Assembly (NCBI RefSeq): GCF_006402735.1
Contig: NZ_CP017174.1
Coordinates: 9,202,001-9,266,000 of the forward strand
DNA: 64,000 nucleotides
Direction of reading: 5' to 3'
From: Myxococcus xanthus
Lineage (GTDB): Bacteria; Myxococcota; Myxococcia; Myxococcales; Myxococcaceae
Below, piece by piece: positions 1-64,000 of this stretch; positions within the stretch are counted from its first letter, which is position 1; every line of letters starts with the position of its first letter. The notes under the pieces were generated by a model. The model made no database searches. It worked only from the letters and a program-made list of their open reading frames with translations, and was not told where the DNA came from. A program made the position numbers and the translations under genes.

Positions 1-1
1 C

Positions 2-589
2 ACCCCGCTCTTGTGGAACCTGGCGGTGCTGGACCACGCGGAGTCCCTGCTGCCGGGGCGCTTCGCCCTGCTGGGGTCGTCCTACGGCAGCCTGCTGTCC
101 ATGGCCTATGCCCTGGCCCACCCGGAGCGGGTGAAGGCCCTGCTGCTGGTGTCACCGGTGGCCAGCGTGCACCGCATCCACCGGCTGGCCCTGACGCTGT
201 CCACCCTGGTGCGCGCACCCCGGCCCCTGGCGTACCTGCTGGCCCCCACCGTGGCCCGGGTCCTGGGAGGCCGCCGGTTGCCGCCGGAGGGCCGGGCCGA
301 AATCGTGCGCGAGGCCCGGCGGCTGTCCCCGGTGGAGCTGCTGCGCCGGCTGCGGGACATCCTGGCCACGGACCTGATGCCCCGGCTCCATGAGCTCCAG
401 GTGCCCACACTCATCATCCAGGGCGGCCGGGACCTGCTGGTGCCGCCCCGCGCCGCCCGTGACGTGGCCCGGCACATCCCCGGAGCCCGGCTGGCGCTCA
501 TCCGGGGCGCCAGCCACCTGCCCTACATGAGCCACCCCGAGGCCTTCAACACGCTGGCCGGAGACTTCCTCCGGCAGCACCTGGACTGA
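2..589 (+). CDS. Alpha/beta hydrolase, 5'-truncated by window edge
   Basis: C-terminal part of an alpha/beta-fold hydrolase; the reading frame is open to the first base, so the true start lies upstream. The nucleophile elbow G-S-S-Y-G is near the beginning of the visible part. The expected acid is in the strand ending GGRDLLVPP, and the catalytic His is in GASHLPYMSHPE close to the C-terminus, so all three catalytic positions are present in order. The substrate cannot be inferred; candidates are an esterase, a lipase-like enzyme or an epoxide-hydrolase-like enzyme. The stop is 15 bases before the proline dehydrogenase start, so the two genes are probably co-transcribed. Confidence 0.85.
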   Translation, partial: TPLLWNLAVLDHAESLLPGRFALLGSSYGSLLSMAYALAHPERVKALLLVSPVASVHRIHRLALTLSTLVRAPRPLAYLLAPTVARVLGGRRLPPEGRAEIVREARRLSPVELLRRLRDILATDLMPRLHELQVPTLIIQGGRDLLVPPRAARDVARHIPGARLALIRGASHLPYMSHPEAFNTLAGDFLRQHLD

Positions 590-604
590 GCCGCCACCCA
601 CACC

Positions 605-1543
605 ATGACCACCGACGCCACCCACCTGTCCCGTTCCGCCCTGCTGTTCCTGGCCCGCCGCCCAGGCCTGGAGGACGCAGCCATGCGCCTGCGCCCCTTC
701 CGGCGGCTGGCCTCGCGCTTCATCGCCGGAGAGACGCTGGAGGAGGCCGTGGACGCCGTGAAGACGCTGTCCGCGCGCGGGCTCATGGCGTCGTTCGACC
801 ACCTCAACGAGGCCGTCCAGACGCCCGAGGAGACTCGGGAGGAGGTGCGCCAGTACCAGCGGCTGCTGGCCCGCATCGACACGGTGGGCGTGCGGGCCAA
901 CGTGTCGATGAAGCTCACCCAGTGCGGGCTGCTGTTCGATGAAGCCCTGGCCCTGGAGAACGCGCGCACGGTGGTGGCCGAGGCCGCGGCCCGCGACTCC
1001 TTCGTGCGCATCGACATGGAGGACAGCTCGGTGACACAGGTGACGCTGGACATCGTGCGTCAGCTCCGCGCGGAGTTCGGCGAACCCCATGTCGGCGCCG
1101 TGTTGCAAAGCGCCTTGCGGCGCACGGAGCAGGACGCGAAGGCGCTGTGCGCACAGCGCATCCGCACCCGCCTATGCAAGGGTGCCTATCTGGAGAAGCC
1201 CGACGTGGCCTTCCCAGACAAGCGGGACGTGGATGCCAGCTTCGTTCGCACCATGCGGGTGCTGCTGGACAGCGGCGTGTATCACGGCATCGCCACGCAC
1301 GATGAACGGATGATTGAAGCGACACTGGACCACGCGGCGAAGCGCGGACTGCCGCGCGGCGCCTTCGAGTTCCAGATGCTCTACGGCATCCGCGGGGACT
1401 TGCAGGAACGACTCGTGAGGGAGGGTCACCCGGTGCGCATCTACGTGCCGTACGGACGGCACTGGTACCCGTACTTCATGCGCCGGCTGGCCGAGCGCCC
1501 CGCCAATCTGGCCTTCCTGCTGCGCAACCTGGTACGTGGGTAG
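605..1543 (+). CDS. Proline dehydrogenase (monofunctional PRODH domain)
   Basis: 312-residue FAD-dependent proline dehydrogenase, oxidising L-proline to pyrroline-5-carboxylate. The length fits the stand-alone PRODH barrel rather than bifunctional PutA, and no P5C dehydrogenase domain follows. Family signatures seen include NVSMKLTQCGL, RLCKGAYLEP-type strand (RLCKGAYLEKPDVAF) and the C-terminal substrate-binding signature YVPYGRHWYPYFMRRLAERP, with the paired arginines that hold the proline carboxylate. The ATG start is only 15 bases after the hydrolase stop; no strong Shine-Dalgarno is visible, which suggests translational coupling. The enzyme is expected to act at the inner face of the cytoplasmic membrane, passing electrons to quinone. 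Confidence 0.92.
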   Translation: MTTDATHLSRSALLFLARRPGLEDAAMRLRPFRRLASRFIAGETLEEAVDAVKTLSARGLMASFDHLNEAVQTPEETREEVRQYQRLLARIDTVGVRANVSMKLTQCGLLFDEALALENARTVVAEAAARDSFVRIDMEDSSVTQVTLDIVRQLRAEFGEPHVGAVLQSALRRTEQDAKALCAQRIRTRLCKGAYLEKPDVAFPDKRDVDASFVRTMRVLLDSGVYHGIATHDERMIEATLDHAAKRGLPRGAFEFQMLYGIRGDLQERLVREGHPVRIYVPYGRHWYPYFMRRLAERPANLAFLLRNLVRG

Positions 1544-1898
1544 GAAGCAGTACGCGCCTCCCCGCATGGCATGCGGGGCCAGCGCGGGGCCCGCATGCGG
1601 GTGAAACATGCGGATGAAACACCAGACCGCGCGCGCCTTCGGAGGCCGCGCGCGTCAGGACCAACGCCAATCGAGAATGGACCGGCCCGTATGCACAGTC
1701 ATGTCCGGGCAACCCCATACCGGTGCCGGTTCGGCGCCGCGGCATTTCCTGCTCATGCCCCATGTCTTGTCGCATGGCGTCGCTGCGTCACGAGCGGGCG
1801 ACTGCCCTCTCCTCCGCCATCCGCGGGGCCCGTGGACGGCCCGCCGCTTCGGGTGCCCTGGAGGGACACGCCGCGGGAGGCGTCCCTAGCTTTCCCGC
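1544..1898. other. Intergenic region with repeated GCATGCGG palindromes
   Basis: 355 bases without a convincing gene. The first 60 bases hold a perfect 8-bp inverted repeat (CCCCGCAT, loop GGC, ATGCGGGG, 1560-1578) and a 12-bp palindrome CCCGCATGCGGG (1590-1601). A further CATGCGG copy lies just downstream. The first hairpin is 17 bases past the proline dehydrogenase stop and may end its transcript, although no T-run follows. The remainder presumably contains the promoter of the GH15 gene; no clear -35/-10 pair was recognised. Confidence 0.5.
1560..1578 (+). terminator. Hairpin after proline dehydrogenase, possible terminator
   Basis: Perfect 8-bp stem CCCCGCAT/ATGCGGGG with a 3-base loop, 17 bases downstream of the stop. 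It lacks the downstream T-run of a classical intrinsic terminator. It could equally be a protein-binding palindrome, because a related palindrome follows at 1590-1601. Confidence 0.35.
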
Positions 1899-3692
1899 AT
1901 GGCGCTGCCCATCGAAGCCCATGCCCTCATTGGAGACACGCACAGCGCCGCGCTGGTGGCGAATGACGGCACCATCGACTGGCTGTGCTGGCCACGCTTC
2001 GACTCGGACGCGTGCTTCGCGGCGCTGCTGGGTGAGCGGCGGCATGGCTTCTGGCGCATCGCCCCCACCCTGCCCGTGCGGCGCGTACACCGCCGCTACG
2101 TGCGCGACACGCTGGTGCTGGAGACGGAGTTCCACACCGACGCCGGCACCGTGCGCCTGTGCGACTTCATGCCGCTGCGCGAGGACACGCCGCAGTTGAT
2201 TCGCATCGTGGAAGCCCGCACCGGACAGGTGCCTCTCCACCTGGAGTTCGCCCCTTGCTTCGGCTACGGAGACCGCACGCCCTGGGCTCGCGTGATTCCG
2301 GGAGGCGTCAGCACCAAGGCCGGCCCGGACGCGCTCTACCTGGCGACTGAGCTGTCGCTGCGTTTGGAGCACAGCCACGTGCTCGCGGACTTCACCGTGC
2401 CGGAAGGGCAGCGCCTGGCCTTCGTCCTGTCCTGGCATCCCTCGCACCTGCCTCCGCCACGTCAGCCGCCGGACCCGTTCCTCACGCGCGAGGACACGGA
2501 GCGGTGGTGGCGCGCCTGGGCGTTCCGCTGCATCCATGAGAGCCCCTGGCGCGCGCAGGTGTTGCGCTCGCTCATCACCCTCAAGGCGCTCACCTACTCC
2601 CCCACCGGCGGCGTGGTCGCCGCGCCCACCACGTCCCTGCCGGAGCGGATGGGCGGCGTGCGCAACTGGGACTACCGCTTCTGCTGGCTGCGCGATGCCA
2701 CGCTGACGCTGCTGACCCTGCTGGACGCCGGCTACACCCAGGAAGCCCAGGCCTGGCGGGACTGGCTGCTGCGCGCGGTGGCCGGAGAACCCGACGAGCT
2801 CCAAATCCTCTACGGCGTGGCCGGCGAGCGCCGCGTCACCGAGTTGGAGCTGCCGTGGCTGCCGGGCTTCGAGGGCTCGCGCCCGGTGCGCATCGGCAAC
2901 GCCGCCGTGGGCCAGCTCCAGTTGGACGTCTTCGGCGAGATTGCCGACTGCCTCTACCACGCGCTCCGCCACGGCGTCTGTTCGGACGCCGAGGCCTGGG
3001 ACGTGAGCGTGCACCTGCTGCGCTTCGTGGAGCGCAACTGGGACCAGCCCGACGAGGGCATCTGGGAGGTGCGCGGCGGGCGCCAGCAATTCACCCATTC
3101 CAAGGTCATGGCCTGGGTGGCCATGGACCGGATGGTGAGGACGGCGAACCTGCGCGGCATGCGCGGCGCGCAGGTGGAGCACTGGAAGGCGCTGAGGGCG
3201 CAGATGCACGCGGACATCTGCGCGCGGGGCTACGACGCGCGCCGCAACACCTTCACCCAGGCCTTTGGTAGCCAGGCCCTGGACGCCAGCTTGCTGTTGA
3301 TTCCCATGGTGGGCTTCCTCCCGCCGGACGACGTCCGCGTGCGCGGCACCGTGGAGGCCATCCGCCGCGAGCTGTGCCACGACGGACTGGTGCGCCGCTA
3401 CCACACGCACGAGACGCGGGACGGCCTTCCCCCGGGCGAAGGCGTCTTCCTGGCGTGCAGCTTCTGGCTGGCAGACGCGCTGGCGCTGATGGGCCGCAAG
3501 GGCGAGGCGCGCGAGCTGTTCGAGCACCTGCTGGGCATGTGCAACGACGTGGGCCTGCTGTCCGAGGAATACGACCCGGTGGCCCACAGGATGGTGGGCA
3601 ACTTCCCGCAGGCCTTCAGCCACCTCGCGCTGGTGGGCACCGCGCTGAACCTGTCGCGCGAGGGCGGCCCTGGTCAGCAGCGCAGCCACTGA
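1899..3692 (+). CDS. Glycoside hydrolase family 15 protein (glucoamylase/trehalase-like)
   Basis: 597-residue cytosolic enzyme of the bacterial GH15 type: an N-terminal beta-sandwich (about residues 1-220, beginning ALPIEAHALIGDTHSAALVA) followed by an alpha/alpha-toroid catalytic domain. Signatures seen include GGVRNWDYRFCWLRDATLTL at the start of the toroid, DEGIWEVRGG with a likely catalytic Glu, FTHSKVMAWVAMDR, and near the end LLSEEYDP with the second acidic residue followed by NFPQAFSHLALV. No signal peptide is visible. Members act on alpha-glucosides such as maltodextrins or trehalose; which of these is used here cannot be told. The ATG was chosen because the conserved GH15 N-terminus begins immediately after it. 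Confidence 0.9.
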   Translation: MALPIEAHALIGDTHSAALVANDGTIDWLCWPRFDSDACFAALLGERRHGFWRIAPTLPVRRVHRRYVRDTLVLETEFHTDAGTVRLCDFMPLREDTPQLIRIVEARTGQVPLHLEFAPCFGYGDRTPWARVIPGGVSTKAGPDALYLATELSLRLEHSHVLADFTVPEGQRLAFVLSWHPSHLPPPRQPPDPFLTREDTERWWRAWAFRCIHESPWRAQVLRSLITLKALTYSPTGGVVAAPTTSLPERMGGVRNWDYRFCWLRDATLTLLTLLDAGYTQEAQAWRDWLLRAVAGEPDELQILYGVAGERRVTELELPWLPGFEGSRPVRIGNAAVGQLQLDVFGEIADCLYHALRHGVCSDAEAWDVSVHLLRFVERNWDQPDEGIWEVRGGRQQFTHSKVMAWVAMDRMVRTANLRGMRGAQVEHWKALRAQMHADICARGYDARRNTFTQAFGSQALDASLLLIPMVGFLPPDDVRVRGTVEAIRRELCHDGLVRRYHTHETRDGLPPGEGVFLACSFWLADALALMGRKGEARELFEHLLGMCNDVGLLSEEYDPVAHRMVGNFPQAFSHLALVGTALNLSREGGPGQQRSH

Positions 3693-3829
3693 CGGCAACG
3701 GAGGCCCGGCGCGTCGCCTGGAAATGAAGCGGGCCCCGGCACGCGGTGGGAGCAGCGTCCCACCTCGTCCGAGGCCCCTGATGCACCACACGCACGTCCA
3801 CGTCCTCGAGGGACGCGGCGGGGCGGAGA

Positions 3830-4387
3830 CTAGAAGTAGCCGCCGATGGTGGAGGCGACGCTGAAGTTCACCTCCACGTCATTGCCCAGACCGAAGGCCA
3901 GGCGCGGGCCACCGCCCACGAAGAAGTGCGGCGTCACGTGGAAGAGGAAGGGCGCGTAGCCTTCCAGGATGACGGTCACGTCAGCGGGGAGCGCCGAGTT
4001 AGCGAAGGGCAGGATGTCGTCGCCGATGTACAGCGACACCTGTCCCTTGGGCCACACGGAGATGCGGTCGGAGAGCGGGATGTTGTAACCGACGCGGGCA
4101 TTCAGGCCGAAGGCGGCAATCGTGTCACCGCTGCCGAAGAGCGCGCGGACCTGGAGGCCGCTACCAACGGACAGGTTCTTCTTGAGGAAGTAGTCCGCGC
4201 CGGGCTCCAGGAAGATGTAACCGATGCCGCTGCCCTGCGTGGAGTAACCCAGGCTCGCGGAGGCATCCGTGCTGATGACGAACTGCCCCTCCGAACCGAA
4301 GCTCCCCGACGACTCCTGAGCGCCGGCGCTCACCGACACCATGACGCCCGCCACTGCGGCCAGGTTCTTCCAGTTGTTTGCCTTCAT
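3830..4387 (-). CDS. Secreted, outer-membrane-barrel-like protein
   Basis: 185 residues. The start is placed at the internal ATG at 4387 (MKANNWKNLAAVAGVM), preceded by a good GGAGGG ribosome binding site, because this exposes a clean signal peptide ending near SAGAQE. The mature part alternates hydrophobic and polar residues with many glycines and ends in an aromatic residue (GGYF), typical of a small eight- or ten-stranded outer-membrane beta-barrel. A cargo or partner cannot be inferred. It is convergent with the GH15 gene, with 137 bases between them. The 245 bases upstream of its start hold no gene and probably its promoter. Confidence 0.75.
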   Translation of the reverse strand: MKANNWKNLAAVAGVMVSVSAGAQESSGSFGSEGQFVISTDASASLGYSTQGSGIGYIFLEPGADYFLKKNLSVGSGLQVRALFGSGDTIAAFGLNARVGYNIPLSDRISVWPKGQVSLYIGDDILPFANSALPADVTVILEGYAPFLFHVTPHFFVGGGPRLAFGLGNDVEVNFSVASTIGGYF

Positions 4388-4632
4388 GAGACGTCCCTCC
4401 GTTGCGTAGGCCCGGTGCACATGTCCGGGCGCTCGGCGCCCACTTCTAGCCAATGGGCGCGGAGGAACATCATTTATTTCGTCATGGTTGTGAACAGTCG
4501 CGTCGATGTCATGCGTGGATCAGCCGCGTGACAGAGGGGCCACCACGATTCGTCCAGCAGGTGTGTACGGGCCAGCAATTGCAGCGGCCCATTCTCGCGA
4601 GTCGAGAAACCGCGCCCGCGACACGCAGCCCG
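4388..4632. other. Intergenic region upstream of the barrel-like protein
   Basis: 245 bases between two minus-strand genes. It contains a locally A/T-rich stretch (around 4465-4500), unusual for this window and compatible with a minus-strand promoter. I could not place -35/-10 boxes confidently. Confidence 0.4.
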
Positions 4633-5247
4633 TCACGAGTCCCAGGACAGCGTGTACTCGCTGTCCAGCAGGGACGTCTGTCCGCCGCGCACCTGGATGT
4701 CCTGGGCGCCCACGGCCAGCAGCGCGCCTTCGAGCATGCCCTCGTTGTAGGCCACGGGGGTGAAGATGCGGCGCATGTGGATGCGGCCCGAGCGCGGGCC
4801 CGTCCATGCCACCTGCAGCTCTCCGAAGTTGATGGCCATGCGGTAGGCCTCGGGGAGCATCTCCACGAGGCGCTTGGGCTCGCCGCCCACCTGCTGCCGG
4901 ACCTCGGCGCCGAACATGGAGTTGATGAAGGCAAGCGTGCCCTGGACACCGAGCTGCCGCATGGCCTCCTCGACGCCGCCGAGCTGCGGTGCCAGCAGCC
5001 GGGCCGCGGAGAAGAACACGCGCATGAAGGGCGGGACGGGGTAGAGCTCGGTGGTGTCCAGTTCGGCGGGGTAGTCACCGCCTTGCTGGATGCGAGCCAC
5101 CGCCTGCTCACCGCCGAGGAAACGCACGGTGTCGAGGACGGCGGCGAAGTGCATGCCGCGAATTCCCTCGGACGCTTCCACGAGCGCGAGCCGCGAGCTC
5201 AGCTCGCGCTCCACATCCTCTGACGTGTCCCACTTGCCGCGCTCCAT
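4633..5247 (-). CDS. TIGR02265/DUF2378 family protein
   Basis: 204 residues matching the myxobacteria-specific paralogous family TIGR02265 (DUF2378). The pattern seen is an N-terminal helical segment with GGDYPAELDTTELYPV, then VPPFMRVFFSAARLLAPQLGG, and a C-terminal part with GELQVAWTGPRSGRIHMRR and YNEGMLEGALLAVGAQ. The ATG at 5247 is preceded by GGGAGG and excludes a low-complexity upstream extension. Function is not established; members are small cytosolic proteins found in many copies in Myxococcus and Stigmatella genomes. Confidence 0.85.
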   Translation of the reverse strand: MERGKWDTSEDVERELSSRLALVEASEGIRGMHFAAVLDTVRFLGGEQAVARIQQGGDYPAELDTTELYPVPPFMRVFFSAARLLAPQLGGVEEAMRQLGVQGTLAFINSMFGAEVRQQVGGEPKRLVEMLPEAYRMAINFGELQVAWTGPRSGRIHMRRIFTPVAYNEGMLEGALLAVGAQDIQVRGGQTSLLDSEYTLSWDS

Positions 5248-5362
5248 GCTGGCCTCCCGTCGGAAAACGCGCGGGATGCTGGCACAGCTTGGCCACCCGC
5301 GCGAACTCCGGGCGGCCTCGGTGTGGGGCGTCCCACCTCTCACGTCCGGTGCGGGACGTGAC

Positions 5363-5680
5363 TCAGGGCGCGGGCTCGACGGCCGGCGCGCCCGCTTCAC
5401 GGCGCAGACGCGCCTCGAAGACGAAGGTGCCGAAGGGGAGCAGCGACGCGAAGAGGCCGCCCACCACGCGCACGAAGGACCAGCGGTAGGTGATGGCCGC
5501 CTCCAGGAGCGCGAAGAGGTAGAGGACAAAGAGCAGGCCGTGGACCCAGCCGGTGAACTTCACCGCCTGCGGCATGCCCATGGCGTACTTCAAGGGCATG
5601 GCGATGAAGAAGAGCGCGATGACGGACAGGCCCTCCGCGAGGGCCACGGCACGGAAACGTCCAAGAGGGGTCTTCAGCAT
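5363..5680 (-). CDS. DUF3817 family integral membrane protein
   Basis: 105 residues with three hydrophobic segments: residues about 8-30 (VALAEGLSVIALFFIAMPLKY), 40-62 (KFTGWVHGLLFVLYLFALL) and 70-90 (RVVGGLFASLLPFGTFVFEA). The arrangement and the conserved GWVHG-LLF motif match DUF3817 (YdzA-like) membrane proteins. The ATG at 5680 has a GAGGGAG ribosome binding site. The C-terminal tail is short and Ala/Pro-rich. No function is known for the family. Confidence 0.85.
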   Translation of the reverse strand: MLKTPLGRFRAVALAEGLSVIALFFIAMPLKYAMGMPQAVKFTGWVHGLLFVLYLFALLEAAITYRWSFVRVVGGLFASLLPFGTFVFEARLRREAGAPAVEPAP

Positions 5681-5793
5681 GAGATTCTCCCTCACCTGTT
5701 TCCCACTCCCAGCCGCCGCGGTCCATGAGTCATGGTGACGCAGGGGGTGCTGCCTGGTTGCTTGCCCGGGCTCGAGGCCTGGCGGGTCGTCCG

Positions 5794-6516
5794 TCAGCGC
5801 GCGGGCAGCGCTTGGAAGGTGATGCCATCCAGGTCCAGACGGCGCACTGCCTCCATGAAGCGCTCCGTGCCGATAATCATCGTGGAGAAGTTTCCGACCC
5901 GGAACAGGTCCAGGTCCGCAGGCAACGAGGCGGCGTCGAGAATGGGCGCATCCGGCCGCGTCAGGTCGAAGCGGCCACAGGTCACGCACGGTGGCGGCTC
6001 ATCGGGCGGGATGCAGTCCGGATGCAGCCTGCCGTGGGGCTCAATCTGTAGCTCCAGCAGTTCTGGCGGGTCTTTCTGCCGGAAGCGCAACTGCGTCGGG
6101 CAGGCCTGGAGGCCTTGTACGCCCTCGGAATGCAGCCGCGACAGGGCGTCGCGCTGCACGAGCAACTTCTGCCCCCATACCCAGGCAATGGGACCGAATT
6201 CGCCCATGGCACGTCCGACCAAGGGACCGAAGCCCGTACCGGGCGGCAGTTCGGCACCTGGAGGAACCAGCGGCCGGACCAGCTCACGGAGACGCGCGAA
6301 TTCAGAGAAGGGCTCGGGCCTGGGACGAGCGAACTCGTTACGCTCTGGCAGTTGAGCCAGGTCGACGCACGGATACTCGTGTCCGGTATTGGCCCATGTC
6401 TCGCCACAAGTGCCGCAGCTCACGCCGGGGAGCGACAGCTTGTGCCAGGCGTTGATCTCTCCTCCGTACTTCGCCGCCGCGGCCTTGTCCTCTTGCATCC
6501 AGAAGAAACGGCTCAT
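5794..6516 (-). CDS. Double-CXXCG motif protein, SitI6-like immunity protein
   Basis: 240 residues with two C-x-x-C-G motifs, CGTCG near residue 34 and CVTCG near residue 176. This is the defining feature of the myxobacterial double-CXXCG paralogous family (TIGR02264), whose members include immunity proteins partnered with SitA6-type toxins. The cysteine pairs look like a zinc knuckle. It begins 6 bases after the stop of the upstream lipoprotein toxin gene, with a GAGG site in the gap, so the two are one operon in toxin-then-immunity order. No signal peptide, so it acts in the cytoplasm. Binding to the neighbouring toxin is inferred from family and position. Confidence 0.85.
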   Translation of the reverse strand: MSRFFWMQEDKAAAAKYGGEINAWHKLSLPGVSCGTCGETWANTGHEYPCVDLAQLPERNEFARPRPEPFSEFARLRELVRPLVPPGAELPPGTGFGPLVGRAMGEFGPIAWVWGQKLLVQRDALSRLHSEGVQGLQACPTQLRFRQKDPPELLELQIEPHGRLHPDCIPPDEPPPCVTCGRFDLTRPDAPILDAASLPADLDLFRVGNFSTMIIGTERFMEAVRRLDLDGITFQALPAR

Positions 6517-6522
6517 CCGTCC

Positions 6523-7194
6523 TCACACTCCCGGGCGCGAATAGTAGGGCTGAATCGGACCGCCCATGAGTTGGAAGCGATGTATGAGCTCCCCCGCGAA
6601 CTTGTAGATATCCGTGGGACTGGCGCGCGGCTTTGCCGCCTTGAAGTCGCGCCAAGCCTGGTTCCACGCGCCACCGCGTCCGTCTCCACCGTGAATGCGC
6701 CGATGGACGTCACGCGGAATCGGCATGGTGAAGTCGTGGATCTTGACGCCTCGGATCTCAAACCACATCGAGAGGTCTTCGGCCTGGGGAAAGATGTGAT
6801 GCTTCTCCCAGCGCCCGGGCGTGAGCTGGTGTGACGGAGGGATGAGCCGCTTGGGTGCGCCATTCCAGTTGGGGAAGACCATGACGGCCCCCCGAGGAAG
6901 GTGGCGCCCACCTCCCCAATGCCTCCGAGGCCCTCTGCCGGGCGCGGCGGCCGCAGCAGGCGGACGCGCAGGAGGAAAGCGCGCCATCGACACCGCACCG
7001 GGCATGTCCTCACAGCGGTAGAAGCCACATGCGTCCCCCAGGCACAGCAGGGTGACGCACCTGTCTTCATCGGGCGAGCGACACTCCGTTTCCGCATCAG
7101 CCCCTCCGCTTTGGAGAGGTGCATTCGAGGCGGTGGCACAACCGCCCCAGAACAAGGCAAGCGCGAGAAACCATACACACAGGAAGGGTCGCAC
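6523..7194 (-). CDS. SitA6-family polymorphic toxin lipoprotein
   Basis: 223 residues starting at GTG. The N-terminus is a lipoprotein signal with Cys19 in the sequence LALALFWGGC. A Cys-rich segment follows (residues about 36-60), then a Pro/Ala/Gly-rich linker. The C-terminal domain carries KHHIFPQ (paired His), then IHDFTMPIPRDVHRRIH and WNQAWRDF, a His-rich layout like an HNH-type nuclease; this assignment is inference. The pattern matches the TIGR02269 Myxococcus/Stigmatella lipoproteins known as SitA6. SitA proteins are transferred between kin cells by TraA/B-dependent outer membrane exchange and kill recipients lacking the immunity protein. The cognate immunity gene follows immediately. 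Confidence 0.85.
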   Translation of the reverse strand: MRPFLCVWFLALALFWGGCATASNAPLQSGGADAETECRSPDEDRCVTLLCLGDACGFYRCEDMPGAVSMARFPPARPPAAAAAPGRGPRRHWGGGRHLPRGAVMVFPNWNGAPKRLIPPSHQLTPGRWEKHHIFPQAEDLSMWFEIRGVKIHDFTMPIPRDVHRRIHGGDGRGGAWNQAWRDFKAAKPRASPTDIYKFAGELIHRFQLMGGPIQPYYSRPGV

Positions 7195-7262
7195 AGCCTG
7201 TCAGTATAGCCCTAGGCGTTCCCAACCCCTTTCCTGAGCGCCTTCCTCAGAGAGACTCCCCC

Positions 7263-7883
7263 TCACCCCCGCCACGACGGCAGCGCCACGCCGTAGCGCG
7301 CCAGGTCCTCGGGTGTATTCACGTTCGCCAGGGACCGGAGTGACGGCTCCACCGCGCGCAGCACATCCTCGGACAACAGCCGCGTGCGCACGCCGGACAA
7401 CAGCTCCCGCATCGACGGGTCCATAGCCAGTGCAGTCCCCCAGGCCGGTGCCAGCTCCGACCGGTACGCGGCGAGCAACGGCTCCAGCCTGCCCCCCACC
7501 TCGAAGCACACCGCGTCCACGCCGTCGTCCCGCGCGCCCAGCAACACCCGCAGGACCTCCGTCGTGATGAACGGCATGTCGCACGCCACCGCCACCACCC
7601 ACGGCGTGCGCGCGGACACCAGCGCCGCGTGGACACCGCCGGGCGCTCCCTTGCCTGGCACCACGTCCGCCACCGTGCGCAGCCCGAAGCGGGCGTAGGG
7701 CCCGGGCACGTTCGCCACCAGCAAGACGTCCTCGAAGCACGGGGCCAGCGCCAGGAGCCGCTCCAGCACCGCGCGCCCCTCCACTTCCAACAGCCCCTTG
7801 GGCACGCCAGACAGGCGCCGGCCCTGCCCTCCCGCGAGGATGGCCAGCGTCACCTCCGGAAACTCCGTGTGGCTTCGCTCCAT
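7263..7883 (-). CDS. mobA: Molybdenum cofactor guanylyltransferase MobA
   Basis: 206-residue nucleotidyltransferase that joins GTP to Mo-molybdopterin to make the guanine dinucleotide cofactor. The N-terminal nucleotide-binding signature LAGGQGRRLSGVPKGLL is present, and the metal-binding Asp is in VAVACDMPFI. LANVNTPEDLARYG near the C-terminus is typical of MobA. The ATG at 7883 puts the first beta strand at residues 11-16, as expected. Transcribed away from moeA, with 139 bases between the two starts, so the region 7884-8022 must hold both promoters or a shared control site. Confidence 0.9.
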   Translation of the reverse strand: MERSHTEFPEVTLAILAGGQGRRLSGVPKGLLEVEGRAVLERLLALAPCFEDVLLVANVPGPYARFGLRTVADVVPGKGAPGGVHAALVSARTPWVVAVACDMPFITTEVLRVLLGARDDGVDAVCFEVGGRLEPLLAAYRSELAPAWGTALAMDPSMRELLSGVRTRLLSEDVLRAVEPSLRSLANVNTPEDLARYGVALPSWRG

Positions 7884-8022
7884 GCTCGTGCCCCGTTCGC
7901 GCGCCAGCCGCGGCCACCTTATCTGTCCGCCCACGCACGCCCCCAGAGGAAGAAAGCAGACGAAGTGTCCCTTGCCCCCGTGGACACAGCGCGCGCTCCA
8001 CGTCATAGGCTGCGGCGCTTCC

Positions 8023-9273
8023 ATGCCCCTCACGCCCCTCGACTCCGCCCGGCAGGCCGCGCTCGACGCCATCGCCCCGGCGGCGCCTGAGCGCGTGCCG
8101 CTCCTCGATGCCCAGGGTCGGTTCCTCGCCGCCCCTGTCACGGCTTCCCGCTCGCTGCCTGGCTGTGACAACTCCGCCATGGACGGCTGGGCCGTGCGCG
8201 CCGAGGAGACCCAGGGCGCATCCCGCGACCGGCCCGCGCGCCTGTGCGTCACCAGCACGCTCTTCGCCGGCGCCCTCCCCTCCACGCCCCTCCGGCCCGG
8301 AGAGGCCGCGCGCGTCTTCACCGGCGCGCCCCTGCCCCCCGGCGCCGACGCCGTCGTCCGACAGGAGGCCGCTCGCGCCGCCGAGGATGGCGCCTGCGTG
8401 GACGTCTTCATCACCGTGCCTCCCGGCAACGACATCCGCCGCACCGGAGAGGAAGTCCTCACCGGCACACCCCTCTTCGACGCGGGCCAGCGCGTGGGCG
8501 CCGCCGTGCTCGGCGTGCTCGCGTCCATGGGTGCCACGGACGTCTGGGTGCGCCCCATGCCGCGCGTCGCCGTGCTCGCCACCGGCGATGAGCTCGTCCC
8601 TCCTGGCACTCCGGCCCTGCCCCACCAGGTGTACGAGAGCAACCTCGTCCTCGTGGCCGCGCTCGCCCGCGAGGCCGGCGCGGATGTCCGCCAGCTCGCC
8701 CGCGCCCGCGATGACGAGCGCGCCCTGCGCGATGCGCTCACCCGCCTGGCCCCGCAGGTGGATGTCCTCATCACCACCGGAGGCGCCTCCGTGGGTGACA
8801 AGGACCTGGTGAAACGCGTGCTCGCCGCGCTCGGCGCCCGCTTCTTCGTGGACGGCGTCGCGCTCAAGCCCGGCAAGCCCGTGGCCGTGGCCCGGCTGGG
8901 TGACACCTCCGTCGTCGTGCTGCCCGGCAATCCCGGCGCGGCCACCGTGGCGTTCGACCAGTTCGCCCGCCCGCTCCTCCTCAAGCACCAGGGCGTGCTG
9001 GAGACGCGCCGCCGCGTCCGTGCCCACCTCTCCGAAGCACGCCACAAGCAAGCGGGCCTCACCTACCTCATCACCACCACCCTGGAAGCCCGGGACGGCC
9101 TCGCGCCGCGCGCCGTGCTCCGCCCGCAGGGCGCCGGGCAGATCCTGCAGAACGTCCACGGCGAAGGATGGGCCCTCCTCCCACCCGGCCGCGCGGACTT
9201 CGCAGAAGACGACCCCGTCGACGTCGAGCTCTTCGACCGGCCCACCTTCACACCCTTGGGGGCACTGGCATGA
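8023..9273 (+). CDS. moeA: Molybdopterin molybdenumtransferase MoeA
   Basis: 416 residues, the usual MoeA length. It inserts molybdate into adenylylated molybdopterin. Visible signatures are PGCDNSAMDGWAVRA (domain I), the FTGAPLPPGADAVV stretch, the MoCF-binding loop TTGGASVGDKDLV, and VVLPGNPGAATVAFDQF near the end of the catalytic domain. The C-terminal domain IV continues to a conserved GWALLPPG. The ATG at 8023 (MPLTPLDSAR) was chosen because upstream residues in this frame are not MoeA-like. The stop overlaps the next start as ATGA, so the downstream fusion gene is translationally coupled. Confidence 0.92.
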   Translation: MPLTPLDSARQAALDAIAPAAPERVPLLDAQGRFLAAPVTASRSLPGCDNSAMDGWAVRAEETQGASRDRPARLCVTSTLFAGALPSTPLRPGEAARVFTGAPLPPGADAVVRQEAARAAEDGACVDVFITVPPGNDIRRTGEEVLTGTPLFDAGQRVGAAVLGVLASMGATDVWVRPMPRVAVLATGDELVPPGTPALPHQVYESNLVLVAALAREAGADVRQLARARDDERALRDALTRLAPQVDVLITTGGASVGDKDLVKRVLAALGARFFVDGVALKPGKPVAVARLGDTSVVVLPGNPGAATVAFDQFARPLLLKHQGVLETRRRVRAHLSEARHKQAGLTYLITTTLEARDGLAPRAVLRPQGAGQILQNVHGEGWALLPPGRADFAEDDPVDVELFDRPTFTPLGALA

Positions 9274-10661
9274 GCCGCGTTCCCGCGCTCAGCGTGGTGG
9301 GCTGGTCCGGCGCCGGCAAGACGACGCTCATCACCCGGCTCGTCCCCGAGCTCGCCACGCGAGGCCTGTGCGTGGCCGTGGTGAAGCACTCCTCCGACGC
9401 CCATCCACTGCACCGGCCCGGCAGCGACACCGCCCGCTACCAGGATGCAGGCGCCGTGCTCACTGGCTTCGCCACGCCCGCGGGCGTCCAGCTCACGACG
9501 GCCGCCGCCCCCTCGGACGCACTGCCAGCGCTGCTCGAGCGCTACACGGGCGCCGTCGACCTGGTGCTCGTCGAAGGCTGGAAGGACGGCCCCCTCCCCA
9601 AGCTGGAGGTGTGGCGGGAGGGCCTGGGCCCACCGCTGGCGCCCTCGCGCCCGGAAGTCCTCGCGGTGCTCACCTCCGAGCCCGCACTCCCCTCGGACTT
9701 CCCACCCGGCCTGCGCGTGCTGCCCCCCGACGACGTGCGCGCCGTGGCGGACCTCCTCCAGGCCCACCTGCGCCCGAGCCGCCCCGCGCCCCTGCCCCCC
9801 GTGGATGCCCGTGGCGTCACGCGCCGCTCCGTCCAGCGGTGGAACGGCGCCACGCTGCTCCCGGCCCAGGAGGACGACATCGCGGTGGAGGAGCCTCTGG
9901 AGATTCGCGTCAGCGGAGACTCGGTGGCCACCACCATGCGCACGCCAGGACATGACCGCGAGCTGGCCACCGGCTTCCTCTTCGCCGAGGGCATCCTCCA
10001 GAGCGTGGACGACCTGGGCGGGCTGGCGCACTGCGGACGGCCGGGCGAGGAGGGCTTCGGCAACGTCATCGAAGTCACCCCCGCCCCCGGCGCCTTCCTC
10101 GACGTGGAGCGCGTGAGCACCGCCCGCAGGGGCACCCTCACCACTTCCGCCTGTGGCGTGTGCGGCCGGCGCAGCGTGGATGACCTGCTCACCGTGTGCC
10201 CGCCCCTGCCGCCCGGCCCGGTGCTCCACCCCGACGCCGTGGCCCGCGCCACCGAGCGCCTGCGCGACGTGCAGCGCAACTTCGCCCGCACCGGAGGCGT
10301 CCACGCCGCCGCCGTGCTCGACGCCGACGGCCACCTCTTGGCCGCACATGAGGATGTGGGCCGCCACAACGCCGTGGACAAGGTGGTCGGCACCCTGGTG
10401 CTGGCCGGCCTCGTGCGGGGAACAGGGGCCTCCCGCCTCCCGCTGACGCGTCAGCCCGCGGTGCTCGCCGTCAGTGGACGCGTCAGCTTTGAGATCATCC
10501 AGAAGGCCGCCATGGCCCGGATCCCCATCGTCGCGGGCGTCTCCGCCGCCAGCTCCCTCGCAGTGGACCTGGCCCTGCGTTCTGGAATGACGCTGGCGAC
10601 GTTCGTCCGGAACGGGCGCTTCAACGTCTACACCGGGCCCGAACGCCTGTTGCAGGTGTAA
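9270..10661 (+). CDS. MobB-FdhD fusion protein
   Basis: 463 residues combining two cofactor-maturation proteins. Residues 1 to about 170 are MobB: Walker A GWSGAGKT at 11-18, VVKHSSDAHPLHRPGSDT, and VLVEGWKDGPLPKLEVWR. From about residue 175 to the end is FdhD, the sulfur carrier/sulfurtransferase for formate dehydrogenase: the Cys pair in TSACGVCGRR (Cys295 and Cys298), GGVHAAAVLD, HEDVGRHNAVDKVVG, SGRVSFEIIQKAAMA and the terminal YTGPERL. MobB is a GTP-binding protein that assists MobA; FdhD passes sulfur from IscS to the molybdenum cofactor. A Pro-rich linker joins the halves. The start overlaps the moeA stop (ATGA). Confidence 0.9.
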   Translation: MSRVPALSVVGWSGAGKTTLITRLVPELATRGLCVAVVKHSSDAHPLHRPGSDTARYQDAGAVLTGFATPAGVQLTTAAAPSDALPALLERYTGAVDLVLVEGWKDGPLPKLEVWREGLGPPLAPSRPEVLAVLTSEPALPSDFPPGLRVLPPDDVRAVADLLQAHLRPSRPAPLPPVDARGVTRRSVQRWNGATLLPAQEDDIAVEEPLEIRVSGDSVATTMRTPGHDRELATGFLFAEGILQSVDDLGGLAHCGRPGEEGFGNVIEVTPAPGAFLDVERVSTARRGTLTTSACGVCGRRSVDDLLTVCPPLPPGPVLHPDAVARATERLRDVQRNFARTGGVHAAAVLDADGHLLAAHEDVGRHNAVDKVVGTLVLAGLVRGTGASRLPLTRQPAVLAVSGRVSFEIIQKAAMARIPIVAGVSAASSLAVDLALRSGMTLATFVRNGRFNVYTGPERLLQV

Positions 10662-10704
10662 CCTCTTGAAACTCCTGTCGCCCTTCCAGGGACCACCCGG
10701 CGAC

Positions 10705-10719
10705 TGGCATCATCCGTGC
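10705..10719 (+). promoter_or_regulatory. Sigma-54-like (-24/-12) promoter element
   Basis: TGGCAT, five bases, then GTGC. The GG and GC dinucleotides have the exact spacing of the sigma-54 consensus TGGCAC-N5-TTGC; the -12 box has G where the first T is expected. It lies about 280 bases before the epsZ start. EpsI, an NtrC-family protein encoded in this cluster, would be a natural activator, but that is inference. Confidence 0.4.
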
Positions 10720-10951
10720 CTTCGCGTCAGAGCGGCATCGTAAATGCAAAGAAACCGTGACGAAGGAAACGCGGGCAACCGCGGTGAACCACAATGTGTT
10801 GGTGATGCTCGGTGAGCTCGAACCTGGGTAGGGCGGTCGCAAGATTTCACACGCTGTCACGTCTTACTGACGCGGCAGGGGTTGCAACGCGCCGCGATAT
10901 CGGGCAAAACTGGTTTCCTTCCGACTTAAACTTTTCTAGCCTCAACGGCGA

Positions 10952-10984
10952 CCTCTGCTTCAACTGCACGAAAGTGAGCAGAGG
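10952..10984 (+). promoter_or_regulatory. Hairpin pairing with the epsZ ribosome binding site
   Basis: CCTCTGCT (10952-10959) is the perfect reverse complement of AGCAGAGG (10977-10984), with a 17-base loop. The right arm continues as GGGG, forming the GA-rich Shine-Dalgarno of epsZ 8 bases before its ATG. If folded in the mRNA it would partly occlude ribosome binding. Confidence 0.4.
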
Positions 10985-10996
10985 GGGGTGGACACG

Positions 10997-12472
10997 ATGA
11001 GCGGCGCAACGGCAAGTGCGGCGGTGGTCGGTGCTCCTGGGTCGGCCAACGCTCAGGGACAAGCAATTGAAGAGGTGCAGGGGCCGCCCAAGCTGGCCCC
11101 GGGGTTCGCGGCGAAGCTGAACCTCACGGTGGACCTCGTGCTGCTGTCGTCGGTGCTGGTGGGCTCGGCGTGGCTGAGCGGACAGCTGTCGGCGGAGTCC
11201 GGTTGGAAGGTGTCGGGGCTGGTGCTCGCGGCGTGGGTGGTGTGGATTGTGACGGGCACCGCGCTGTGCCTGTACGACTCGCGCTTCGCCGAGCGCAGCA
11301 AGCTGGACCACGTGGCGCTGGTGTCGGTGACGACGCTGGCGGTGGTGACGGTGCTGACGCTGGGCAGCGTGGCGTTGCCCACGGTGGTGACGTCGCCGGT
11401 GGTGGGCCCGCTGCTGTTCATCTTCTGGCCGGTGACGCTGCTCCTGCGCCTGTTCGTCTTCCGCCCGGTGGCCTCGCAGGAGCGCCCCATGGACGCGGTG
11501 CTCATCGTGGGCACGGGCGCCATGGGCCGCTACACCGGTGAGGACCTGGCCAACCGTGGCCGCCGGCAGATTCTGGGCTACGTGCGCTTCCACGACGACA
11601 ACGGCTCGATGGGAGAGCTGCCCGGCCCGGTCATGGGTTCGGTGGACGACCTGGAGCGCATCCTCCGCAACACCGCGGTGGATGAGGTGTACATCGCCGG
11701 CAACACGCTGAAGCAGGGCGAGTCCATGCAGGCGGCCATCAAGCTGGCCGAGCGCTTCGGCGTGCCCTTCGCGCTGCCCGCGCACAGCTTCCGCCTGGAC
11801 CGCGCCCGCCCGGTGGAGCGCCGCGCGGTGGCGGATGGCTTCCTGCACTTCGCGGCGGTGAGCCCCAAGCCGCACCAGATGGCGATGAAGCGCCTGTTCG
11901 ACATCTGCGTGTCCGCGGCGGCGCTGTGGGCGCTCCTGCCGCTCCTGGGCATGGTGGCGCTGGCGGTGAAGTTCACCTCCAAGGGCCCCATCTTCTTCAA
12001 GCAGCTGCGCGTGGGGCAGAACGGCAAGCCCTTCTACATGCTGAAGTTCCGCTCCATGGTGGTGAACGCCGAGGAGCTGAAGGAGAAGCTGGCCGCGCAC
12101 AACGAGCAGACGGGCCCCGTCTTCAAGATGAAGCACGACCCGCGCATCACCGGCATCGGCCGCTTCATCCGCAAGTTCTCCATCGACGAGCTGCCCCAGT
12201 TCATCAATGTGCTGCGCGGGGAGATGAGCATCGTCGGGCCGCGCCCGCCGGTGCCCAGCGAGGTGGCCAAGTACGAGACGTGGCAGCGCCGCCGCCTGTC
12301 GGTGCGTCCAGGACTCACCTGCATCTGGCAGGTGTCAGGACGGAACCAGATCTCCTTCGAGGAGTGGATGTACCTGGACATGCAGTACATCGACCACTGG
12401 AGCCTGACGAGCGACCTGCGCCTGCTGCTCCAGACGGTGCCGGTGGTGCTCACGGGCCGCGGCGCCAGCTAG
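10997..12472 (+). CDS. epsZ: EpsZ polyprenyl glycosylphosphotransferase (priming enzyme)
   Basis: 491-residue WbaP/PHPT-type enzyme that transfers a sugar-1-phosphate to undecaprenyl phosphate and so starts each exopolysaccharide repeat unit. Four hydrophobic segments occupy about residues 35-165, then a Rossmann-like CoA_binding_3 region (VLIVGTGAMGRYTGEDLA), a further membrane segment with KRLFDICVSA, and the catalytic bacterial sugar transferase domain (FYMLKFRSM, FSIDELPQFINVLRGEMSIV, GPRPPVP, RPGLTCIWQVSGRN). Position and architecture match M. xanthus EpsZ (MXAN_7415). The ATG at 10997 has GAGGGGGG 8 bases upstream; a GTG at 10988 lies inside that site and is less likely. Confidence 0.93.
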   Translation: MSGATASAAVVGAPGSANAQGQAIEEVQGPPKLAPGFAAKLNLTVDLVLLSSVLVGSAWLSGQLSAESGWKVSGLVLAAWVVWIVTGTALCLYDSRFAERSKLDHVALVSVTTLAVVTVLTLGSVALPTVVTSPVVGPLLFIFWPVTLLLRLFVFRPVASQERPMDAVLIVGTGAMGRYTGEDLANRGRRQILGYVRFHDDNGSMGELPGPVMGSVDDLERILRNTAVDEVYIAGNTLKQGESMQAAIKLAERFGVPFALPAHSFRLDRARPVERRAVADGFLHFAAVSPKPHQMAMKRLFDICVSAAALWALLPLLGMVALAVKFTSKGPIFFKQLRVGQNGKPFYMLKFRSMVVNAEELKEKLAAHNEQTGPVFKMKHDPRITGIGRFIRKFSIDELPQFINVLRGEMSIVGPRPPVPSEVAKYETWQRRRLSVRPGLTCIWQVSGRNQISFEEWMYLDMQYIDHWSLTSDLRLLLQTVPVVLTGRGAS

Positions 12473-12497
12473 CAAGCCTTCAGGCAACCCAACCTTT

Positions 12498-12536
12498 GCG
12501 GGGGCGGCATTGACGTGCCGCCCCCGCTCGTTTTCT
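12498..12536 (+). terminator. Strong intrinsic terminator/attenuator between epsZ and wzx
   Basis: Perfect 12-bp GC stem GCGGGGGCGGCA (12498-12509) / TGCCGCCCCCGC (12516-12527) with loop TTGACG, followed by the T-rich tail TCGTTTTCT. It lies 26 bases after the epsZ stop and before the wzx start. This is the clearest factor-independent terminator in the window. Confidence 0.85.
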
Positions 12537-12583
12537 ATGCACCCGGGCAGTCCTGGCCGGCGCCGGGTCCGCACGCTCCCACC

Positions 12584-14119
12584 GTGAACAGTCCCAGCCA
12601 TTCCATTTCGCAGGACGCGGGCGAGCGCGAGCGCTCGCATGAGGCGATGGGCGCGGTTCGCAACGGGCTCCAACTCGGTGGCTCGCTGCTGGCCACGTAT
12701 GCCATCGCCATGGGCGTGCGCTTCCTGCTGCCGGCCCACCTGGGACCGGAGAGCTTCGGGCGCTTCAACTACGCCGACAGCTTCTCCGCCGTCTTCTTCA
12801 TCGCCACCCACCTGGGCCTGGAGATGTACATCCGCAAGGAGGTGTCGCGCCGGCCCGAGCACGCCAGCGACTTCTTCGGCAGCACGCTGCTGCTGCGGCT
12901 GGGCCTCACCGCGGTGCTGATGGGCGCCATGGCGCTGGTGATGGCCCACTTCGATGAGCCGCCCGAGGTGCGCCAGCTCGTCTACGTCTTCGCGCTGGCC
13001 CAGTCGCTCATCATCATCAACGCCTCCGTGGCCGCGCTGCTGCACGCCAAGGGCAAGGTGGCGGGGCTGTCCGTCTCCAACATCGTCACCAAGCTGGTGT
13101 GGGGCGGAGGCCTGCTGGCCGTCGCCGTGGCGGGCCTGCCGCTGCCGTGGCTGGCGGTGCCGCTGGTGGCGTCCGAAGCGGTGAAGCTGGGCGTGGGCTG
13201 GTACCTGGCCCGCGAGCACATGGGCCTCACCTTCAAGGTGGACGTGCCCGCCACGCTGAAGGTGCTCAAGGCCAGCCTGCCCTTCTTCATCACCGGCGCG
13301 GCGCTGGCGGCCAACGGGCGCCTGGACGTGATGATTCTGGGCATGGTCTCCAGCCACGAAGAGGTGGGCTGGTACGGCGCGGCGTGGAACATCGCGGGCC
13401 TCACCTTCTTCCTCAACCCGGTGTTCGGCTGGGTGCTGATGCCGCTGGCGTCCCGCGCGGCCGAGCGCTCCGAGGCGGAGCTGACGAACCTGACGCGCCG
13501 CTCGCTGGAGGGCACGCTGGCCGTCACCGTGCCCATGATGATGCTCATCGTCCTGGGCGCCCCGCTGTGGGTGGGGCTGATGGGCGGCGCGTTCTCCGAA
13601 TCCGCCATGCCGCTGCGGCTGATGTCGCCGCTGTTCGTGCTGGCCTTCGTGACGATGAACGCGGGCCTGTGGCTGACCATGACGAACCGCGAGTGGTGGG
13701 TGACCATCACCAGCGTCATTGGCAGCGTGGTGCTGATTCCCATCCTCAATCTGCTGCTGATTCCGCTGATGCTTGCGGCGCTGGGCAACGGCGGCGGCGC
13801 GGCGGGCACGGCGCTGTCCATGCTGCTCATGGAAATCTGCGTCACCATCAGCCTGCTGGGGCGCATGGGCAAGGCGGCCTTCGACGCGCGCCTGGTGTCC
13901 ATGATGGCCAAGACGGCCGTCATCTGCGCGGTCATCGTCGCGCTGGACCAGACGCTGCTGGCCTTCTTGAACCCGTGGGTGCGCATCACCGTGGAAGCCG
14001 TGCTGTACATCGTCGCGGTGCTGGCCACCGGCGCGGTGCGCCCCGGCGAGGTGCTCCAGGTGGTGCGCATCGCCCGCCGCCGTGGAAACCCCGCGCCCGA
14101 AGCCGCGCCCACCCCCTGA
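12584..14119 (+). CDS. wzx: Wzx-type polysaccharide flippase
   Basis: About 511 residues in 12-14 membrane segments, matching oligosaccharide flippases of the MOP superfamily. It moves the undecaprenyl-linked repeat unit to the periplasmic face. Seen: GLQLGGSLLATYAIAMGVRF (TM1), LGPESFGRFNYADSFSAVFF, and repeated long hydrophobic stretches to the C-terminus. The start is uncertain: the frame opens at a GTG at 12515, but that codon sits in the terminator hairpin loop, so I prefer GTG 12584; ATG 12647 is also possible. Equivalent to wzx of the M. xanthus EPS pathway (MXAN_7416). Confidence 0.88.
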   Translation: MNSPSHSISQDAGERERSHEAMGAVRNGLQLGGSLLATYAIAMGVRFLLPAHLGPESFGRFNYADSFSAVFFIATHLGLEMYIRKEVSRRPEHASDFFGSTLLLRLGLTAVLMGAMALVMAHFDEPPEVRQLVYVFALAQSLIIINASVAALLHAKGKVAGLSVSNIVTKLVWGGGLLAVAVAGLPLPWLAVPLVASEAVKLGVGWYLAREHMGLTFKVDVPATLKVLKASLPFFITGAALAANGRLDVMILGMVSSHEEVGWYGAAWNIAGLTFFLNPVFGWVLMPLASRAAERSEAELTNLTRRSLEGTLAVTVPMMMLIVLGAPLWVGLMGGAFSESAMPLRLMSPLFVLAFVTMNAGLWLTMTNREWWVTITSVIGSVVLIPILNLLLIPLMLAALGNGGGAAGTALSMLLMEICVTISLLGRMGKAAFDARLVSMMAKTAVICAVIVALDQTLLAFLNPWVRITVEAVLYIVAVLATGAVRPGEVLQVVRIARRRGNPAPEAAPTP

Positions 14120-14136
14120 GGAGAGTTCCGCCGCTC

Positions 14137-14775
14137 ATGCCGTCCACGCACCGCCAGCTGCCTTTCGCCCCGCGCCGTCCCTGGCGCTCGTTCGCCTGCG
14201 CCGCGCTGCTGCTGCTGGCGCCCGCCTGCCGGGGCCTGGGCAAGTACACCTGGGTGGATGACTACCAGGAGAAGCCGCCCCCGGTGGACTCGGCGTATCG
14301 CATCGCCGCGGGCGACTTGCTCAACATCCGCGTGTGGAACCAGGAGTCGCTCACCACGCAGGCCCGCGTGCGCGAGGACGGCCGCATCAGCCTGCTCTTC
14401 CTGGACGATGTGGAGGCCGCGGGCCACACTCCGGCCTTGCTGTCGCAGCAAATCCAGACGCGGCTGAAGGACTACATCAACCACCCCGTCGTCACCGTCG
14501 CGCTGGAGATGGCGCGCCCCATCAAGGTGACCATGGTGGGCGAGGTCAACCGCATCGGTCCGCTGGAAATCGACCCGGGCGCCAGCCTGCTGCAGGCCCT
14601 GGCCGGCGCGGGCGGCTTCACCGAGTACGCCCACAAGGACCGCATCTTCGTCATGCGCCAGGAAGAGGGCGCCGCGCCCGAGCGCATCCGCTTCCGCTAC
14701 GACGACCTCATCCACGCCGAGGGACGCGCGCCCACCTTCCGCCTGCGCCCCGGTGACGTGGTGGTGGTGGAATAA
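14137..14775 (+). CDS. epsY: EpsY, short outer-membrane polysaccharide export (OPX/Wza-like) protein
   Basis: 212-residue lipoprotein: signal peptide with lipobox LLAPAC, then a Poly_export domain (SAYRIAAGDLLNIRVWNQESL, RVREDGRISLLFLDDVEAAG) and one SLBB-like domain (KVTMVGEVNRIGPLEI, GASLLQALAGAGGF). At about 200 residues it lacks the C-terminal helix that lets E. coli Wza (about 380 residues) cross the outer membrane. This is the feature of the short OPX class, which is thought to work with a separate barrel, here the adjacent EpsX. GAGGAGAG lies upstream of the ATG. Matches MXAN_7417 in gene order. Confidence 0.9.
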   Translation: MPSTHRQLPFAPRRPWRSFACAALLLLAPACRGLGKYTWVDDYQEKPPPVDSAYRIAAGDLLNIRVWNQESLTTQARVREDGRISLLFLDDVEAAGHTPALLSQQIQTRLKDYINHPVVTVALEMARPIKVTMVGEVNRIGPLEIDPGASLLQALAGAGGFTEYAHKDRIFVMRQEEGAAPERIRFRYDDLIHAEGRAPTFRLRPGDVVVVE

Positions 14776-14778
14776 CCC

Positions 14779-16029
14779 GTGCTGGGGACGGTCCTCACCG
14801 TCGCGATGCTGGAGGTGTCCTCCGCCTCCGTCAGCTACGCCACGGCCGCGCGCGTCGACTCGCGCCTGCGCTCCAACGAGGACCCCGCCCCCGAGGCCCC
14901 CAGCGTCGCGGGCGACACCGACGTCACCCCGCTGCTGGGCCTGGAGATTCGCGACGGCAACACCGCGCTCCAGGTGGAGTACGCCCCGCGCATCAGCCTG
15001 CGCGAAGTCACCGCCCGCGCGCGCACTGAAATCCAGCACATGGGCCGCCTGGCCGGCCTGTGGCGCCCCGAGCGCGGCCTGTCCCTGCGCCTGTCGGAGG
15101 AGCTGGTGCTGGGCAGCGTCAACCTCCTCACCACGGACCTGGGCTCCCTGCCCGGCGGCACACCGGGCACGGACCCGGACGGGCCGCTGCGGCCTCCTGG
15201 AGGCGGCGGGCCCCTGCAGCCCCTGCCCCAGGCGGACACCGTCTACTTCCTCTCCTCCGCGACGACGCTGACGGCGGACACCGGCTGGCTGGGGCGGCGG
15301 TGGAACCTCACCGGCTCCGGCGGCTTCTCCATCAGCGGCGGCCTGGACGGGCCCGCCCGCGAAGCGGTGCCCATGCAGTATGGCCCGCGCGCGGACGTGT
15401 CCCTCAGCCATGCGCTGTCACCCCTGAGCGCCATCACCACCTCCGTGGCGTTCAACTCCGCGCGCTTCTCCACCGGGGCGAACAACACCATCGTCACGCT
15501 GCGGGAGGCCTGGGGTCACCGGGTGGACAGGCGCACCTCCCTGGAGGCCGGAGCGGGCGTGAGCGTGGTGCACTCCATCCCCGTGCCCCCCGGCGAAGGC
15601 GAGCCCGAGCCCGGCCCGCTGGACGCGCCCCGGACGGAGCTGCTCCCCAACCTGAATGTCGGGGTGAGTCACCGGATTCCCTCGCGCACGGCGGACTTCA
15701 ACGGCCGGGCGGACCTGCGAATCGTCCCCTTCACGGACCGGCTCACGGCGCGCGTCTACCCCCGAGCGGACCTGACGCTGACGGGGACCTGGGCCCTGGG
15801 GCCCCGCGTGCGGGTGTCCGCCATTGGCGGCGGCGCCGCGGCCGTGGGCGGAAGTAGTGGGGACAGCATCCTTTCCGGAGGCTTCACTGGTTCCTGGATT
15901 CTCACACGGTGGGTGTCCGTGGATACCGACCTTCGCGGGACGTGGAGCCGCTCGCCCGAACTGCCGGCGGCCCGGTTGACGTGGGCGGCAACGCTGGGCC
16001 TGTCCGTGCGACAAACTGGTATTCTCTGA
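14779..16029 (+). CDS. epsX: EpsX outer-membrane beta-barrel porin for EPS export
   Basis: 416 residues starting at GTG three bases after epsY. A signal-like N-terminus (LGTVLTVAMLEVSSASVSYATAA) is followed by alternating, Gly-rich, aromatic-dotted strands through the whole protein, as in a large outer-membrane barrel; there is one Pro/Gly-rich loop near residue 135. In M. xanthus the product of this gene (MXAN_7418) has been proposed to be the porin through which the short OPX protein EpsY secretes EPS. The next gene begins 11 bases after its stop, so it sits inside an operon. Confidence 0.85.
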   Translation: MLGTVLTVAMLEVSSASVSYATAARVDSRLRSNEDPAPEAPSVAGDTDVTPLLGLEIRDGNTALQVEYAPRISLREVTARARTEIQHMGRLAGLWRPERGLSLRLSEELVLGSVNLLTTDLGSLPGGTPGTDPDGPLRPPGGGGPLQPLPQADTVYFLSSATTLTADTGWLGRRWNLTGSGGFSISGGLDGPAREAVPMQYGPRADVSLSHALSPLSAITTSVAFNSARFSTGANNTIVTLREAWGHRVDRRTSLEAGAGVSVVHSIPVPPGEGEPEPGPLDAPRTELLPNLNVGVSHRIPSRTADFNGRADLRIVPFTDRLTARVYPRADLTLTGTWALGPRVRVSAIGGGAAAVGGSSGDSILSGGFTGSWILTRWVSVDTDLRGTWSRSPELPAARLTWAATLGLSVRQTGIL

Positions 16030-16040
16030 GGGCTGGCGCC

Positions 16041-16217
16041 ATGGCGAAGCTCATCTTGATGTCCGTCCTCATCCTCACCATCGCCCTGCCAGCCAAGGCG
16101 GCGAGGGATCCGCATCCGATGCGGGGGCTGAAGAAGGCCATCCTCTGGTTCGTCCTCTTCAACGCGGCATACACGTATGGCGTCCTCGTCTGGGTGCCAC
16201 GGCTCGGGTTCGGCTGA
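16041..16217 (+). CDS. Small conserved membrane protein in the eps operon
   Basis: 58 residues: a signal-like hydrophobic N-terminus (MAKLILMSVLILTIALPAKA), a short basic middle (RDPHPMRGLKK) and a second hydrophobic segment (ILWFVLFNAAYTYGVLVWV). The ATG at 16041 is 11 bases after the epsX stop with a GAGGG site. Position corresponds to the small hypothetical MXAN_7419. Function unknown; a small inner-membrane accessory of export or regulation is possible. Confidence 0.75.
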   Translation: MAKLILMSVLILTIALPAKAARDPHPMRGLKKAILWFVLFNAAYTYGVLVWVPRLGFG

Positions 16218-16243
16218 GCGAGTTTCAGAAAGGTTGATGACGG

Positions 16244-16648
16244 ATGGAGTCCGACCTGCACACGGTCCTCTTGGTGGAGGACGCCCCCTTCTTCCGCAAG
16301 ATGCTGGGCGACTACCTGCGGGACATGGGGTTCAAGGAGGTCGTGGAGCTGCCCAGTGGCCGCGCCGCGCTCAAGCACCTGGAGACGGCCGCGCGTCCCG
16401 ACCTCGTGTGTCTGGACCTGACGCTGCCGGACATCTCCGGCTATGACCTCTGCGAGCACATCCGCCGCTCGGCGACAATGGCGGACGTGCCGGTGCTGGT
16501 GGTGAGCGCCCGGGACTTGCCGGAGGACAAGGCGCACGCCGAGGAGGCCGGCGCCAACGGCTACCTGGGCAAGCCCTTCACCCAGGAGGAGTTCACCCGG
16601 CGGGTGCAGTCGCTCCTCAAGAGCACTGGGGCCAGGAGGACGCCGTGA
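16244..16648 (+). CDS. epsW: EpsW single-domain response regulator
   Basis: 134 residues consisting of one receiver domain: acidic pair in VEDAP, phospho-acceptor Asp58 in VCLDLTLP, the T/S position in VVSAR, and Lys110 in GYLGKPF. No output domain. In M. xanthus EpsW (MXAN_7420) is a stand-alone receiver affecting EPS production; the kinase is not evident here, although two kinases are encoded later in the cluster. Its stop overlaps the epsV start (GTGA), so it is co-translated with the chain-length protein. Confidence 0.93.
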   Translation: MESDLHTVLLVEDAPFFRKMLGDYLRDMGFKEVVELPSGRAALKHLETAARPDLVCLDLTLPDISGYDLCEHIRRSATMADVPVLVVSARDLPEDKAHAEEAGANGYLGKPFTQEEFTRRVQSLLKSTGARRTP

Positions 16649-18168
16649 CGGTCCCCGCGCCCGGGTCTCCCGGGCCGCGCCCCCAGGTGGTGCCGCCGCG
16701 GCCCGCGTTCACTCCGGAGCGCCCGGAGACGAACGCGCCCGCGGACCTCATCGACTGGGGCTTCGTCATCGACGCGGTCTTCTATTTGAAGAACGCGGTG
16801 TTGCGGCACTGGTTCCTCGCCCTGGTGGTGATGGGCACGGTGTCCGCCCTGGCGATGGGCGTCAGCAAAATCATGCCACGCAAGTACCGCGTGGAGACGC
16901 GGATGCTGACGCAGCGCAACTTCATCATCTCCTCGCTGGCCAACCCCGGGCGCTCCATCCCCGTGGACGCGGACCAGCCCACGCGCGCCGCGTGGGAGAT
17001 GGTGATGAAGCACGACAACCTCCGGTCCATCGTCGCGCAGGCGAAGCTGGTGGAGTACTGGGAGCTGCAGCGCTCGCCCTTGAGCCGGCTGAAGGAGAAG
17101 GTGCTGCGCAAGCCGCCCAAGCCCATGTCGGACGAGGACAAGCGCGACGCGCTCACCGCCATGCTCGAGCAGGCGATGATTGTCGGCGTGGAGGGCGGCA
17201 CGGGCACCGTCTCCATCGGCGTGGAGTGGAGCGACCCGCAGCTGGCGCTCAACATCGTGCAGGAGGCGCAGCAGAACTTCCTCGACATGCGCCAGGCGGC
17301 GGAGATGGGCGCGGTGCAGGAGGCCATCACCATCCTGGAGAAGCAGGTGGTGGACGAGGCCGAGGGCATCCAGCAGGCCATTGGCCAGCTCAACGCGGCG
17401 GTGAAGCGCGTGGAGGCGCGGCGGAAGAAGGAAGAGGAGAAGAAGGGCCGCCGGGGAGGCCCCACGGCCGCGGCCAACGCCGCGCTGGGCATCAACACCG
17501 ACCACCTGCTGGCGCAGATGCGCTTCATGATTCAGACGAAGCGCCGGGCCATTGGGGACGTGGAGGACTTCCGCTCGCGGCGGCTGACGGAGCTGCGCAA
17601 CCAGCTGTCCGAGCAGCGCGTCATCTATTCGCCGCAGCACCCCATCATCACCGACCTGGAGCAGCGCATCTCCGCGCTCCAGGAGGACTCGCCGCAGTTG
17701 ATTGCGCTGCGCTCGGAGATGACGGAGCTCATCAACGAGTACGTGCGCAACGGCGGTGACCCGGGTGAGCTGGAGTCCGGGCTGGCGACGGCGGCCCTGG
17801 GCGGCGCGACGTTCGGCGGGCCGGCCACGTCGGATGACCCGGAGGTGTCGGTGGCGGCGGACCGGGTGCGCATGCTGGTGATGCGGCACCAGGAGAAGAT
17901 GCGGCGGCTGGACCAGGCGCGCACGGAGCTGGAGATTTCCCGCGCGTCCATGAAGCACCGCTTCAGCGTGCTGTCGCCGCCCACCTTCCCGGAGCGGCCG
18001 TCCAAGCCGAAGGTGCAGCTCATCGTCGCCGCGGGCGTGGTGGGCGGCATCGGCATGGGCATCTTCGCGGCGCTGGCGCTGGACATCATCCGCCGGCGCA
18101 TTCTGGAGAAGTGGCAGGTCGAGCGGATTCTGAAGCTACCCGTGCTGGCGGAGCTGGAGCGGCGCTGA
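16645..18168 (+). CDS. epsV: EpsV, Wzc-like chain-length determinant without kinase domain
   Basis: 507 residues. One membrane segment near residues 50-72 (NAVLRHWFLALVVMGTVSALAMG), a long periplasmic region with heptad-like coiled coil (about 200-400, including an EEKKGRRGG patch), and a second membrane segment near the C-terminus (VQLIVAAGVVGGIGMGIFAALALDIIRRR). This is the polysaccharide co-polymerase layout. The protein ends about 25 residues after the second helix, with no Walker motifs or Tyr-rich tail, so the tyrosine kinase module of classical Wzc is absent. Controls polymer length and links Wzy to EpsY. GTG start overlaps the epsW stop. Confidence 0.92.
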   Translation: MTVPAPGSPGPRPQVVPPRPAFTPERPETNAPADLIDWGFVIDAVFYLKNAVLRHWFLALVVMGTVSALAMGVSKIMPRKYRVETRMLTQRNFIISSLANPGRSIPVDADQPTRAAWEMVMKHDNLRSIVAQAKLVEYWELQRSPLSRLKEKVLRKPPKPMSDEDKRDALTAMLEQAMIVGVEGGTGTVSIGVEWSDPQLALNIVQEAQQNFLDMRQAAEMGAVQEAITILEKQVVDEAEGIQQAIGQLNAAVKRVEARRKKEEEKKGRRGGPTAAANAALGINTDHLLAQMRFMIQTKRRAIGDVEDFRSRRLTELRNQLSEQRVIYSPQHPIITDLEQRISALQEDSPQLIALRSEMTELINEYVRNGGDPGELESGLATAALGGATFGGPATSDDPEVSVAADRVRMLVMRHQEKMRRLDQARTELEISRASMKHRFSVLSPPTFPERPSKPKVQLIVAAGVVGGIGMGIFAALALDIIRRRILEKWQVERILKLPVLAELERR

Positions 18169-18183
18169 ACAGCGCGCTCGGGG

Positions 18184-19443
18184 GTGCATGTCGTGACATC
18201 GTGGACGTGGCTGGATGTGGCGCTGTGCTTGGCGCAGCTTCCCGTGGCGGTGGCGTGTGGCTATCTGCTGACCCTGACGCTGCTCTCCTATCGGCCCCAG
18301 CCGCCGGCGACGCTCATCGGGCCGCGGAAGTTCGACATCATCATCCCCGCGCACAACGAGGAGCTGGGCATCGCCCGGACGGTGACGAACCTGTCCGCGG
18401 TGGACTACCCGGCGCACCTGCGGCGCATCATCGTGGTGGCGGACAACTGTTCCGACGCGACGGCGCAGAAGGCGCGCGAGGCCGGCGCCTTCGTCCTGGA
18501 GCGGCAGGACACGACGAAGCGGGGCAAGGGCTACGCGCTGGCCCACGCCTTCGAGTTCAGCCAGCAGGACGGCTTCGCCGAAGCGGTGGTGGTGGTGGAC
18601 GCGGACACGGTGGTGTCGCCCAACCTGCTGACCGCCTTCGCGAAGCGCATCGAGGGCGTCGAGGGCAAGGAGGTCGATGGCGTGAAGGGCGGGCTCGAAG
18701 TCGCGCACGCCATGCAGGCGCACTACGGGGTGATGAATCCCACGGCGTCCTGGCGCACGCGGCTGATGACCATTGCCCTGGGCATGTTCCACAAGGTGCG
18801 CTCGCAGGGCCGCGAGGCCCTGGGCGTGTCGTGCGGCCTGCGCGGCAACGGCATGTGCTTCACGCACCACGCGCTGTCCAAGGTGCCGCATGACGCCTTC
18901 AGCGTGGTGGAGGACCTGGAGTACGGCATCCGCCTGGCCCAGAACGGCTTCCGCGTGCACTACGTCTGGGAGGCGGAGGTGCTGGGGGAGATGGTGTCCG
19001 GGGAGAAGCAGAGCCGCTCACAGCGCCAGCGCTGGGAGGGTGGCCGCGCGCAGATGCGCAAGCTGCACGGATGGCCGCTGCTGAAGGACGGCCTCCGGAA
19101 GAGGGACGGCACGCTGTTGGACATCGCCATGGACGTGCTGGTTCCGCCGCTGAGCCAGTTGGTGCTGGCGGCGGTGGGTTGCGCGGTGATGGCCGGGGCG
19201 TTCGCCTGGTGGTCCCACAACCCGATGCCGTGGGCGCTGGGCGTGGCGGGCTTCAGCGTGGCAAGCCTGGGAGCGTATGTCCTGCGCGGCTGGTGGGTGT
19301 CTGGCGTGGGCGTTCGCGGTCTGCTGGACCTGGCCTGGGCGCCTGTCTACGTGGTGTGGAAGGTGTGGCTCATGCTGCGCGGCCCCGGCGCGGAGAAGCG
19401 CGGCGAGTGGGTGCGGACCTCGCGTGAGGGTGAGAACCGGTAA
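18184..19443 (+). CDS. epsU: EpsU family 2 glycosyltransferase, membrane-anchored
   Basis: 419 residues. N-terminal membrane segment (VALCLAQLPVAVACGYLLTLTL), a GT-A domain with FDIIIPAHNEE, VVVVDADTVV (metal-binding Asp), VVEDLEYGIRL and QRQRWEGGRAQ (the D,D,D,QxxRW pattern), then two C-terminal membrane segments. That motif set is typical of inverting, often processive GT2 enzymes. Active site cytoplasmic; adds a sugar to the EPS repeat unit. Starts at GTG 15 bases after epsV; GTG 18193 is an alternative. Last gene of the first eps block; a 16-bp hairpin follows 12 bases after the stop. Confidence 0.92.
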   Translation: MHVVTSWTWLDVALCLAQLPVAVACGYLLTLTLLSYRPQPPATLIGPRKFDIIIPAHNEELGIARTVTNLSAVDYPAHLRRIIVVADNCSDATAQKAREAGAFVLERQDTTKRGKGYALAHAFEFSQQDGFAEAVVVVDADTVVSPNLLTAFAKRIEGVEGKEVDGVKGGLEVAHAMQAHYGVMNPTASWRTRLMTIALGMFHKVRSQGREALGVSCGLRGNGMCFTHHALSKVPHDAFSVVEDLEYGIRLAQNGFRVHYVWEAEVLGEMVSGEKQSRSQRQRWEGGRAQMRKLHGWPLLKDGLRKRDGTLLDIAMDVLVPPLSQLVLAAVGCAVMAGAFAWWSHNPMPWALGVAGFSVASLGAYVLRGWWVSGVGVRGLLDLAWAPVYVVWKVWLMLRGPGAEKRGEWVRTSREGENR

Positions 19444-19454
19444 CGCGAGCGATG

Positions 19455-19489
19455 TGCACGGAACTCAAGTTCGACTTGAGTTTCGTGCA
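19455..19489 (+). repeat. 16-bp hairpin downstream of epsU
   Basis: TGCACGGAACTCAAGT / ACTTGAGTTTCGTGCA around loop TCG; fully paired except for one G-T wobble. It is related in sequence to the hairpins of the two 60-bp elements. It may end the first eps transcript, but no T-run follows. Confidence 0.65.
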
Positions 19490-19505
19490 GGGATGCACGG
19501 CGGGT

Positions 19506-19565
19506 TGCACGAAACTCAAGTTGGACTTTGGTTTCGTGCATGGGAACGGCGCGGCGCGGGCAGCC
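19506..19565. repeat. 60-bp repeat element, copy A
   Basis: Hairpin TGCACGAAACTCAAGT-TGG-ACTTTGGTTTCGTGCA (19506-19540) followed by a 23-base GC block identical in copy B. The two copies align at 53 of 60 positions and all seven differences are transitions. Confidence 0.8.
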
Positions 19566-19663
19566 AGAGCGGGCTCATTCTCACGTCAGACCTGGTGGGC
19601 ATTCAGAGTGCGGCCCAACGCCCCTAGGACGCCGTGCCATCAACTGCGCTACGTAGCAATTAA

Positions 19664-19684
19664 GGGGCGGCGCCACCCCTGCCG
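19664..19684. repeat. GC palindromic motif, copy 1
   Basis: GGGGCGGCGCCACCCC followed by TGCCG. An almost identical sequence lies at 20624-20643, so the pair flanks the lipoprotein/DUSAM genes. Confidence 0.6.
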
Positions 19685-19740
19685 ACTACCTATGCAGGGT
19701 GATAGACGCATGAAGCGGGACCGTGTTTTTCCGGCCCAAC

Positions 19741-20187
19741 ATGCGAAAACGGAACACCCAAACCGCCCTGATGTGCATCTCCGCCAACCTCGTGCTGGGT
19801 TGCTCCAGCAGCGCCACCGGCACCACCAGCCGCCGCGATGCGTACGCGCTAGCGACCTGCTCTGACACCGTGTCGTGCTGCATCCAGCGCAACCCTGGCG
19901 TCCCCGAAGCGTGCGGCCTCACGGCGAGCGAAGCCGCCATGTACATGGCAGGCGTCAAGACGGCCATGGATGAGGCCACCAAGGAAGAAGAGGCCCCCGT
20001 CATCTGGGATGACGCCCACAACGGGGACCTTCCCGAATGGCGGCGCGAGTGCATTCGGTTCTACGGCGACTGCAAGACGGAGCCTGGGTGGACAGGCCCT
20101 TGCTACGAGTGCCTGCGCCGCTGCGAGGCCCAAGAAGAGTGGCCCGTGTCGATGTGCAAGCCCGGAAGAAAGACGCGGAGGAAGTAA
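19741..20187 (+). CDS. Cys-rich lipoprotein, candidate Sit-like toxin
   Basis: 148 residues. Start at ATG 19741 gives a lipoprotein signal with Cys21 (ISANLVLGC); a GTG at 19723 in the same frame is less likely. The mature protein is rich in Cys: DTVSCCIQRNPGVPEACGL early, and a C-terminal domain with WDDAHNGDLPEWRRECIRFY, WTGPCYECLRRCEAQEEWP and a basic tail. That C-terminal pattern resembles terminal domains I remember from myxobacterial polymorphic lipoprotein toxins; this is recognition from memory, not a search. Codon use is less G/C-biased than the eps genes. The downstream DUSAM gene overlaps its stop (TAATG), as expected for a toxin/immunity pair. Confidence 0.7.
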   Translation: MRKRNTQTALMCISANLVLGCSSSATGTTSRRDAYALATCSDTVSCCIQRNPGVPEACGLTASEAAMYMAGVKTAMDEATKEEEAPVIWDDAHNGDLPEWRRECIRFYGDCKTEPGWTGPCYECLRRCEAQEEWPVSMCKPGRKTRRK

Positions 20188-20561
20188 TGGACGACAGCCC
20201 CGACTGGGACCCGGTGCGCGCCCTCGCACATGGTGTGTTGAATCAAGGCATCCCGCTGGAGCTGACGGATGACGTGCGGAGCTTGCTCAGGCGCACCGCG
20301 CGAGAGGTTGCCATCAGCGACGCAGACACCGCGCTACAGACCGAAGCGGGCGCAACAGAACTTCTGCGAGAAGCCATGCGCCGAATCAAGGATGGCTCCT
20401 GGCGCCTGATGCGTGCGCTTCACCGCATGTATCAGCACAAGCGCGCGGGTGACTTCGACAGCGCCCGCCAAGAAATGAGAGAGGTGCTCGCCGAAGAAGT
20501 GGTGCCCTTCTACCGCGACGTTGCAGCCGGGCAGCTCGAAGACCTCGACGACGAACCGTAA
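20187..20561 (+). CDS. DUSAM domain protein, putative immunity partner
   Basis: 124 residues matching the DUSAM (DUF2379) domain of Stigmatella and Myxococcus. The pattern is PLELTDDVRSLLRRTAREVAIS, then a D-A-L region with EAGATELLREAMRRIKDGS, then LMRALHRMYQHKRAGDFDSA and EVLAEEVVPFYRDVA. All-helical, acidic, no signal peptide. Its ATG shares one base with the preceding TAA, so translation is coupled to the lipoprotein. The immunity role is inferred from this coupling. Confidence 0.8.
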   Translation: MDDSPDWDPVRALAHGVLNQGIPLELTDDVRSLLRRTAREVAISDADTALQTEAGATELLREAMRRIKDGSWRLMRALHRMYQHKRAGDFDSARQEMREVLAEEVVPFYRDVAAGQLEDLDDEP

Positions 20562-20623
20562 CGACGACGGGAGCGAGACTGACGCCGCCCCCCGTCGTGC
20601 TCAGGAGCCACCGTCACCAACAC

Positions 20624-20643
20624 GGGGCGGCGCCACCCTGCCG
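20624..20643. repeat. GC palindromic motif, copy 2
   Basis: GGGGCGGCGCCACCCTGCCG, identical to copy 1 (19664-19684) apart from one missing C. Confidence 0.6.
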
Positions 20644-20737
20644 CACGCCGCGGCAGGCCGCGCCGAGTCCCGCGCCATCGTCAAGGCCGCGCACAACGTC
20701 AGCGATGGGAGGACGGGCGCAGTTGCGCAGGCTGTCT

Positions 20738-20797
20738 TGCATGAGACTCGAGTTGGACTTTAGTTTCGTGTGTAGGAACGGCGCGGCGCGGGCAGCC
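20738..20797. repeat. 60-bp repeat element, copy B
   Basis: Same length and order as copy A: a more decayed hairpin (TGCATGAGACTCGAGT-TGG-ACTTTAGTTTCGTGTG) followed by the identical 23-base GC block (20775-20797). The 3' end is 27 bases before the start of the next small gene. Confidence 0.8.
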
Positions 20798-20824
20798 GAT
20801 GCGGCTTGGGAGGAGGCAACGCGG

Positions 20825-21196
20825 ATGGGCGTGCGCACCAAGGGACGACGCAAGCTCTACCGGGAAGGCCGCCTCTTCATCTGGTGGGTGGACGCAGCGG
20901 ATGGACCGGAAAAAGTCCTGCACGTCATCGCGGACGGCAAGCGGTTCCACGTCCAGTATCCGCTGGAGCAACCCGCCGAGGAGGGCTTCCTGGCCGTCCT
21001 CGGCCGGGAGTTTCCAGGACTCCCAGACGCAGGCGGTTGCTGGATTCGAGTGCGAGTCCCCGCCTGGGACTCCACCGCCGTGGGCCCCGGCCTCGTTCGC
21101 CGCCTCATCGATTGGGCGTTGACGCCGGACAAGCCGCTCCTTCGGGTGGATTGGCGCGGCAAGCCCAATGAAGGCGGCGATGCCCCTTCCCATTGA
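20825..21196 (+). CDS. Small myxobacterial protein of unknown function
   Basis: 123 residues. ATG at 20825 with GGGAGGAGG upstream. Basic N-terminus (GVRTKGRRKLYREGRLFIWWV) followed by alternating strands (KVLHVIADGKRFHVQYPL), then FPGLPDAGGCWIRVRVPAW and a helical C-terminus with VRRLIDWAL. It looks like a small all-beta plus helix cytosolic protein of a type recurrent near myxobacterial accessory loci. No function can be assigned. It lies immediately after repeat copy B and may belong to the same islet. Confidence 0.65.
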   Translation: MGVRTKGRRKLYREGRLFIWWVDAADGPEKVLHVIADGKRFHVQYPLEQPAEEGFLAVLGREFPGLPDAGGCWIRVRVPAWDSTAVGPGLVRRLIDWALTPDKPLLRVDWRGKPNEGGDAPSH

Positions 21197-21563
21197 CCTG
21201 CCAGACATCATCCAGCGCCCTCTTCATCGAACGCGGCTATGACCTCGGCATCGTGATGCGTGGATGGAGCTCGGACCTGCTCGCGGGCGATGCCTTCACG
21301 CGAGGTGTCGAGCGTTGCCAACAGCTCTCGACGTCCACCGGCGTCTTCCGGCCTGCTCCTCCAACGGCTCGGGTTCAACACGGAGGCCACGGAAATTCTC
21401 GACGTGGCGACGGCCTGGTCAGCCCACCCGGACCCGTTCTAGCCCCGGCATCCTGGCGCGCGATTGATGCTGGAACCGTGATGAAGAGGCGAGGCGCCCA
21501 TGACGTTCGTCACGAGCGTTCTCTGGAAGATGGCCACCTCTTGTTCCTCCGAGGTGGCCCACG
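21197..21563 (+). other. Intergenic region, possible decayed coding remnant
   Basis: 367 bases before the VWA gene. A short open stretch at 21260-21442 ends in SSGLLLQRLGFNTEATEILD, which reads like the end of a real protein but has no credible start or upstream domain. The final bases supply GAGGTGG as the VWA gene's ribosome binding site. No other feature seen. Confidence 0.35.
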
Positions 21564-23684
21564 ATGCATTCCGTCGCTCGCAGTGTGCTGTGCGTCTTCC
21601 TGCTGTTGTTCGCCCTTCCCTCCCTGGCTCAAGCCGATGCCGGCACGAATCCGAACACCAGCACCCTCATCGGCACGGTGCGCAACGCGCATCAGCGCCG
21701 TCCCATCGCCGATGTCGCCGTGACCGCGAGTTCCCCCAACCTGCAGGGGGAATTGAGAGTCTCGACCGATGCACAAGGGAGCTACCGCATCCCGCAGCTC
21801 CCGCCGGGCGACTACACGCTCACGTTCGAGAAGGAAGGGTTCAAGCCCTACACACGCTCGGCCATCCAACTGCGCCTCAACCGGACCCGCCAGGTCGACG
21901 TGGAACTCCTCTCCGCATCCCAGGAGGAGCCGGTACGTATCATCGGCGCTCCACCGACTATCGACGTGGGCTCCACGACCATGGGAGTGAACGTGGACCA
22001 GGAGTTCATCAAGCGCATCGCCGTCGCCCGTCCGGGTGGCAAGGGCGGCGCTTCCCGCTCCTACGAGCCCCCCGACGCGATGAGAAACCCCCACAGTGTG
22101 TCCCTCAACGGCCCGTCGGTCTCCACCCTGCCCTCGCAGCCCCTGGGCCGTCCGGGGCTCCCGAAGCCTCCGAGCGCGCCTCGACGGGTCATCAGCGCCG
22201 TCGAACCCTCTGAGCCCACCAAGCCCCCTGCGCCCGCAGTGACGCCAGCGCCGGTCTCCCCCTTCCACATGTACTTTCAGGGGTACGGCGTCAATCCCAC
22301 CGTCACCACGGAGGAGGAGCGCTTCTCCACCTTCTCCGTCGACACGGATTCCGCGTCGTACACGCTGACGCGGGCCTACCTGGAGCGCGGCAGCCTTCCC
22401 AATGAGCAGGCCGTCCGCGTGGAGGAGTTCGTCAACACCTTCGACTACGGCTACGCGCACCAGGGCAGCGCGCCCTTCAGCGTCCAGGTGGAAGGCTTCC
22501 CGTCCCCCGTACGCAAGGGCTACCACGTGGTCCACGTCGGTGTGAAAGCCTGGGAGGTCCCCCGCGTGGAGCGCAAGCCGAGCCACCTGGTCTTCGTCAT
22601 CGATGTGTCCGGCTCCATGAACCTGGAGAGCAGGCTGGGCCTGGTGAAGCGGTCACTGCACCTGCTCGTGAACGAACTGGATGAGCGCGACCAGGTCTCC
22701 ATCGTCGTGTACGGCTCCACCGCGCGCCTGGTGCTGGAGCCCACCAGCGCCGTGCATCCGCACATCATCCGCGCCGCCATCGACAGCCTGTACCCCGAGG
22801 GCTCCACCAACGCGCAGGCCGGCCTTGAGATGGGCTATTCGCTCGCGGCCTCGCACCTCGTGGAAGGCGGCATCAACCGCGTCATCCTGTGCTCGGACGG
22901 CGTGGCCAACACCGGGCTCACCGACGCCGACAGCATCTGGCAGCGCATCCGTGCTCGCGCGGCGAAGGGCATCACCCTGTCCACCGTTGGCTTCGGCATG
23001 GGCAACTACAACGACGTGCTGATGGAGCGCCTGTCCCAGGTGGGCGAGGGCCACTACGCCTACGTGGATCGGATTGAAGAGGCGCACCGCATCTTCGTGC
23101 GCGACCTCACCGGCACGCTCCAGGTGGTGGCCAAGGACGTGAAGCTCCAGATGGAGTTCAACCCGGAGGCCGTGTCCCACTACCGGCTGCTCGGCTACGA
23201 GAACCGCATGCTCACCAAGGAGCAGTTCGCCGATGACCGCGTGGACGCGGGCGAAATCGGCGCGGGCCACGCCGTCACCGCACTCTACGAAGTGAAGCTG
23301 ACCGAGCCCTCCGCGTCCTTCGGCACGCTGCGCATCCGCTACAAGGCGCCGGAGGGTGGAGACTCGCAGCTCATCGAGAAGCCGCTGCCGTCGAGCGTCA
23401 TCCGTCCCGCCTATGGCCGCGCCACGCCGCCCACACGCCTGTCCTACGTGGCCGCCGCCTTCGCCGAGAAGCTGCGTGGCTCCTACTGGGTGCGCCCGCT
23501 GTCCTACGACGCCCTGTTCTCCCTCTGGGAGGAGATTGGCCAGCCGCTGAAGGGGCGCGAGGACGTCATGGGGCTGGGCACCCTCATCCAGAAGGCCCGC
23601 ACCCTGGACCGCCGCGCGGACCGCTTCGAGGCCTTCGCCCCGGTGAGCACCATGGACTTCGACCGCGTCCCCACCCTGCCCTGA
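21564..23684 (+). CDS. Secreted VWA-domain (YfbK-like) protein with Oar/TonB-receptor-like N-terminus
   Basis: 706 residues. Signal peptide 1-24 (LPSLAQA). Residues about 35-115 form a carboxypeptidase-regulatory-like domain (TLIGTVRNAHQRRPIADVAV, GSYRIPQLPPGDYTLTFEKEGF). Residues about 125-170 resemble the plug-entry segment of Oar-type TonB-dependent receptors (PPTIDVGSTTMGVNVDQEFI). A Pro-rich linker leads to the YfbK N-terminal domain (FSTFSVDTDSASYTLTRAYL), a VWA domain with MIDAS DVSGS at 347-351 and SDGVANTG, and a C-terminal DUF3520-like part. The last 40 bases are duplicated 970 bases downstream (direct repeat). Function unknown; likely a periplasmic or surface metal-dependent binding protein. 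Confidence 0.88.
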   Translation: MHSVARSVLCVFLLLFALPSLAQADAGTNPNTSTLIGTVRNAHQRRPIADVAVTASSPNLQGELRVSTDAQGSYRIPQLPPGDYTLTFEKEGFKPYTRSAIQLRLNRTRQVDVELLSASQEEPVRIIGAPPTIDVGSTTMGVNVDQEFIKRIAVARPGGKGGASRSYEPPDAMRNPHSVSLNGPSVSTLPSQPLGRPGLPKPPSAPRRVISAVEPSEPTKPPAPAVTPAPVSPFHMYFQGYGVNPTVTTEEERFSTFSVDTDSASYTLTRAYLERGSLPNEQAVRVEEFVNTFDYGYAHQGSAPFSVQVEGFPSPVRKGYHVVHVGVKAWEVPRVERKPSHLVFVIDVSGSMNLESRLGLVKRSLHLLVNELDERDQVSIVVYGSTARLVLEPTSAVHPHIIRAAIDSLYPEGSTNAQAGLEMGYSLAASHLVEGGINRVILCSDGVANTGLTDADSIWQRIRARAAKGITLSTVGFGMGNYNDVLMERLSQVGEGHYAYVDRIEEAHRIFVRDLTGTLQVVAKDVKLQMEFNPEAVSHYRLLGYENRMLTKEQFADDRVDAGEIGAGHAVTALYEVKLTEPSASFGTLRIRYKAPEGGDSQLIEKPLPSSVIRPAYGRATPPTRLSYVAAAFAEKLRGSYWVRPLSYDALFSLWEEIGQPLKGREDVMGLGTLIQKARTLDRRADRFEAFAPVSTMDFDRVPTLP

Positions 23685-23703
23685 GTCCTACGCTCGCGCC
23701 TGG
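23646..23703. repeat. 58-bp direct repeat, left copy (end of VWA gene)
   Basis: Covers the last 13 codons and stop of the VWA gene plus 19 bases. 55 of 58 bases match the right copy at 24620-24677, with the first 43 identical. Together they bracket the alpha/beta hydrolase gene. Confidence 0.9.
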
Positions 23704-23766
23704 TGCGGTCCCCCCAGGGCGCTGGCTCGCGGGGAGCTGGCCTCGCGATCATGTAGAAACAGTTCC

Positions 23767-24564
23767 ATGACGACCTGGATGAGCGGAGTCTGCGAAACGA
23801 ACGGCATCCACATCCACTACCTCCGGACCGGAGGTGCCAAACCTCCCGTCGTTCTGCTCCATGGACTGATGGGGAACGGCGCCTGCTGGACCCCTTTGGC
23901 GCGCGTGCTCGAAGGTGAGTTCGACGTCGTCATGCCCGATGCCAGAGGGCACGGCGGTTCGAGCACGCCGCACCACGGCTACCGGTACGGCGACCACGCG
24001 AGCGACGTCGTGGGCCTCATCCGCGGCCTGGAGTTCTCTCGTCCGGTCCTGCTTGGCCACTCGATGGGTGGAATGACCGCCGCGGTGGTGGCCAGTCGAG
24101 GGATGGGGGGCATCCGCGGCCTCATCCTGGTCGACCCGACGTTCTTGAGTCCCGAGCGCCAACGCGAGGTGCACGACAGCGACGTCGCCGACCAACACCG
24201 CCGGGCCCTCGGCTTGAACAAGTCTGACCTCGTTGCACATGCCCGAGCCCGCAACCCGCATCGCTCGCCCGAAATCATCGACCTTCTCGCCGAGGCGAGA
24301 CTGAAAACCCGCATGGGCGCCTTCGACGTTCTCACGCCGCCCAATCCCGAGTATCGCGACGTGGTGAGCGCGATTGACGTCCCGACCCTCCTCGTCATTG
24401 GGGACCGCAGCCCCGTCGTCACGCTCGAGATGGCAATGGAGCTGCGGAGCCTCAACCCACGCGTGCGAATCGAACAGGTACAGGACGCCGCCCACGGCCT
24501 TCCGTTCGAACAACCCGAGCGCCTGGGAGCCGTGGTCGCATCGTTCTTGCGCGAGCTGACCTAG
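23767..24564 (+). CDS. Alpha/beta hydrolase, inserted gene
   Basis: 265 residues, no signal peptide. Oxyanion-hole HGLMGNG (residues about 33-39), nucleophile elbow GHSMGG near residue 100, an acid in the strand LLVIGDRSPVV, and the catalytic His in DAAHGLPFEQPERLG. The cap region is helical. This fits soluble alpha/beta hydrolases such as haloperoxidase- or lactonase-like enzymes; the substrate is unknown. Its codons use A and T at third positions more than neighbours (for example AAA CCT, GTT, CAT near the start), and the gene lies between 58-bp direct repeats copied from the end of the VWA gene. Both suggest recent acquisition. Confidence 0.88.
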   Translation: MTTWMSGVCETNGIHIHYLRTGGAKPPVVLLHGLMGNGACWTPLARVLEGEFDVVMPDARGHGGSSTPHHGYRYGDHASDVVGLIRGLEFSRPVLLGHSMGGMTAAVVASRGMGGIRGLILVDPTFLSPERQREVHDSDVADQHRRALGLNKSDLVAHARARNPHRSPEIIDLLAEARLKTRMGAFDVLTPPNPEYRDVVSAIDVPTLLVIGDRSPVVTLEMAMELRSLNPRVRIEQVQDAAHGLPFEQPERLGAVVASFLRELT

Positions 24565-24619
24565 TTGCTGCAACCCGCGCTCGAGTCTCCCCACCGCGCC
24601 GTCGGGGCCGCCGTCACCA

Positions 24620-24677
24620 AGCACCATGGACTTCGACCGCGTCCCCACCCTGCCCTGAGTCCCGCGCCCGCGCCTGG
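24620..24677. repeat. 58-bp direct repeat, right copy
   Basis: Near-exact copy of the VWA gene 3' end, now an orphan fragment between the hydrolase and the efflux operon. It marks the right boundary of the inserted segment. Confidence 0.9.
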
Positions 24678-24682
24678 AGTGA

Positions 24683-24702
24683 TGCCCCGCCATGCCGGGG
24701 CA
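24683..24702. terminator. Hairpin between convergent genes
   Basis: TGCCCCG / CGGGGCA with a 6-base loop, between the hydrolase (plus strand) and the outer-membrane efflux gene (minus strand), 6 bases from the latter's stop. No T-run on either side; a weak bidirectional terminator at best. Confidence 0.35.
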
Positions 24703-24708
24703 CTCCCG

Positions 24709-26208
24709 TCAGGGCGCCGTGTCCAACCCCGCCGCGAAGAGCACCGAGGCCTCCGCGACCTTCACCGTCTCCTGCTGCTTCAGGTGAAGCACCCGCATGT
24801 CCTTGAGCGAGCGGAACGCGTCCAGCAACTCCAGGATGTTGCCGCGGCCCTCGCGGTAGGCGTCCTCGGCCATCCGGCGCACCGTGGGCAGGCGCTCCAC
24901 CACGTCGTGCTCCAGACGCGCCAGCGCGCCCTTGCGTCCCTCCAGGACCGCGTGTGCCCGGGACAGCTCCGCGCGGGCCTCGGCCAGCTCCGCTTCCAGT
25001 GCGCGCGCCTCGGCCTGAATCTCCGCGGACGCCCGAGCGATGGAGCCCTGGTTCCGGTCGAAGAGGGGCAGCGGCAGGCCCACACCTACCATGGCGATGG
25101 TGCTCTTCTCGTTCCGCGTGAGCATGACACCCGCCGCCACCGCCGGCACCGGCAGCCGGTCCCGGCGGGCCACGTCCAGGCCACCGCGCGCCACCGCCTG
25201 CCGTGCCCGCGCCGCCACGAGCGACGGCCGACGCTGCTGGGCGGACTCCCACAGAAGCGGCAGGTCGGGCAGGGACTCGGTGGTGCGCAACGAGCCCTGC
25301 GCCCTCGGGTGCCACCCTTCGATGCCGAGCAGCGCGGCCAACCGGCCGGAGGCGTCGTCCACGCTGGCACGCGCGTTCAGCACCTCCACTTCCAGGGCTC
25401 GGCTCTCCACCTCGATGCGCTCCACGTCGTACCGGCTGGAGTCACCCGCCGCGGCGCGCCCCTTCACCACCTTCTCCACGCGGCCCAGGTCCACCGCCGT
25501 CTCCTCCAGCACGCGCAGCTCTTCCTGGTTCGTCAGCAGCGCCGCGAAGGCCTCGCGCACGGCCAGCGCTCGCTCCGCCAGAGAGGCGTTCACCCGCGCC
25601 TGCTCAGCGGACACATTGCGCTCCGCCAGCTCGCGACGCACGCCGCGCTGCCCGAAGATAAGCAGGGGCTGCTCCAGTGACAGCTCGTGCACCACCGACG
25701 AGCCGGTATTCACGCCCGCAGCCAGGAGTTGCGTGCCGTAGCTGAACGACGGATTGGGCAGGATGCCCGCCTCCACCCGGTCCGCTGCCACCACGTCGAT
25801 GCGCGAGCGCTCCGCCGCGGCCCAGGGGCTGCGCTCATCCAGCAGCGACAGCGCCTGCGCCAGGGTGATGCGCTCTGGAGGCGCCGCCTCGGACCGCTTC
25901 AGCTCCTCCAAAGACCGGGCCGACTGGGTCTCGGACCGCGTCTGCGCCAATGCGAGAAGCTCCGGCGGATGCGCCTGCGTGACTCGGTCTGGCAGCGAGA
26001 CTTCAGGCCGCATCGACTCCTGCGAGGCATGCTCCGGCGGAGGCATATTGGACCGATGCCGCGCATGCGTGAGCCGGTCCGGCGGTGTGGCGACAGAGTG
26101 CATCGACTCTGGCGCGAGACGCTCCACAGAAAGCGTCCCGGCCTGCGCCGCCCCGGCACTCCCGGCCGCCAACGTGCCCAGGACGCCCCATACGATGAAC
26201 CGCTTCAT
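24709..26208 (-). CDS. TolC/CzcC-family outer membrane efflux protein
   Basis: 499 residues. ATG at 26208 with GGAGG upstream gives a signal peptide (KRFIVWGVLGTLAAGSAGAAQA). An unusual 90-residue Pro/Arg-rich stretch follows before the typical OEP start RITLAQALSLLDERSP. Two OEP repeats are visible (ILPNPSFSYGTQ, LEQPLLIFGQR; GVGLPLPLFDRNQG), with long coiled-coil hairpins. It forms the outer-membrane channel for the RND pump encoded upstream. Its start overlaps the stop of a 109-codon ORF (ATGA), so expression is coupled to the efflux operon. Confidence 0.88.
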   Translation of the reverse strand: MKRFIVWGVLGTLAAGSAGAAQAGTLSVERLAPESMHSVATPPDRLTHARHRSNMPPPEHASQESMRPEVSLPDRVTQAHPPELLALAQTRSETQSARSLEELKRSEAAPPERITLAQALSLLDERSPWAAAERSRIDVVAADRVEAGILPNPSFSYGTQLLAAGVNTGSSVVHELSLEQPLLIFGQRGVRRELAERNVSAEQARVNASLAERALAVREAFAALLTNQEELRVLEETAVDLGRVEKVVKGRAAAGDSSRYDVERIEVESRALEVEVLNARASVDDASGRLAALLGIEGWHPRAQGSLRTTESLPDLPLLWESAQQRRPSLVAARARQAVARGGLDVARRDRLPVPAVAAGVMLTRNEKSTIAMVGVGLPLPLFDRNQGSIARASAEIQAEARALEAELAEARAELSRAHAVLEGRKGALARLEHDVVERLPTVRRMAEDAYREGRGNILELLDAFRSLKDMRVLHLKQQETVKVAEASVLFAAGLDTAP

Positions 26209-26534
26209 TCCGTGACCTCCGCCTCGCCCTGAACGCCTTCCGTCACCAACGACAGACATGACACTCCCTCGGGGCTGAAACCCCGCTTGGCGCCGCACGG
26301 CTCCGTCTCCGGCAGCGCCCAGTGGGCACGCACCGGCATGAAGCGCTTCAAGCCGCCATTCGCTGAACGCAAACCACTCCGCAGGACGGGCCCACAACCG
26401 GTGTCCCGCCGATGCGCCTCGATGCTCCAGCGGTGCCGGGCCTTGCGGCCCGCCATTCCGCGCCTTGCTCCGCCACCACCGGACACACCGCCGGGAGGTC
26501 TTCTCCGGACTCTCGTTCCGATGAAGCGCCTCAT
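26205..26534 (-). CDS. Small ORF in ATGA chain between czcA-like and czcC-like genes
   Basis: 109 codons; unlikely to resemble any known domain. Starts MRRFIGTRVRRRPPGG with an ATG overlapping the previous ORF's TGA, and its own TGA overlaps the ATG of the outer-membrane gene. About 40 bases around its start (ending GCGAGG-TGACGGTATGA) closely match the bases around the start of the outer-membrane gene. It therefore looks like a duplicated initiation region that has kept an open frame. Composition is Arg/Gly-rich with three cysteines. It could be a real small protein, a coupling leader, or a decayed duplicate; I cannot decide from sequence alone. Confidence 0.4.
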   Translation of the reverse strand: MRRFIGTRVRRRPPGGVSGGGGARRGMAGRKARHRWSIEAHRRDTGCGPVLRSGLRSANGGLKRFMPVRAHWALPETEPCGAKRGFSPEGVSCLSLVTEGVQGEAEVTE

Positions 26535-26707
26535 ACCGTCACCTCGCCCTGACGCCAGCAGCCCCGAGAGGGACCTCCGGCCCGCGGAACACCCCCGCGC
26601 CCGTCAGGCGCTCCCGCCACGCGCGGGACTCGCAGCCCGCCGAAATGGCGCATGCGGCTGCATCCGCAAGACGACCCAGTCACTCGCGTCCCCATGAAGC
26701 GCCTCAT
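26531..26707 (-). CDS. 58-residue ORF, overlaps czcA-like stop
   Basis: Starts at ATG 26707 inside the TGA of the RND pump gene and ends in a TGA overlapping the next ORF. The first residues MRRFMGTRVTGSSCGCSRMR share their beginning with the following ORF (MRRFIGTRV). The CGC-x-R-M-R-H cluster (Cys, Cys, Met, His) would suit a soft-metal ligand set, which is suggestive in a metal-efflux operon but unproven. Confidence 0.4.
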   Translation of the reverse strand: MRRFMGTRVTGSSCGCSRMRHFGGLRVPRVAGAPDGRGGVPRAGGPSRGCWRQGEVTV

Positions 26708-29700
26708 GCCGCCACCCCCGCGGTGCCCTGCTCCGGGCCGTGCCCCTTCGGACCGATGTGCTCCACACCAGCGTCCAGGTCCTCATCGTCCTCGTCGTCC
26801 CCCGAACCCGTGGACGCGGCATGCTTCCCCACGATGACGGAGTAGAAGGCCGGCAGCGCGAACAGCGACACCAGCACCGCCGTCACCAACCCGCCGATGA
26901 TGACCACCGCGAAGGGCCGCTGCGTCTCGCTGCCCGCTCCGCTGGAGAGTGCCGCCGGCATCAACCCCAGCATCGCCAGCAGCGCCGTCATCAGCACCGC
27001 GCGGAAGCGACTGGACGCGCCCGCCGGCAGCGCTGCCTCCAGGGACTCGCCCGCCTTCCGCCGGTCATCCACCGCGCTCACCACCAGCAGCGAGGCCAGA
27101 CACACCTGCCCCAGCAGCGTGATGAAGCCCACGGCCGCGCTCACCGACAACGGGATGCCCGTGACGGCCAGCGCCAGCACGCCGCCACACATCGCGAAGG
27201 GCGCCCCCGCCAGCACCGCGCTCGCGCTCCGCATGGAGCCCAGCGCCGCGTAGAGCAACGCGAACACCACCAGGAAGGAGATGGGCACGATGACCGCCAG
27301 CCGGCCCAGCGCGCGCTCCTGGTTCTCGAACTCGCCGCCCCACTTGAGGAACGTGCCCTCCGGCACCGTCACCTCTCTCTCCACGGTGGCCATGGCCTCC
27401 TGGATGGTGGAGCCCATGTCGCGCCCCTCCACGTTGAACTTCAGCGCCAGGGTGCGGCTGTTCGCCTCGCGGTTGATGCTCGCGCGGCCCAGCGCCTTCT
27501 CCAGCCGCGCCACCTCGCGCAGCGGGACGTGTCCGCCACTGGCGGTGGGCACCAGGATGCCGCCGATGCGCGCCTCGTCGTCACGCTCCGTACCCGGCAG
27601 GATGACGCGCACCGGGACGGGCCGCTCCTGCTCCCACAGCTCCGTCACCACCCGGCCGCCCAGGGCCGTCTCCACCAGGTCCTGCGCGGTGGACACGTCG
27701 ATGCCGGCGCGCGCCAGCGCGGGACGGTCCAGCACCACCTGGAGCTGCGGCACGCTCGAGTCGCGGTAGAGCCCCAGGTCCACCACGCCCTCCACCTTCT
27801 GGAGCGACGCGACGGCCTGCTCCAGCGTGCCGCGCATGGCCGCCAGGTCCGTGCCGAAAATCTTCAGCACCACCTTGCCGCGCACGCCGCTGATGGCCTC
27901 CTCCACGCTGTCCTTGATGGGCTGCGAGAAGTTGAAGCTGACGCCCGGAATCTCCAGCAGCGAGGCGCGCATCTCCCGCACCAGCCGCTCCTTGTCCCAG
28001 CCCTTGCGCCACGTCTCCTCGGGCGTGAAGCGGACGAACGTCTTGCCCATGTTGACGGCCTCGTTGTCCGTGCCGTCCTCCGGGCGGCCCTGCTCGACGA
28101 GCACCTCCTTCACCTCGGGGAAGTCCAGCAGCCTGCGCCGCACCTCCAGGAGAATGTCCGCGCCCTTGCCCAGGGAGATGCTGGCCGGCATCTCCACGAA
28201 GATGTTGATGTCGCCCTCGTCCAGCTCCGGGAGGAACTCACTGCCCACCCGCGAGCCCACCACACCGGTGACGAGCACCAGCGCCGCCATGCTCGCGAAC
28301 ACCAGCGTCTTGCGCGGCATCAGCCACGTCACCGCGCGGCCGTAGCCTTCCCGCAGGGTGGTGAGCAGCTTCGGCTCCTTCACCTCCGCGTCCTGCGGCC
28401 GCAGCAACAGCGCGCACAGGGCGGGCACCACCGTCAGCGCGAAGACGAGCGCGCCCACCAGCGCGAAGCTGTACGTCAGCGACAGCGGCCGGAAGATGCG
28501 GCCCTCCACGCGCTCCAGCGTGAAGACGGGAATGAGCGCGGCGATGATGATGGCCATCGCGAAGAACGTCGGCCGCGCCACATCCAGCGCCGAGCGCAGG
28601 ATGAGCCCCAGCATCTCCTTGCGCCGCCGGGGCCGCTGCACGCCCGCTTCGTGCAACACGTTCTCCACCAGCACCACCGCGCCATCCACCAGGATGCCGA
28701 AGTCGATGGCGCCCATGGAGATGAGGTTGGCGGGCAGGCCCACCATCTTCAGGCCGATGAAGGCCGTCAGCAGCGCCAGGGGGATGACGGACGCGACGAT
28801 GAGCGAGCAGCGCAGGCTGCGCAGGAACAGCCACGCCACCGCCACCACCAGCAACGCGCCGTGCAGCAGGTTGTGATGCACCGTGGACAGCGTGTGTCCC
28901 ACCAGCACGTTCCGGTCATAGAAGGCCTCGATGCGCATGCCCTTGGGCAGCACCCGCGAGTTCAGCTCCTCCACCTTCGCGTGCACGCCCTCCAGCACCG
29001 TGCTGGGGTTCTCCCCTCGGCGCAGCAGGACGACGCCCTCGGTGACGTCCATGTCCAGGTTGTGGCTCACCGACCCACGGCGCGGCGTGTGCGACGCCAC
29101 CACCCGCGCCACGTCGCCCACCGTCACCGGCGTGCCGTCCTCGCTCTTGAGGACGATGCTCTGCACGTCCCGCGCGCCGCGCAGATAGCCGACCCCGCGG
29201 ATGAGCAACTCCTGGTCGCCCTGGCGCAGGAAGCCGCCACCCACGTTGCGGTTGGAGCGCGACAGCGCCTCGGTGACGTCCGCCAGCGTGAGCTCGTGCG
29301 CGAGCAGCCGCGACGGGTCCACCTGGACGTGGAACTCCTTGAGGAAGCCGCCCAGGCTGAGCACGTCCGCCACGCCGGGCACCTGACGCAGGTGCCGCGC
29401 GATGTTCCACTCCATCTCCGAGCGCGTCTCGGTCAGGGTGTGCCGGTCGCTCAGCACGCGGAACTGGTAGATTTTGCCCAGCGGCGTGGCCTCGGGCGCC
29501 AGCCGCACGTCCGCGCCGTCCGGCATGTCCGCGTTGGACATGCGCTCCCCGACGATGGTGCGCGCCTTGAACGGGTCCACGCCGTCATCGAAGGTGAGGA
29601 AGAGGAGCGACAGGCCAAAGAGGCTCTCGCTGCGCATCTGCACCATGCCCGGCGTGCCGTTGAGCACGCGCTCCAGGGGCACCGTCACCTGCCGCTCGAT

Positions 29701-29880
29701 TTCCTCGGGCGCCAGCCCGGGCATCTGCGCGATGACATTCACCTGGAGGTTGGTGACATCCGGAAACGCCTCCACGGGCGTCTCCAGGTAGGCCTTCACA
29801 CCGAAGAGGCCGATGCCCAGCGTCAGCAGCAGGACGGGCAGGCGGCTCCGGACACAGAACGCGATGAGTGCTCGCAACAT
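26704..29880 (-). CDS. CzcA-type heavy-metal RND efflux pump
   Basis: 1058 residues, the normal size for RND transporters. It uses the proton gradient to expel cations through a tripartite complex. TM1 is LPVLLLTLGIGLFGVKAYL, followed by the porter domain start VEAFPDVTNLQVNVIAQMPG. The TM4 signature AIDFGILVDGAVVLVENVLHE has the acidic residues and spacing of the heavy-metal (HME) subfamily rather than drug pumps. A second TM set begins near residue 530. The C-terminus has an acidic DDEDDED run. Which metal is exported cannot be told. 21 bases separate it from the upstream adaptor gene. Confidence 0.92.
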   Translation of the reverse strand: MLRALIAFCVRSRLPVLLLTLGIGLFGVKAYLETPVEAFPDVTNLQVNVIAQMPGLAPEEIERQVTVPLERVLNGTPGMVQMRSESLFGLSLLFLTFDDGVDPFKARTIVGERMSNADMPDGADVRLAPEATPLGKIYQFRVLSDRHTLTETRSEMEWNIARHLRQVPGVADVLSLGGFLKEFHVQVDPSRLLAHELTLADVTEALSRSNRNVGGGFLRQGDQELLIRGVGYLRGARDVQSIVLKSEDGTPVTVGDVARVVASHTPRRGSVSHNLDMDVTEGVVLLRRGENPSTVLEGVHAKVEELNSRVLPKGMRIEAFYDRNVLVGHTLSTVHHNLLHGALLVVAVAWLFLRSLRCSLIVASVIPLALLTAFIGLKMVGLPANLISMGAIDFGILVDGAVVLVENVLHEAGVQRPRRRKEMLGLILRSALDVARPTFFAMAIIIAALIPVFTLERVEGRIFRPLSLTYSFALVGALVFALTVVPALCALLLRPQDAEVKEPKLLTTLREGYGRAVTWLMPRKTLVFASMAALVLVTGVVGSRVGSEFLPELDEGDINIFVEMPASISLGKGADILLEVRRRLLDFPEVKEVLVEQGRPEDGTDNEAVNMGKTFVRFTPEETWRKGWDKERLVREMRASLLEIPGVSFNFSQPIKDSVEEAISGVRGKVVLKIFGTDLAAMRGTLEQAVASLQKVEGVVDLGLYRDSSVPQLQVVLDRPALARAGIDVSTAQDLVETALGGRVVTELWEQERPVPVRVILPGTERDDEARIGGILVPTASGGHVPLREVARLEKALGRASINREANSRTLALKFNVEGRDMGSTIQEAMATVEREVTVPEGTFLKWGGEFENQERALGRLAVIVPISFLVVFALLYAALGSMRSASAVLAGAPFAMCGGVLALAVTGIPLSVSAAVGFITLLGQVCLASLLVVSAVDDRRKAGESLEAALPAGASSRFRAVLMTALLAMLGLMPAALSSGAGSETQRPFAVVIIGGLVTAVLVSLFALPAFYSVIVGKHAASTGSGDDEDDEDLDAGVEHIGPKGHGPEQGTAGVAA

Positions 29881-29901
29881 GGGTGGGAGTCCTCGCCGTG
29901 C

Positions 29902-31005
29902 CTAGAGAAGCTGGTCGGCCGCGCCATCCAGCAGCAGCGCGCCCCGGGTGACGACCGGGTCCCCCGGTGACAGGCCCGCGATGACCTGCACCCGCCCCTC
30001 CACCGGCTGGGCGACGACGACGGGGCGCCGCACATAGGTGCCCACCTCCTGCTGCACGTACACCACCGACTCCTTGCCGTTGCGCAGCAGCACCGCCTCC
30101 ACCGGCAGCGTCAGGCTGGCGTCCGGCGAGTCGATGCGCACGCGCCCGAACATGCCGGGCCGCAGCCCCTTCTCCTGCGTCTCCAGGGTGATGCGCACCG
30201 GCGCCGTCCGCGAGCCGCCCGCAACCACCGCGCCCACCGAGTCCACCTTCCCCTCCAGCGGCGCGTGCACCGACGGCATCGTCACCCGCACCCGCGCGCC
30301 CTCACGCACCAGCGGCAGGTCGCGCTCGAACACGTCCGCCATCACCCACAGCGCCGAAGGGTCCCCCACCTCCACCAGCACGTCTCCGCCCGGCTGCACG
30401 GCGATGCCCTCCGCCACGCTCCGGCTCAGCACCGTGCCCGCCATGGGCGCGCGCAGCACCACGGTGGTGCCGCTGCCGGTGCCCACGAAGCCCACGGATG
30501 CCTGGGCCCGCGCCAGCTCCGCCTGTGCCTCCGCCAGCCGCGTCTCCGCGGACAGGCGCTCACGCTCGGTCGTCACGCCCTGCTCGAACATGCGGGCCTC
30601 GCGCTCGAAGGCGGACTGGGCCTCGCGCAGCGCCGCCGTCGCGGTGGCCACCGCCGTGCGCGACGCCGCGGCTTCCGGGCAGTCCAGCGTCACCAGCGCG
30701 TCGCCCGGCTTCACCGTGTCGCCGGTGCGCACGTGGACGCTCATCACCCGCCCCGCCAGCGGCGCCACCAGCCGCGACAGCGCCCCGTCCCGGAAGGCCA
30801 CGCGCGCGGGGGCCTGAAGCGCCGCGCTGCTGGCGTCCGCCTTCACCGGGGTGACGGTGACGAAGGCCCGCGAGGCCTCGGCGAGCTGCACCACCCCTTC
30901 CTTCAGGGGGGCGGGCGCGGCGCGCTCGGCGGGAGCGGATGAGGTGGCCGCGCCCGAGCAGGCGGCGGAGAAGGCCCAGAGGCCAAGGAGCAGGGTCCTG
31001 TTCAT
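29902..31005 (-). CDS. CzcB-like periplasmic adaptor lipoprotein of the RND pump
   Basis: 367 residues. ATG at 31005 gives a lipoprotein signal with lipobox AFSAAC. The body has the membrane-fusion-protein order: barrel-sandwich strand LAPLAGRVMSVHVRTGDTVKPGDAL, a helical hairpin (TATAALREAQSAFEREARMFEQGV and onward), the second lipoyl half APMAGTVLSRSVAEG, a beta-barrel, and the membrane-proximal domain ending LLDGAADQLL. First gene of the efflux operon; divergent from the kinase gene with about 140 bases between starts, which must hold the promoters. Confidence 0.9.
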   Translation of the reverse strand: MNRTLLLGLWAFSAACSGAATSSAPAERAAPAPLKEGVVQLAEASRAFVTVTPVKADASSAALQAPARVAFRDGALSRLVAPLAGRVMSVHVRTGDTVKPGDALVTLDCPEAAASRTAVATATAALREAQSAFEREARMFEQGVTTERERLSAETRLAEAQAELARAQASVGFVGTGSGTTVVLRAPMAGTVLSRSVAEGIAVQPGGDVLVEVGDPSALWVMADVFERDLPLVREGARVRVTMPSVHAPLEGKVDSVGAVVAGGSRTAPVRITLETQEKGLRPGMFGRVRIDSPDASLTLPVEAVLLRNGKESVVYVQQEVGTYVRRPVVVAQPVEGRVQVIAGLSPGDPVVTRGALLLDGAADQLL

Positions 31006-31143
31006 GCCCCAGCCCCTGGGCAAGTCCCGGTCCACCGCGAAGAATCTTCAACCCATGGGAATCATTGAGGATGACGACGCCCAGCGAGCAGGCGTGACTG
31101 GTGCTTATTGAACCACCTGTGCACTTTCGCCACAGTGCCCGGC
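31006..31143. promoter_or_regulatory. Divergent promoter region, efflux operon / kinase-epsI
   Basis: 138 bases between oppositely transcribed start codons. It includes a run of A/T-richer sequence at about 31040-31075. Control sites for both transcripts must lie here; specific boxes could not be assigned. Confidence 0.45.
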
Positions 31144-32640
31144 GTGCGCATCTCCACGAAACTGGGCCTGGGCCTGACGCTGACGAGCGCCATCATCCTG
31201 GGTTCCTACGGCTACAGCTTGCTTCGGAAGGAGGAGCACGACCTGCGGACGGCCACCGAGCAGGCGACGCGGCTGCTGGCCACGGCGCTCCAGGTGGCCA
31301 TGGAGAACGCGCTGCGGGACGGGCAGTCGGCGGACGTGAACGAAATCCTCGAGTCGTTGGACCACAGAGACCCGACCGTGGACGTCTTCGTCTTCGACGC
31401 CCAGGCCGTGCCGGTGGTGCGCTCACCTGGTAGCTCGAAGACGCTGCACCTGGTGGAGGATGCCTCCCGGCGAGTGCTGAAGACACGCCATTCCCTCACC
31501 CACTTCGCGGGCCCCAAGAAGCTGTCGCACCTGCTCATCGTCCTGCCCCTGCACAGCGACGACAGCACCGCCGTGGTGGGGGCGCTCGCCGTGGTGAAGC
31601 CGCTGGACGGGCTGCGGCAGGACCTGGAGTCCACCAGCCGCTCCACCGTGCTGTCGGTGCTGACGCTCATCACTGGCATCTCCCTGGTGGGCTGGCTGCT
31701 GCTGATGCTCTACCTCCAGCGTCCCCTGGAGCGCGTGGTGGGGGCGATGCGCGCGGTGCGCGGCGGCGACTTCACGGCCACCGTGACGCCCGGCGGTAAC
31801 GACGAGGTGGGCGAGGTCGTCCACGCCTTCAACGGCATGGTGAAGGAGCTGGGCGAGGCGCGGCAGCGGCTGTCGGCCGAGGCCGAGTCACGGTTGGCAC
31901 TGGAGGCGGGCCTGCGGCGCGTGGACAAGCTGGCCGCCGTGGGACAGCTGTCCGCGGGGCTGGCGCACGAAATCGGCTCCCCCCTGCTCATCCTCAACGG
32001 ACGGGCCCAGGCCCTGGCCGCGCGCGCCGAGCTGCCCGACGACGTGCGGCGCAACGCGCGCATCCTGGTGGAGCAGTCGGAGCGCATCGAGCGCATCGTC
32101 CGCCAGCTCCTGGACCTGGCCCGCCGCAAGCCGTCGAGGCTGGAGTCCCTGGACGCGCTCGCCTCCGTGCGCGCGGTGGTGGAGCTGCTGGAGTTCGACG
32201 CGCGCAAGCGCGACGTCCGGCTGACGTTCCATGCCGAGGAGCCGCTCCCGCGCGTACTGGCGGATGGAGATGGCCTGCAGCAGGTGGCGCTCAACCTGCT
32301 CACCAACGCGCTGCGCGCCACGCCCCGAGGCGGCGAGGTGCGGGTGACGCTGGCGCCGTCCACCTTCCAGCCCGCCCCCGGCCTGCGCGAGCGCCACGGC
32401 GTGCGCCTGTCCGTGGAGGACACCGGCGTGGGCATGGATGACGCGGCGCTGGAGCGCGTCTTCGAGCCCTTCTTCTCCACCTGGAGCACCCACGGCGGCA
32501 CGGGCCTGGGCCTCCCAGTGGTGAAGGCCATTGTCGCGGAGCACGGCGGCGCCGTGACGGTGACGTCACGCCCGGGCCAGGGCACTCACTTCATCGTGCA
32601 CATTCCTTCCGAGAAGGAAGAAGGAACGGGGGCGGTATGA
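31144..32640 (+). CDS. Membrane sensor histidine kinase paired with EpsI
   Basis: About 498 residues. TM1 (STKLGLGLTLTSAIILGSYGY), a periplasmic sensor of about 150 residues, TM2 (STVLSVLTLITGISLVGWLLLML), HAMP (PLERVVGAMRAVRGGDFTA), HisKA with His275 in LSAGLAHEIGSPLL, and HATPase motifs NLLTNAL, VEDTGVGM, FEPFFST and GGTGLGLPVV. Start uncertain among TTG 31108, GTG 31135 and GTG 31144; I chose the last because the mature kinase pattern starts there. Its stop overlaps the epsI ATG (ATGA), which makes the two a two-component pair of the NtrB/NtrC kind. Confidence 0.9.
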   Translation: MRISTKLGLGLTLTSAIILGSYGYSLLRKEEHDLRTATEQATRLLATALQVAMENALRDGQSADVNEILESLDHRDPTVDVFVFDAQAVPVVRSPGSSKTLHLVEDASRRVLKTRHSLTHFAGPKKLSHLLIVLPLHSDDSTAVVGALAVVKPLDGLRQDLESTSRSTVLSVLTLITGISLVGWLLLMLYLQRPLERVVGAMRAVRGGDFTATVTPGGNDEVGEVVHAFNGMVKELGEARQRLSAEAESRLALEAGLRRVDKLAAVGQLSAGLAHEIGSPLLILNGRAQALAARAELPDDVRRNARILVEQSERIERIVRQLLDLARRKPSRLESLDALASVRAVVELLEFDARKRDVRLTFHAEEPLPRVLADGDGLQQVALNLLTNALRATPRGGEVRVTLAPSTFQPAPGLRERHGVRLSVEDTGVGMDDAALERVFEPFFSTWSTHGGTGLGLPVVKAIVAEHGGAVTVTSRPGQGTHFIVHIPSEKEEGTGAV

Positions 32641-33992
32641 GCACTCCCAGAAAGCGCCTGCTCATCCTGGATGATGACGCGGGGGTGGTGGACTTCCTCT
32701 GCGAGTCCCTGGACGCGCGGGGATACGAGACGGTGGGGCGCACCTCGCCCGAGGAGGCGCTGGCCCTCTTCGAGCGCGAGTCCTTCGACCTGGTCATCAC
32801 CGACGTGGAGATGCCCCGCCTGCGCGGCACGGAGGTGCTGGAGGCGCTGCTGACGCGCAAGCCGGGCCAGTTGGTGGTGCTCATCACCGCCTTCGGCAGC
32901 GTGGAGCTGGCCGTGGCGGCGGTGAAGGCCGGCGCCTGCGACTTCGTCACCAAGCCCTTCAACATCGACGCGCTCGTCCTCACGCTGGAGCGCGCCTTCC
33001 GCGAGCGGCAGCTGCGCCGCGAAATCGTGCGCCTGCGCGCGGCCGTCCCCGGCGACACGCCCGGCGGGCTGGTGGCTCGCAGCCCCGCCATGCAGAAGGC
33101 GCTGGAGGTGTCCCGCCGCGCGGCGCGCAGCGACGCCACCGTGCTCCTCACCGGCGAGACAGGCACCGGAAAGAGCGCCCTGGCGCGCTTCATCCACGAA
33201 TCCAGCAGCCGGCGCACCCAGCCCTTCCTCCAGCTCAACTGCGCGGCCCTGCCCTCGGGGCTGGCGGAGAGCGAGCTGTTCGGCGCCAGGCGCGGCGCCT
33301 ACACCGACGCGCGCGAGGACCGGGCCGGCGTCTTCGTGTCGGTCGGCGGCGGGACGCTCTTCCTGGATGAAGTGGGCGAGCTGTCGCTGGAGGTGCAGGC
33401 CAAGCTGCTCCAGGCCCTGGAGACGGGACGCGTGCGGCCCCTGGGCTCGAGCACGGAGACACCCGTGCGCGCCCGCGTGCTGGCCGCCACCAACCAGTCG
33501 CTGGAGGTGCTGCTGCGCGAAGGCCGCTTCCGCGCGGACCTCTACTACCGCCTCAACGTCATCCGCATCGAGGTGCCCCCGCTGCGCGAGCGGCGCGAGG
33601 ACATCCTGCCCCTGGTGGACTTCTTCCTCGGGCGCCTGGGCGAGCAGCAGCAGCGCGAGGTGCTGGGCGTGTCCGCCAACGCGATGAAGCGGCTGATGGC
33701 CCACGCGTGGCCCGGCAACGTGCGCGAGCTGGCCAACCTGCTGGAGCGCGCGGTGGCCCTGGCGGACCACGACACGCTGGTGCCGGAGGACTTCGACCTG
33801 CCGGGCAGTGGCGACAGCGGCCTGACGTCGCTGCTCAGCCGTGCCTCGGGAGAGGACGCGCCCCTGGAAGAGGTGGAGCGCGCCTATGTGCGCCGGGTGG
33901 TGGAGGCGCAGGGCGGCAACAAGGCCGCCGCCGCGCGCATCCTGGGCATCAACCGGCGCACGCTGTACCGCAAGCTGGACCTGGACGAGTGA
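32637..33992 (+). CDS. epsI: EpsI (Nla24) NtrC-like response regulator
   Basis: 451 residues: receiver domain (Asp56 in LVITDVEMP, Lys in FVTKPFN), AAA+ domain (Walker A GETGTGKS, Walker B GGTLFLDEVGEL, arginine-finger region DLYYRLNVIRIEVPPLRER), and a Fis-type helix-turn-helix at the end (GGNKAAAARILGINRRTLYR). The sigma-54 contact loop reads GAYTDA instead of GAFTGA; a D at the fifth position occurs in some activators, so activity is not excluded. EpsI/Nla24 is required for EPS production and motility in M. xanthus. Convergent with epsH, 9 bases apart. Confidence 0.93.
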   Translation: MSTPRKRLLILDDDAGVVDFLCESLDARGYETVGRTSPEEALALFERESFDLVITDVEMPRLRGTEVLEALLTRKPGQLVVLITAFGSVELAVAAVKAGACDFVTKPFNIDALVLTLERAFRERQLRREIVRLRAAVPGDTPGGLVARSPAMQKALEVSRRAARSDATVLLTGETGTGKSALARFIHESSSRRTQPFLQLNCAALPSGLAESELFGARRGAYTDAREDRAGVFVSVGGGTLFLDEVGELSLEVQAKLLQALETGRVRPLGSSTETPVRARVLAATNQSLEVLLREGRFRADLYYRLNVIRIEVPPLRERREDILPLVDFFLGRLGEQQQREVLGVSANAMKRLMAHAWPGNVRELANLLERAVALADHDTLVPEDFDLPGSGDSGLTSLLSRASGEDAPLEEVERAYVRRVVEAQGGNKAAAARILGINRRTLYRKLDLDE

Positions 33993-34001
33993 GGCCGCGC
34001 C

Positions 34002-35309
34002 TCAGTCCGCCAGCGGCATGCCCCAGTCCGGCTGGCCGCGCTCGCCCTTCACCCAGCGGTACACCTCCAGCACCTGCTCCGCCTTCGCCTTCCAGGTGAA
34101 GTACTTGAAGATGCGCTCCCGGGCGCGCTCGCCCATGGGGCGGATGACGGAAGGGTCCGCCGCCAGCTTCGTCAGCACCTCGCGCACGCGCTGCACGATT
34201 TCCTCCGGCGTCCCCATCTGGATGGCGAAGCCGGTGGCCGGGCTCACGATTTCCCCCGGGCCGCCGTAGTCCATGACGATGGGCACCAGCCCCAGCGCCA
34301 TGGCCTCGCACACCACCGCGCCGCCGAACTCGCGCACGCTGGGGAAGCCGAAGATGTGGTTCTTCGCCAGCCGGCCCTGGAGCTCCTGGTGCTTCACCCA
34401 GCCGGCGAAGGTGACGCCGGACTCGATGCCCTCGCGCGCCGCCTGGGCCCGGAGGTTGGCCATCTCCTGGCCATCACCGATGTACTCCAGCACCACCTTA
34501 CCCTCGCGGATGAGCGGCGCGGCGGCCTCCATCAGCATGGCCATGCCCTTGTACGGCACGAAGCGGCCCACGAAGGCCACGCGCAGGGGCAGCTCCACCG
34601 GGCCCTCCGACTTCTCCGTGCCGAAGCGCCGGGTGTCGATGGCGTTCTCCGGCACGTACACCGTCTTGCCCTGCCACTGCCCCGACACCTGCCCCCGCGT
34701 GGCGCGCGAGCCGGTGATGATGGCGGACGCGTTCTCCCGCGTGGACTTGTAGAAGGGCATCAGCTTGTAGACGTCACGGATGTAGCTCAGCCACTCCTTC
34801 TCCCGCCGCCGCGCGCCGCCAAAGCCCTTGGGCCAGGGCAGGCCACCGTTGAGCGGCCCCATGACGAAGGGCACGCCCGCCTTCTTGCACCGCGCCGCCA
34901 GCGTGCTGGGCGTGGTGGGGCTGATGGGCGTGTAGCGGTGCACCAGGTCGAACTCACCCGCCTCGATGCGCGGGCCAAAGCGGCGCCAGAGCACCTCCTC
35001 GAAGTAGTAGTAGGGCAGCGCGCTCAGCGCGGTGGCCGTCGTCCAGCCCACCCCCGTCTTCCCCCGCAGCACCTCGCCCACCTTGTCGAGCGGCTTCTCC
35101 ACCGGCGTGGAGTCCAGCGCGGTGAACTGCGAGCCCTCCTGCACGCCCTGCTTGAGGATGTTCTCCCGGTTGCGGACGTGGGTGACCAGGTGCACGTCCG
35201 CCACCTCGGCCAGAGCGCGGTAGAGCGACCAGCCTTCGAGAGGGACACTCACCCAGTCGGGGTTGCACAGCTCGGCAATCAGGAGGACGCGTGGGCGGGG
35301 AGCAGGCAT
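34002..35309 (-). CDS. epsH: EpsH family 4 glycosyltransferase
   Basis: 435 residues with two Rossmann-like halves (GT-B fold). The N-terminal half starts RPRVLLIAELCNPDWVSVPLEGW. The C-terminal half has the donor-site strand LRVAFVGRFVPYKGMAML and the E-x7-E region FGGAVVCEAMALGLVPIV with GGPGEIV. No signal peptide; cytoplasmic, adding a sugar to the lipid-linked EPS unit. ATG at 35309 excludes a longer non-conserved extension. Transcribed away from wzy with 57 bases between the starts. Confidence 0.9.
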   Translation of the reverse strand: MPAPRPRVLLIAELCNPDWVSVPLEGWSLYRALAEVADVHLVTHVRNRENILKQGVQEGSQFTALDSTPVEKPLDKVGEVLRGKTGVGWTTATALSALPYYYFEEVLWRRFGPRIEAGEFDLVHRYTPISPTTPSTLAARCKKAGVPFVMGPLNGGLPWPKGFGGARRREKEWLSYIRDVYKLMPFYKSTRENASAIITGSRATRGQVSGQWQGKTVYVPENAIDTRRFGTEKSEGPVELPLRVAFVGRFVPYKGMAMLMEAAAPLIREGKVVLEYIGDGQEMANLRAQAAREGIESGVTFAGWVKHQELQGRLAKNHIFGFPSVREFGGAVVCEAMALGLVPIVMDYGGPGEIVSPATGFAIQMGTPEEIVQRVREVLTKLAADPSVIRPMGERARERIFKYFTWKAKAEQVLEVYRWVKGERGQPDWGMPLAD

Positions 35310-35366
35310 ACGTGCCACTCCATCTATCCCAACCCGCTCTCCGGATGTAGCCTCCTCCGGGTCTCG

Positions 35367-36950
35367 ATGTACGCACCCGACCGGCCGCCCTACCTGCGCT
35401 ACGGCGCACTGCTTGCCTTCCTGGTGCTGGCCACCGTGGGCGGCGCCGTCATCCACCCCGTGGTCGCATTGGCCCCCGTGCTGTGCCTGGGGGTGGTGTG
35501 GGTCATCCTGAAGGTGCCGGTGAAGTACCCGGTGCTGGTGGTGACCTGGCTCGTCCTGGCGGTGGACTACGTGCCAGAGCGGCCCCAGTCCGGTCTGTGG
35601 CCCTCACCGCTCCACCCGCTGGGCGAACTGATGTTCGCGCAGCTCAGCTACATCACCAAAATCGGGGCGCTGCGCTTCCCGCTGGTGGACGTGCTCATCG
35701 TCGGGTTGATGGGGCTGGCGATGTACCGGCGGGTGACGAAGTCCACCATCGACCCGGAACCGCTGCCCATGCCCCGGCCGCTCATCGCCGTGGTGGCGCT
35801 GTCCCTGGTCGCCATCCTCTGGATGGAGGTGCGCGGCATCGCCCGGGGCGGAGACATCAAGAACTCGCTGTGGCAATGGCACCAGGCCGCGATGATGCCC
35901 TTCATCGTGGCGATGTATCACTACGCCATGCGGGGCCCGGAGGACTGGCCCGCCTTCGCGAAGACCATCATCCTGGCGGGCCTCACCAAGTCCGCGGTGA
36001 GCACCTACTTCGCCATGGTGGTGGTGCACGAGCTGGGCGTGGAGGTGGAGTACACCACGTCCCACTCCGACTCGATGACGTTCGTCTTCGCCCTGCTGGT
36101 GGCGACGCTGCGCTTCGTCGAGAAGCCCAAGTCCGCGCACATGCTGCGCGGTCTGGCCATCATCGCCTTCATTGGCATTGGCATGATTTTCAACGACCGG
36201 CGCCTGGCCTATGTCAGCTTCGCCGGCTGCCTGCTGGCGGCCTTCCTCATCAACCCGTGGACGCCGCTGAAGCGGTTCCTGGTGCGGACGCTGCCGTTCT
36301 TCGCGCCCTTCGTCGTCGTGTACATCGCGGCGGGGTGGAACTCCGGCTCGTCCGTCTTCGCGCCAGTGCAGACCATCCGCTCGCTGATTGACGGCCAGGG
36401 CGGCGAAGGCAACCTGGACTACCGCGACATCGAGAACCTGGACATGATCGCGACGTGGGCCCAGTTCCCCATCCTGGGCACCGGCTACGGGCACGAGTTC
36501 CTGGAGCCCATCCCACTGCCGGACATCGCCTTCGTCTTCCCCCAGTACCGCTTCCACCCGCACAACTCACTGCTGGGGTTGTTCGCGTTCGGGGGGATGC
36601 TGGGCTACACGGGCGTGTGGATGTACCTGGCCGTCACCATCTATCTGGTGGTGCGCTCGTATCACCGCACCGACGTATCGGAGTACCGCGCCGCCGCGCT
36701 CATCATCGTGGGGCTGGTGGCCACGTACATCAATCAGGTGTTCGGGGACATGGGCATCATCTCGTACATCTGCACGTTCCAGATATCGCTGGCCGTGGCC
36801 ATGACGGGGAAGCTCGCCGTGCACACCGGCGCATGGCCCATGCCTCACAGCCGGCTGCTGGGCCCCGCGCCCGCGGCGCCCGTGCCACCACCGGGCGCCA
36901 TCACCTATCCCAACGAGGACGCCCCGCCTCCCGCCGCGAGCCAGCGCTGA
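35367..36950 (+). CDS. wzy: Wzy-type EPS polymerase (O-antigen ligase/polymerase-like)
   Basis: 527 residues with about 11-12 hydrophobic segments spread over residues 10-470 and a short Pro-rich cytoplasmic tail. It has the Wzy_C-like landmark: a large periplasmic loop (about 310-400) between membrane segments, with Arg/His-rich patches such as FPQYRFHPHNSLLGLF. It joins repeat units in the periplasm. Sequence similarity between Wzy proteins is low, so the call rests on topology, position, and correspondence to the wzy gene of the M. xanthus EPS cluster (MXAN_7442). Convergent with mgtE, 9 bases apart. Confidence 0.85.
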   Translation: MYAPDRPPYLRYGALLAFLVLATVGGAVIHPVVALAPVLCLGVVWVILKVPVKYPVLVVTWLVLAVDYVPERPQSGLWPSPLHPLGELMFAQLSYITKIGALRFPLVDVLIVGLMGLAMYRRVTKSTIDPEPLPMPRPLIAVVALSLVAILWMEVRGIARGGDIKNSLWQWHQAAMMPFIVAMYHYAMRGPEDWPAFAKTIILAGLTKSAVSTYFAMVVVHELGVEVEYTTSHSDSMTFVFALLVATLRFVEKPKSAHMLRGLAIIAFIGIGMIFNDRRLAYVSFAGCLLAAFLINPWTPLKRFLVRTLPFFAPFVVVYIAAGWNSGSSVFAPVQTIRSLIDGQGGEGNLDYRDIENLDMIATWAQFPILGTGYGHEFLEPIPLPDIAFVFPQYRFHPHNSLLGLFAFGGMLGYTGVWMYLAVTIYLVVRSYHRTDVSEYRAAALIIVGLVATYINQVFGDMGIISYICTFQISLAVAMTGKLAVHTGAWPMPHSRLLGPAPAAPVPPPGAITYPNEDAPPPAASQR

Positions 36951-36959
36951 GCCCGGCGG

Positions 36960-38279
36960 CTACAGCAGGGTGCCCCGGAGGATGAGCTCCGCCGTGGTGA
37001 AGTAGATGACCAGCCCGCTGACGTCCACCAGCGTGGCCACGAAGGGCGCGGACGCGCTCGCGGGGTCGAAGCCGAGCCGCCGCAGCAGGAACGGCAGCAT
37101 CGACCCCGCCAGGGTCCCCCACGTCACCACGCCCAGCACCGCCAGCCCCACCGTGAGGGCCACCCGGAAAGCGTGCTCGCCGTAGAGGTGGAACAGCACC
37201 TGCCAGAGCAGGATGCGCGCCACGCCCACCGAGCCCAGCACCAGCCCCAATGACAGGCCGGACAGCAGCTCCCGCCGCAGCACGCGGCCCACGTCCCGCA
37301 GGCGCACCTGCGCCAGCGCCAGCGCGCGGATGACCAGCGTGGAGGCCTGACTGCCGGCGTTGCCTCCCGCGGAGATGATGAGCGGAACGAAGAGGCTGAG
37401 CACCACCGCGCGGGCAATCTCGTCCTGGTAGCGTGTCATTGCGGTGGCGGTGAGCATCTCCGACAGGAAGAGCACCAGCAGCCAGCCCGCGCGCTTCTTC
37501 AGCATGGCGGGCAGGCCCACCTCCAGGTACGGTGCCCCCAGGGCCTCCGTGCCACCCACCTTCTGGATGTCCTCGGTGGCCTCCGCCTGCACCACGCTGA
37601 CGATGTCATCCACGGTGACGATGCCCTTCATCCGCCCCTGGTCGTCCACCACGGGGATGGCCCCCAGGCCGTACCGGGCGAAGAGGCGCCCCACCTCCTC
37701 CTGGTCCGTGTCCTCCCGCACGCGAACCAGGTCCGTGCGCATCACCTCCCGCACCGCCTTGTCCGGCGTGGCCTGGAAGAGCTGGCGCAAGGAGACCACG
37801 CCCTCCAGGCGCTGCGCCGCGTCCAGGACATAGGCGTAGTAGACGGTCTCCACCTGCTCGCGAGCCTGCCGGCGCAGGTAGCTGAGGGCCTCGTCGATGC
37901 GCAGCTCCGGCCGCACGCGGACGAAGCGCGGGTTCATCAGCCCACCCGCGGCGTCCTCGCCATACGCCAGCAGCGCCCGCACCTCGCGCAGGGACGGCGC
38001 GTCGAGCAGGGCCAGCCAGGCCTCCCGCGCCTCGGGAGGCAGCCGCCGCACGACGTCCGCCGCGTCGTCCGGCGCCAGCACCCGCAGCCACGTGCCCCGC
38101 TCCCCGGGCGAGAGCGCCTCGAGCAACCCCAGTTGCGAGGGAGGCTCCAGGGTGGCGAAGAAGTCCCGCGCGCGCTCGGGCGGCAGCAGGTGGAAGCCCT
38201 CCACCCGCTCTCGCGCAGACAGCGCCGGCCACGCGTCACGCAGCTCGTCTTCGTGGACCGGCTCGGCCTCGGGCTCCAT
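36960..38279 (-). CDS. mgtE: MgtE-family magnesium transporter
   Basis: 439 residues in the MgtE order: N-terminal helical domain (LPPERARDFFATLEPPSQLGLL and repeats of the L-xx-DDAADVVRRLP type), two CBS domains (VREVMRTDLVRVREDTDQEEV; GAIPVVDDQGRMKGIVTVDDI), and five membrane segments with the pore signature FVPLIISAGGNAGSQASTLV. Gated by intracellular Mg2+. It lies inside the eps cluster in M. xanthus as well; a direct role in EPS is not known. 45 bases downstream of the hybrid kinase gene on the same strand. Confidence 0.93.
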   Translation of the reverse strand: MEPEAEPVHEDELRDAWPALSARERVEGFHLLPPERARDFFATLEPPSQLGLLEALSPGERGTWLRVLAPDDAADVVRRLPPEAREAWLALLDAPSLREVRALLAYGEDAAGGLMNPRFVRVRPELRIDEALSYLRRQAREQVETVYYAYVLDAAQRLEGVVSLRQLFQATPDKAVREVMRTDLVRVREDTDQEEVGRLFARYGLGAIPVVDDQGRMKGIVTVDDIVSVVQAEATEDIQKVGGTEALGAPYLEVGLPAMLKKRAGWLLVLFLSEMLTATAMTRYQDEIARAVVLSLFVPLIISAGGNAGSQASTLVIRALALAQVRLRDVGRVLRRELLSGLSLGLVLGSVGVARILLWQVLFHLYGEHAFRVALTVGLAVLGVVTWGTLAGSMLPFLLRRLGFDPASASAPFVATLVDVSGLVIYFTTAELILRGTLL

Positions 38280-38324
38280 CCGCCTCCCCCTCTTCCGCCA
38301 GCCAAGGCAGGCGGCCCGACGGCG

Positions 38325-39890
38325 TCATGGCGCGGGCTTGTCCGGCCCCACCGGCAACACGACGTGGAAGGTGCTGCCCGCGCCCTTGCTGCCAGGGGAC
38401 TCCGCCCAGATGCGCCCGCCGTGGCGTTCGACGATGCCCCGCGCAATCGACAGGCCCAGACCCAGCCCGCCGTAGGAAATCCCGTGCGCGCGGATGAAGC
38501 GCTCGAAGATGTCCTCCAGCTTCTCGCCGGGAATGCCCAACCCGTGGTCCACCACCTCCACGTGCACGCGTCCCGCCTCTTCGCGGGCGGCGAGCCGGAT
38601 GCGCCCGCCCTCCGGTGAGTAGCGCAGCGCGTTCGACACCAGGTTGGTGAACACCTGGTCCAGCCGCTCGCGGTCTCCCGGCACCACCAGTCCCTCGGGG
38701 GCGTCCAGCTCGATGTGCTGGCCTTCGGGCAGCGGCTCGAAGTGCTCGGCCACGTCGCGCAGCAGCGCGCCCACGTCCAGCGACTTCGGCTCCAGGGGCA
38801 GCTCGCCCCGCTGGATGCGCCCCACGTCGAGCAGGTTCTCCACCAGCTTCGCCATGCGATTCACGCTGCGGTGGATGCCGTGCAGCGCCTTGTCCACGCC
38901 CGGCGCCAGCGTGTCGCCCGCCTTCACCGAGGCCAGATGCGCATACCCCCGCGCGGCCTGCAGCGGCGTGCGCAGCTCGTGCGCCGCCATGGTGAGAAAC
39001 ATGTCCTTCGCTTCACTGGCCGCCCGCAGCGTCTCCACCGCCCGGCGCGCGTCGTCGATGTCCGTCGCCGTGGAGACCCAGCCGGCGAGCTGCCCCTGCT
39101 CGTCGCGCTCTGGAATCGTGCGCGTCAGGAACCAGCGGTACTCGCCATCCGCCCGCCGCAGCCGGCATTCCTGCTCCAGCGAGTGGCCCTTGCACTGGGC
39201 TTCCTGCCAGGCGTGCCGAAGGCTGGGAACGTCCTCCGGGTGCAGGCAGTACAGCGTGTCCTTCCACTTCCGCCCCTGCTCCGGCGACAGCCCCGCGTAG
39301 TCCAGCCAGCCCCGGTTGGCGTAGCCGATGGTGCCGTCCAGCAGCAGCTCCCAGACGAACTGGGGCATGGTGTCCACCAGCCGGCGGAAGCGCAGCTCGC
39401 CCTGCTGCTCCAGCATCCGGCGCTCGCGCGCCCACAACGCGGATTCGTGCCGCTGGAGCCGCTGCTGCTGGAGGTACAGCCCGACGAAGGCCTCCACCTT
39501 CCAGCGCAGCACATCCGGATGGAAGGGCTTCACCACGTAGTCCGCCGCGCCCACCGCGTAGCCCTGCACCAGGTGGGCCTCGTCGCGGCCGTGCGCGGTG
39601 AGGAAGATGATGGGCGTGTAGCGGGTGCGCTGGCGCTGGCGGATGAGGCGGGCCGTCTCGAAGCCGTCCACGCCGGGCATCTGCACGTCCAGCAGGATGA
39701 CGGCGAACTCCTCCCGAAGCAGCCATCGCAGGGCCTCGGGACCTGAAGACGCCCTCACCAACCGTTGGCCCAGCGGCTCCAGGACGGCCTCCAACGCGAG
39801 CAGGTTGGCCGCGTTGTCGTCCACCAGCAGGACACTCGTGGCGAGCGGCTCCAGCCGGGTGGGCGCATGGAACGTGGGTTGCTCGGGCAT
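38325..39890 (-). CDS. Hybrid response regulator / PAS histidine kinase
   Basis: 521 residues with the receiver domain first (SVLLVDDNAAN, phospho-Asp in VILLDVQMPGVDGFE, Lys in VVKPFHPD), then a coiled-coil stretch, a PAS domain (RFRRLVDTMPQFVWELLLDG to WVSTATDIDD), HisKA (MAAHELRTPLQAARGY) and HATPase (NLVSNALRYSPEGG, DHGLGIP, GGLGLGLSIA). No membrane segment, so it is cytoplasmic. ATG at 39890 is preceded by GGGTGAAA; ATG 39935 is possible. The input signal is unknown. Its location between wzy/mgtE and epsE suggests control of EPS production. Confidence 0.9.
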   Translation of the reverse strand: MPEQPTFHAPTRLEPLATSVLLVDDNAANLLALEAVLEPLGQRLVRASSGPEALRWLLREEFAVILLDVQMPGVDGFETARLIRQRQRTRYTPIIFLTAHGRDEAHLVQGYAVGAADYVVKPFHPDVLRWKVEAFVGLYLQQQRLQRHESALWARERRMLEQQGELRFRRLVDTMPQFVWELLLDGTIGYANRGWLDYAGLSPEQGRKWKDTLYCLHPEDVPSLRHAWQEAQCKGHSLEQECRLRRADGEYRWFLTRTIPERDEQGQLAGWVSTATDIDDARRAVETLRAASEAKDMFLTMAAHELRTPLQAARGYAHLASVKAGDTLAPGVDKALHGIHRSVNRMAKLVENLLDVGRIQRGELPLEPKSLDVGALLRDVAEHFEPLPEGQHIELDAPEGLVVPGDRERLDQVFTNLVSNALRYSPEGGRIRLAAREEAGRVHVEVVDHGLGIPGEKLEDIFERFIRAHGISYGGLGLGLSIARGIVERHGGRIWAESPGSKGAGSTFHVVLPVGPDKPAP

Positions 39891-40139
39891 TTTCACCCGC
39901 GATGACTCCCTTCGTGCCTGCCCCCTGGCGGTCATGCGCCGTGGGGGGATATGGCAACGGGTCCAACCCGCCGTGCCCGCGGGTCTCTGCCAGGCGGGCG
40001 AACCCAGCGCCCCCCGGTCAGGACGGCCCCATCATGGTGCCGTCCCAGGACTCCGACCAGTCCGCTGAAAGCCCGCACCGGGCCAGTGACGGCCCGGCAA
40101 CACCTTCCAGCGCGGCGGGACCTCCTACCGTGTGGCCTG
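39891..40139. other. Intergenic region between epsE and hybrid kinase
   Basis: 249 bases between two minus-strand genes. GC-rich, with several short inverted repeats (for example around 40080-40096) but no convincing gene or promoter boxes. Confidence 0.35.
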
Positions 40140-41378
40140 CTACACCACCGCCCGCTGGAGCATCTGCGCGAGCATGTCCGCGCTGCGCTCGCTGCTGAAC
40201 GTCGTCTCCACCTTGCGGCGGCCCGCCTCACCCAGCCGGTGTGCCTCCTGGGGGTCGCGCGCCACGGTTTCCAGCCTGTCCGCCAGGGTGTGGGGCTGCT
40301 GCGGGGGCACGAGGATTCCGTCCACACCGTCATCCACCAACTCCGGCACCCCACCCGCGCCCGTCACCACCACGGGCACGCGCATGGCCATGGCCTCCAT
40401 GATGGCCACGCCCAGCGGCTCCTGGAGGCTGGCCAGCGAGAAGATGTGCGCGCGCTCGATTTCACCGCGCACCGTGTCCTCGCTCACCGCGCCCAGCAAC
40501 GTCACCGCGTCGCCCAGGCCCGTCTCCTGGATTTTGGCCTCCAGCACCTTGCGGTACGTGGTGCCGCCGGCCTCGTCCTCGCCCGCGATGGACAGCCGCG
40601 CGTCCAGCCCCTTCGCGCGCAACATCCCCACCGCGTCGATGAGGTCCGCGTGGCCCTTGCAGGGGTTGAGGCGGCCGCAGGAGAAGATGCGCAGCGGGCC
40701 TTCACCCGTCCACGCCGAGTAGGGCACGGAGCGGTTGAACTTGCGCAGCTCCACGCCCATGGGCGCCAGCTCGATGCGCGACGGCAGCGCGCCGGCCAGT
40801 TCGTCATTCACTTCCTTGAGCAGCTTCTTCGTAATCACGAAGGCGAACCGCGCGTGCCGCCACTTCTCGCGCTGGTTGGGGCCGTAGTCGTCCAGCGGCC
40901 CGTGCAGCGTCAGGCTGTAGGGCAACCCCGACAGGAGGTTCGCGAAGAGCGCCACGTGCGCGGCGTTGGCGCATGAATGGACGTGGACGTGCGTCCAGCC
41001 CCGCTCCCGCGCCAGCGACGCCAGCCGGCCACCCATGACGGCGAAGGCCAACAGCCGCGCGCGGCCCTTCGCGTCCAGCCCTTCCGCTCGGGCGATGGAG
41101 GCCAGGCACCGGGCCCAGCCCGTGGGCATGGCGCGGGCCACCTCCGCGGCGGCCTTGGCGACCCCCAGCGGCCCCGCAGGCGCCAGGTACTCCGTGCGCG
41201 ACATGGCCTCGCGCGCCCAGCTGTGCGAGATGATGCGCGCGGGAGGCGGACGCGTGGACACCAGCTCCGGCGTCACGCCCTTCCCCTGCAGCGCCTGCAG
41301 CTCGCGCCAGAAGAAGATGTGAGTCTGTCCGGGGAACTCGGGAATCAAATAGCCAATCTTCTGCACAGTGGATGGCAT
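40140..41378 (-). CDS. epsE: EpsE family 4 glycosyltransferase
   Basis: 412 residues, GT-B fold. N-terminal half starts KIGYLIPEFPGQTHIFFWRE; the central WTHVHVHSCANAAHVALF and SLTLHGPLDD are typical of acceptor halves. The donor half has LRIFSCGRLNPCKGHADL, LSIAGEDEAGG, and the EX7E motif in EPLGVAIMEAMAMRVPVVV, then GGVPELVDDGVDGIL. Cytoplasmic; adds a sugar to the EPS unit. ATG at 41378 chosen over a longer non-conserved extension. Divergent from the next gene. Confidence 0.92.
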   Translation of the reverse strand: MPSTVQKIGYLIPEFPGQTHIFFWRELQALQGKGVTPELVSTRPPPARIISHSWAREAMSRTEYLAPAGPLGVAKAAAEVARAMPTGWARCLASIARAEGLDAKGRARLLAFAVMGGRLASLARERGWTHVHVHSCANAAHVALFANLLSGLPYSLTLHGPLDDYGPNQREKWRHARFAFVITKKLLKEVNDELAGALPSRIELAPMGVELRKFNRSVPYSAWTGEGPLRIFSCGRLNPCKGHADLIDAVGMLRAKGLDARLSIAGEDEAGGTTYRKVLEAKIQETGLGDAVTLLGAVSEDTVRGEIERAHIFSLASLQEPLGVAIMEAMAMRVPVVVTGAGGVPELVDDGVDGILVPPQQPHTLADRLETVARDPQEAHRLGEAGRRKVETTFSSERSADMLAQMLQRAVV

Positions 41379-41640
41379 AACACGCCTGCCTGCCCCTGCC
41401 ACGGCGTGGGTAGGGGCGTACCCAGCCCGTCACACGCCCTTCACGCTCGCGGTGGGGAGGGCTTCGCGAGCCCCGCCGAGCCGCCTGGGGAGCGCGCGAC
41501 GGAACGCCCGGTCCGGGAGGCGCTGACCGTCGCGCGTCACAGGCGCGCTCCGCGGCGGCCAGGCGGGCCGCCGCGCCCCGGACTGCCCGGAGAGGCCGTT
41601 GGGCCGACGCCACGCGTTGCGCTATACCGAGCCCCTCCCC
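41379..41640. promoter_or_regulatory. Divergent region between epsE and the epsDCBA operon
   Basis: 262 bases between oppositely oriented starts. It must contain the promoters for epsE and for the 41641-46796 operon. GC-rich with no box assigned. Confidence 0.4.
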
Positions 41641-42159
41641 ATGGCAGCCGATTCCAGCGCACCTCCCGCCGACGCCACCTCGACCGACAGCGCCATTCCG
41701 TCCCCGGCGCTGCAACGGCTGTGGTTCGCCCTGGAGCGCCACGCGTGGAGCTTCCTCACGGTGGTGCCGGCCCACCCGGGGGCTCCGGCGCTGGAGGCCG
41801 CCACGGCCGTGCTGGAGGCGGGCGCGCCCTACGCCTATACGCAGAAAATCCACCTGGAAGACGCCACCAGCCTGTCGCCCACGGCCGCCGCGCAGAAGGT
41901 GCAGGAGCTGCGCGAGCGTGTGTCCCGGGGCGAGCGTGTCGTCGCCGTCATCGACTCGCTGATGACCCGTCCGGCCAGCCTGCCCCTGGCGCTGGCCGCC
42001 GACGGCTGCCTCCTCTGCGTCACCCTGGGCGAGACGGACTTCGGCGCCGCCAGCAAGACACTGGAGTTCGTGGGCCGCGAGCGCTTCCTCGGCAGCGTCA
42101 CCTTTCCCCGGCTGACGAAGAAGCAGCGCCGGGCGTCTTCCCAGAAGAAGAAGGCATGA
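41641..42159 (+). CDS. Orphan eps protein, possible degenerate BY-kinase/ParA-like fold
   Basis: 172 residues, cytosolic, first gene of the epsDCBA operon (overlaps epsD by ATGA). LERHAWSFLTVVPAHPGAPALEAATAVLEAG resembles the first strand and helix of a Wzc-type kinase or ParA domain, but the Walker A lysine loop is missing. ERVVAVIDSLMTRPASLPLALAADGCLLCV resembles the A'/B region that follows in such kinases, and ETDFGAASKTLEFVGRERFLGSVTF resembles their last strand. The C-terminus is basic (KKQRRASSQKKKA). Since EpsV lacks its kinase domain, this could be a catalytically dead partner; that is inference. Position matches MXAN_7447. Confidence 0.7.
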   Translation: MAADSSAPPADATSTDSAIPSPALQRLWFALERHAWSFLTVVPAHPGAPALEAATAVLEAGAPYAYTQKIHLEDATSLSPTAAAQKVQELRERVSRGERVVAVIDSLMTRPASLPLALAADGCLLCVTLGETDFGAASKTLEFVGRERFLGSVTFPRLTKKQRRASSQKKKA

Positions 42160-43169
42160 GCTCCACCTCCGCGCCCCGGCTCAGCGTCGTCATCGCCACG
42201 TACAACCGGCTGCCTCTCATCACCCGGCTGCTGTGGCAACTGGCGGGGCAGACGCTGCCGCCCGAGCAGTTCGAAGTCGTCGTGGTGGACGACGGCTCCA
42301 AGGAGCCCACCCGCGAGCCGCTGCAGGCCCTGGCCCTGCCCTACACCCTGCGCGTGGAGGTGCAGCAGAACGCGGGCGCCGCCGCCGCCCGGCACCGGGG
42401 CGTCATGGCCGCCCGGGGCGAAGTGGTGCTCGTCACGGATGACGACATGCAGGTGGCCCCGGACTTCCTGGAGCGGCACCTGGCCCACCACCCGGAGGGC
42501 TCGCGCACCGTGGTGCTGGGCCGCATCCGGCCGGACCCATCCATTGGCGACATGCCGCTGTTCGAGCGCTGGTACGCGTACCTCAACAACCGCATGGCCG
42601 AGGAGCTCTCCACGCCCGGCGCCCGCGCCCGCGGCGTCCACCTGTTCACCGGCAACGTGTCCTTCCCTCGCGCGGACTACGTGGGCGTGGGCGGCTTCGA
42701 CAAGTCATTGGGACAGTCGGAGGACGTGGAGCTGGGCGTGCGGCTGGAGAAGGCCGGCTGCGCCTTCGTCTTCGCGCGTGACGCGTACGTGCTGCACGGC
42801 AGTGACCACGTGTCCTTCGAGCGCTGGCTGAAGCGCGCGCACCGCTACGGCATGTTCGACACGCAGGTGGCCCGGAAGCACCCGGACGTGCGTGACGTCA
42901 ATCCGTGGCGGCTGCTCTTCCAGACCAATCCGCTCACCCGCCCGCTGCTGGCCGCCACCCTGGTGGCGCCGGACGCGTCACGCGTGCTGACGCGCGCGGT
43001 GATGCACGCCGCCAACGCCGCGGACAAGCTGGGCCTGGAGAAGGCCGCCTTCGCCGGCACCTCCGTGGTGTACGGGATGGAGTATCTGCGCGGCGCGCGC
43101 GGCGAGGCCGGCGGCTGGACGGGCATTGCCCGCGAGGTCGCTCGCTACCTGCAGGGCCGGGGGGAGTAG
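42156..43169 (+). CDS. epsD: EpsD family 2 glycosyltransferase
   Basis: 337 residues, GT-A fold. RLSVVIATYNRLPLITRLL at the N-terminus, EVVVVDDGSKEPT, the metal-binding DDD in VLVTDDDMQVAPDF, and GVGGFDKSLGQSEDVELGVRL in the acceptor half. No membrane segment. Transfers a sugar to the growing lipid-linked EPS unit. ATG overlaps the previous stop (ATGA); epsC follows after 9 bases. Confidence 0.92.
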   Translation: MSSTSAPRLSVVIATYNRLPLITRLLWQLAGQTLPPEQFEVVVVDDGSKEPTREPLQALALPYTLRVEVQQNAGAAAARHRGVMAARGEVVLVTDDDMQVAPDFLERHLAHHPEGSRTVVLGRIRPDPSIGDMPLFERWYAYLNNRMAEELSTPGARARGVHLFTGNVSFPRADYVGVGGFDKSLGQSEDVELGVRLEKAGCAFVFARDAYVLHGSDHVSFERWLKRAHRYGMFDTQVARKHPDVRDVNPWRLLFQTNPLTRPLLAATLVAPDASRVLTRAVMHAANAADKLGLEKAAFAGTSVVYGMEYLRGARGEAGGWTGIAREVARYLQGRGE

Positions 43170-43178
43170 TCACACACC

Positions 43179-43736
43179 ATGCTGAAGGCCAGGGAATCGA
43201 TGATTGGCTCGCTCGTCACGGATGCGCTGGAGCTGGCGAAGGCCGCCAATGGCAGCTCGGACGCGAAGTCCATTGCCAAGGTGGTGCTGACCAGTGATTC
43301 GTACCGCATCACCGCGCTCAACCGCGCCCGCGAGGCCGCGCTGGCCTACCGCATCCCCCTGGTCAACCACGTGCTGCGCGTGGCGCAGACGGCGGTGATG
43401 GGGATTGAGATTGGCAAGGACGTCACGCTCGGCAAGGGCGTGTACTTCGTGCACAGCCTGGGCGTCGTCATCGGCGGCGACGCGCGCATTGGCGACCGCG
43501 TGCGATTCTACGGGAACAACACCGTGGGCACCGCGAAGGACAACGGCTATCCCGTCATCGAGGATGACGTCTGGATTGGCGCGGGGGCCCGCATCCTGGG
43601 ACCGGTGCGCATCGGCGCGCGCTCGCGCATCGGCGCCAACGCGGTGGTGCTCCAGGACGTGCCGCCGGACAGCGTGGCCGTGGGGATTCCCGCCCGCATC
43701 TTCCCGCGCAAGGACACGGACGAAGTCGCGCTCTAG
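43179..43736 (+). CDS. epsC: EpsC serine O-acetyltransferase-like enzyme
   Basis: 185 residues: a helical N-terminus and a left-handed beta-helix made of hexapeptide repeats (IEIGKDVTLGKGVYFVHSLG, VIGGDARIGDRVRFYGNNTV, DDVWIGAGARILGPVRIGAR, SRIGANAVVLQDVPPDSVAV), ending GIPARIFP. His in YFVHSLGVV is the expected catalytic residue. It uses acetyl-CoA. Within this cluster it more likely acetylates a sugar of the EPS than makes cysteine precursor; this is inferred from context. Confidence 0.9.
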   Translation: MLKARESMIGSLVTDALELAKAANGSSDAKSIAKVVLTSDSYRITALNRAREAALAYRIPLVNHVLRVAQTAVMGIEIGKDVTLGKGVYFVHSLGVVIGGDARIGDRVRFYGNNTVGTAKDNGYPVIEDDVWIGAGARILGPVRIGARSRIGANAVVLQDVPPDSVAVGIPARIFPRKDTDEVAL

Positions 43737-43773
43737 CGTGGTGGGGCGGGCGCCGCCCATGGAGGATGAAGTG

Positions 43774-45984
43774 ATGCGTTCGCGGACGAAGGCTGGCGCC
43801 GCTGTACTGGCGGGTGCGCTGCTGGCCGGTGGCACCGTGACGGTGGCGCGGGCCGTCGGTGCGGAAGCGCCGGGAGCGAGCAGCGCGGCCACGGCAGCGC
43901 CGGGCACGAGCAACGCGGCGGATACAAGCGGCGCCGCGGCGACGACGTCAGGCACCAGCACGGAAAAGACCGTGCCGGTGATGCTGTACGACGGAGGCCT
44001 GGCCTCCAATTGGAAGGACCTCGGCTGGGCGCAGCGCGAGCTCCCCAAGGGCGCTCCGGCGCGCATGCGCCTGTTCAACTACGCTGGGTGGATTCTCTAC
44101 CGGCCGAAGTTGGAGGGCACCTTCGGCGCGCTGTCGTTCCGGTTCAGCGCTCCGGAGTCCTTCGGCGAGTTCCTGGAGGTCCGCCTGGACGCCCCGGGCG
44201 CCGCCAGCTTCCCGCGCGTCCCCATCATCCCCGAGCTCCAGGTCCGCAAGGACGGCGAGTGGTCGGAAATCGTCATCCCCATGGAGCAGCTCAACCCGCG
44301 CGGCCAGCCGTTCGACCGCGTGGTGCTGCGCGCGTCCAAGAGCGTGGGCCGTGAATGGGTGCTGTTCGACAAGGTGGCGCTGGTGCCGCTGCCGCCCGAA
44401 TTGGCCGCCGCGCTGGCCGCGGGGGGCGGACGCACGGGCCAGGGCAGTGGCCGCGAGGCGCCCATGACCATCGACTGCACCGCGCCGAGCCACCGCATCA
44501 GCCCGCTCATCTACGGCATCGCCTTCGACGGGTTGACGGAGAAGCGCGACAAGCACCAGTACGAGGTGGGCGCCACCACGCGCCGCTGGGGCGGCAACCC
44601 CACGTCCCGCTACAACTGGAAGCTGGGCGGCGCGTGGAACACCGCGAACGACTGGTTCTACCAGAACGTCGACATTGGCCTGAGCTACGACGACTTCCTG
44701 GAGTCCAACCGAAAGCACGGCATGACGTCCGCGCTGACGGTGCCCATCCTGGGCTGGGTGGCCAAGGACACGAAGTCGGTGGGCTTCCCCGTGTCGCGCT
44801 TCGGCCCGCAGCAGCAGGAGGACAACGGCTCGGGCAACGGGCTCGCCCGGGATGGCACGCCGCTGAAGCCCAGCTCGCCGTCCCTCACCAGCATGGAGGC
44901 CCCTCCGGAGTTCGTCGCCGAGTGGATCCGCGCCATCCGCAAGAAGGACCAGGAGCGGGGCCAGCGCAGCGTCCAGACGTACATCCTGGACAACGAGCCC
45001 ATGCTCTGGAACTCCACGCACCGCGACGTGCACCCGGAGCCGCTGTCGTATGACGGGCTGCTGGAGCGCACGATTGCCTACGGCACGGTGGTGCGGAGGG
45101 AAGACCCGGAGGGCCTCATCGCGGGCCCGGCCGAGTGGGGCTGGACGAACTACCTGTGGTCCGCGGCGGACTTCACGCCGGGGAAGATGCCGCACGCCGA
45201 CCGGCGCGCGCACGGCAACATGCCGCTGCTGCCCTGGTACCTGCGGCAGCTTCGCGAGCACGAGAAGAAGACGGGCGTGCGGCTGCTCGACATCGTGGAC
45301 CTGCACTTCTATCCACAGACGAACGTCGGTGTCGGACTGGAAGGCAACACGGACCCCGCCACCAACGCGCGCCGCATCCGCTCCACGCGCGGGCTGTGGG
45401 ACCCCACGTACAAGGACGAGTCCTGGATTGGCGAGCCCGTGCGCCTCATTCCGCGCATGAAGGAATGGATCGCCGACAACTACCCGGGCCTGCGCATCTC
45501 CATTGGTGAGTACAACTTCGGCGCCTTCCGGCACATGAGCGGCGGACTGGCCCAGGCCGAGACGCTGGGCCGCTTCGCGCAGGAGAACATCTACTCCGCC
45601 TACTTCTGGCAGTACCCCACCGAGGGCTCGCCGGTGTTCTGGGCGTTCCGCGCGTTCCGGAACTTCGACGGCAAGGGCAGCCACTTCCAGGACTGGTGGG
45701 TGCCCGCGAAGGCCGCCGAGGGCACCAGCGTGTTCGCCTCGCGCGACGAGGCGGGCGGCAAGCTGGTGGCGGTGGTGCTCAACTTCGACCCGGACCAGGC
45801 CGCTCAGGCGCAGATTCAACTCAAGGGCTGCGGGACACTCGACAGCGTGCGCGTGCTGGGCTACTCGGGCGCACCTGGGGGGTTCACCGAGCAGACTCCC
45901 GGTGCGAAGGCCGCGGGCTCCCTGACACAGCGGCTGCCGCCCTATTCCATGACCGTGCTCGACCTGACGGTGAAGAAGCCATGA
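43774..45984 (+). CDS. epsB: EpsB secreted glycoside hydrolase (GH44-like)
   Basis: 736 residues. ATG 43774 has GGAGG 9 bases upstream (ATG 43759 is an alternative). Signal peptide (AGAAVLAGALLAGGTVTVARA), an Ala/Ser/Thr-rich linker, a carbohydrate-binding-type beta domain (about residues 60-215), and a GH44-like TIM barrel: SPLIYGIAFDG, RRWGGNPTSRYNW, the acid/base Glu408 in ILDNEPMLW, the nucleophile Glu579 in SIGEYNFGA, and YFWQYPTEGS. GH44 enzymes cut beta-glucans and related polymers. It could trim EPS or degrade another matrix polymer; the substrate is unproven. Stop overlaps the epsA start. Confidence 0.9.
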   Translation: MRSRTKAGAAVLAGALLAGGTVTVARAVGAEAPGASSAATAAPGTSNAADTSGAAATTSGTSTEKTVPVMLYDGGLASNWKDLGWAQRELPKGAPARMRLFNYAGWILYRPKLEGTFGALSFRFSAPESFGEFLEVRLDAPGAASFPRVPIIPELQVRKDGEWSEIVIPMEQLNPRGQPFDRVVLRASKSVGREWVLFDKVALVPLPPELAAALAAGGGRTGQGSGREAPMTIDCTAPSHRISPLIYGIAFDGLTEKRDKHQYEVGATTRRWGGNPTSRYNWKLGGAWNTANDWFYQNVDIGLSYDDFLESNRKHGMTSALTVPILGWVAKDTKSVGFPVSRFGPQQQEDNGSGNGLARDGTPLKPSSPSLTSMEAPPEFVAEWIRAIRKKDQERGQRSVQTYILDNEPMLWNSTHRDVHPEPLSYDGLLERTIAYGTVVRREDPEGLIAGPAEWGWTNYLWSAADFTPGKMPHADRRAHGNMPLLPWYLRQLREHEKKTGVRLLDIVDLHFYPQTNVGVGLEGNTDPATNARRIRSTRGLWDPTYKDESWIGEPVRLIPRMKEWIADNYPGLRISIGEYNFGAFRHMSGGLAQAETLGRFAQENIYSAYFWQYPTEGSPVFWAFRAFRNFDGKGSHFQDWWVPAKAAEGTSVFASRDEAGGKLVAVVLNFDPDQAAQAQIQLKGCGTLDSVRVLGYSGAPGGFTEQTPGAKAAGSLTQRLPPYSMTVLDLTVKKP

Positions 45985-46796
45985 GCTCCGCCGCGACGCC
46001 CGTCCCCCCACAGACCCCGTTCACCACTGGCCGAGCGCGCCTGAACATCGGCCAGCTCGCCATCGACCAGCTCACCTTCGAGGAGGCGGTGACGGAGATT
46101 GGCCGGCTGGTGGACTCGCGCCAGGGCGGCTACGTGTTCACCGCCAACGTGGACCACGTGGTGCTGGCCGAGGACAACACGCAGTTCCGCGAGGCGTACT
46201 CACGCGCCACGATTTCGGTGGTGGATGGCATGCCCATCGTCTGGGCCTCGCGCGCCATGGACGTGCCGCTGCCCGAGCGCATCGCCGGTTCGGACCTCAT
46301 CCTCCCGCTGATGAAGCTGGGGGCGGAGCGCAAATGGCGCGTGTTCCTGCTGGGCGCGGGCCCCGGCGTGGCGGAGAAGGTGGGCCGCATCGTCGGCGAG
46401 CAGTACGGCGTGGAGGTGGTGGGCTGGGATTCGCCCATGGTGCGTGTGGACGGCGGCGACGCGCAGAACGACCCGATTGTCGCGAAGATTCGCGAGAAGG
46501 ACCCGCACCTGCTGCTGGTGGCGCTGGGCAGCCCGAAGCAGGAGGTGTGGATTTCGCAGGTGACATCCAAGCTGGGCCCCACGGTGGCCATTGGCATTGG
46601 CGCGGGGCTGGACTTCATCGCCGGCACGGCGAAGCGCGCGCCTGTGTGGATTTCGCGGGCGGGCTTCGAATGGCTGTACCGCCTGGTGAACGAGCCCAAG
46701 CGCCTGTGGCGGCGGTACATCCTGAATGACTCCCGCTTCGCCACGATTCTGCTGCGCGAGTTCTGGCAGCGGACGGGCGCGAAGAAGCCGGAGTAG
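45981..46796 (+). CDS. epsA: EpsA WecG/TagA/CpsF-family glycosyltransferase
   Basis: 271 residues, GT26. LNIGQLAIDQLTFEEAVTEI, VFTANVDHVVLAEDN (with the conserved Asn and Asp), ISVVDGMPIVWASR, ERIAGSDLI, VFLLGAGPGVAEKVG, HLLLVALGSPKQEVWI, and a C-terminal helix with basic and hydrophobic residues that docks to the membrane. Transfers an aminosugar or uronate-type residue to the lipid-linked intermediate. Last gene of the eps cluster; ATG overlaps the epsB stop. Convergent with the Imm11 gene 9 bases away. Confidence 0.93.
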   Translation: MSSAATPVPPQTPFTTGRARLNIGQLAIDQLTFEEAVTEIGRLVDSRQGGYVFTANVDHVVLAEDNTQFREAYSRATISVVDGMPIVWASRAMDVPLPERIAGSDLILPLMKLGAERKWRVFLLGAGPGVAEKVGRIVGEQYGVEVVGWDSPMVRVDGGDAQNDPIVAKIREKDPHLLLVALGSPKQEVWISQVTSKLGPTVAIGIGAGLDFIAGTAKRAPVWISRAGFEWLYRLVNEPKRLWRRYILNDSRFATILLREFWQRTGAKKPE

Positions 46797-46805
46797 CCGC
46801 CCGCG

Positions 46806-47378
46806 TCACACGGGGGTGAACTTCATCCCCGTGGCCCCGGATTGCTCGAGGGCGACCTTGAGGTCCTCGGAGACGATGAGGGCAATGGGCCAGCCCCAGG
46901 TACGGAACACCTTGGCGCCGCCGACCTTCGTGGGGTCGATGCGCAGACCCGCGACGGAGCGATACTGGCCTAGCTTCTCTGGCCTTTCGTCCTCGGGCTT
47001 CCAGTACAGCACCTCTCGGGTTGCATGGTCGTCGATGCAGCGAATGAGCTGGGTGGCGACGAGGATGAGGTACTGGTCCGGTTGTCCCTGAAGGTCCACG
47101 GAGATGAGCTGCACGTCTCCTGGGGCCAGCTCCGCGAAGAGCGAGGCCACCTTGACGTGCACCACGGGCGTCACGCCAATGCCCGCTGTGCAGAAGTCCA
47201 GCCGCTTTCCAGGCGCCTCAACGGGAACGGTCAGACGAACGCTTGGGCTGTGGATGGGGCGACCGGCGGCGTACGCCCACGGGTCGTCTACCTCGTGCCC
47301 TTGCGCGTCCAAGGGGTCACCCAGGTCCCAATTTCCCGCTTGCCTGTCCTCGGTCAGCTTGAAGTAGCGGCTCGGCAT
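46806..47378 (-). CDS. Imm11-family immunity protein
   Basis: 190 residues. The N-terminal SRYFKLTEDRQAGNWDLGDP and the DPWAYAAGRPIHSP stretch, followed by a beta-rich core with YLILVATQLIRCIDD and the end KVGGAKVFRTWGWPIALIVSEDLKVALE, match the Imm11 type often seen after myxobacterial polymorphic toxins. No signal peptide. Its start is 15 bases after the stop of the AHH toxin gene on the same strand, so it is the likely antidote. Confidence 0.85.
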   Translation of the reverse strand: MPSRYFKLTEDRQAGNWDLGDPLDAQGHEVDDPWAYAAGRPIHSPSVRLTVPVEAPGKRLDFCTAGIGVTPVVHVKVASLFAELAPGDVQLISVDLQGQPDQYLILVATQLIRCIDDHATREVLYWKPEDERPEKLGQYRSVAGLRIDPTKVGGAKVFRTWGWPIALIVSEDLKVALEQSGATGMKFTPV

Positions 47379-47393
47379 GGCGAACGTTCTGCC

Positions 47394-48728
47394 TCATTTA
47401 CCCCAGGTCAGGAGCCTGTTGATTTCAGTTCCTCGCGTTACAGCTTCTCTCGCCAGGCGCTGGAGCTCCGTCGTCAGGGCATGGCGGCACGCAGCCACCT
47501 GCCGGCAGCCCGCGGTCGCGGCCTGAAGCCGCTCGAATACCAGTTCATGGTACTCCTGTGGATGAGGCCCCTTGTGTCCCTGGACCTGGATGATGTTCTC
47601 GGGGTCCTTCAGTTCCATGCCGGCTCGCTTGAAGAGTCTCCTGAACTCCGGCGTCCACGGACCGCCTCGTGCAGCGGAGACCTCGTTCTTGTTCGTGGCG
47701 ATGTGATGCTTCTGCGTGCGGCTCGCGCCGTCCGCGCCACCGGCCGTCATGGCCACGGCATGCGGCGCCAGCGCGACGGTGAAGCCATCGGCCGTCATCG
47801 CAACTGACTCCACGCTCCCGAGCGCCGCGTACCGGTAGCCCGCCTGCACCTCGACGTTCAGCGCCGCCTGTGAGGAGCCCGGCAGCCTGGGTGCTTTCGC
47901 CGCCAGTCCCGCCGTGTTCCCGATGGCCGCCGTGGCCAGCATGACGAAGATGCGCGCGGCGTTCTCTCCAAGCACCTCACCGTAAGCCTCACCCGCCTCG
48001 CTGAGCTGCGCGAAGGTCGTGGCCCGGTCCACCTGGCGCACCAGCAAAATCCACCCATCCAGCAAGCGCCACACCGTGTCTACACCGAGGTACGCAATCG
48101 CGGTCGCCGTCACGAGAGCGGCAACACCCTTGCTCACCGGCTCCGGCAAGGCCCACAGCAGCAGGTACATGCTGACGGACGCTGTCACCGTCGCCATCAC
48201 GGCCTGAGGATCCGCCATGTCCCGCAGTGCCTCGGCCGTCTCGTCCCAGACCGAGTCCATGGCGATGGCCATCGCCAGCGTGTACTTCCCATCGCTGGCC
48301 AGCAGAGGGCCTTCATCCAGCAGTCGAAGGCAGTCACCCGGCTGCCGCTTCCGCGCGCACCATTGGCCGTAGTCGCGCGTCAGCGCCTCGTCCGCATAGG
48401 CCATCAACAGGCGCGGACCGTCTGGGCGTTCCTCCACGGGAATCAACCGCTGGCCTCGACGCTCGTACGCGTAGACCCCACTCCTGTCCGGTACACCGAA
48501 GCGCCGCCGCGCATCGCGCAGTGGATGCAGGGAGGGCCTCACATCCCGGGCCAATGACACCACGGTGTCCTCGAACGCATCGTCGTCCAGTTCCACGGAA
48601 CTGGCGCCTTCCGCATCACGCGGTGCGTGCACGATGGGCGCAGCCTCTCCCGTGTCCAGACGCACCACACGCACCGTCGAGCACGCGGGCCCGATGAGTA
48701 GCAGCAAGACCATCCCAGGCAGCCGCAT
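47394..48728 (-). CDS. Lipoprotein toxin with C-terminal AHH nuclease domain (SitA5-like)
   Basis: 444 residues; ATG 48728 preferred over GTG 48734 because of a GGGGG site. Lipobox LLIGPAC. A long conserved middle (TGEAAPIVHAPRD; VWDETAEALRDMADPQAVMA; two hydrophobic segments near residues 170-200; ENAARIFVMLATAAIGNTAG) is shared with a family I recall as SitA5. The C-terminal domain is AHH-type: paired His341-His342 in TQKHHIATNK, then GGPWTPEFRRLFKRAGM and GHKGPHPQEYHELVFERL. AHH domains are predicted nucleases. SitA toxins travel by outer membrane exchange between kin. Imm11 gene follows. Confidence 0.85.
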   Translation of the reverse strand: MRLPGMVLLLLIGPACSTVRVVRLDTGEAAPIVHAPRDAEGASSVELDDDAFEDTVVSLARDVRPSLHPLRDARRRFGVPDRSGVYAYERRGQRLIPVEERPDGPRLLMAYADEALTRDYGQWCARKRQPGDCLRLLDEGPLLASDGKYTLAMAIAMDSVWDETAEALRDMADPQAVMATVTASVSMYLLLWALPEPVSKGVAALVTATAIAYLGVDTVWRLLDGWILLVRQVDRATTFAQLSEAGEAYGEVLGENAARIFVMLATAAIGNTAGLAAKAPRLPGSSQAALNVEVQAGYRYAALGSVESVAMTADGFTVALAPHAVAMTAGGADGASRTQKHHIATNKNEVSAARGGPWTPEFRRLFKRAGMELKDPENIIQVQGHKGPHPQEYHELVFERLQAATAGCRQVAACRHALTTELQRLAREAVTRGTEINRLLTWGK

Positions 48729-48785
48729 GGGCACCCCCGTGGCCTCGAGTCCATGCGAGGCGCCCCGTCAAACTAGCTCCCGGGC

Positions 48786-48926
48786 GTGACACAGCTCTGG
48801 CGAGTCACCTTTGACAACCCCACGGGATTCCACTGGGGCACGAACCAGGCCTACGTCCTCCTCCACCACGAGGACCTCGCCGCGAACCGACTGGAGCGCG
48901 CGGTGGTGACCTGGGCGAATGCCTGA
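48786..48926 (+). pseudogene. 46-codon ORF, possible gene remnant
   Basis: GTG start, 46 codons, TQLWRVTFDNPTGFHWGTNQ then AYVLLHHEDLAANRLERAVV. It reads like part of a real protein (no low complexity), but there is no ribosome binding site and no known domain. The same frame stays open after the stop into the next gene's upstream region. Possibly a fragment of an adaptor gene of the cargo module that follows. Confidence 0.3.
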
Positions 48927-49019
48927 GTGAATCTGGAAGCACGCTCACACGTCGGGCGAGTTCGACCTGCCAGCCAGGTTCTCCCGCTTACCCCGCCGAG
49001 CATGCGATACCTGACACCC

Positions 49020-49703
49020 ATGTCCTCTTGGAACCGAGTGGCGGGAGCGCCGCCCTCGGCGCTGCTGCGGCACGCCTTGACCTCGCTGAAGCAACACTAC
49101 GCCTGGGAGTACCGCGCCCTGGGCGAGTCCGAGGCCCTCCGGAGACTTCAAGAGGGACTCTCCACCGCGCACCGGCAGGGACTGGGAGAGACGCCGCAGG
49201 CCGTGCTGTTCGCGCTCGGCCAGGTGCTCGCGGATGCAGCCACGCCCGGCTACGACGCGACCTCCTGGGCCACCACGTGCCGGCGCTCCGCCCCCGGCCA
49301 CGGCGTCGCCATGGGCCCCTGGAAGGGCGCGCTGACCATCCGCGACGCCCAGATGCAGGCCTTCGAAAATCCCGCGAAGCCCAGCGTCCAGGAGCGGCAG
49401 CTCGCGCACCTGCGACGCGTCTTCCCCGAACGGATGAGCACCCTCAGCCCCGCCGCCGCGCTCGCGCTCGTCGAGGCGGGTGCAGCCACCGCGCAGCGCC
49501 ACGGCATCCAGGACCCGAAGAGCATCACCCTCCTCACCGACCTCGTCGTGGTGAAGGGCCCTGGCTTCGAGGACACCGCCGCCATGGCCTGGAGCGGCGC
49601 CATCCTGCGCTCGGCGTCGATTCCCTCCGAGGAGAAGGCCGGGATGATTCTCCGCATGCTGAAGCAGCAAGGCAGCGAGGTCCCCAATGCCACCAACCGC
49701 TGA
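49020..49703 (+). CDS. Helical protein resembling T6SS-effector-linked accessory proteins
   Basis: 227 residues, no signal peptide. The end half, LSPAAALALVEAGAATAQRHGIQDPKSITLLTDLVVVKGPGFED with W-S-G-A-I-L, follows the pattern I remember from small proteins coded beside VgrG/PAAR effectors (helix with Ala-rich register, then a 'fxxxkG-pgf' region). This is memory-based recognition and needs profile search. Start: ATG 49020 chosen; ATG 49002 and GTG 48927 are in frame. It overlaps the next gene by 17 bases. Likely an adaptor or chaperone of the downstream metallopeptidase. Confidence 0.6.
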   Translation: MSSWNRVAGAPPSALLRHALTSLKQHYAWEYRALGESEALRRLQEGLSTAHRQGLGETPQAVLFALGQVLADAATPGYDATSWATTCRRSAPGHGVAMGPWKGALTIRDAQMQAFENPAKPSVQERQLAHLRRVFPERMSTLSPAAALALVEAGAATAQRHGIQDPKSITLLTDLVVVKGPGFEDTAAMAWSGAILRSASIPSEEKAGMILRMLKQQGSEVPNATNR

Positions 49704-50316
49704 CTGGACCGACCGCGCGACCCAGGACGTCGCCAACGTGCCCCCGGATGCGGGCGCCCCCGTCATGCGCTGCCCCACCACCGCGGCCACCGTCGTGGTC
49801 CAGGTGTGGTGTCCTGAGAACGCACAGCTCATCGGCGACACGACCGTCCAGCTCAACGGCCCCACCGGACAGCAGGGCGCCACCGCCGTGGACTCGGGGG
49901 CCGTCACGTTCCGCCCGCTGCAAGCTGGCGCCTATTCGCTCCAGCTCACCCTCACGGGCGCGAACGCCAGGAACTTCCGCATCGACGCGCCTCCCGGCCC
50001 CTTCTCCCTGGCCGCGAGCGAGTCCAAGAGCATCATCGTCCCCGTCCGGTGCGTGATTCCCAAGGCCGTCGCCACCGTGAAGAGCCAGCCTCCGCTCCAC
50101 GCCAAGGCCCAGGTGACATCCCGCTCGGGCGCCCCCCAGGACTCCGGCGCATCGCGAAGCCCCGCCTCCGCCACGGCCACCGTCACCTCGCGGCCTCCGA
50201 GCACCGCCAAGGCCACCTTCGCTGCGGAGCCCTCGGGCTCCGCCCAAGCCCGTGCCACATCCCAGCGCCCCAGCTCCGCCCGGGCCTCCTTTTCCCCTCA
50301 GCCCAAGCTCGACTGA
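49687..50316 (+). CDS. Beta-sandwich protein with Ser/Pro/Ala low-complexity tail
   Basis: 209 residues. Residues about 25-120 form a carboxypeptidase-regulatory/PEGA-like beta sandwich (ATVVVQVWCPENAQLIGDTT, VQLNGPTGQQGATAVDSGAV, FRPLQAGAYSLQLTLTG). The second half is a repetitive Ala/Ser/Pro/Thr/Arg tail (ATVTSRPPSTAKATF and similar). No signal peptide. It overlaps the gene before it and lies 24 bases before the metallopeptidase gene. The layout recalls carrier or spike-tip extensions of secretion effectors; function inferred only from context. Confidence 0.6.
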   Translation: MPPTADWTDRATQDVANVPPDAGAPVMRCPTTAATVVVQVWCPENAQLIGDTTVQLNGPTGQQGATAVDSGAVTFRPLQAGAYSLQLTLTGANARNFRIDAPPGPFSLAASESKSIIVPVRCVIPKAVATVKSQPPLHAKAQVTSRSGAPQDSGASRSPASATATVTSRPPSTAKATFAAEPSGSAQARATSQRPSSARASFSPQPKLD

Positions 50317-50340
50317 GCCCATCCCGACAAGGAATTCCAC

Positions 50341-52578
50341 ATGCAATACGAGGTCTATGAGGGCGATCCGATCGACCTGGCCGGCGTCGAGACCGAGGAA
50401 GACGTCGAGTTCACCCTCCTCAACACGGATGGCAACGGCAAGGAAGAGAAGGCGACGGCCAAGAGCCACAAGCACACCTGCGGCAAGGTCCCCCCCGGGA
50501 AGGACCACTACGTCATCTCGTGGAAGTACAAGCTGCCGGCCCAGGAGGAGCTCCTCTCTGGCAAGGACACCTTCCGCGTCTGGCCCAAGCACCTGAAACT
50601 CGCCGTCCAGTTGAAGGAGGGCGCCAAGGGCTCGGTGGAGGGCTTCACCTTCTCCCTTGCGCAGGGTGAGAAGACCGAGAAGCCCACGGTGACGGGAGGC
50701 GCTTGGACCGGCCCGCTCGAAAAGAAGGCCTACCAACTCGAGGTCGTCTCCCCATGGAAGCTCGAGGAGAAGATTGCCTCCACGGAAGAGGCCGCGAGCT
50801 ACACGCTCAAGGTCTCCCAGCTTCCGTGGACGGCGAAAATCATCTCGCACGCCGACGGCAGGGCCGAGGCCACCCCTTGGAAACAGTATGTGAACAGCCC
50901 CCTTCAGGACGGCACGGAGAACGGAAACATCATGCGGGTGGAGGTGGCACCGCATGACCGGACGCTCGGCTTGAAGGATCAGAAGCTCAGCGTGTGCGTC
51001 ACCTTCAAGGCCACCAACAGCAAGCGGACCACGCCCCGTCCGGCGCTCATCCTCAACGGCGCGGAGCAGACCAGCACGGACCCGGGGGCTGCGCCGGGGA
51101 CGGCGGACCTCGTCTACAAGGCCCAGCTCGCCCTGCCCGCGAATGGTGGCAGCTGCGTGTTCCACGTCCAGCTCGGCTACGCCGGCGGCGACAGCTGTCA
51201 CATCCAGGTCGGCTTCGATGACGGCACGGGCGACGACGAACTCTGGGTCTGCAACTGGCGGCGGCTGGAGTCCGAGTTCGTCGTCCCCCACAGCGACTTG
51301 CGCCAGGGCTGGGACGAAATCGTCAACAACGACGACGTGGCCCCCAGGCCTCACGCGACCTTCAAGGCCGCCCTCAAGCGAATCCTCGACCCGCTGTTCA
51401 TCGAGCTGAACTTCCCCGATGCCTTTTGCGCCGTCTACACGGCCGCCAACATCAATACCCTGCTGTCGGCGCGGGGGGGCGTGGATACCTTCATCATGCC
51501 GGGCGCGTACGTCCACCCCAGGCTCACCGCGGACAAGAACTGCACGTTCCTGCCCCCCACCGACCTGGATGCCCTCAGGGACCTCGTCCTCCACAATGCG
51601 CCGGCGGATCCTCGCCGGTTCATGCTCGTCTGGACGGACATGCTGCCCAAGACGCTGTCCGACGATGACGCGAACGTGGCCGCCGCGACGCCCGGCGAGT
51701 ACGTGGCCGTGTTCGAGGCCAAGGACACCCCGGTGGAGCACTCGACAGCCAAAGGGCAGCTCACCGCCCTGCGCAACCCCGTGTGCACGAGCGCCGCGGA
51801 CCTGTGGGGCGTGGAGAAGGTCTACTGGCGCATCACCGGCTTCCGCAAACAGGGCGACACCGAGTGGTTGGAGAAGGAGGTCATCTGGAAGGAGGACGAG
51901 CCAGGGCAAAGCGAACTCAACTCCCTCTGGAATTACTGGGAGGAGCCCACGGAGGTGCTTCCAACGACCGAGGCGGAAGCCTCGAAGTGGGTCGACTTCG
52001 TCTCCTCACAGAAGTTCAAGATCAAGCTGCCCAACACGGACCCCAATGACCCCGGGCAGTATCTGGACTGGAACGGCTACGAGCACCGAATCGTGGTCAC
52101 CGTGGGGCTCCGTCACTTCCAGATGGGGGCGAACGCCAACGCCGTCCAGGGGAAGATAAGGATGACGCCGTGCATGGGCCTTGGCACCGCCGATGGCGTC
52201 GCGCGAACGCTGTGCCATGAGATGGGCCACAACCTGGGCCACGCTTACATCGAGAACAAAGGTGAAGCGACCGACAAGCGAGGCCGCCTCCCCAGGCATC
52301 AGATTCCAGGCATCCCGTTCGACGCCTTCATCCCCGCGGGCTTCTTCTATGCAGGCCGCGGCCACAAGGGCGCGCACTGTGCGCATGGATTGAAGGCCGC
52401 TGGAAAGAACCTGGGCGCCAGGAGCTTTGCCCCTGCCGACTTCCAGCTCGACACCAACTGCGTCCTCTTCGGCCAGGGTGACCAGACGAAGACGGTGCAG
52501 TTCAACTACTGCCCGGAGTGCACGCGCTACATCCGGGCCAGCGACGCGCTCGACATCACGACGAACTGGAAGGCCTAG
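50341..52578 (+). CDS. Zincin metallopeptidase effector candidate
   Basis: 745 residues without a signal peptide. Residues 1-340 appear to be Ig-like beta domains (VSPWKLEEKI, TFKATNSKRTTPRPAL, YAGGDSCHIQVGFDD, WVCNWRRLESEF). The C-terminal third has a zincin site HEMGH (626-630) with a third His at 634 (HEMGHNLGH), then GAHCAHGL, NCVLFGQG and FNYCPECTRYIRASD. That Cys/His series after the zinc helix is like the metallopeptidase domains of type VI secretion effectors such as VgrG2b; the resemblance is from memory. No T6SS core genes are in the window, so this would be an orphan cargo locus. Confidence 0.75.
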   Translation: MQYEVYEGDPIDLAGVETEEDVEFTLLNTDGNGKEEKATAKSHKHTCGKVPPGKDHYVISWKYKLPAQEELLSGKDTFRVWPKHLKLAVQLKEGAKGSVEGFTFSLAQGEKTEKPTVTGGAWTGPLEKKAYQLEVVSPWKLEEKIASTEEAASYTLKVSQLPWTAKIISHADGRAEATPWKQYVNSPLQDGTENGNIMRVEVAPHDRTLGLKDQKLSVCVTFKATNSKRTTPRPALILNGAEQTSTDPGAAPGTADLVYKAQLALPANGGSCVFHVQLGYAGGDSCHIQVGFDDGTGDDELWVCNWRRLESEFVVPHSDLRQGWDEIVNNDDVAPRPHATFKAALKRILDPLFIELNFPDAFCAVYTAANINTLLSARGGVDTFIMPGAYVHPRLTADKNCTFLPPTDLDALRDLVLHNAPADPRRFMLVWTDMLPKTLSDDDANVAAATPGEYVAVFEAKDTPVEHSTAKGQLTALRNPVCTSAADLWGVEKVYWRITGFRKQGDTEWLEKEVIWKEDEPGQSELNSLWNYWEEPTEVLPTTEAEASKWVDFVSSQKFKIKLPNTDPNDPGQYLDWNGYEHRIVVTVGLRHFQMGANANAVQGKIRMTPCMGLGTADGVARTLCHEMGHNLGHAYIENKGEATDKRGRLPRHQIPGIPFDAFIPAGFFYAGRGHKGAHCAHGLKAAGKNLGARSFAPADFQLDTNCVLFGQGDQTKTVQFNYCPECTRYIRASDALDITTNWKA

Positions 52579-52583
52579 TGGAC

Positions 52584-53636
52584 ATGGCACCGGGCATCTT
52601 CGAAATCGAGGGCCAGGACTACTGGACGGACCCGTTCAAGTTCAGCGCACGGGTGCTGCGCAAGTTCCTCCCCGAGGGACGCTATGGGCTGTTCCTGGAC
52701 ACGCCAGCGGAAGCGAACCTCGTGCGGATCGACCGCATCCCCCTGCTGGCGCTGTACGCGGCCAGGCAGCAGGAGATGCGCATCTACGACCCATGGAGCA
52801 CCGGCCACCTCGTGGCCGTGCGGATGGAAGACCGGACGCTCGACATTACTCCGCTGTTCGAACCACCGGAGCAGCCGGGGCTGTTCGACCAGGACCCGCC
52901 GCCCTCCGAGCCCCCGGGCTCAGGCGCCCTGGCCGTCGTCGAGCAGACGGACGCGCTCCGCCTGGATGCCCTGCAACAGCCCGGGCACTACGTGCTGACG
53001 GCGCTGATGCTGGACCGCACGTCCAACCGCGTGCAGCTCCACATCACCCGCCCCACGCCTGGCGGATACCAGGACGAGGAGGTTGCTCGCTTTCTGGAGG
53101 CCATGCGTCAGCAGCCTCCACCGCCCGAGCCCGTGCGGTATGCCCCCGGCGAGGACGAGCGCCAGTTCAAGGCCCGACCGGACAGTCCTCCCGCGCCGGA
53201 GGCCCCGGGCATCGCCGTGCACGGTGAGCGGGTGTTCCTGTACGAGCAGGGCCGGCCCGCATGGATCCGCGGCACCTTCCAGGTGCCCGTGCTGGCCCAC
53301 GAGCGGGTTCCGCCCAGGCCGGAGAAGGACGACGACGGCTACGGCGAGCCCCGCCCGGTGGCCATCGTCCCCGTCTTCCTGGTGGTGATTGGCAGTCGCA
53401 CGGGCGAAGCCGAGGTGATTTCCCTCCGCGTCCCCTGCTTCCAGGACGCGCCCGTGGAAGCGGGGTCCCTGGTGACGGGGCACTTCGAATACGACCTCTT
53501 CCAGCACCCCGCCTTCACCGGGAAGGCCCAGACGAACTTCGTCTACGCCTTCTGTGGGGAAGCCATGAGCGGTCCCACGCGGATGGCCGTGGTGACGCGC
53601 GACATGCTGGAGTTGGGGGGCCGCCGCCGGCCGTAG
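52584..53636 (+). CDS. Unknown protein downstream of the metallopeptidase, candidate immunity or adaptor
   Basis: 350 residues, no signal peptide, not recognised. N-terminal alpha/beta part (GIFEIEGQDYWTDPFKFSAR; DTPAEANLVRIDRIPLLALY), a Pro-rich linker near residues 100-115, a central helical part ending QQPPPPEPVRYAPGE, another Pro-rich linker, then a beta-rich C-terminus (PVAIVPVFLVVIGSRTGEAEV). Start at ATG 52584; GTG 52578 shares a base with the previous TAG and is also possible. Coupling to the metallopeptidase suggests an immunity protein or loader. A strong hairpin follows the stop. Confidence 0.55.
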   Translation: MAPGIFEIEGQDYWTDPFKFSARVLRKFLPEGRYGLFLDTPAEANLVRIDRIPLLALYAARQQEMRIYDPWSTGHLVAVRMEDRTLDITPLFEPPEQPGLFDQDPPPSEPPGSGALAVVEQTDALRLDALQQPGHYVLTALMLDRTSNRVQLHITRPTPGGYQDEEVARFLEAMRQQPPPPEPVRYAPGEDERQFKARPDSPPAPEAPGIAVHGERVFLYEQGRPAWIRGTFQVPVLAHERVPPRPEKDDDGYGEPRPVAIVPVFLVVIGSRTGEAEVISLRVPCFQDAPVEAGSLVTGHFEYDLFQHPAFTGKAQTNFVYAFCGEAMSGPTRMAVVTRDMLELGGRRRP

Positions 53637-53647
53637 GTCTCCACGCC

Positions 53648-53677
53648 CGGGCGGGTTCCTTTTCCGGAGCCCGCCCG
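53648..53677. terminator. 12-bp hairpin after the cargo module
   Basis: CGGGCGGGTTCC / GGAGCCCGCCCG, fully paired with one T-G wobble and loop TTTTCC. It starts 11 bases after the stop. It has no T-run, so Rho-independent termination is uncertain. Confidence 0.5.
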
Positions 53678-53698
53678 AAAATGGTTTCGTCCATTTTC
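53677..53698. repeat. Second hairpin abutting the first
   Basis: GAAAATGG / CCATTTTC, perfect 8-bp stem with loop TTTCGT, sharing one base with the preceding hairpin. It lies just upstream of the sigma factor gene and contains the ATG of a possible longer start. Confidence 0.55.
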
Positions 53699-53755
53699 CC
53701 CGCCCCGGACGTTGGGCATTTCGTGGACCCTGCAGGCCCCTCCAGACGCGGCCCC

Positions 53756-54319
53756 TTGAGCGACGACACCTCGGCGGAGGCACGCCAGTGGCTTGCCCGG
53801 TTCCATGCCGGGGACGCCCGGGTCCTCAACGCCTGCTACCGGGACCACTTCGACACGGTGTACCGCTCCGCCGCTCGCGTCCTCCCGGCAGTGGACGCGG
53901 AGACCGTGGTTCACGACGTCTTCCTCCGGCTCGTGTCCGATGAGGCCGCGCGCCGCTCCTTCCAGGGTGGCTCCCTGGCGGGATGGCTGCACATTCTCTC
54001 CCACAACCTCGCTGTGGACCGGGTGCGCCGTCAGCGGCGTGAGTCGGACGCCCTGGCCCGGCTCGCCGTGGAGTCCTCAGTGTCCGAGGACCCCACCCCG
54101 CCCGAGCCCGGGCTCGACGCCAGCCTCCTGCTGGGGCGTTTCCGTCAGGAGTGCCTGCCCCCCAAGTGGGCCCCCGTCTTCGAGGCCCGCTTCGTGCGCC
54201 AGCTCAGTCAGCGCGAGGCTGCCACCGCCCTGCGCATGCGCCGCACCACCCTGGCCTACCAGGAGCTGCGCGTCCGCCAGCTCCTCAAGAAGTTCCTCCT
54301 CACCCCGGAGGCCCGATGA
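53756..54319 (+). CDS. ECF-family RNA polymerase sigma factor
   Basis: About 187 residues in the ECF layout: region 2 (RVLNACYRDHFDTVYRSAAR, ETVVHDVFLRLVSDEAARRS, GWLHILSHNLAVDRVRRQRR) and region 4 helix-turn-helix (LSQREAATALRMRRTTLAYQ). Its regulon is unknown. The start is uncertain; TTG 53756 is listed, with GTG 53723 as an alternative and ATG 53681 inside a hairpin as the least likely. Overlaps the anti-sigma gene by ATGA, so both are made together. Confidence 0.85.
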   Translation: MSDDTSAEARQWLARFHAGDARVLNACYRDHFDTVYRSAARVLPAVDAETVVHDVFLRLVSDEAARRSFQGGSLAGWLHILSHNLAVDRVRRQRRESDALARLAVESSVSEDPTPPEPGLDASLLLGRFRQECLPPKWAPVFEARFVRQLSQREAATALRMRRTTLAYQELRVRQLLKKFLLTPEAR

Positions 54320-55116
54320 GCCCCTCCTGCGCCCTCCTCCCCCTCGTCGACCGTCACTTCTCCGGGCGAATCGCGCCTCTGGATGAACGGCGCATGCGCG
54401 AGCACCTCCCGGACTGCGCCCACTGCCGCGAACGCTATGAGCGCCAGCTCCTCCTCGCCCGGATGGACCCTTCCGCTCCGGATGCGCGGACACGGCTGGC
54501 CCGGGGATTGGGGCTCGGCGCGTCCGCGCTTCCACGGCCCGAGGGGCGCGCATCGGATGCGCGCGCCAACGCGCCGCACTGGTGGCACCTCGCGCTGGTT
54601 CCCGTGGCGGTGGCCTGCCTCACGATGCTCGTGGTCCGCCTGCCCTCCGCCGCCACCGACGACACGGGCTTCACCGCCCGGGGCGCGGGCAATGCGGCGG
54701 CCCAGGCGCGGCTGCTCGCCTACGCCGTGACGCCCGGTGGCCACACCACCCTGCTAGGCCCCACGCTGCGGCCCGAGCAGGAGCTGGCCTTCGCCTTCCG
54801 CAACCCCGACGCGCACCGCTTCCTCATGGTCTTCGCCCGGGACACCGCGGGCCGCGTCTACTGGTACCACCCGAGCTGGGCCGACCCGGCGAGCAACCCC
54901 TCGGCCATTCCCATCCCCGATGGGGACACCTTGCGCGAATTGCCCGAAGCCATCTCTCATCCGCTCGCGCCCGGGGCCCTCACCCTTCACGCCGTCTTCC
55001 TGGAGTCGCCGCTCACCGTGAGGCAGATGGAGTCGCTCGTGGAGCAGGGCGACCTCGACACAGTGCTCCCCGCCGGCGCGGATGTCACCTCGCTCCAACT
55101 CCAGGTCATCCCATGA
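54316..55116 (+). CDS. Zinc-finger anti-sigma factor with transmembrane helix
   Basis: 266 residues. N-terminal zinc-binding anti-sigma domain (ZAS) with His30, Cys34 and Cys37 in REHLPDCAHC (the H-x3-C-x2-C motif). One membrane helix near residues 95-115 (LALVPVAVACLTMLVV). The C-terminal beta-rich domain is exported (TLLGPTLRPEQELAFAFRNP, GRVYWYHPSWADPAS) and resembles DUF4384-type sensor domains. It would hold the sigma factor inactive until an outer signal releases it. ATG overlaps the sigma stop; its own stop overlaps the caspase start. Confidence 0.85.
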   Translation: MSPSCALLPLVDRHFSGRIAPLDERRMREHLPDCAHCRERYERQLLLARMDPSAPDARTRLARGLGLGASALPRPEGRASDARANAPHWWHLALVPVAVACLTMLVVRLPSAATDDTGFTARGAGNAAAQARLLAYAVTPGGHTTLLGPTLRPEQELAFAFRNPDAHRFLMVFARDTAGRVYWYHPSWADPASNPSAIPIPDGDTLRELPEAISHPLAPGALTLHAVFLESPLTVRQMESLVEQGDLDTVLPAGADVTSLQLQVIP

Positions 55117-56702
55117 GATTCGCCGTCCTGCTTTTCGCCCTGCTTCCGGTGGTGGCCACGGGGACCTCCATGACGGAGGCCATCCCGCCTCATCCGCGCA
55201 CAGTGTCCTTGGAGGCCGCGACGCCGCCGCGCACCGCCTCCTTCGCGCTCATCATCGGCGTCAATCGCAGCCACGAGCCGGACCAGCCCGCGCTGCGCTT
55301 CGCGGATGACGATGCCGCGCGATACCTGGACCTGTTCCGCATGCTCGGCGCGCGCACGTACCTGCTCGCGCGCATGGACGACAACACGCGCCGACTGCAC
55401 CCGCAGGCAGCCGCCGAGGCCCTGGACCCCAAGCACCCGGAGCTGGCCTCCTCCGTGAAGAAGCTGGGCGAGGACATCGCCTTGGCGCGCAGCCGTGGCG
55501 TGGAGACCGTGGCCTACGTCGTCTACGCGGGCCACGGCAACGTGCGCAACGGCGAGGGCTACGTCAGCCTGGAGGACGGTCCTCTCACCGGGCAGATGCT
55601 GTCCTCGGACGTGGTGGGGAAGCTCGGCGCCGACCGCGTCCACCTCATCGTCGACGCGTGCTACTCGTACTTCCTGGCCTACAGCCGTGGGCCTGGCGGA
55701 CAGCGGCGTCCTCTGCCCGCGGGCTTCACGCGCGCAGTGGGCCTGGCGCTGGCGGACAACGTGGGCCTCCTGCTGTCCACCTCGTCCGCTCGCGAGAGCC
55801 ATGAGTGGGAGGCCTTCGAGGCCGGCGTCTTCAACCACGAGGTGCGCTCCGGCCTCTTCGGCGCGGCGGATGCGGACGGTGACGGGCAAGTGAGCTACCG
55901 CGAAATCGCCGCCTTCGTGGAGCGCGCCAACGCGGCCATTCCGAACGAGCGCTTCCGCCCCCAGCTCCACGCTCGGCCGCCCAAGGGCTCCGAGCTGCTG
56001 GTGGACCTGCGCCCGGGGATGGAGCGGCGGCTCGAGGTCGACGGCACCCAGGGCGCGCACTACCTGCTGGAGGACGCCAACGGCGTGCGCCTGGCCGAGT
56101 TCCACAACGCCCCGGGCCAGTCCCTGCGCCTGCTGCGCCCGCCTCCGCGCGGCCCCGTCTTCCTGCGACGCATGGGTAACGAAGCGGAGTACCCGCTACC
56201 CACCGCGCCAGACGTCGTGCGCCTGGAGTCCCTGTCCGCCGAAGCGCCCCGCGTGGCGTCACGTGGCGCCGCGCACGCGTCCTTCCAGCACATCTTCACC
56301 CTGCCCTTCGGCAGCGACACCGTCGCGGGCTTCGAGTTCCGGGCGCCGCCACCCCTGACGCTGACGGAGGTCTCCGATACGGGGGGACGCTCCAGCCTCC
56401 GGAAGCAGCTCGGCTGGGGCGCGCTGGCGCTGGGCGTGGCCTCCGCGGGCGTGGGCATGTGGGCCACGATGGAGGCTCGCGACATCCGCGGCAGCATCTC
56501 ACCCGGCCTGCCGCAGCAGGAGGCCGCCACGCGCAACCGCCGCATCCGCGCCTACAACACCGCCAGTGGCGTGCTCTACGGACTGGGCGGCGCGGCGGTG
56601 CTGAGCGGCGCGCTGCTGTTCCTGTGGCCGGACACGGACACGGTGCCACTGGCCACCCTGAGCTCGGATGGCGCGGCCCTGGGCCTTTCGGGCGCATTCT
56701 GA
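55113..56702 (+). CDS. Caspase-family (C14) protein, secreted and C-terminally membrane-anchored
   Basis: 529 residues. Signal peptide (RFAVLLFALLPVVATGTS), then a caspase-like fold: SFALIIGVNRSHEPDQP, the catalytic His141 in YAGHGN, the catalytic Cys183 in IVDACYSYF. An EF-hand-like acidic loop follows at 253-264 (DADGDGQVSYRE), suggesting calcium regulation. Beta-rich domains occupy residues 290-420, with two hydrophobic segments near the end (GWGALALGVASAGVGMW; VLYGLGGAAVLSGALLFL). Orthocaspases of this type usually cleave after Arg or Lys. Overlaps the anti-sigma gene by ATGA, so it is part of a three-gene unit with its own regulator. Confidence 0.9.
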   Translation: MRFAVLLFALLPVVATGTSMTEAIPPHPRTVSLEAATPPRTASFALIIGVNRSHEPDQPALRFADDDAARYLDLFRMLGARTYLLARMDDNTRRLHPQAAAEALDPKHPELASSVKKLGEDIALARSRGVETVAYVVYAGHGNVRNGEGYVSLEDGPLTGQMLSSDVVGKLGADRVHLIVDACYSYFLAYSRGPGGQRRPLPAGFTRAVGLALADNVGLLLSTSSARESHEWEAFEAGVFNHEVRSGLFGAADADGDGQVSYREIAAFVERANAAIPNERFRPQLHARPPKGSELLVDLRPGMERRLEVDGTQGAHYLLEDANGVRLAEFHNAPGQSLRLLRPPPRGPVFLRRMGNEAEYPLPTAPDVVRLESLSAEAPRVASRGAAHASFQHIFTLPFGSDTVAGFEFRAPPPLTLTEVSDTGGRSSLRKQLGWGALALGVASAGVGMWATMEARDIRGSISPGLPQQEAATRNRRIRAYNTASGVLYGLGGAAVLSGALLFLWPDTDTVPLATLSSDGAALGLSGAF

Positions 56703-56742
56703 TTCGTCCAACGCGCGGGCGCCCTTCGTTGTGAAGCTTGAA

Positions 56743-59700
56743 ATGAAGACATCTCCTCGGCTTCCTTCCCGCGTCCTGAGCCTGTTGCTCGGCGCCCTGC
56801 TGGTCTCCGGCTGCATCAACCCCGTGAACGAGGGTGAGCGGCCCTGTCCCTGCACCGACGGCTGGACGTGCTGCCCCGACGCCAACGTGTGCGTGACGGA
56901 TGCCGCCCGGTGCGAGCAACTCCGGCCGCCCAAGCCACCCGAGCCCACCGCGCCGTCCACACCGCGCCTGGTGTCCGCGATTCCCGACCCGGGCACGGTG
57001 GCGCTCACCTGGTTCGAGCCCGCGCAGAATGGCGGCAGCGCGATTACCGGCTATGACGTGGGCGTCGAGCCCTTCGAGGACGGCATCCAGGTGCAGGTGG
57101 AGGGCACCACCGCGCGCGTCACCGGACTGCGCGCCGGAGGCACCTACCGCTTCACCGTCACCGCGCGGAACGCCGTGGGCGTGAGCCCCGCGACGGGCGT
57201 GGACTCCGTGCGCCTGCCGGATGTGCCCACCGCGCCCCTGGCCCTCGCGGTGGAGCGCGGAGACCGGCAGGTGCGCGTCACCTGGAATGCGCCCGCGTCC
57301 GACGGTGGGCGCTCCGTCCTCCACTACGTGGTAACGACCTACCCGAGCGGCGCGAGCGTCGAAACGGACGGCCCCGTGCTGACGGCCACCGTGGGCGGAC
57401 TGACGAACGGCGTGGCCTCCACCTTCACCGTGCACGCGGTGAACGCAGTGGGCGTGGGCCCCGCGTCCACGGAGTCCGCGTCCGCCGTCCCCGCCGCCCG
57501 GCCCGGCGCGCCCGTGTCAGTGGCCGCCACGCCCAGCGTGCGCGCGGCAACCGTCTCCTGGCAGCCGCCCGAGGACACCGGCGGCCTGACGGTCTCCGGC
57601 TACGTGGTAACGGCCGCGCCTGGTGGCGCCACGCAACAGGTGGACGGCTCGGCCAACGAAGCCACCTTCACGGGCCTCCCGAACGACACCGAGTACACCT
57701 TCACCGTGGCCGCTCTGAACGACGTGGGCCAGGGGCCCGACGGCAGCACGGCCTCCGCGCGCACGCACGCACCGCCGCGCGCGCCCGCCTCCGTCCAGGC
57801 CGAGCCGGGCGTACGCTCGCTCACCGTGACGTGGGGGCCCCCGGCGTCCGACGGACGCTCCAGCCTCACCGGCTACACCGTGGTGGCCCAACCTTCAGGT
57901 GTGAGCGTGGCGGTGAACGCGGACGCGCACAGCGCCGTGCTGGAGAACGTGCCCAGCAAGAAGGCCCAGACGGTCTCGGTGGTAGCGCACAACGCCGTGG
58001 GTGACAGCCCCGCAGCCACGGCTGGCGCGCCCGTGAAGACGCAGCCTGCCCCTGTGGAAGTCACCCAGTTCGACATTCCCTCGGCGGTCCGTGGCTGCCA
58101 GCCGGTGACCTACACGCTGCGGCAGGTGGACGGGGAGCGCGCCGACGTCCTGGTGGAATTCGATGCCACGGGCAGTGGGACGTTCACCCGCGCGACCCAG
58201 GCGGGGGACTCCTATTACGAACGCGCGTCCGGCCTGGTGGCGCTTGAGGCCTCCGCGCAGGGAACCGCGCACACCTTCCGCTGGAACCGCCCCAAGGATG
58301 TGCCGGGCGCCGCGCCGACGGCCCGGGTTCGCATCACCGCCACTGTCCCCGGTACTGCACCCGCGACGCGCACGCACGCCGTGGCACTGACCGCGCCGGA
58401 GATGCGCTGCGAGGTGGACCTGGACTCCAGCCCCGTGCAGACGATGCCCCAGAACTCTGCGGGAAAGACGTACGGCACGGCGCTCGGTGACTTCAACCAG
58501 GACGGCAAGCCGGACATCGCCGTGCTTCACGACGCCAACGCCGACGTGCGCTTGCTCCGCGGGCTGGGCAATGGCGGCCTCGAGTTCCAGAACGCCCAGC
58601 CCAACATGCTGATGAGCGGCAAGCACCTGGTCGCCGCCGACGTGGACCAAGATGGCGTGTTGGACCTCGTTTCAGCCAACGCATCCTCCAGCCCAGGCGT
58701 CTACGTCATGCGCGGTCAGGGACAGGGCTACTTCGAAGCGCGCACCTACAACCCCATCCAGAACCAAAACAACCGCGACCAAACCTACGACCTCCCCCCG
58801 CCCGTGGTGCGAGACCTGGATGGCGACGGAACGCCCGAGGTCGTGGTCTCCCTGCCCACCCGAGTCGTCGTCATGCGCCACACGGACGGAGGCAGGCTGA
58901 CAGTTGCCTTCGAGGGCCCCAAGCTCCACCACCAGGCACGAGGCGCCGTGGTCGCCGGGGACTTCGACAACGACGGGCGCCTGGACCTGGTGGTCATCGG
59001 AGGTGCCATCCAGGCCTTCTACGGCCGGGGCTCGCTCACCTTCGCGTCCGAGCACATGGGTTCGCTGGAGGGCAATACCCCCTTCGCCACGGCCGCCGAC
59101 TTCAACGGGGATGGCCACCTGGACATCGCGGCCCTCGTGGTGGGCCAGAGCGAGTCCGCCATCCACTTGCTGCAAGGTGACGGCAACGGCCGGTTCGCCG
59201 CTCCCCTGCGCCTGCATCAACACACCTGGCACAGCTTCGGCGCGCAGAGCCACCTCATCTCCGGTGACCTCGACGGAGACGGACGGCAGGACCTGGCCTA
59301 CACGCACGCGGATGCGAACACCGTCACCCTCTTCCAGGGACGCGGCGATGGCACCTTCGAGCCTCGCACGCTGCCCGCGGGACGGTATCCCTCACGACTG
59401 GTGGCGGGAGACTTCGACGGCAGTGGCAAACCGGACCTGGCCGTGCTCTCCGGGATGGAGCAGACCGTGCGCGTGCTGAGGAATTTGGAGGCACCCACGC
59501 TCCCGGCCATGGGCGCGCTCTTCGTCACCGGCGACTTCGACGGAGATGGCCAGGACGATGTGGCGTCCCGGGTGGATGGCAGCCTCCAGGTGCACCTCAC
59601 GCGCGCGGAAGGAGGGCTCGTGCTGCGTGGCCCCTTCATGCTCCCGGAGGAGGCGTGGAAGCTCCTGGCGGGCCGCTTCGACGCAGGTCCGACGGTGGAC

Positions 59701-60558
59701 GTGCTCGCGCTCACGCGCCAGGACGTGCCCCCCTACGGACAGTCGCTCGTGCTGCTGCGAGGCAACGGAGATGGAACCTTCCGCCCGGGTGAGGTGCTGT
59801 CCCTGGGAGAGGACTTCACGGCGTTGAGCACGCACCATCTCGTCACGGGAGACGTGGATGGGGACGGCGACCTGGACGTGGTCATCGACCTGTCACGCAG
59901 GGAGGGCGAGTTTGATTCCGTCGAGTTGCGGCTGCTGCGCAACGAAGGGGATGGAACCTTCGCGCACGGCGGCGTGCTCGCCACCTACTCCTCGCGCCCC
60001 CTGCTCCTCTCACGAGACCTGAACCAGGATGGCCAGACGGACCTGGTGGTGGTGCGGAGGACGTATCCGACCTTCGAACTGCTCATGTTCGAGGGCCGCG
60101 CCAATGGCACGCTGGTCCGGCGGAGTGAGTTCACGCCGCTCATCCCATCCTGCAACCCCGCTGGCATCGTGGCCGAGGACCTGAACGGCGACGGACTCGT
60201 GGACCTGGTGGTGTCCTGCCAGAGCATGCTGGACGGCGTCCTCCCCATCATCAGCTCGGGCAACTTCAGCTTCTACAGAGGGCAACCCGCGCGCCTCGGG
60301 GCTCAAGGCGGACACCTCACCGCCAGGGACCTGGACGGGGATGGCTTCCCCGAACTGCTCATCGCATCCCCCGAGCACCACGCCGTCTGCGTCCTGCCCT
60401 CCTGGGGTTACGCGAGCTTCGGCACCGCCAGCTGCTTCGGAACGCTGAACACCCCACACGAGCTGGTGCTGTTGGACGTCGACCACGACGGCGTCCCCGA
60501 GGTGCTCACCGGGAGCGGCATCCTCGGCACCCACACCACGCTGCTGCGCATCCGCTGA
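56743..60558 (+). CDS. Large FG-GAP/VCBS repeat lipoprotein with fibronectin type III domains
   Basis: 1271 residues. ATG 56743 gives a lipoprotein signal with Cys24 in LLVSGC, then a Cys-rich stretch (CPCTDGWTCCPDANVC) found in other myxobacterial lipoproteins. Four fibronectin type III-like domains follow (about residues 65-440; repeated VTWNAPASDGG, TYRFTVTARNAVGVSP types). The rest, from about 520 on, is a series of FG-GAP/VCBS repeats with Ca-binding D-x-D-G-D-G-x-x-D-L motifs (GDLDGDGRQDLAY; GDVDGDGDLDVVI). Probably a surface or matrix adhesin on the outer membrane. GTG 56731 is an alternative start. It lies 40 bases after the caspase gene and may share its operon. Confidence 0.88.
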   Translation: MKTSPRLPSRVLSLLLGALLVSGCINPVNEGERPCPCTDGWTCCPDANVCVTDAARCEQLRPPKPPEPTAPSTPRLVSAIPDPGTVALTWFEPAQNGGSAITGYDVGVEPFEDGIQVQVEGTTARVTGLRAGGTYRFTVTARNAVGVSPATGVDSVRLPDVPTAPLALAVERGDRQVRVTWNAPASDGGRSVLHYVVTTYPSGASVETDGPVLTATVGGLTNGVASTFTVHAVNAVGVGPASTESASAVPAARPGAPVSVAATPSVRAATVSWQPPEDTGGLTVSGYVVTAAPGGATQQVDGSANEATFTGLPNDTEYTFTVAALNDVGQGPDGSTASARTHAPPRAPASVQAEPGVRSLTVTWGPPASDGRSSLTGYTVVAQPSGVSVAVNADAHSAVLENVPSKKAQTVSVVAHNAVGDSPAATAGAPVKTQPAPVEVTQFDIPSAVRGCQPVTYTLRQVDGERADVLVEFDATGSGTFTRATQAGDSYYERASGLVALEASAQGTAHTFRWNRPKDVPGAAPTARVRITATVPGTAPATRTHAVALTAPEMRCEVDLDSSPVQTMPQNSAGKTYGTALGDFNQDGKPDIAVLHDANADVRLLRGLGNGGLEFQNAQPNMLMSGKHLVAADVDQDGVLDLVSANASSSPGVYVMRGQGQGYFEARTYNPIQNQNNRDQTYDLPPPVVRDLDGDGTPEVVVSLPTRVVVMRHTDGGRLTVAFEGPKLHHQARGAVVAGDFDNDGRLDLVVIGGAIQAFYGRGSLTFASEHMGSLEGNTPFATAADFNGDGHLDIAALVVGQSESAIHLLQGDGNGRFAAPLRLHQHTWHSFGAQSHLISGDLDGDGRQDLAYTHADANTVTLFQGRGDGTFEPRTLPAGRYPSRLVAGDFDGSGKPDLAVLSGMEQTVRVLRNLEAPTLPAMGALFVTGDFDGDGQDDVASRVDGSLQVHLTRAEGGLVLRGPFMLPEEAWKLLAGRFDAGPTVDVLALTRQDVPPYGQSLVLLRGNGDGTFRPGEVLSLGEDFTALSTHHLVTGDVDGDGDLDVVIDLSRREGEFDSVELRLLRNEGDGTFAHGGVLATYSSRPLLLSRDLNQDGQTDLVVVRRTYPTFELLMFEGRANGTLVRRSEFTPLIPSCNPAGIVAEDLNGDGLVDLVVSCQSMLDGVLPIISSGNFSFYRGQPARLGAQGGHLTARDLDGDGFPELLIASPEHHAVCVLPSWGYASFGTASCFGTLNTPHELVLLDVDHDGVPEVLTGSGILGTHTTLLRIR

Positions 60559-60579
60559 CGCGAAGCAACGGGCGCTGTT

Positions 60580-60610
60580 CCTCGGAGTGCTATCCTCACG
60601 AACTCCGAGG
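60580..60610 (+). promoter_or_regulatory. Inverted repeat covering the methyltransferase ribosome binding site
   Basis: CCTCGGAGT (60580-60588) pairs perfectly with ACTCCGAGG (60602-60610), 13-base loop. The right arm contains the GAGG that serves as ribosome binding site, 4 bases before the GTG. Pairing in mRNA would block initiation; the left arm also lies just after the preceding stop. Confidence 0.45.
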
Positions 60611-60614
60611 AACC

Positions 60615-61358
60615 GTGACGGAGCCCCCCTCTCCCCCGCCCGAGCAGGACGACGACTACGGCATGTCCCTGCCGGCACTGGTCGTCCTGCGCATCAGCAT
60701 CGTGTTCATCGAGCTGTTCACCCGGCTCGGTGACGTCCTGGTGCTGCTACGGCGGCCCCGGCTGCTCCCGCCCTACCTGAGCCTGTGGCTGCACGAGGTG
60801 CGCGTGTCGCCCTACCGCCTGAAGCGCTCCTTCGAAACGACACGCGTGCTCCAGGCGAGCGGGCAGATTTTCAAGGAGCTGATGTACGGCGAGATGCCGG
60901 TGCACACGGGGGTGTGGCTCTTCTGGAAGGCCGGGCTGGGCCGTGGCTCGCGGCTGGTGGACCTGGGCGCGGGACGGGGCCGCACGCTGCTGGCCGCGCG
61001 CTGGCTGGGCGCGGAGGCCCAGGGCGTGGAGTTGATGCAGCACCACGTCGACCTGGCCCGAAAGTCCGTGGAGAAGGCAGGCGCGCAGCTCATCGTGGGC
61101 GACGCGACCCGCGCGGACCTCCAAGATGCCACGCACGTCTTCACCAACTGGACGGCGATGACGCCGCGGACGCGGGCCCGGCTGGTGGAGCGCTTCCGCA
61201 CCTGCCGCCCCGGCACGCGCATCCTCACCGTGACCCGGCCGGTGGAGGCGCCGGGCTTCACGGTCATCTCCAAGCACCGGCTCCTCTTCACCTGGGGACC
61301 GGAGCACGTCTGGATTCAAGAGGTCCGCGACAATGTCGTTGGAGATGCAACCAATTGA
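60615..61358 (+). CDS. Class I SAM-dependent methyltransferase with N-terminal membrane helix
   Basis: 247 residues, GTG start. A hydrophobic segment near residues 20-45 (LPALVVLRISIVFIELFTRLG) suggests membrane attachment, then an amphipathic stretch and a Rossmann methyltransferase domain: motif I VDLGAGRGRTLLAA, acidic motif II in AQGVELMQHHVDLA, and VGDATRADLQDATHVFTNWT. The final part forms the beta sheet end. Substrate unknown; membrane anchoring suggests a lipid or membrane protein. Confidence 0.82.
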   Translation: MTEPPSPPPEQDDDYGMSLPALVVLRISIVFIELFTRLGDVLVLLRRPRLLPPYLSLWLHEVRVSPYRLKRSFETTRVLQASGQIFKELMYGEMPVHTGVWLFWKAGLGRGSRLVDLGAGRGRTLLAARWLGAEAQGVELMQHHVDLARKSVEKAGAQLIVGDATRADLQDATHVFTNWTAMTPRTRARLVERFRTCRPGTRILTVTRPVEAPGFTVISKHRLLFTWGPEHVWIQEVRDNVVGDATN

Positions 61359-61460
61359 CGCGACTTCCTGTGACGCGGGCTCCATGTCTACGCTCCGCGC
61401 CACGACGCCGGGCCGACGGGGCTCAAGAGCCTGGGCCCGGGCGTCCAGGAGCTGAATCAC

Positions 61461-61739
61461 ATGAAGGCATGGATGACGGTGGTGTCGCTGGCGGTGGTTC
61501 CCCTCGCCGTGGGTTGCACGTCGTCGCGCGAGCTGACGCGGGCGCGCGTGGAGGCGAACACGCTGCGCAAGGACGCGGACACGCTGCGCGGGGAGAACGC
61601 GACGTTGAAGGAGCGCGTCAGCGAGCTGGAAGGGCAGCTCGCGAAGGTGCTCGAGGAGCGCGACACGCTGAAGGCCGCCGCGGAGACTCCCCCGGAGCCC
61701 GTCGTCGCGCCCGCCGCGGGCAAGAAGCGCAAGAAGTAG
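61461..61739 (+). CDS. Small coiled-coil lipoprotein
   Basis: 92 residues. Lipobox PLAVGC with Cys19; the mature protein is a single coiled coil (ELTRARVEANTLRKDADTLR, heptads continuing to about residue 75) and a basic tail (KKRKK). Short lipoproteins of this build can bridge the outer membrane and peptidoglycan in the manner of Lpp; function here is not known. Confidence 0.75.
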   Translation: MKAWMTVVSLAVVPLAVGCTSSRELTRARVEANTLRKDADTLRGENATLKERVSELEGQLAKVLEERDTLKAAAETPPEPVVAPAAGKKRKK

Positions 61740-61758
61740 CGTTCGCGAGGCCACGCCG

Positions 61759-62184
61759 ATGACCGTGACGCGCACCACGGCGGTCCATGTCCACGACGGC
61801 TGCGACGTGTACGTGGGCCGGGCCTTCCGCGCCTATGCGAAGCCGAGCCCGCTCAACCCGGTGCCCGGCCGCTTCGGCAACCCCTTCAAGCCCGGAGGCG
61901 TGCGCACTCCAGGCGCCATGCTGCGTACCTACTTCGCGCCGTGGCTGGGGACGCTTCCGGAGGCGGAGCAGGAGCGCATCCGCCAGGAAGCCCTGCGCCG
62001 AATGGGGCCGGACGAGGACGCCTTCGACGCGTTCCGCTGGTACCTCGCGCTGCGCACCCGGCATGACGCGGACTATCGCGCCGCCGTGCTGACGTTGCGT
62101 GGCAAACGTCTGGGCTGCTGGTGCAAGCCTGGTCCCTGCCACGCGGACATCCTGGCGGAGTGGGTGGACGCACCGTCGGCATAG
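61759..62184 (+). CDS. DUF4326 family protein
   Basis: 141 residues. YVGRAFRAYAKPSPLNPVPG, then RFGNPFKPG, a middle helix, and the end LRGKRLGCWCKPGPCHADIL match DUF4326. The CWC-x-P-x-x-CH Cys/His cluster is probably a metal site. No signal peptide. Family function unknown. The start is 19 bases after the coiled-coil lipoprotein. Confidence 0.85.
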   Translation: MTVTRTTAVHVHDGCDVYVGRAFRAYAKPSPLNPVPGRFGNPFKPGGVRTPGAMLRTYFAPWLGTLPEAEQERIRQEALRRMGPDEDAFDAFRWYLALRTRHDADYRAAVLTLRGKRLGCWCKPGPCHADILAEWVDAPSA

Positions 62185-62205
62185 GGAGCGCGATATAGCG
62201 CCGCC

Positions 62206-63171
62206 ATGCCCACCCTCATCCTCAGCGCGAAGGACCTCCGCAGCCTGTACACCGTCGAGCTCGGCCTCACCGCCGTCGAGCGGGCCTTCCGTGCCCACGG
62301 CCTCGGCGAGTCGCTGATGCCGCCCAAGGTGTACCTGTCCCTGCCTTCCTACGACGGCGACTTCCGCGCCATGCCCGCGTTCCTCGACGGCGCCGCTGGC
62401 GTGAAGTGGGTCAACGCCCATCCGCGCAACCCGGAGAAGCACGGCCTGCCCACCGTCCGCGCCCTCTACATCCTCAGCGACCCGGACACCGCCTCCCCGC
62501 TGGCCATCCTCGACGGCACCCTGCTCACCGCCTGGCGCACCGGCGCCGCCGGCGGCGTGGCCTCCAGGTTCCTCGCGAAGAAGCAGCCGCGCACCCTGGG
62601 CCTCGTCGGCTGCGGCGTGCAGGCCCGCGTGCTCATCGACTCGCACCGCGCCCTCTTCGGCGACCTGGAGCTGCTGCTCGCCGACGCCTCCGAAGCCGCC
62701 GCCAAGGCGCTCCAGGCAGAGAAGGGCGGCCGCATCGTCAGCACCCAGGAAGCCTGCGCCGCCGACATCGTCTGCACCGCCACCCCCGCCCGCGTTCCCG
62801 TGGTGAAGCGCGAGTGGTTCCAGCCCGGCGCCCACATCAACGCCATGGGCGCGGACGCCCCCGGCAAGCAGGAGCTGGATGCGCGCCTGCTCACCGAAGG
62901 CCGCGTCTTCATCGACGACACCGAGCAGGCCCTTCACTCCGGCGAGGTCAACGTGCCGCTGCATGACGGCCTCCTCCGCCCCGAGCAAATCGCCGGCACC
63001 CTGGGTGAAGTCGTCTCCGGCAAGAAGCCCGGCCGCACCAGCGACACCGAACTCACCGTTTTCGACTCCACCGGCCTCGCGCTCCAGGACGTCGCCCTCG
63101 CTCGCGCCCTCTACGATGCCGCTCTGAAGCGAGGGCTCGGACAGCCCTTCGACATCGTCGGAAACGGATGA
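62206..63171 (+). CDS. Ornithine cyclodeaminase/mu-crystallin family protein
   Basis: 321 residues. LSAKDLRSLYTVELGLTAVE at the start, GVKWVNAHPRNP, and AILDGTLLTAWRTGAAGGVASRFLAK (a family signature), then a Rossmann nucleotide-binding loop LGLVGCGVQARVLI, the Asp and Thr positions in DIVCTATPARVPVV, and HINAMGADAPGKQELD. NAD(P)-dependent. Members include ornithine cyclodeaminase, alanine dehydrogenase and ketimine reductase; which reaction applies cannot be determined from sequence. Confidence 0.9.
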   Translation: MPTLILSAKDLRSLYTVELGLTAVERAFRAHGLGESLMPPKVYLSLPSYDGDFRAMPAFLDGAAGVKWVNAHPRNPEKHGLPTVRALYILSDPDTASPLAILDGTLLTAWRTGAAGGVASRFLAKKQPRTLGLVGCGVQARVLIDSHRALFGDLELLLADASEAAAKALQAEKGGRIVSTQEACAADIVCTATPARVPVVKREWFQPGAHINAMGADAPGKQELDARLLTEGRVFIDDTEQALHSGEVNVPLHDGLLRPEQIAGTLGEVVSGKKPGRTSDTELTVFDSTGLALQDVALARALYDAALKRGLGQPFDIVGNG

Positions 63172-63421
63172 CCCAGTGGGTCAGCCCTACCCCGTACATC
63201 TTGTGACTCATTCGAAACCTGCAGGACTGGACAGTTCCAATAACACAGGAGTATTCCCTAACTGCGCAGTCCGGGGGGATGCTCTCAAAGCCGCAACAGT
63301 CACCCTGGGTGAAGCGCGGAGATAGCGCTCGCCCAGCGCTGCCGTCGTGCGTCTGGAGCGCTCCTCCCGGAGGTCGCGCGGGGTGCCAATCCCGGCACCC
63401 GCCTCTCTTCGGAGACCTCTG
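63172..63421 (+). promoter_or_regulatory. Structured leader upstream of secreted CxxCH protein
   Basis: 250 bases with several complementary segments: a bulged stem GGGTGAAGCGC/GCGCTCGCCC (about 63308-63336), a stem GGGTGCC/GGCACCC (about 63379-63398), and GAGGTC (about 63369) complementary to GACCTC beside the start codon, enclosing the ribosome binding site. This looks like a cis-regulatory RNA leader. It did not fit riboswitch consensus patterns I know. Confidence 0.4.
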
Positions 63422-64000
63422 ATGGCTCACGTCCCCCGGCGTCCCTCCTGGCGCCACCTCCCCGCTGTCTTGCTGCGGCTGGTGGCGCTCGTCCCGCTCG
63501 TCGTCGCCCTGCCCTCAGCCGCGCAGACGCAGACGAACACCCAGTCCACGCAGCGCGCCATCAACTTCCTCAGCGCGGACGTGGTGCACTGGACGCAGGA
63601 GAACAACTGCGTGGCCTGCCACCGTCAGGGCGCGGTGGTGTACGGCCTGTCGAGCGCGCGCGCCAACGGCTACGACATGAACGCCGTCGTCAGCAACGGG
63701 CGCACCAACCTGGCCAACCTGGAGCTGCTGGCCCAGCGCATCCGCAATGACCAGCTCGCCAACGGCTCGTGGATTCACGAGGGCACCGCGTTCCGCTACG
63801 AGAAGACGTCCTTCTCCGTCTTCGGTCTTGCGGGCTACGACCAGAACGTCTCCACCCAGTACAGCAACGCGCTGGTGAACGCGGCCAACTGGGCGCTGAC
63901 CACGCAGGAGCCCAGCGGCCGGTGGCCGAGCGACCACGCGCACTTCCCCGTGGACCACGGCAGCGTGTCCACCACCGCGCGCATCATGACGGGCATGGCC
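63422..64000 (+). CDS. Secreted protein with haem-type CxxCH motif, 3'-truncated by window edge
   Basis: 193 codons visible, still open at the window end. Signal peptide (HLPAVLLRLVALVPLVVALP, cleavage after SAA), then QRAINFLSADVVHWTQENNC-V-A-C-H, a c-type haem attachment motif near residue 65. A helical region follows with QEPSGRWPSDHAHFP, which recalls alpha/alpha-toroid repeat proteins. Function not assigned; probably a large periplasmic or surface protein with more domains beyond the window. Confidence 0.75.
   Translation, partial: MAHVPRRPSWRHLPAVLLRLVALVPLVVALPSAAQTQTNTQSTQRAINFLSADVVHWTQENNCVACHRQGAVVYGLSSARANGYDMNAVVSNGRTNLANLELLAQRIRNDQLANGSWIHEGTAFRYEKTSFSVFGLAGYDQNVSTQYSNALVNAANWALTTQEPSGRWPSDHAHFPVDHGSVSTTARIMTGMA

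Follow-up and report, generated by a model that had tools for sequence, protein, structure and literature searches.

The alpha/beta hydrolase gene in the 64,000-nucleotide stretch of Myxococcus xanthus DNA analyzed here (the window) is a lone gene that, as comparison with related genomes demonstrates, was inserted between two convergent genes, encoding a VWA-domain protein and a TolC-type outer-membrane efflux protein, that is flanked by a duplication of ~216 bp with both neighbors preserved, and that has been transferred across genera. We infer that the initiating event was probably the entry of this horizontally acquired gene into the convergent VWA/tolC gap in an ancestor of the Myxococcus clade, via host recombination or repair. 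Related bacteria differ to a large extent through the gain and loss of single genes, and the entry of a bare gene without mobile-element machinery is rarely visible. The hydrolase offers empty and filled sites, a long duplication, arm conversion, what was probably a clean loss, and many independent landings that have their 5' edge in common; as all of these states are visible for one gene, the mechanism of lone-gene entry becomes testable.

The VWA/tolC site, its repeat and its later history

A sequence-only reading of this locus had described the hydrolase as an insertion between direct repeats of 58 bp, 55 of them identical, with the final 39 bases of the VWA ORF plus 19 bases duplicated behind the hydrolase. 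Our repeat search of the site recovered the same arrangement, as a single direct pair at 23646-23703 and 24620-24677 (spacing 974) that extends to 69 bases at 90% identity (Table 1). The repeat is restricted to this one locus in the 9.3-Mb genome, and by a rough binomial estimate a 55/58 match has a probability of ~1e-16 over all window pairs, which places it far beyond chance. An assembly artefact is excluded, because three independently assembled relatives show the same architecture. The repeat search found no inverted repeat pair at the ends of the unit, which thus has no terminal inverted repeats, and neither a tRNA gene nor an Rfam match or other RNA gene was found at the site. The earlier reading was also correct that no recombinase is present: by the ORF list and Pfam, the hydrolase is the sole family-matched ORF in the 974-bp unit. 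Its claim of different codon use stands as to direction, with a GC3 of 0.81 for the hydrolase vs. a mean of 0.89 (sd 0.05) for 36 long ORFs of the window, but the difference is only mild.

Table 1. Features of the VWA/tolC site (window coordinates).
Feature	Position	Strand	Basis or remark
VWA-domain protein gene (CarboxypepD_reg, vWF_A, VWA, YfbK_C), intact, upstream neighbor	21564..23684	+	Pfam; ORF list
Upstream duplication arm (VWA end and intergenic sequence)	23646..23714		First 58 bp match the downstream arm at 55/58
Junction filler and short leader ahead of the hydrolase start	23715..23766	+	Common to G013, G023 and G024 only
Alpha/beta hydrolase gene, inserted, 265 aa, nucleophile motif GHSMGG	23767..24564	+	Pfam PF00561, PF12697; NCBIfam
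3' tail of the putative mobile unit	24565..24619	+	G060 (55 bp) and G058 (53 bp) have it after the hydrolase too, at unrelated loci
Downstream duplication arm, 58 bp, trimmed	24620..24677		In relatives, ~70-95 bp of the VWA ORF remain
TolC-type outer-membrane efflux gene (OEP), intact, convergent with VWA and hydrolase	24709..26208	-	Pfam; the start at 26208 is our choice, the listed ORF starting at 26397
AcrB-family pump gene, same efflux cluster as tolC	26704..29880	-	Pfam PF00873

The site comparison covered 27 genomes of the genus. Besides the window, filled sites (VWA, hydrolase, second repeat, tolC) were found in three genomes, G013, G023, and G024, and empty sites, in which tolC comes immediately after VWA and the repeat is present once, in four (G025, G022, G007, and G014). 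A one-copy empty site at an orthologous locus was the check that the sequence-only reading had proposed, and the filled and empty sites together bear out its view of the hydrolase as an insertion; an old tandem event, which would have left both repeat copies and the hydrolase in all relatives, is not what the empty relatives display. Both VWA and tolC survive the insertion intact, including the VWA gene end, as had been supposed.

In the filled relatives the upstream arm comprises the whole intergenic region followed by 48 bp of a tolC end whose truncation point is identical to the base in G013 and G024; in G013 the downstream arm begins 95 bp before the VWA end. The corresponding span in the empty G025 is ~216 bp, and arm length ranges from 58 bp in the window to ~216 bp in relatives, spanning the ends of VWA and tolC. 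Because the arms of the filled relatives are longer and the G025 span is ~216 bp, the 58 bp of the window is, on this comparison, the trimmed remnant of a duplication over the 3' ends of two convergent genes. The analogy previously drawn with integrative elements at tRNA ends is not supported, as there is no tRNA and no short fixed att-like core, but a duplicated stretch of at least ~216 bp that takes in the 3' ends of both genes and is trimmed differently in each lineage. All four carriers share a filler of ~50 bp before the hydrolase, and the insertion at VWA/tolC therefore most likely happened once. Only the last ~16 bp of this filler resemble the leader of hydrolase copies at other sites, and a search for its origin elsewhere found only short, weak matches.

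In a tree of VWA and tolC, the empty G025 groups with the carriers G013, G023, and G024 (support 100), and the carrier G000 lies outside. The rpoB dS values (0.031-0.045 between G025 and the carriers compared, and 0.058-0.064 between G022 and those compared) agree with placement of G025 inside the carrier clade. Since an empty genome falls within the insert-bearing clade, the simplest reading is a single gain followed, probably, by clean loss in G025 through recombination between the arms; the same pattern would result if the locus had been replaced by that of an empty strain. The two arms of G013 have private bases in common (CCCTTCCC), and those of G024 show no difference over 58 bp and one difference in 88 positions. 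Such private bases within a genome point to conversion between the arms.

Between the hydrolase and the downstream arm, G023 has ~330 bp of debris (L033 3986-4310) that is also present in G024, and a degenerate relative of it lies at G007:C1:1260771. The debris in G013, G023, and G024 looked transposase-like to us, an identity for which there was no Pfam match even at an E-value of 1.

The hydrolase gene and protein at other loci

Among the other genomes of the family, 22 have a full copy of the hydrolase ORF, a single one each, with 76-94% DNA identity to that of the window, and one further copy was found in a genome of another family of the same order. The bare ORF, with a leader of no more than ~42 bp and a tail of 0-55 bp, stands at ~14 unrelated loci in Myxococcaceae genera, and the flanks of these loci are mutually unrelated beyond the gene, excepting same-site carriers and small rearranged stretches. 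For instance, in Corallococcus G042 the ORF, with a leader of ~20 bp and almost no tail, has an AcrB-family pump gene on one side and a convergent pseudouridine-synthase gene on the other, and the same site is empty in G045 and G057. Sorangium, Polyangium and a Kofleriaceae MAG have relatives with 83-88% amino-acid identity, and at 55-64% there is a scatter of relatives that includes ones in Bradyrhizobium, Nocardioides, Chlamydiae, and Pelotomaculum.

Between G001 and G060, G032, and G058 the hydrolase dS is 0.03-0.05 and the rpoB dS 0.25-0.28, and between the window and G060 the values are 0.15 and 0.32, respectively. The synonymous distance of the hydrolase is far too small relative to that of rpoB for vertical descent across genera, and the distances show that the gene passed horizontally across genera. 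A search for plasmid or phage carriage found only relatives below 60% identity, and defense-system models gave no match. No target duplication of 20 bp or longer brackets the gene at the other hydrolase loci checked (12 in all), and for this reason we assign the duplication to the VWA/tolC landing and not to the unit. Hydrolase fragments at L094 (G029:C1:1536494-1536589) and L093 (G059:C10:462650-462786) represent decayed or partial copies at further sites, that of G029 matching the copy in G060 at 99% over 96 bp.

The product is, judged by its domain match, an ordinary alpha/beta hydrolase: it scores 103.8 bits to PF00561 against a gathering score of 25.8 and has the nucleophile elbow GxSxG in the form GHSMGG. 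The best NCBIfam scores are to enol-lactonase and esterase types, below every curated cut-off among the matches listed, and the relatives of solved structure are esterases and related enzymes. A dN/dS of ~0.2-0.3 for the more distant pairs indicates that the protein has been kept by selection. The hydrolase of the window adjoins an OEP-AcrB-HlyD efflux cluster (23767-29880), and that of Corallococcus, at a site independent of the window's, is 20 bp behind the AcrB-family pump gene (L087 1504-6441). The scattered distribution and the AcrB-type efflux neighbors at two independent sites lead us to guess that the enzyme may be a detoxifying esterase or lactonase.

Where the unit begins and ends

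At six unrelated loci (in G060, G032, G001, G016, G043, and G045) mean pairwise identity rises from ~0.3 to 1.0 at position -42 from the start codon. A ragged 3' edge lies 0 to 55 bp past the stop codon, and the longest tail (53-55 bp) is common to the window, G060, and G058. In G016 and G011, flanking sequence that is 89-93% conserved in relatives stops at -44 and -42, from which it follows that these two joints are recent and sharp. Ends repeated at nearly one base are not expected of random DNA fragments, and the sharp 5' edge would fit a copy made from RNA or machinery that acts in trans. We nonetheless hold it decidedly unlikely that the hydrolase constitutes a mobile unit with precise boundaries and no enzyme of its own, crossing genera and even orders with a leader from ~-42 and a ragged 3' end. 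If it were so, the pattern would be as expected of a bacterial retrogene, in which a transcript is copied to DNA that is then inserted, or of an unknown trans-acting machine. Reverse transcriptase is present in 10 of the 11 genomes checked, which is permissive only and no evidence for retroposition. The hydrolase tail folds no better than shuffled sequences and contains no terminator, stable fold or significant hairpin, and no sigma-70-like promoter was found ahead of the hydrolase. The sharp 5' edge common to independent landings is the part of these results most worth pursuing.

The edges bear on two further explanations. One is a cryptic transposon or integrase element whose enzyme has been lost or acts in trans, the 58 bp serving as its attachment site; the sharp end at -42 at six unrelated sites and our impression of transposase-like debris beside the hydrolase in G013 and G023/G024 would be consistent with it. 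We consider it improbable, as the repeat is inconstant in length and is not shared with the other hydrolase sites, the unit has no terminal inverted repeats, and the debris has no Pfam match and, in G023/G024, is not multicopy. The other is that the hydrolase is an old, vertically inherited gene whose contexts were rearranged and whose copies were made alike by recent homologous replacement. Replacement halts where homology halts and would mimic sharp edges, and the gene is also present in Sorangium, Polyangium and the Kofleriaceae MAG, but the existence of true empty sites at two loci (VWA/tolC and the Corallococcus pump/pseudouridine-synthase site) and the recent junctions in G016 and G011 make this explanation very improbable.

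Mode of entry and likeness to known systems

In the explanation we favor, entry through host recombination or repair, the hydrolase would have arrived horizontally as a lone gene in an ancestor of the Myxococcus clade and would have been joined by host functions rather than by a site-specific recombinase. A target-bearing circle could have entered by a single crossover, or the joining could have been by homology-facilitated illegitimate recombination or by repair of a break with widely offset ends. RecA-type recombination between the resulting long direct repeats would homogenize the arms and, in some lineages, cleanly delete the insert, and deletions would have trimmed the arms to the 58 bp seen in the window. 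Host recombination or repair fits because the target duplication is long and both genes are intact, and a site-specific integrase does not fit because there is no recombinase, no constant core and no tRNA. Counting against the favored explanation is that the duplication is peculiar to the VWA/tolC site among the hydrolase loci checked.

Past the VWA part the arms differ strongly and are of different intergenic types: a 22-bp hairpin is absent from two of the three longer upstream arms, as in G022, and present in the downstream arms, as in G025. Because of this difference, one arm may derive from a donor instead of from simple duplication, which also counts against the favored explanation. Two arm types would be expected from a Campbell-type event, a specific form of the favored explanation in which a circle bearing the hydrolase and the VWA-tolC junction of a related strain integrates by a single crossover to give A-B-insert-B-C, which also reproduces exactly the anatomy of two long direct arms and two intact genes. 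The circle would need to hold both parts already, and none was seen, and the arm difference is also explicable by drift in the upstream arm, where the tolC part is no longer coding; we regard this form as possible but somewhat doubtful. Repair of a break staggered by ~200 nt, with the ends filled in and joined around captured DNA, is a second specific form of entry by host repair, one that literature on eukaryotes calls patch-mediated. It would account for the long target duplication, the short unmatched filler at the 5' junction and an insert without transposon ends, but the other hydrolase sites have no such duplication and we judge it unlikely.

Transposed Arabidopsis genes are flanked by genic direct repeats homologous to the empty orthologous target, and insertion of a circle, the model to which the Campbell-type form corresponds, was proposed as the mechanism (Woodhouse et al., 2010, PMC2869330). 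The hydrolase resembles these in being a non-transposon gene at a new place with direct repeats of the target, one copy of which stands at the empty orthologous site. It differs in that movement in Arabidopsis is within the genome of a eukaryote, whereas here the transfer is across genera in a bacterium and the duplication is found at one of many sites. Among bacterial microdiversity segments, ~10-18% have flanking direct repeats, most of them <30 bp, and illegitimate recombination was given as the main origin of the segments (Touzain et al., 2010, PMC2884548). The hydrolase is likewise a small variable segment without mobile-element features, although its repeats in relatives are at least ~216 bp and the one gene occupies many unrelated sites with a fixed 5' edge. 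The locus clearly exemplifies a lone gene that was inserted with a long duplication of its target, near to the former genes (PMC2869330) in anatomy and to the latter segments (PMC2884548) in kind.

Integrative elements at gene 3' ends (genomic islands, ICEs) likewise keep the gene end through a repeat on the far side and have a one-copy empty site, but here there is no integrase, the insert is one gene, and the repeat is inconstant and spans two genes. Unlike the passenger of an insertion sequence or transposon, the hydrolase has no terminal inverted repeats and its target duplication is ~216 bp rather than short. An integron cassette is similarly one ORF with little else in unrelated contexts, but no aligned cassette array was seen here and there is no significant hairpin in the tail. 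In patch-mediated double-strand-break repair, a term used for eukaryotes and known from work on rice, unrelated DNA is inserted and bracketed by a tandem duplication of the target, and the hydrolase too is bracketed by a target duplication.

Other lone genes beside the hydrolase look as if they move similarly, and lone-gene shuffling may be general in large Myxococcus genomes. The neighbors of the hydrolase in G016 (L046 3779-4388 and 5248-5827) are ~600-bp single-gene segments that recur within the genus: G011 and G001 have both, and G003 and G006 have the second. Their edges are sharp and their surroundings unrelated. Genes that appear kinase-like by eye from their translations, with ~68-90% DNA likeness, lie no more than a few kb from several of the lone-gene sites; these were seen at L045, L046, and L153-L156 in G001, G011, and G016.
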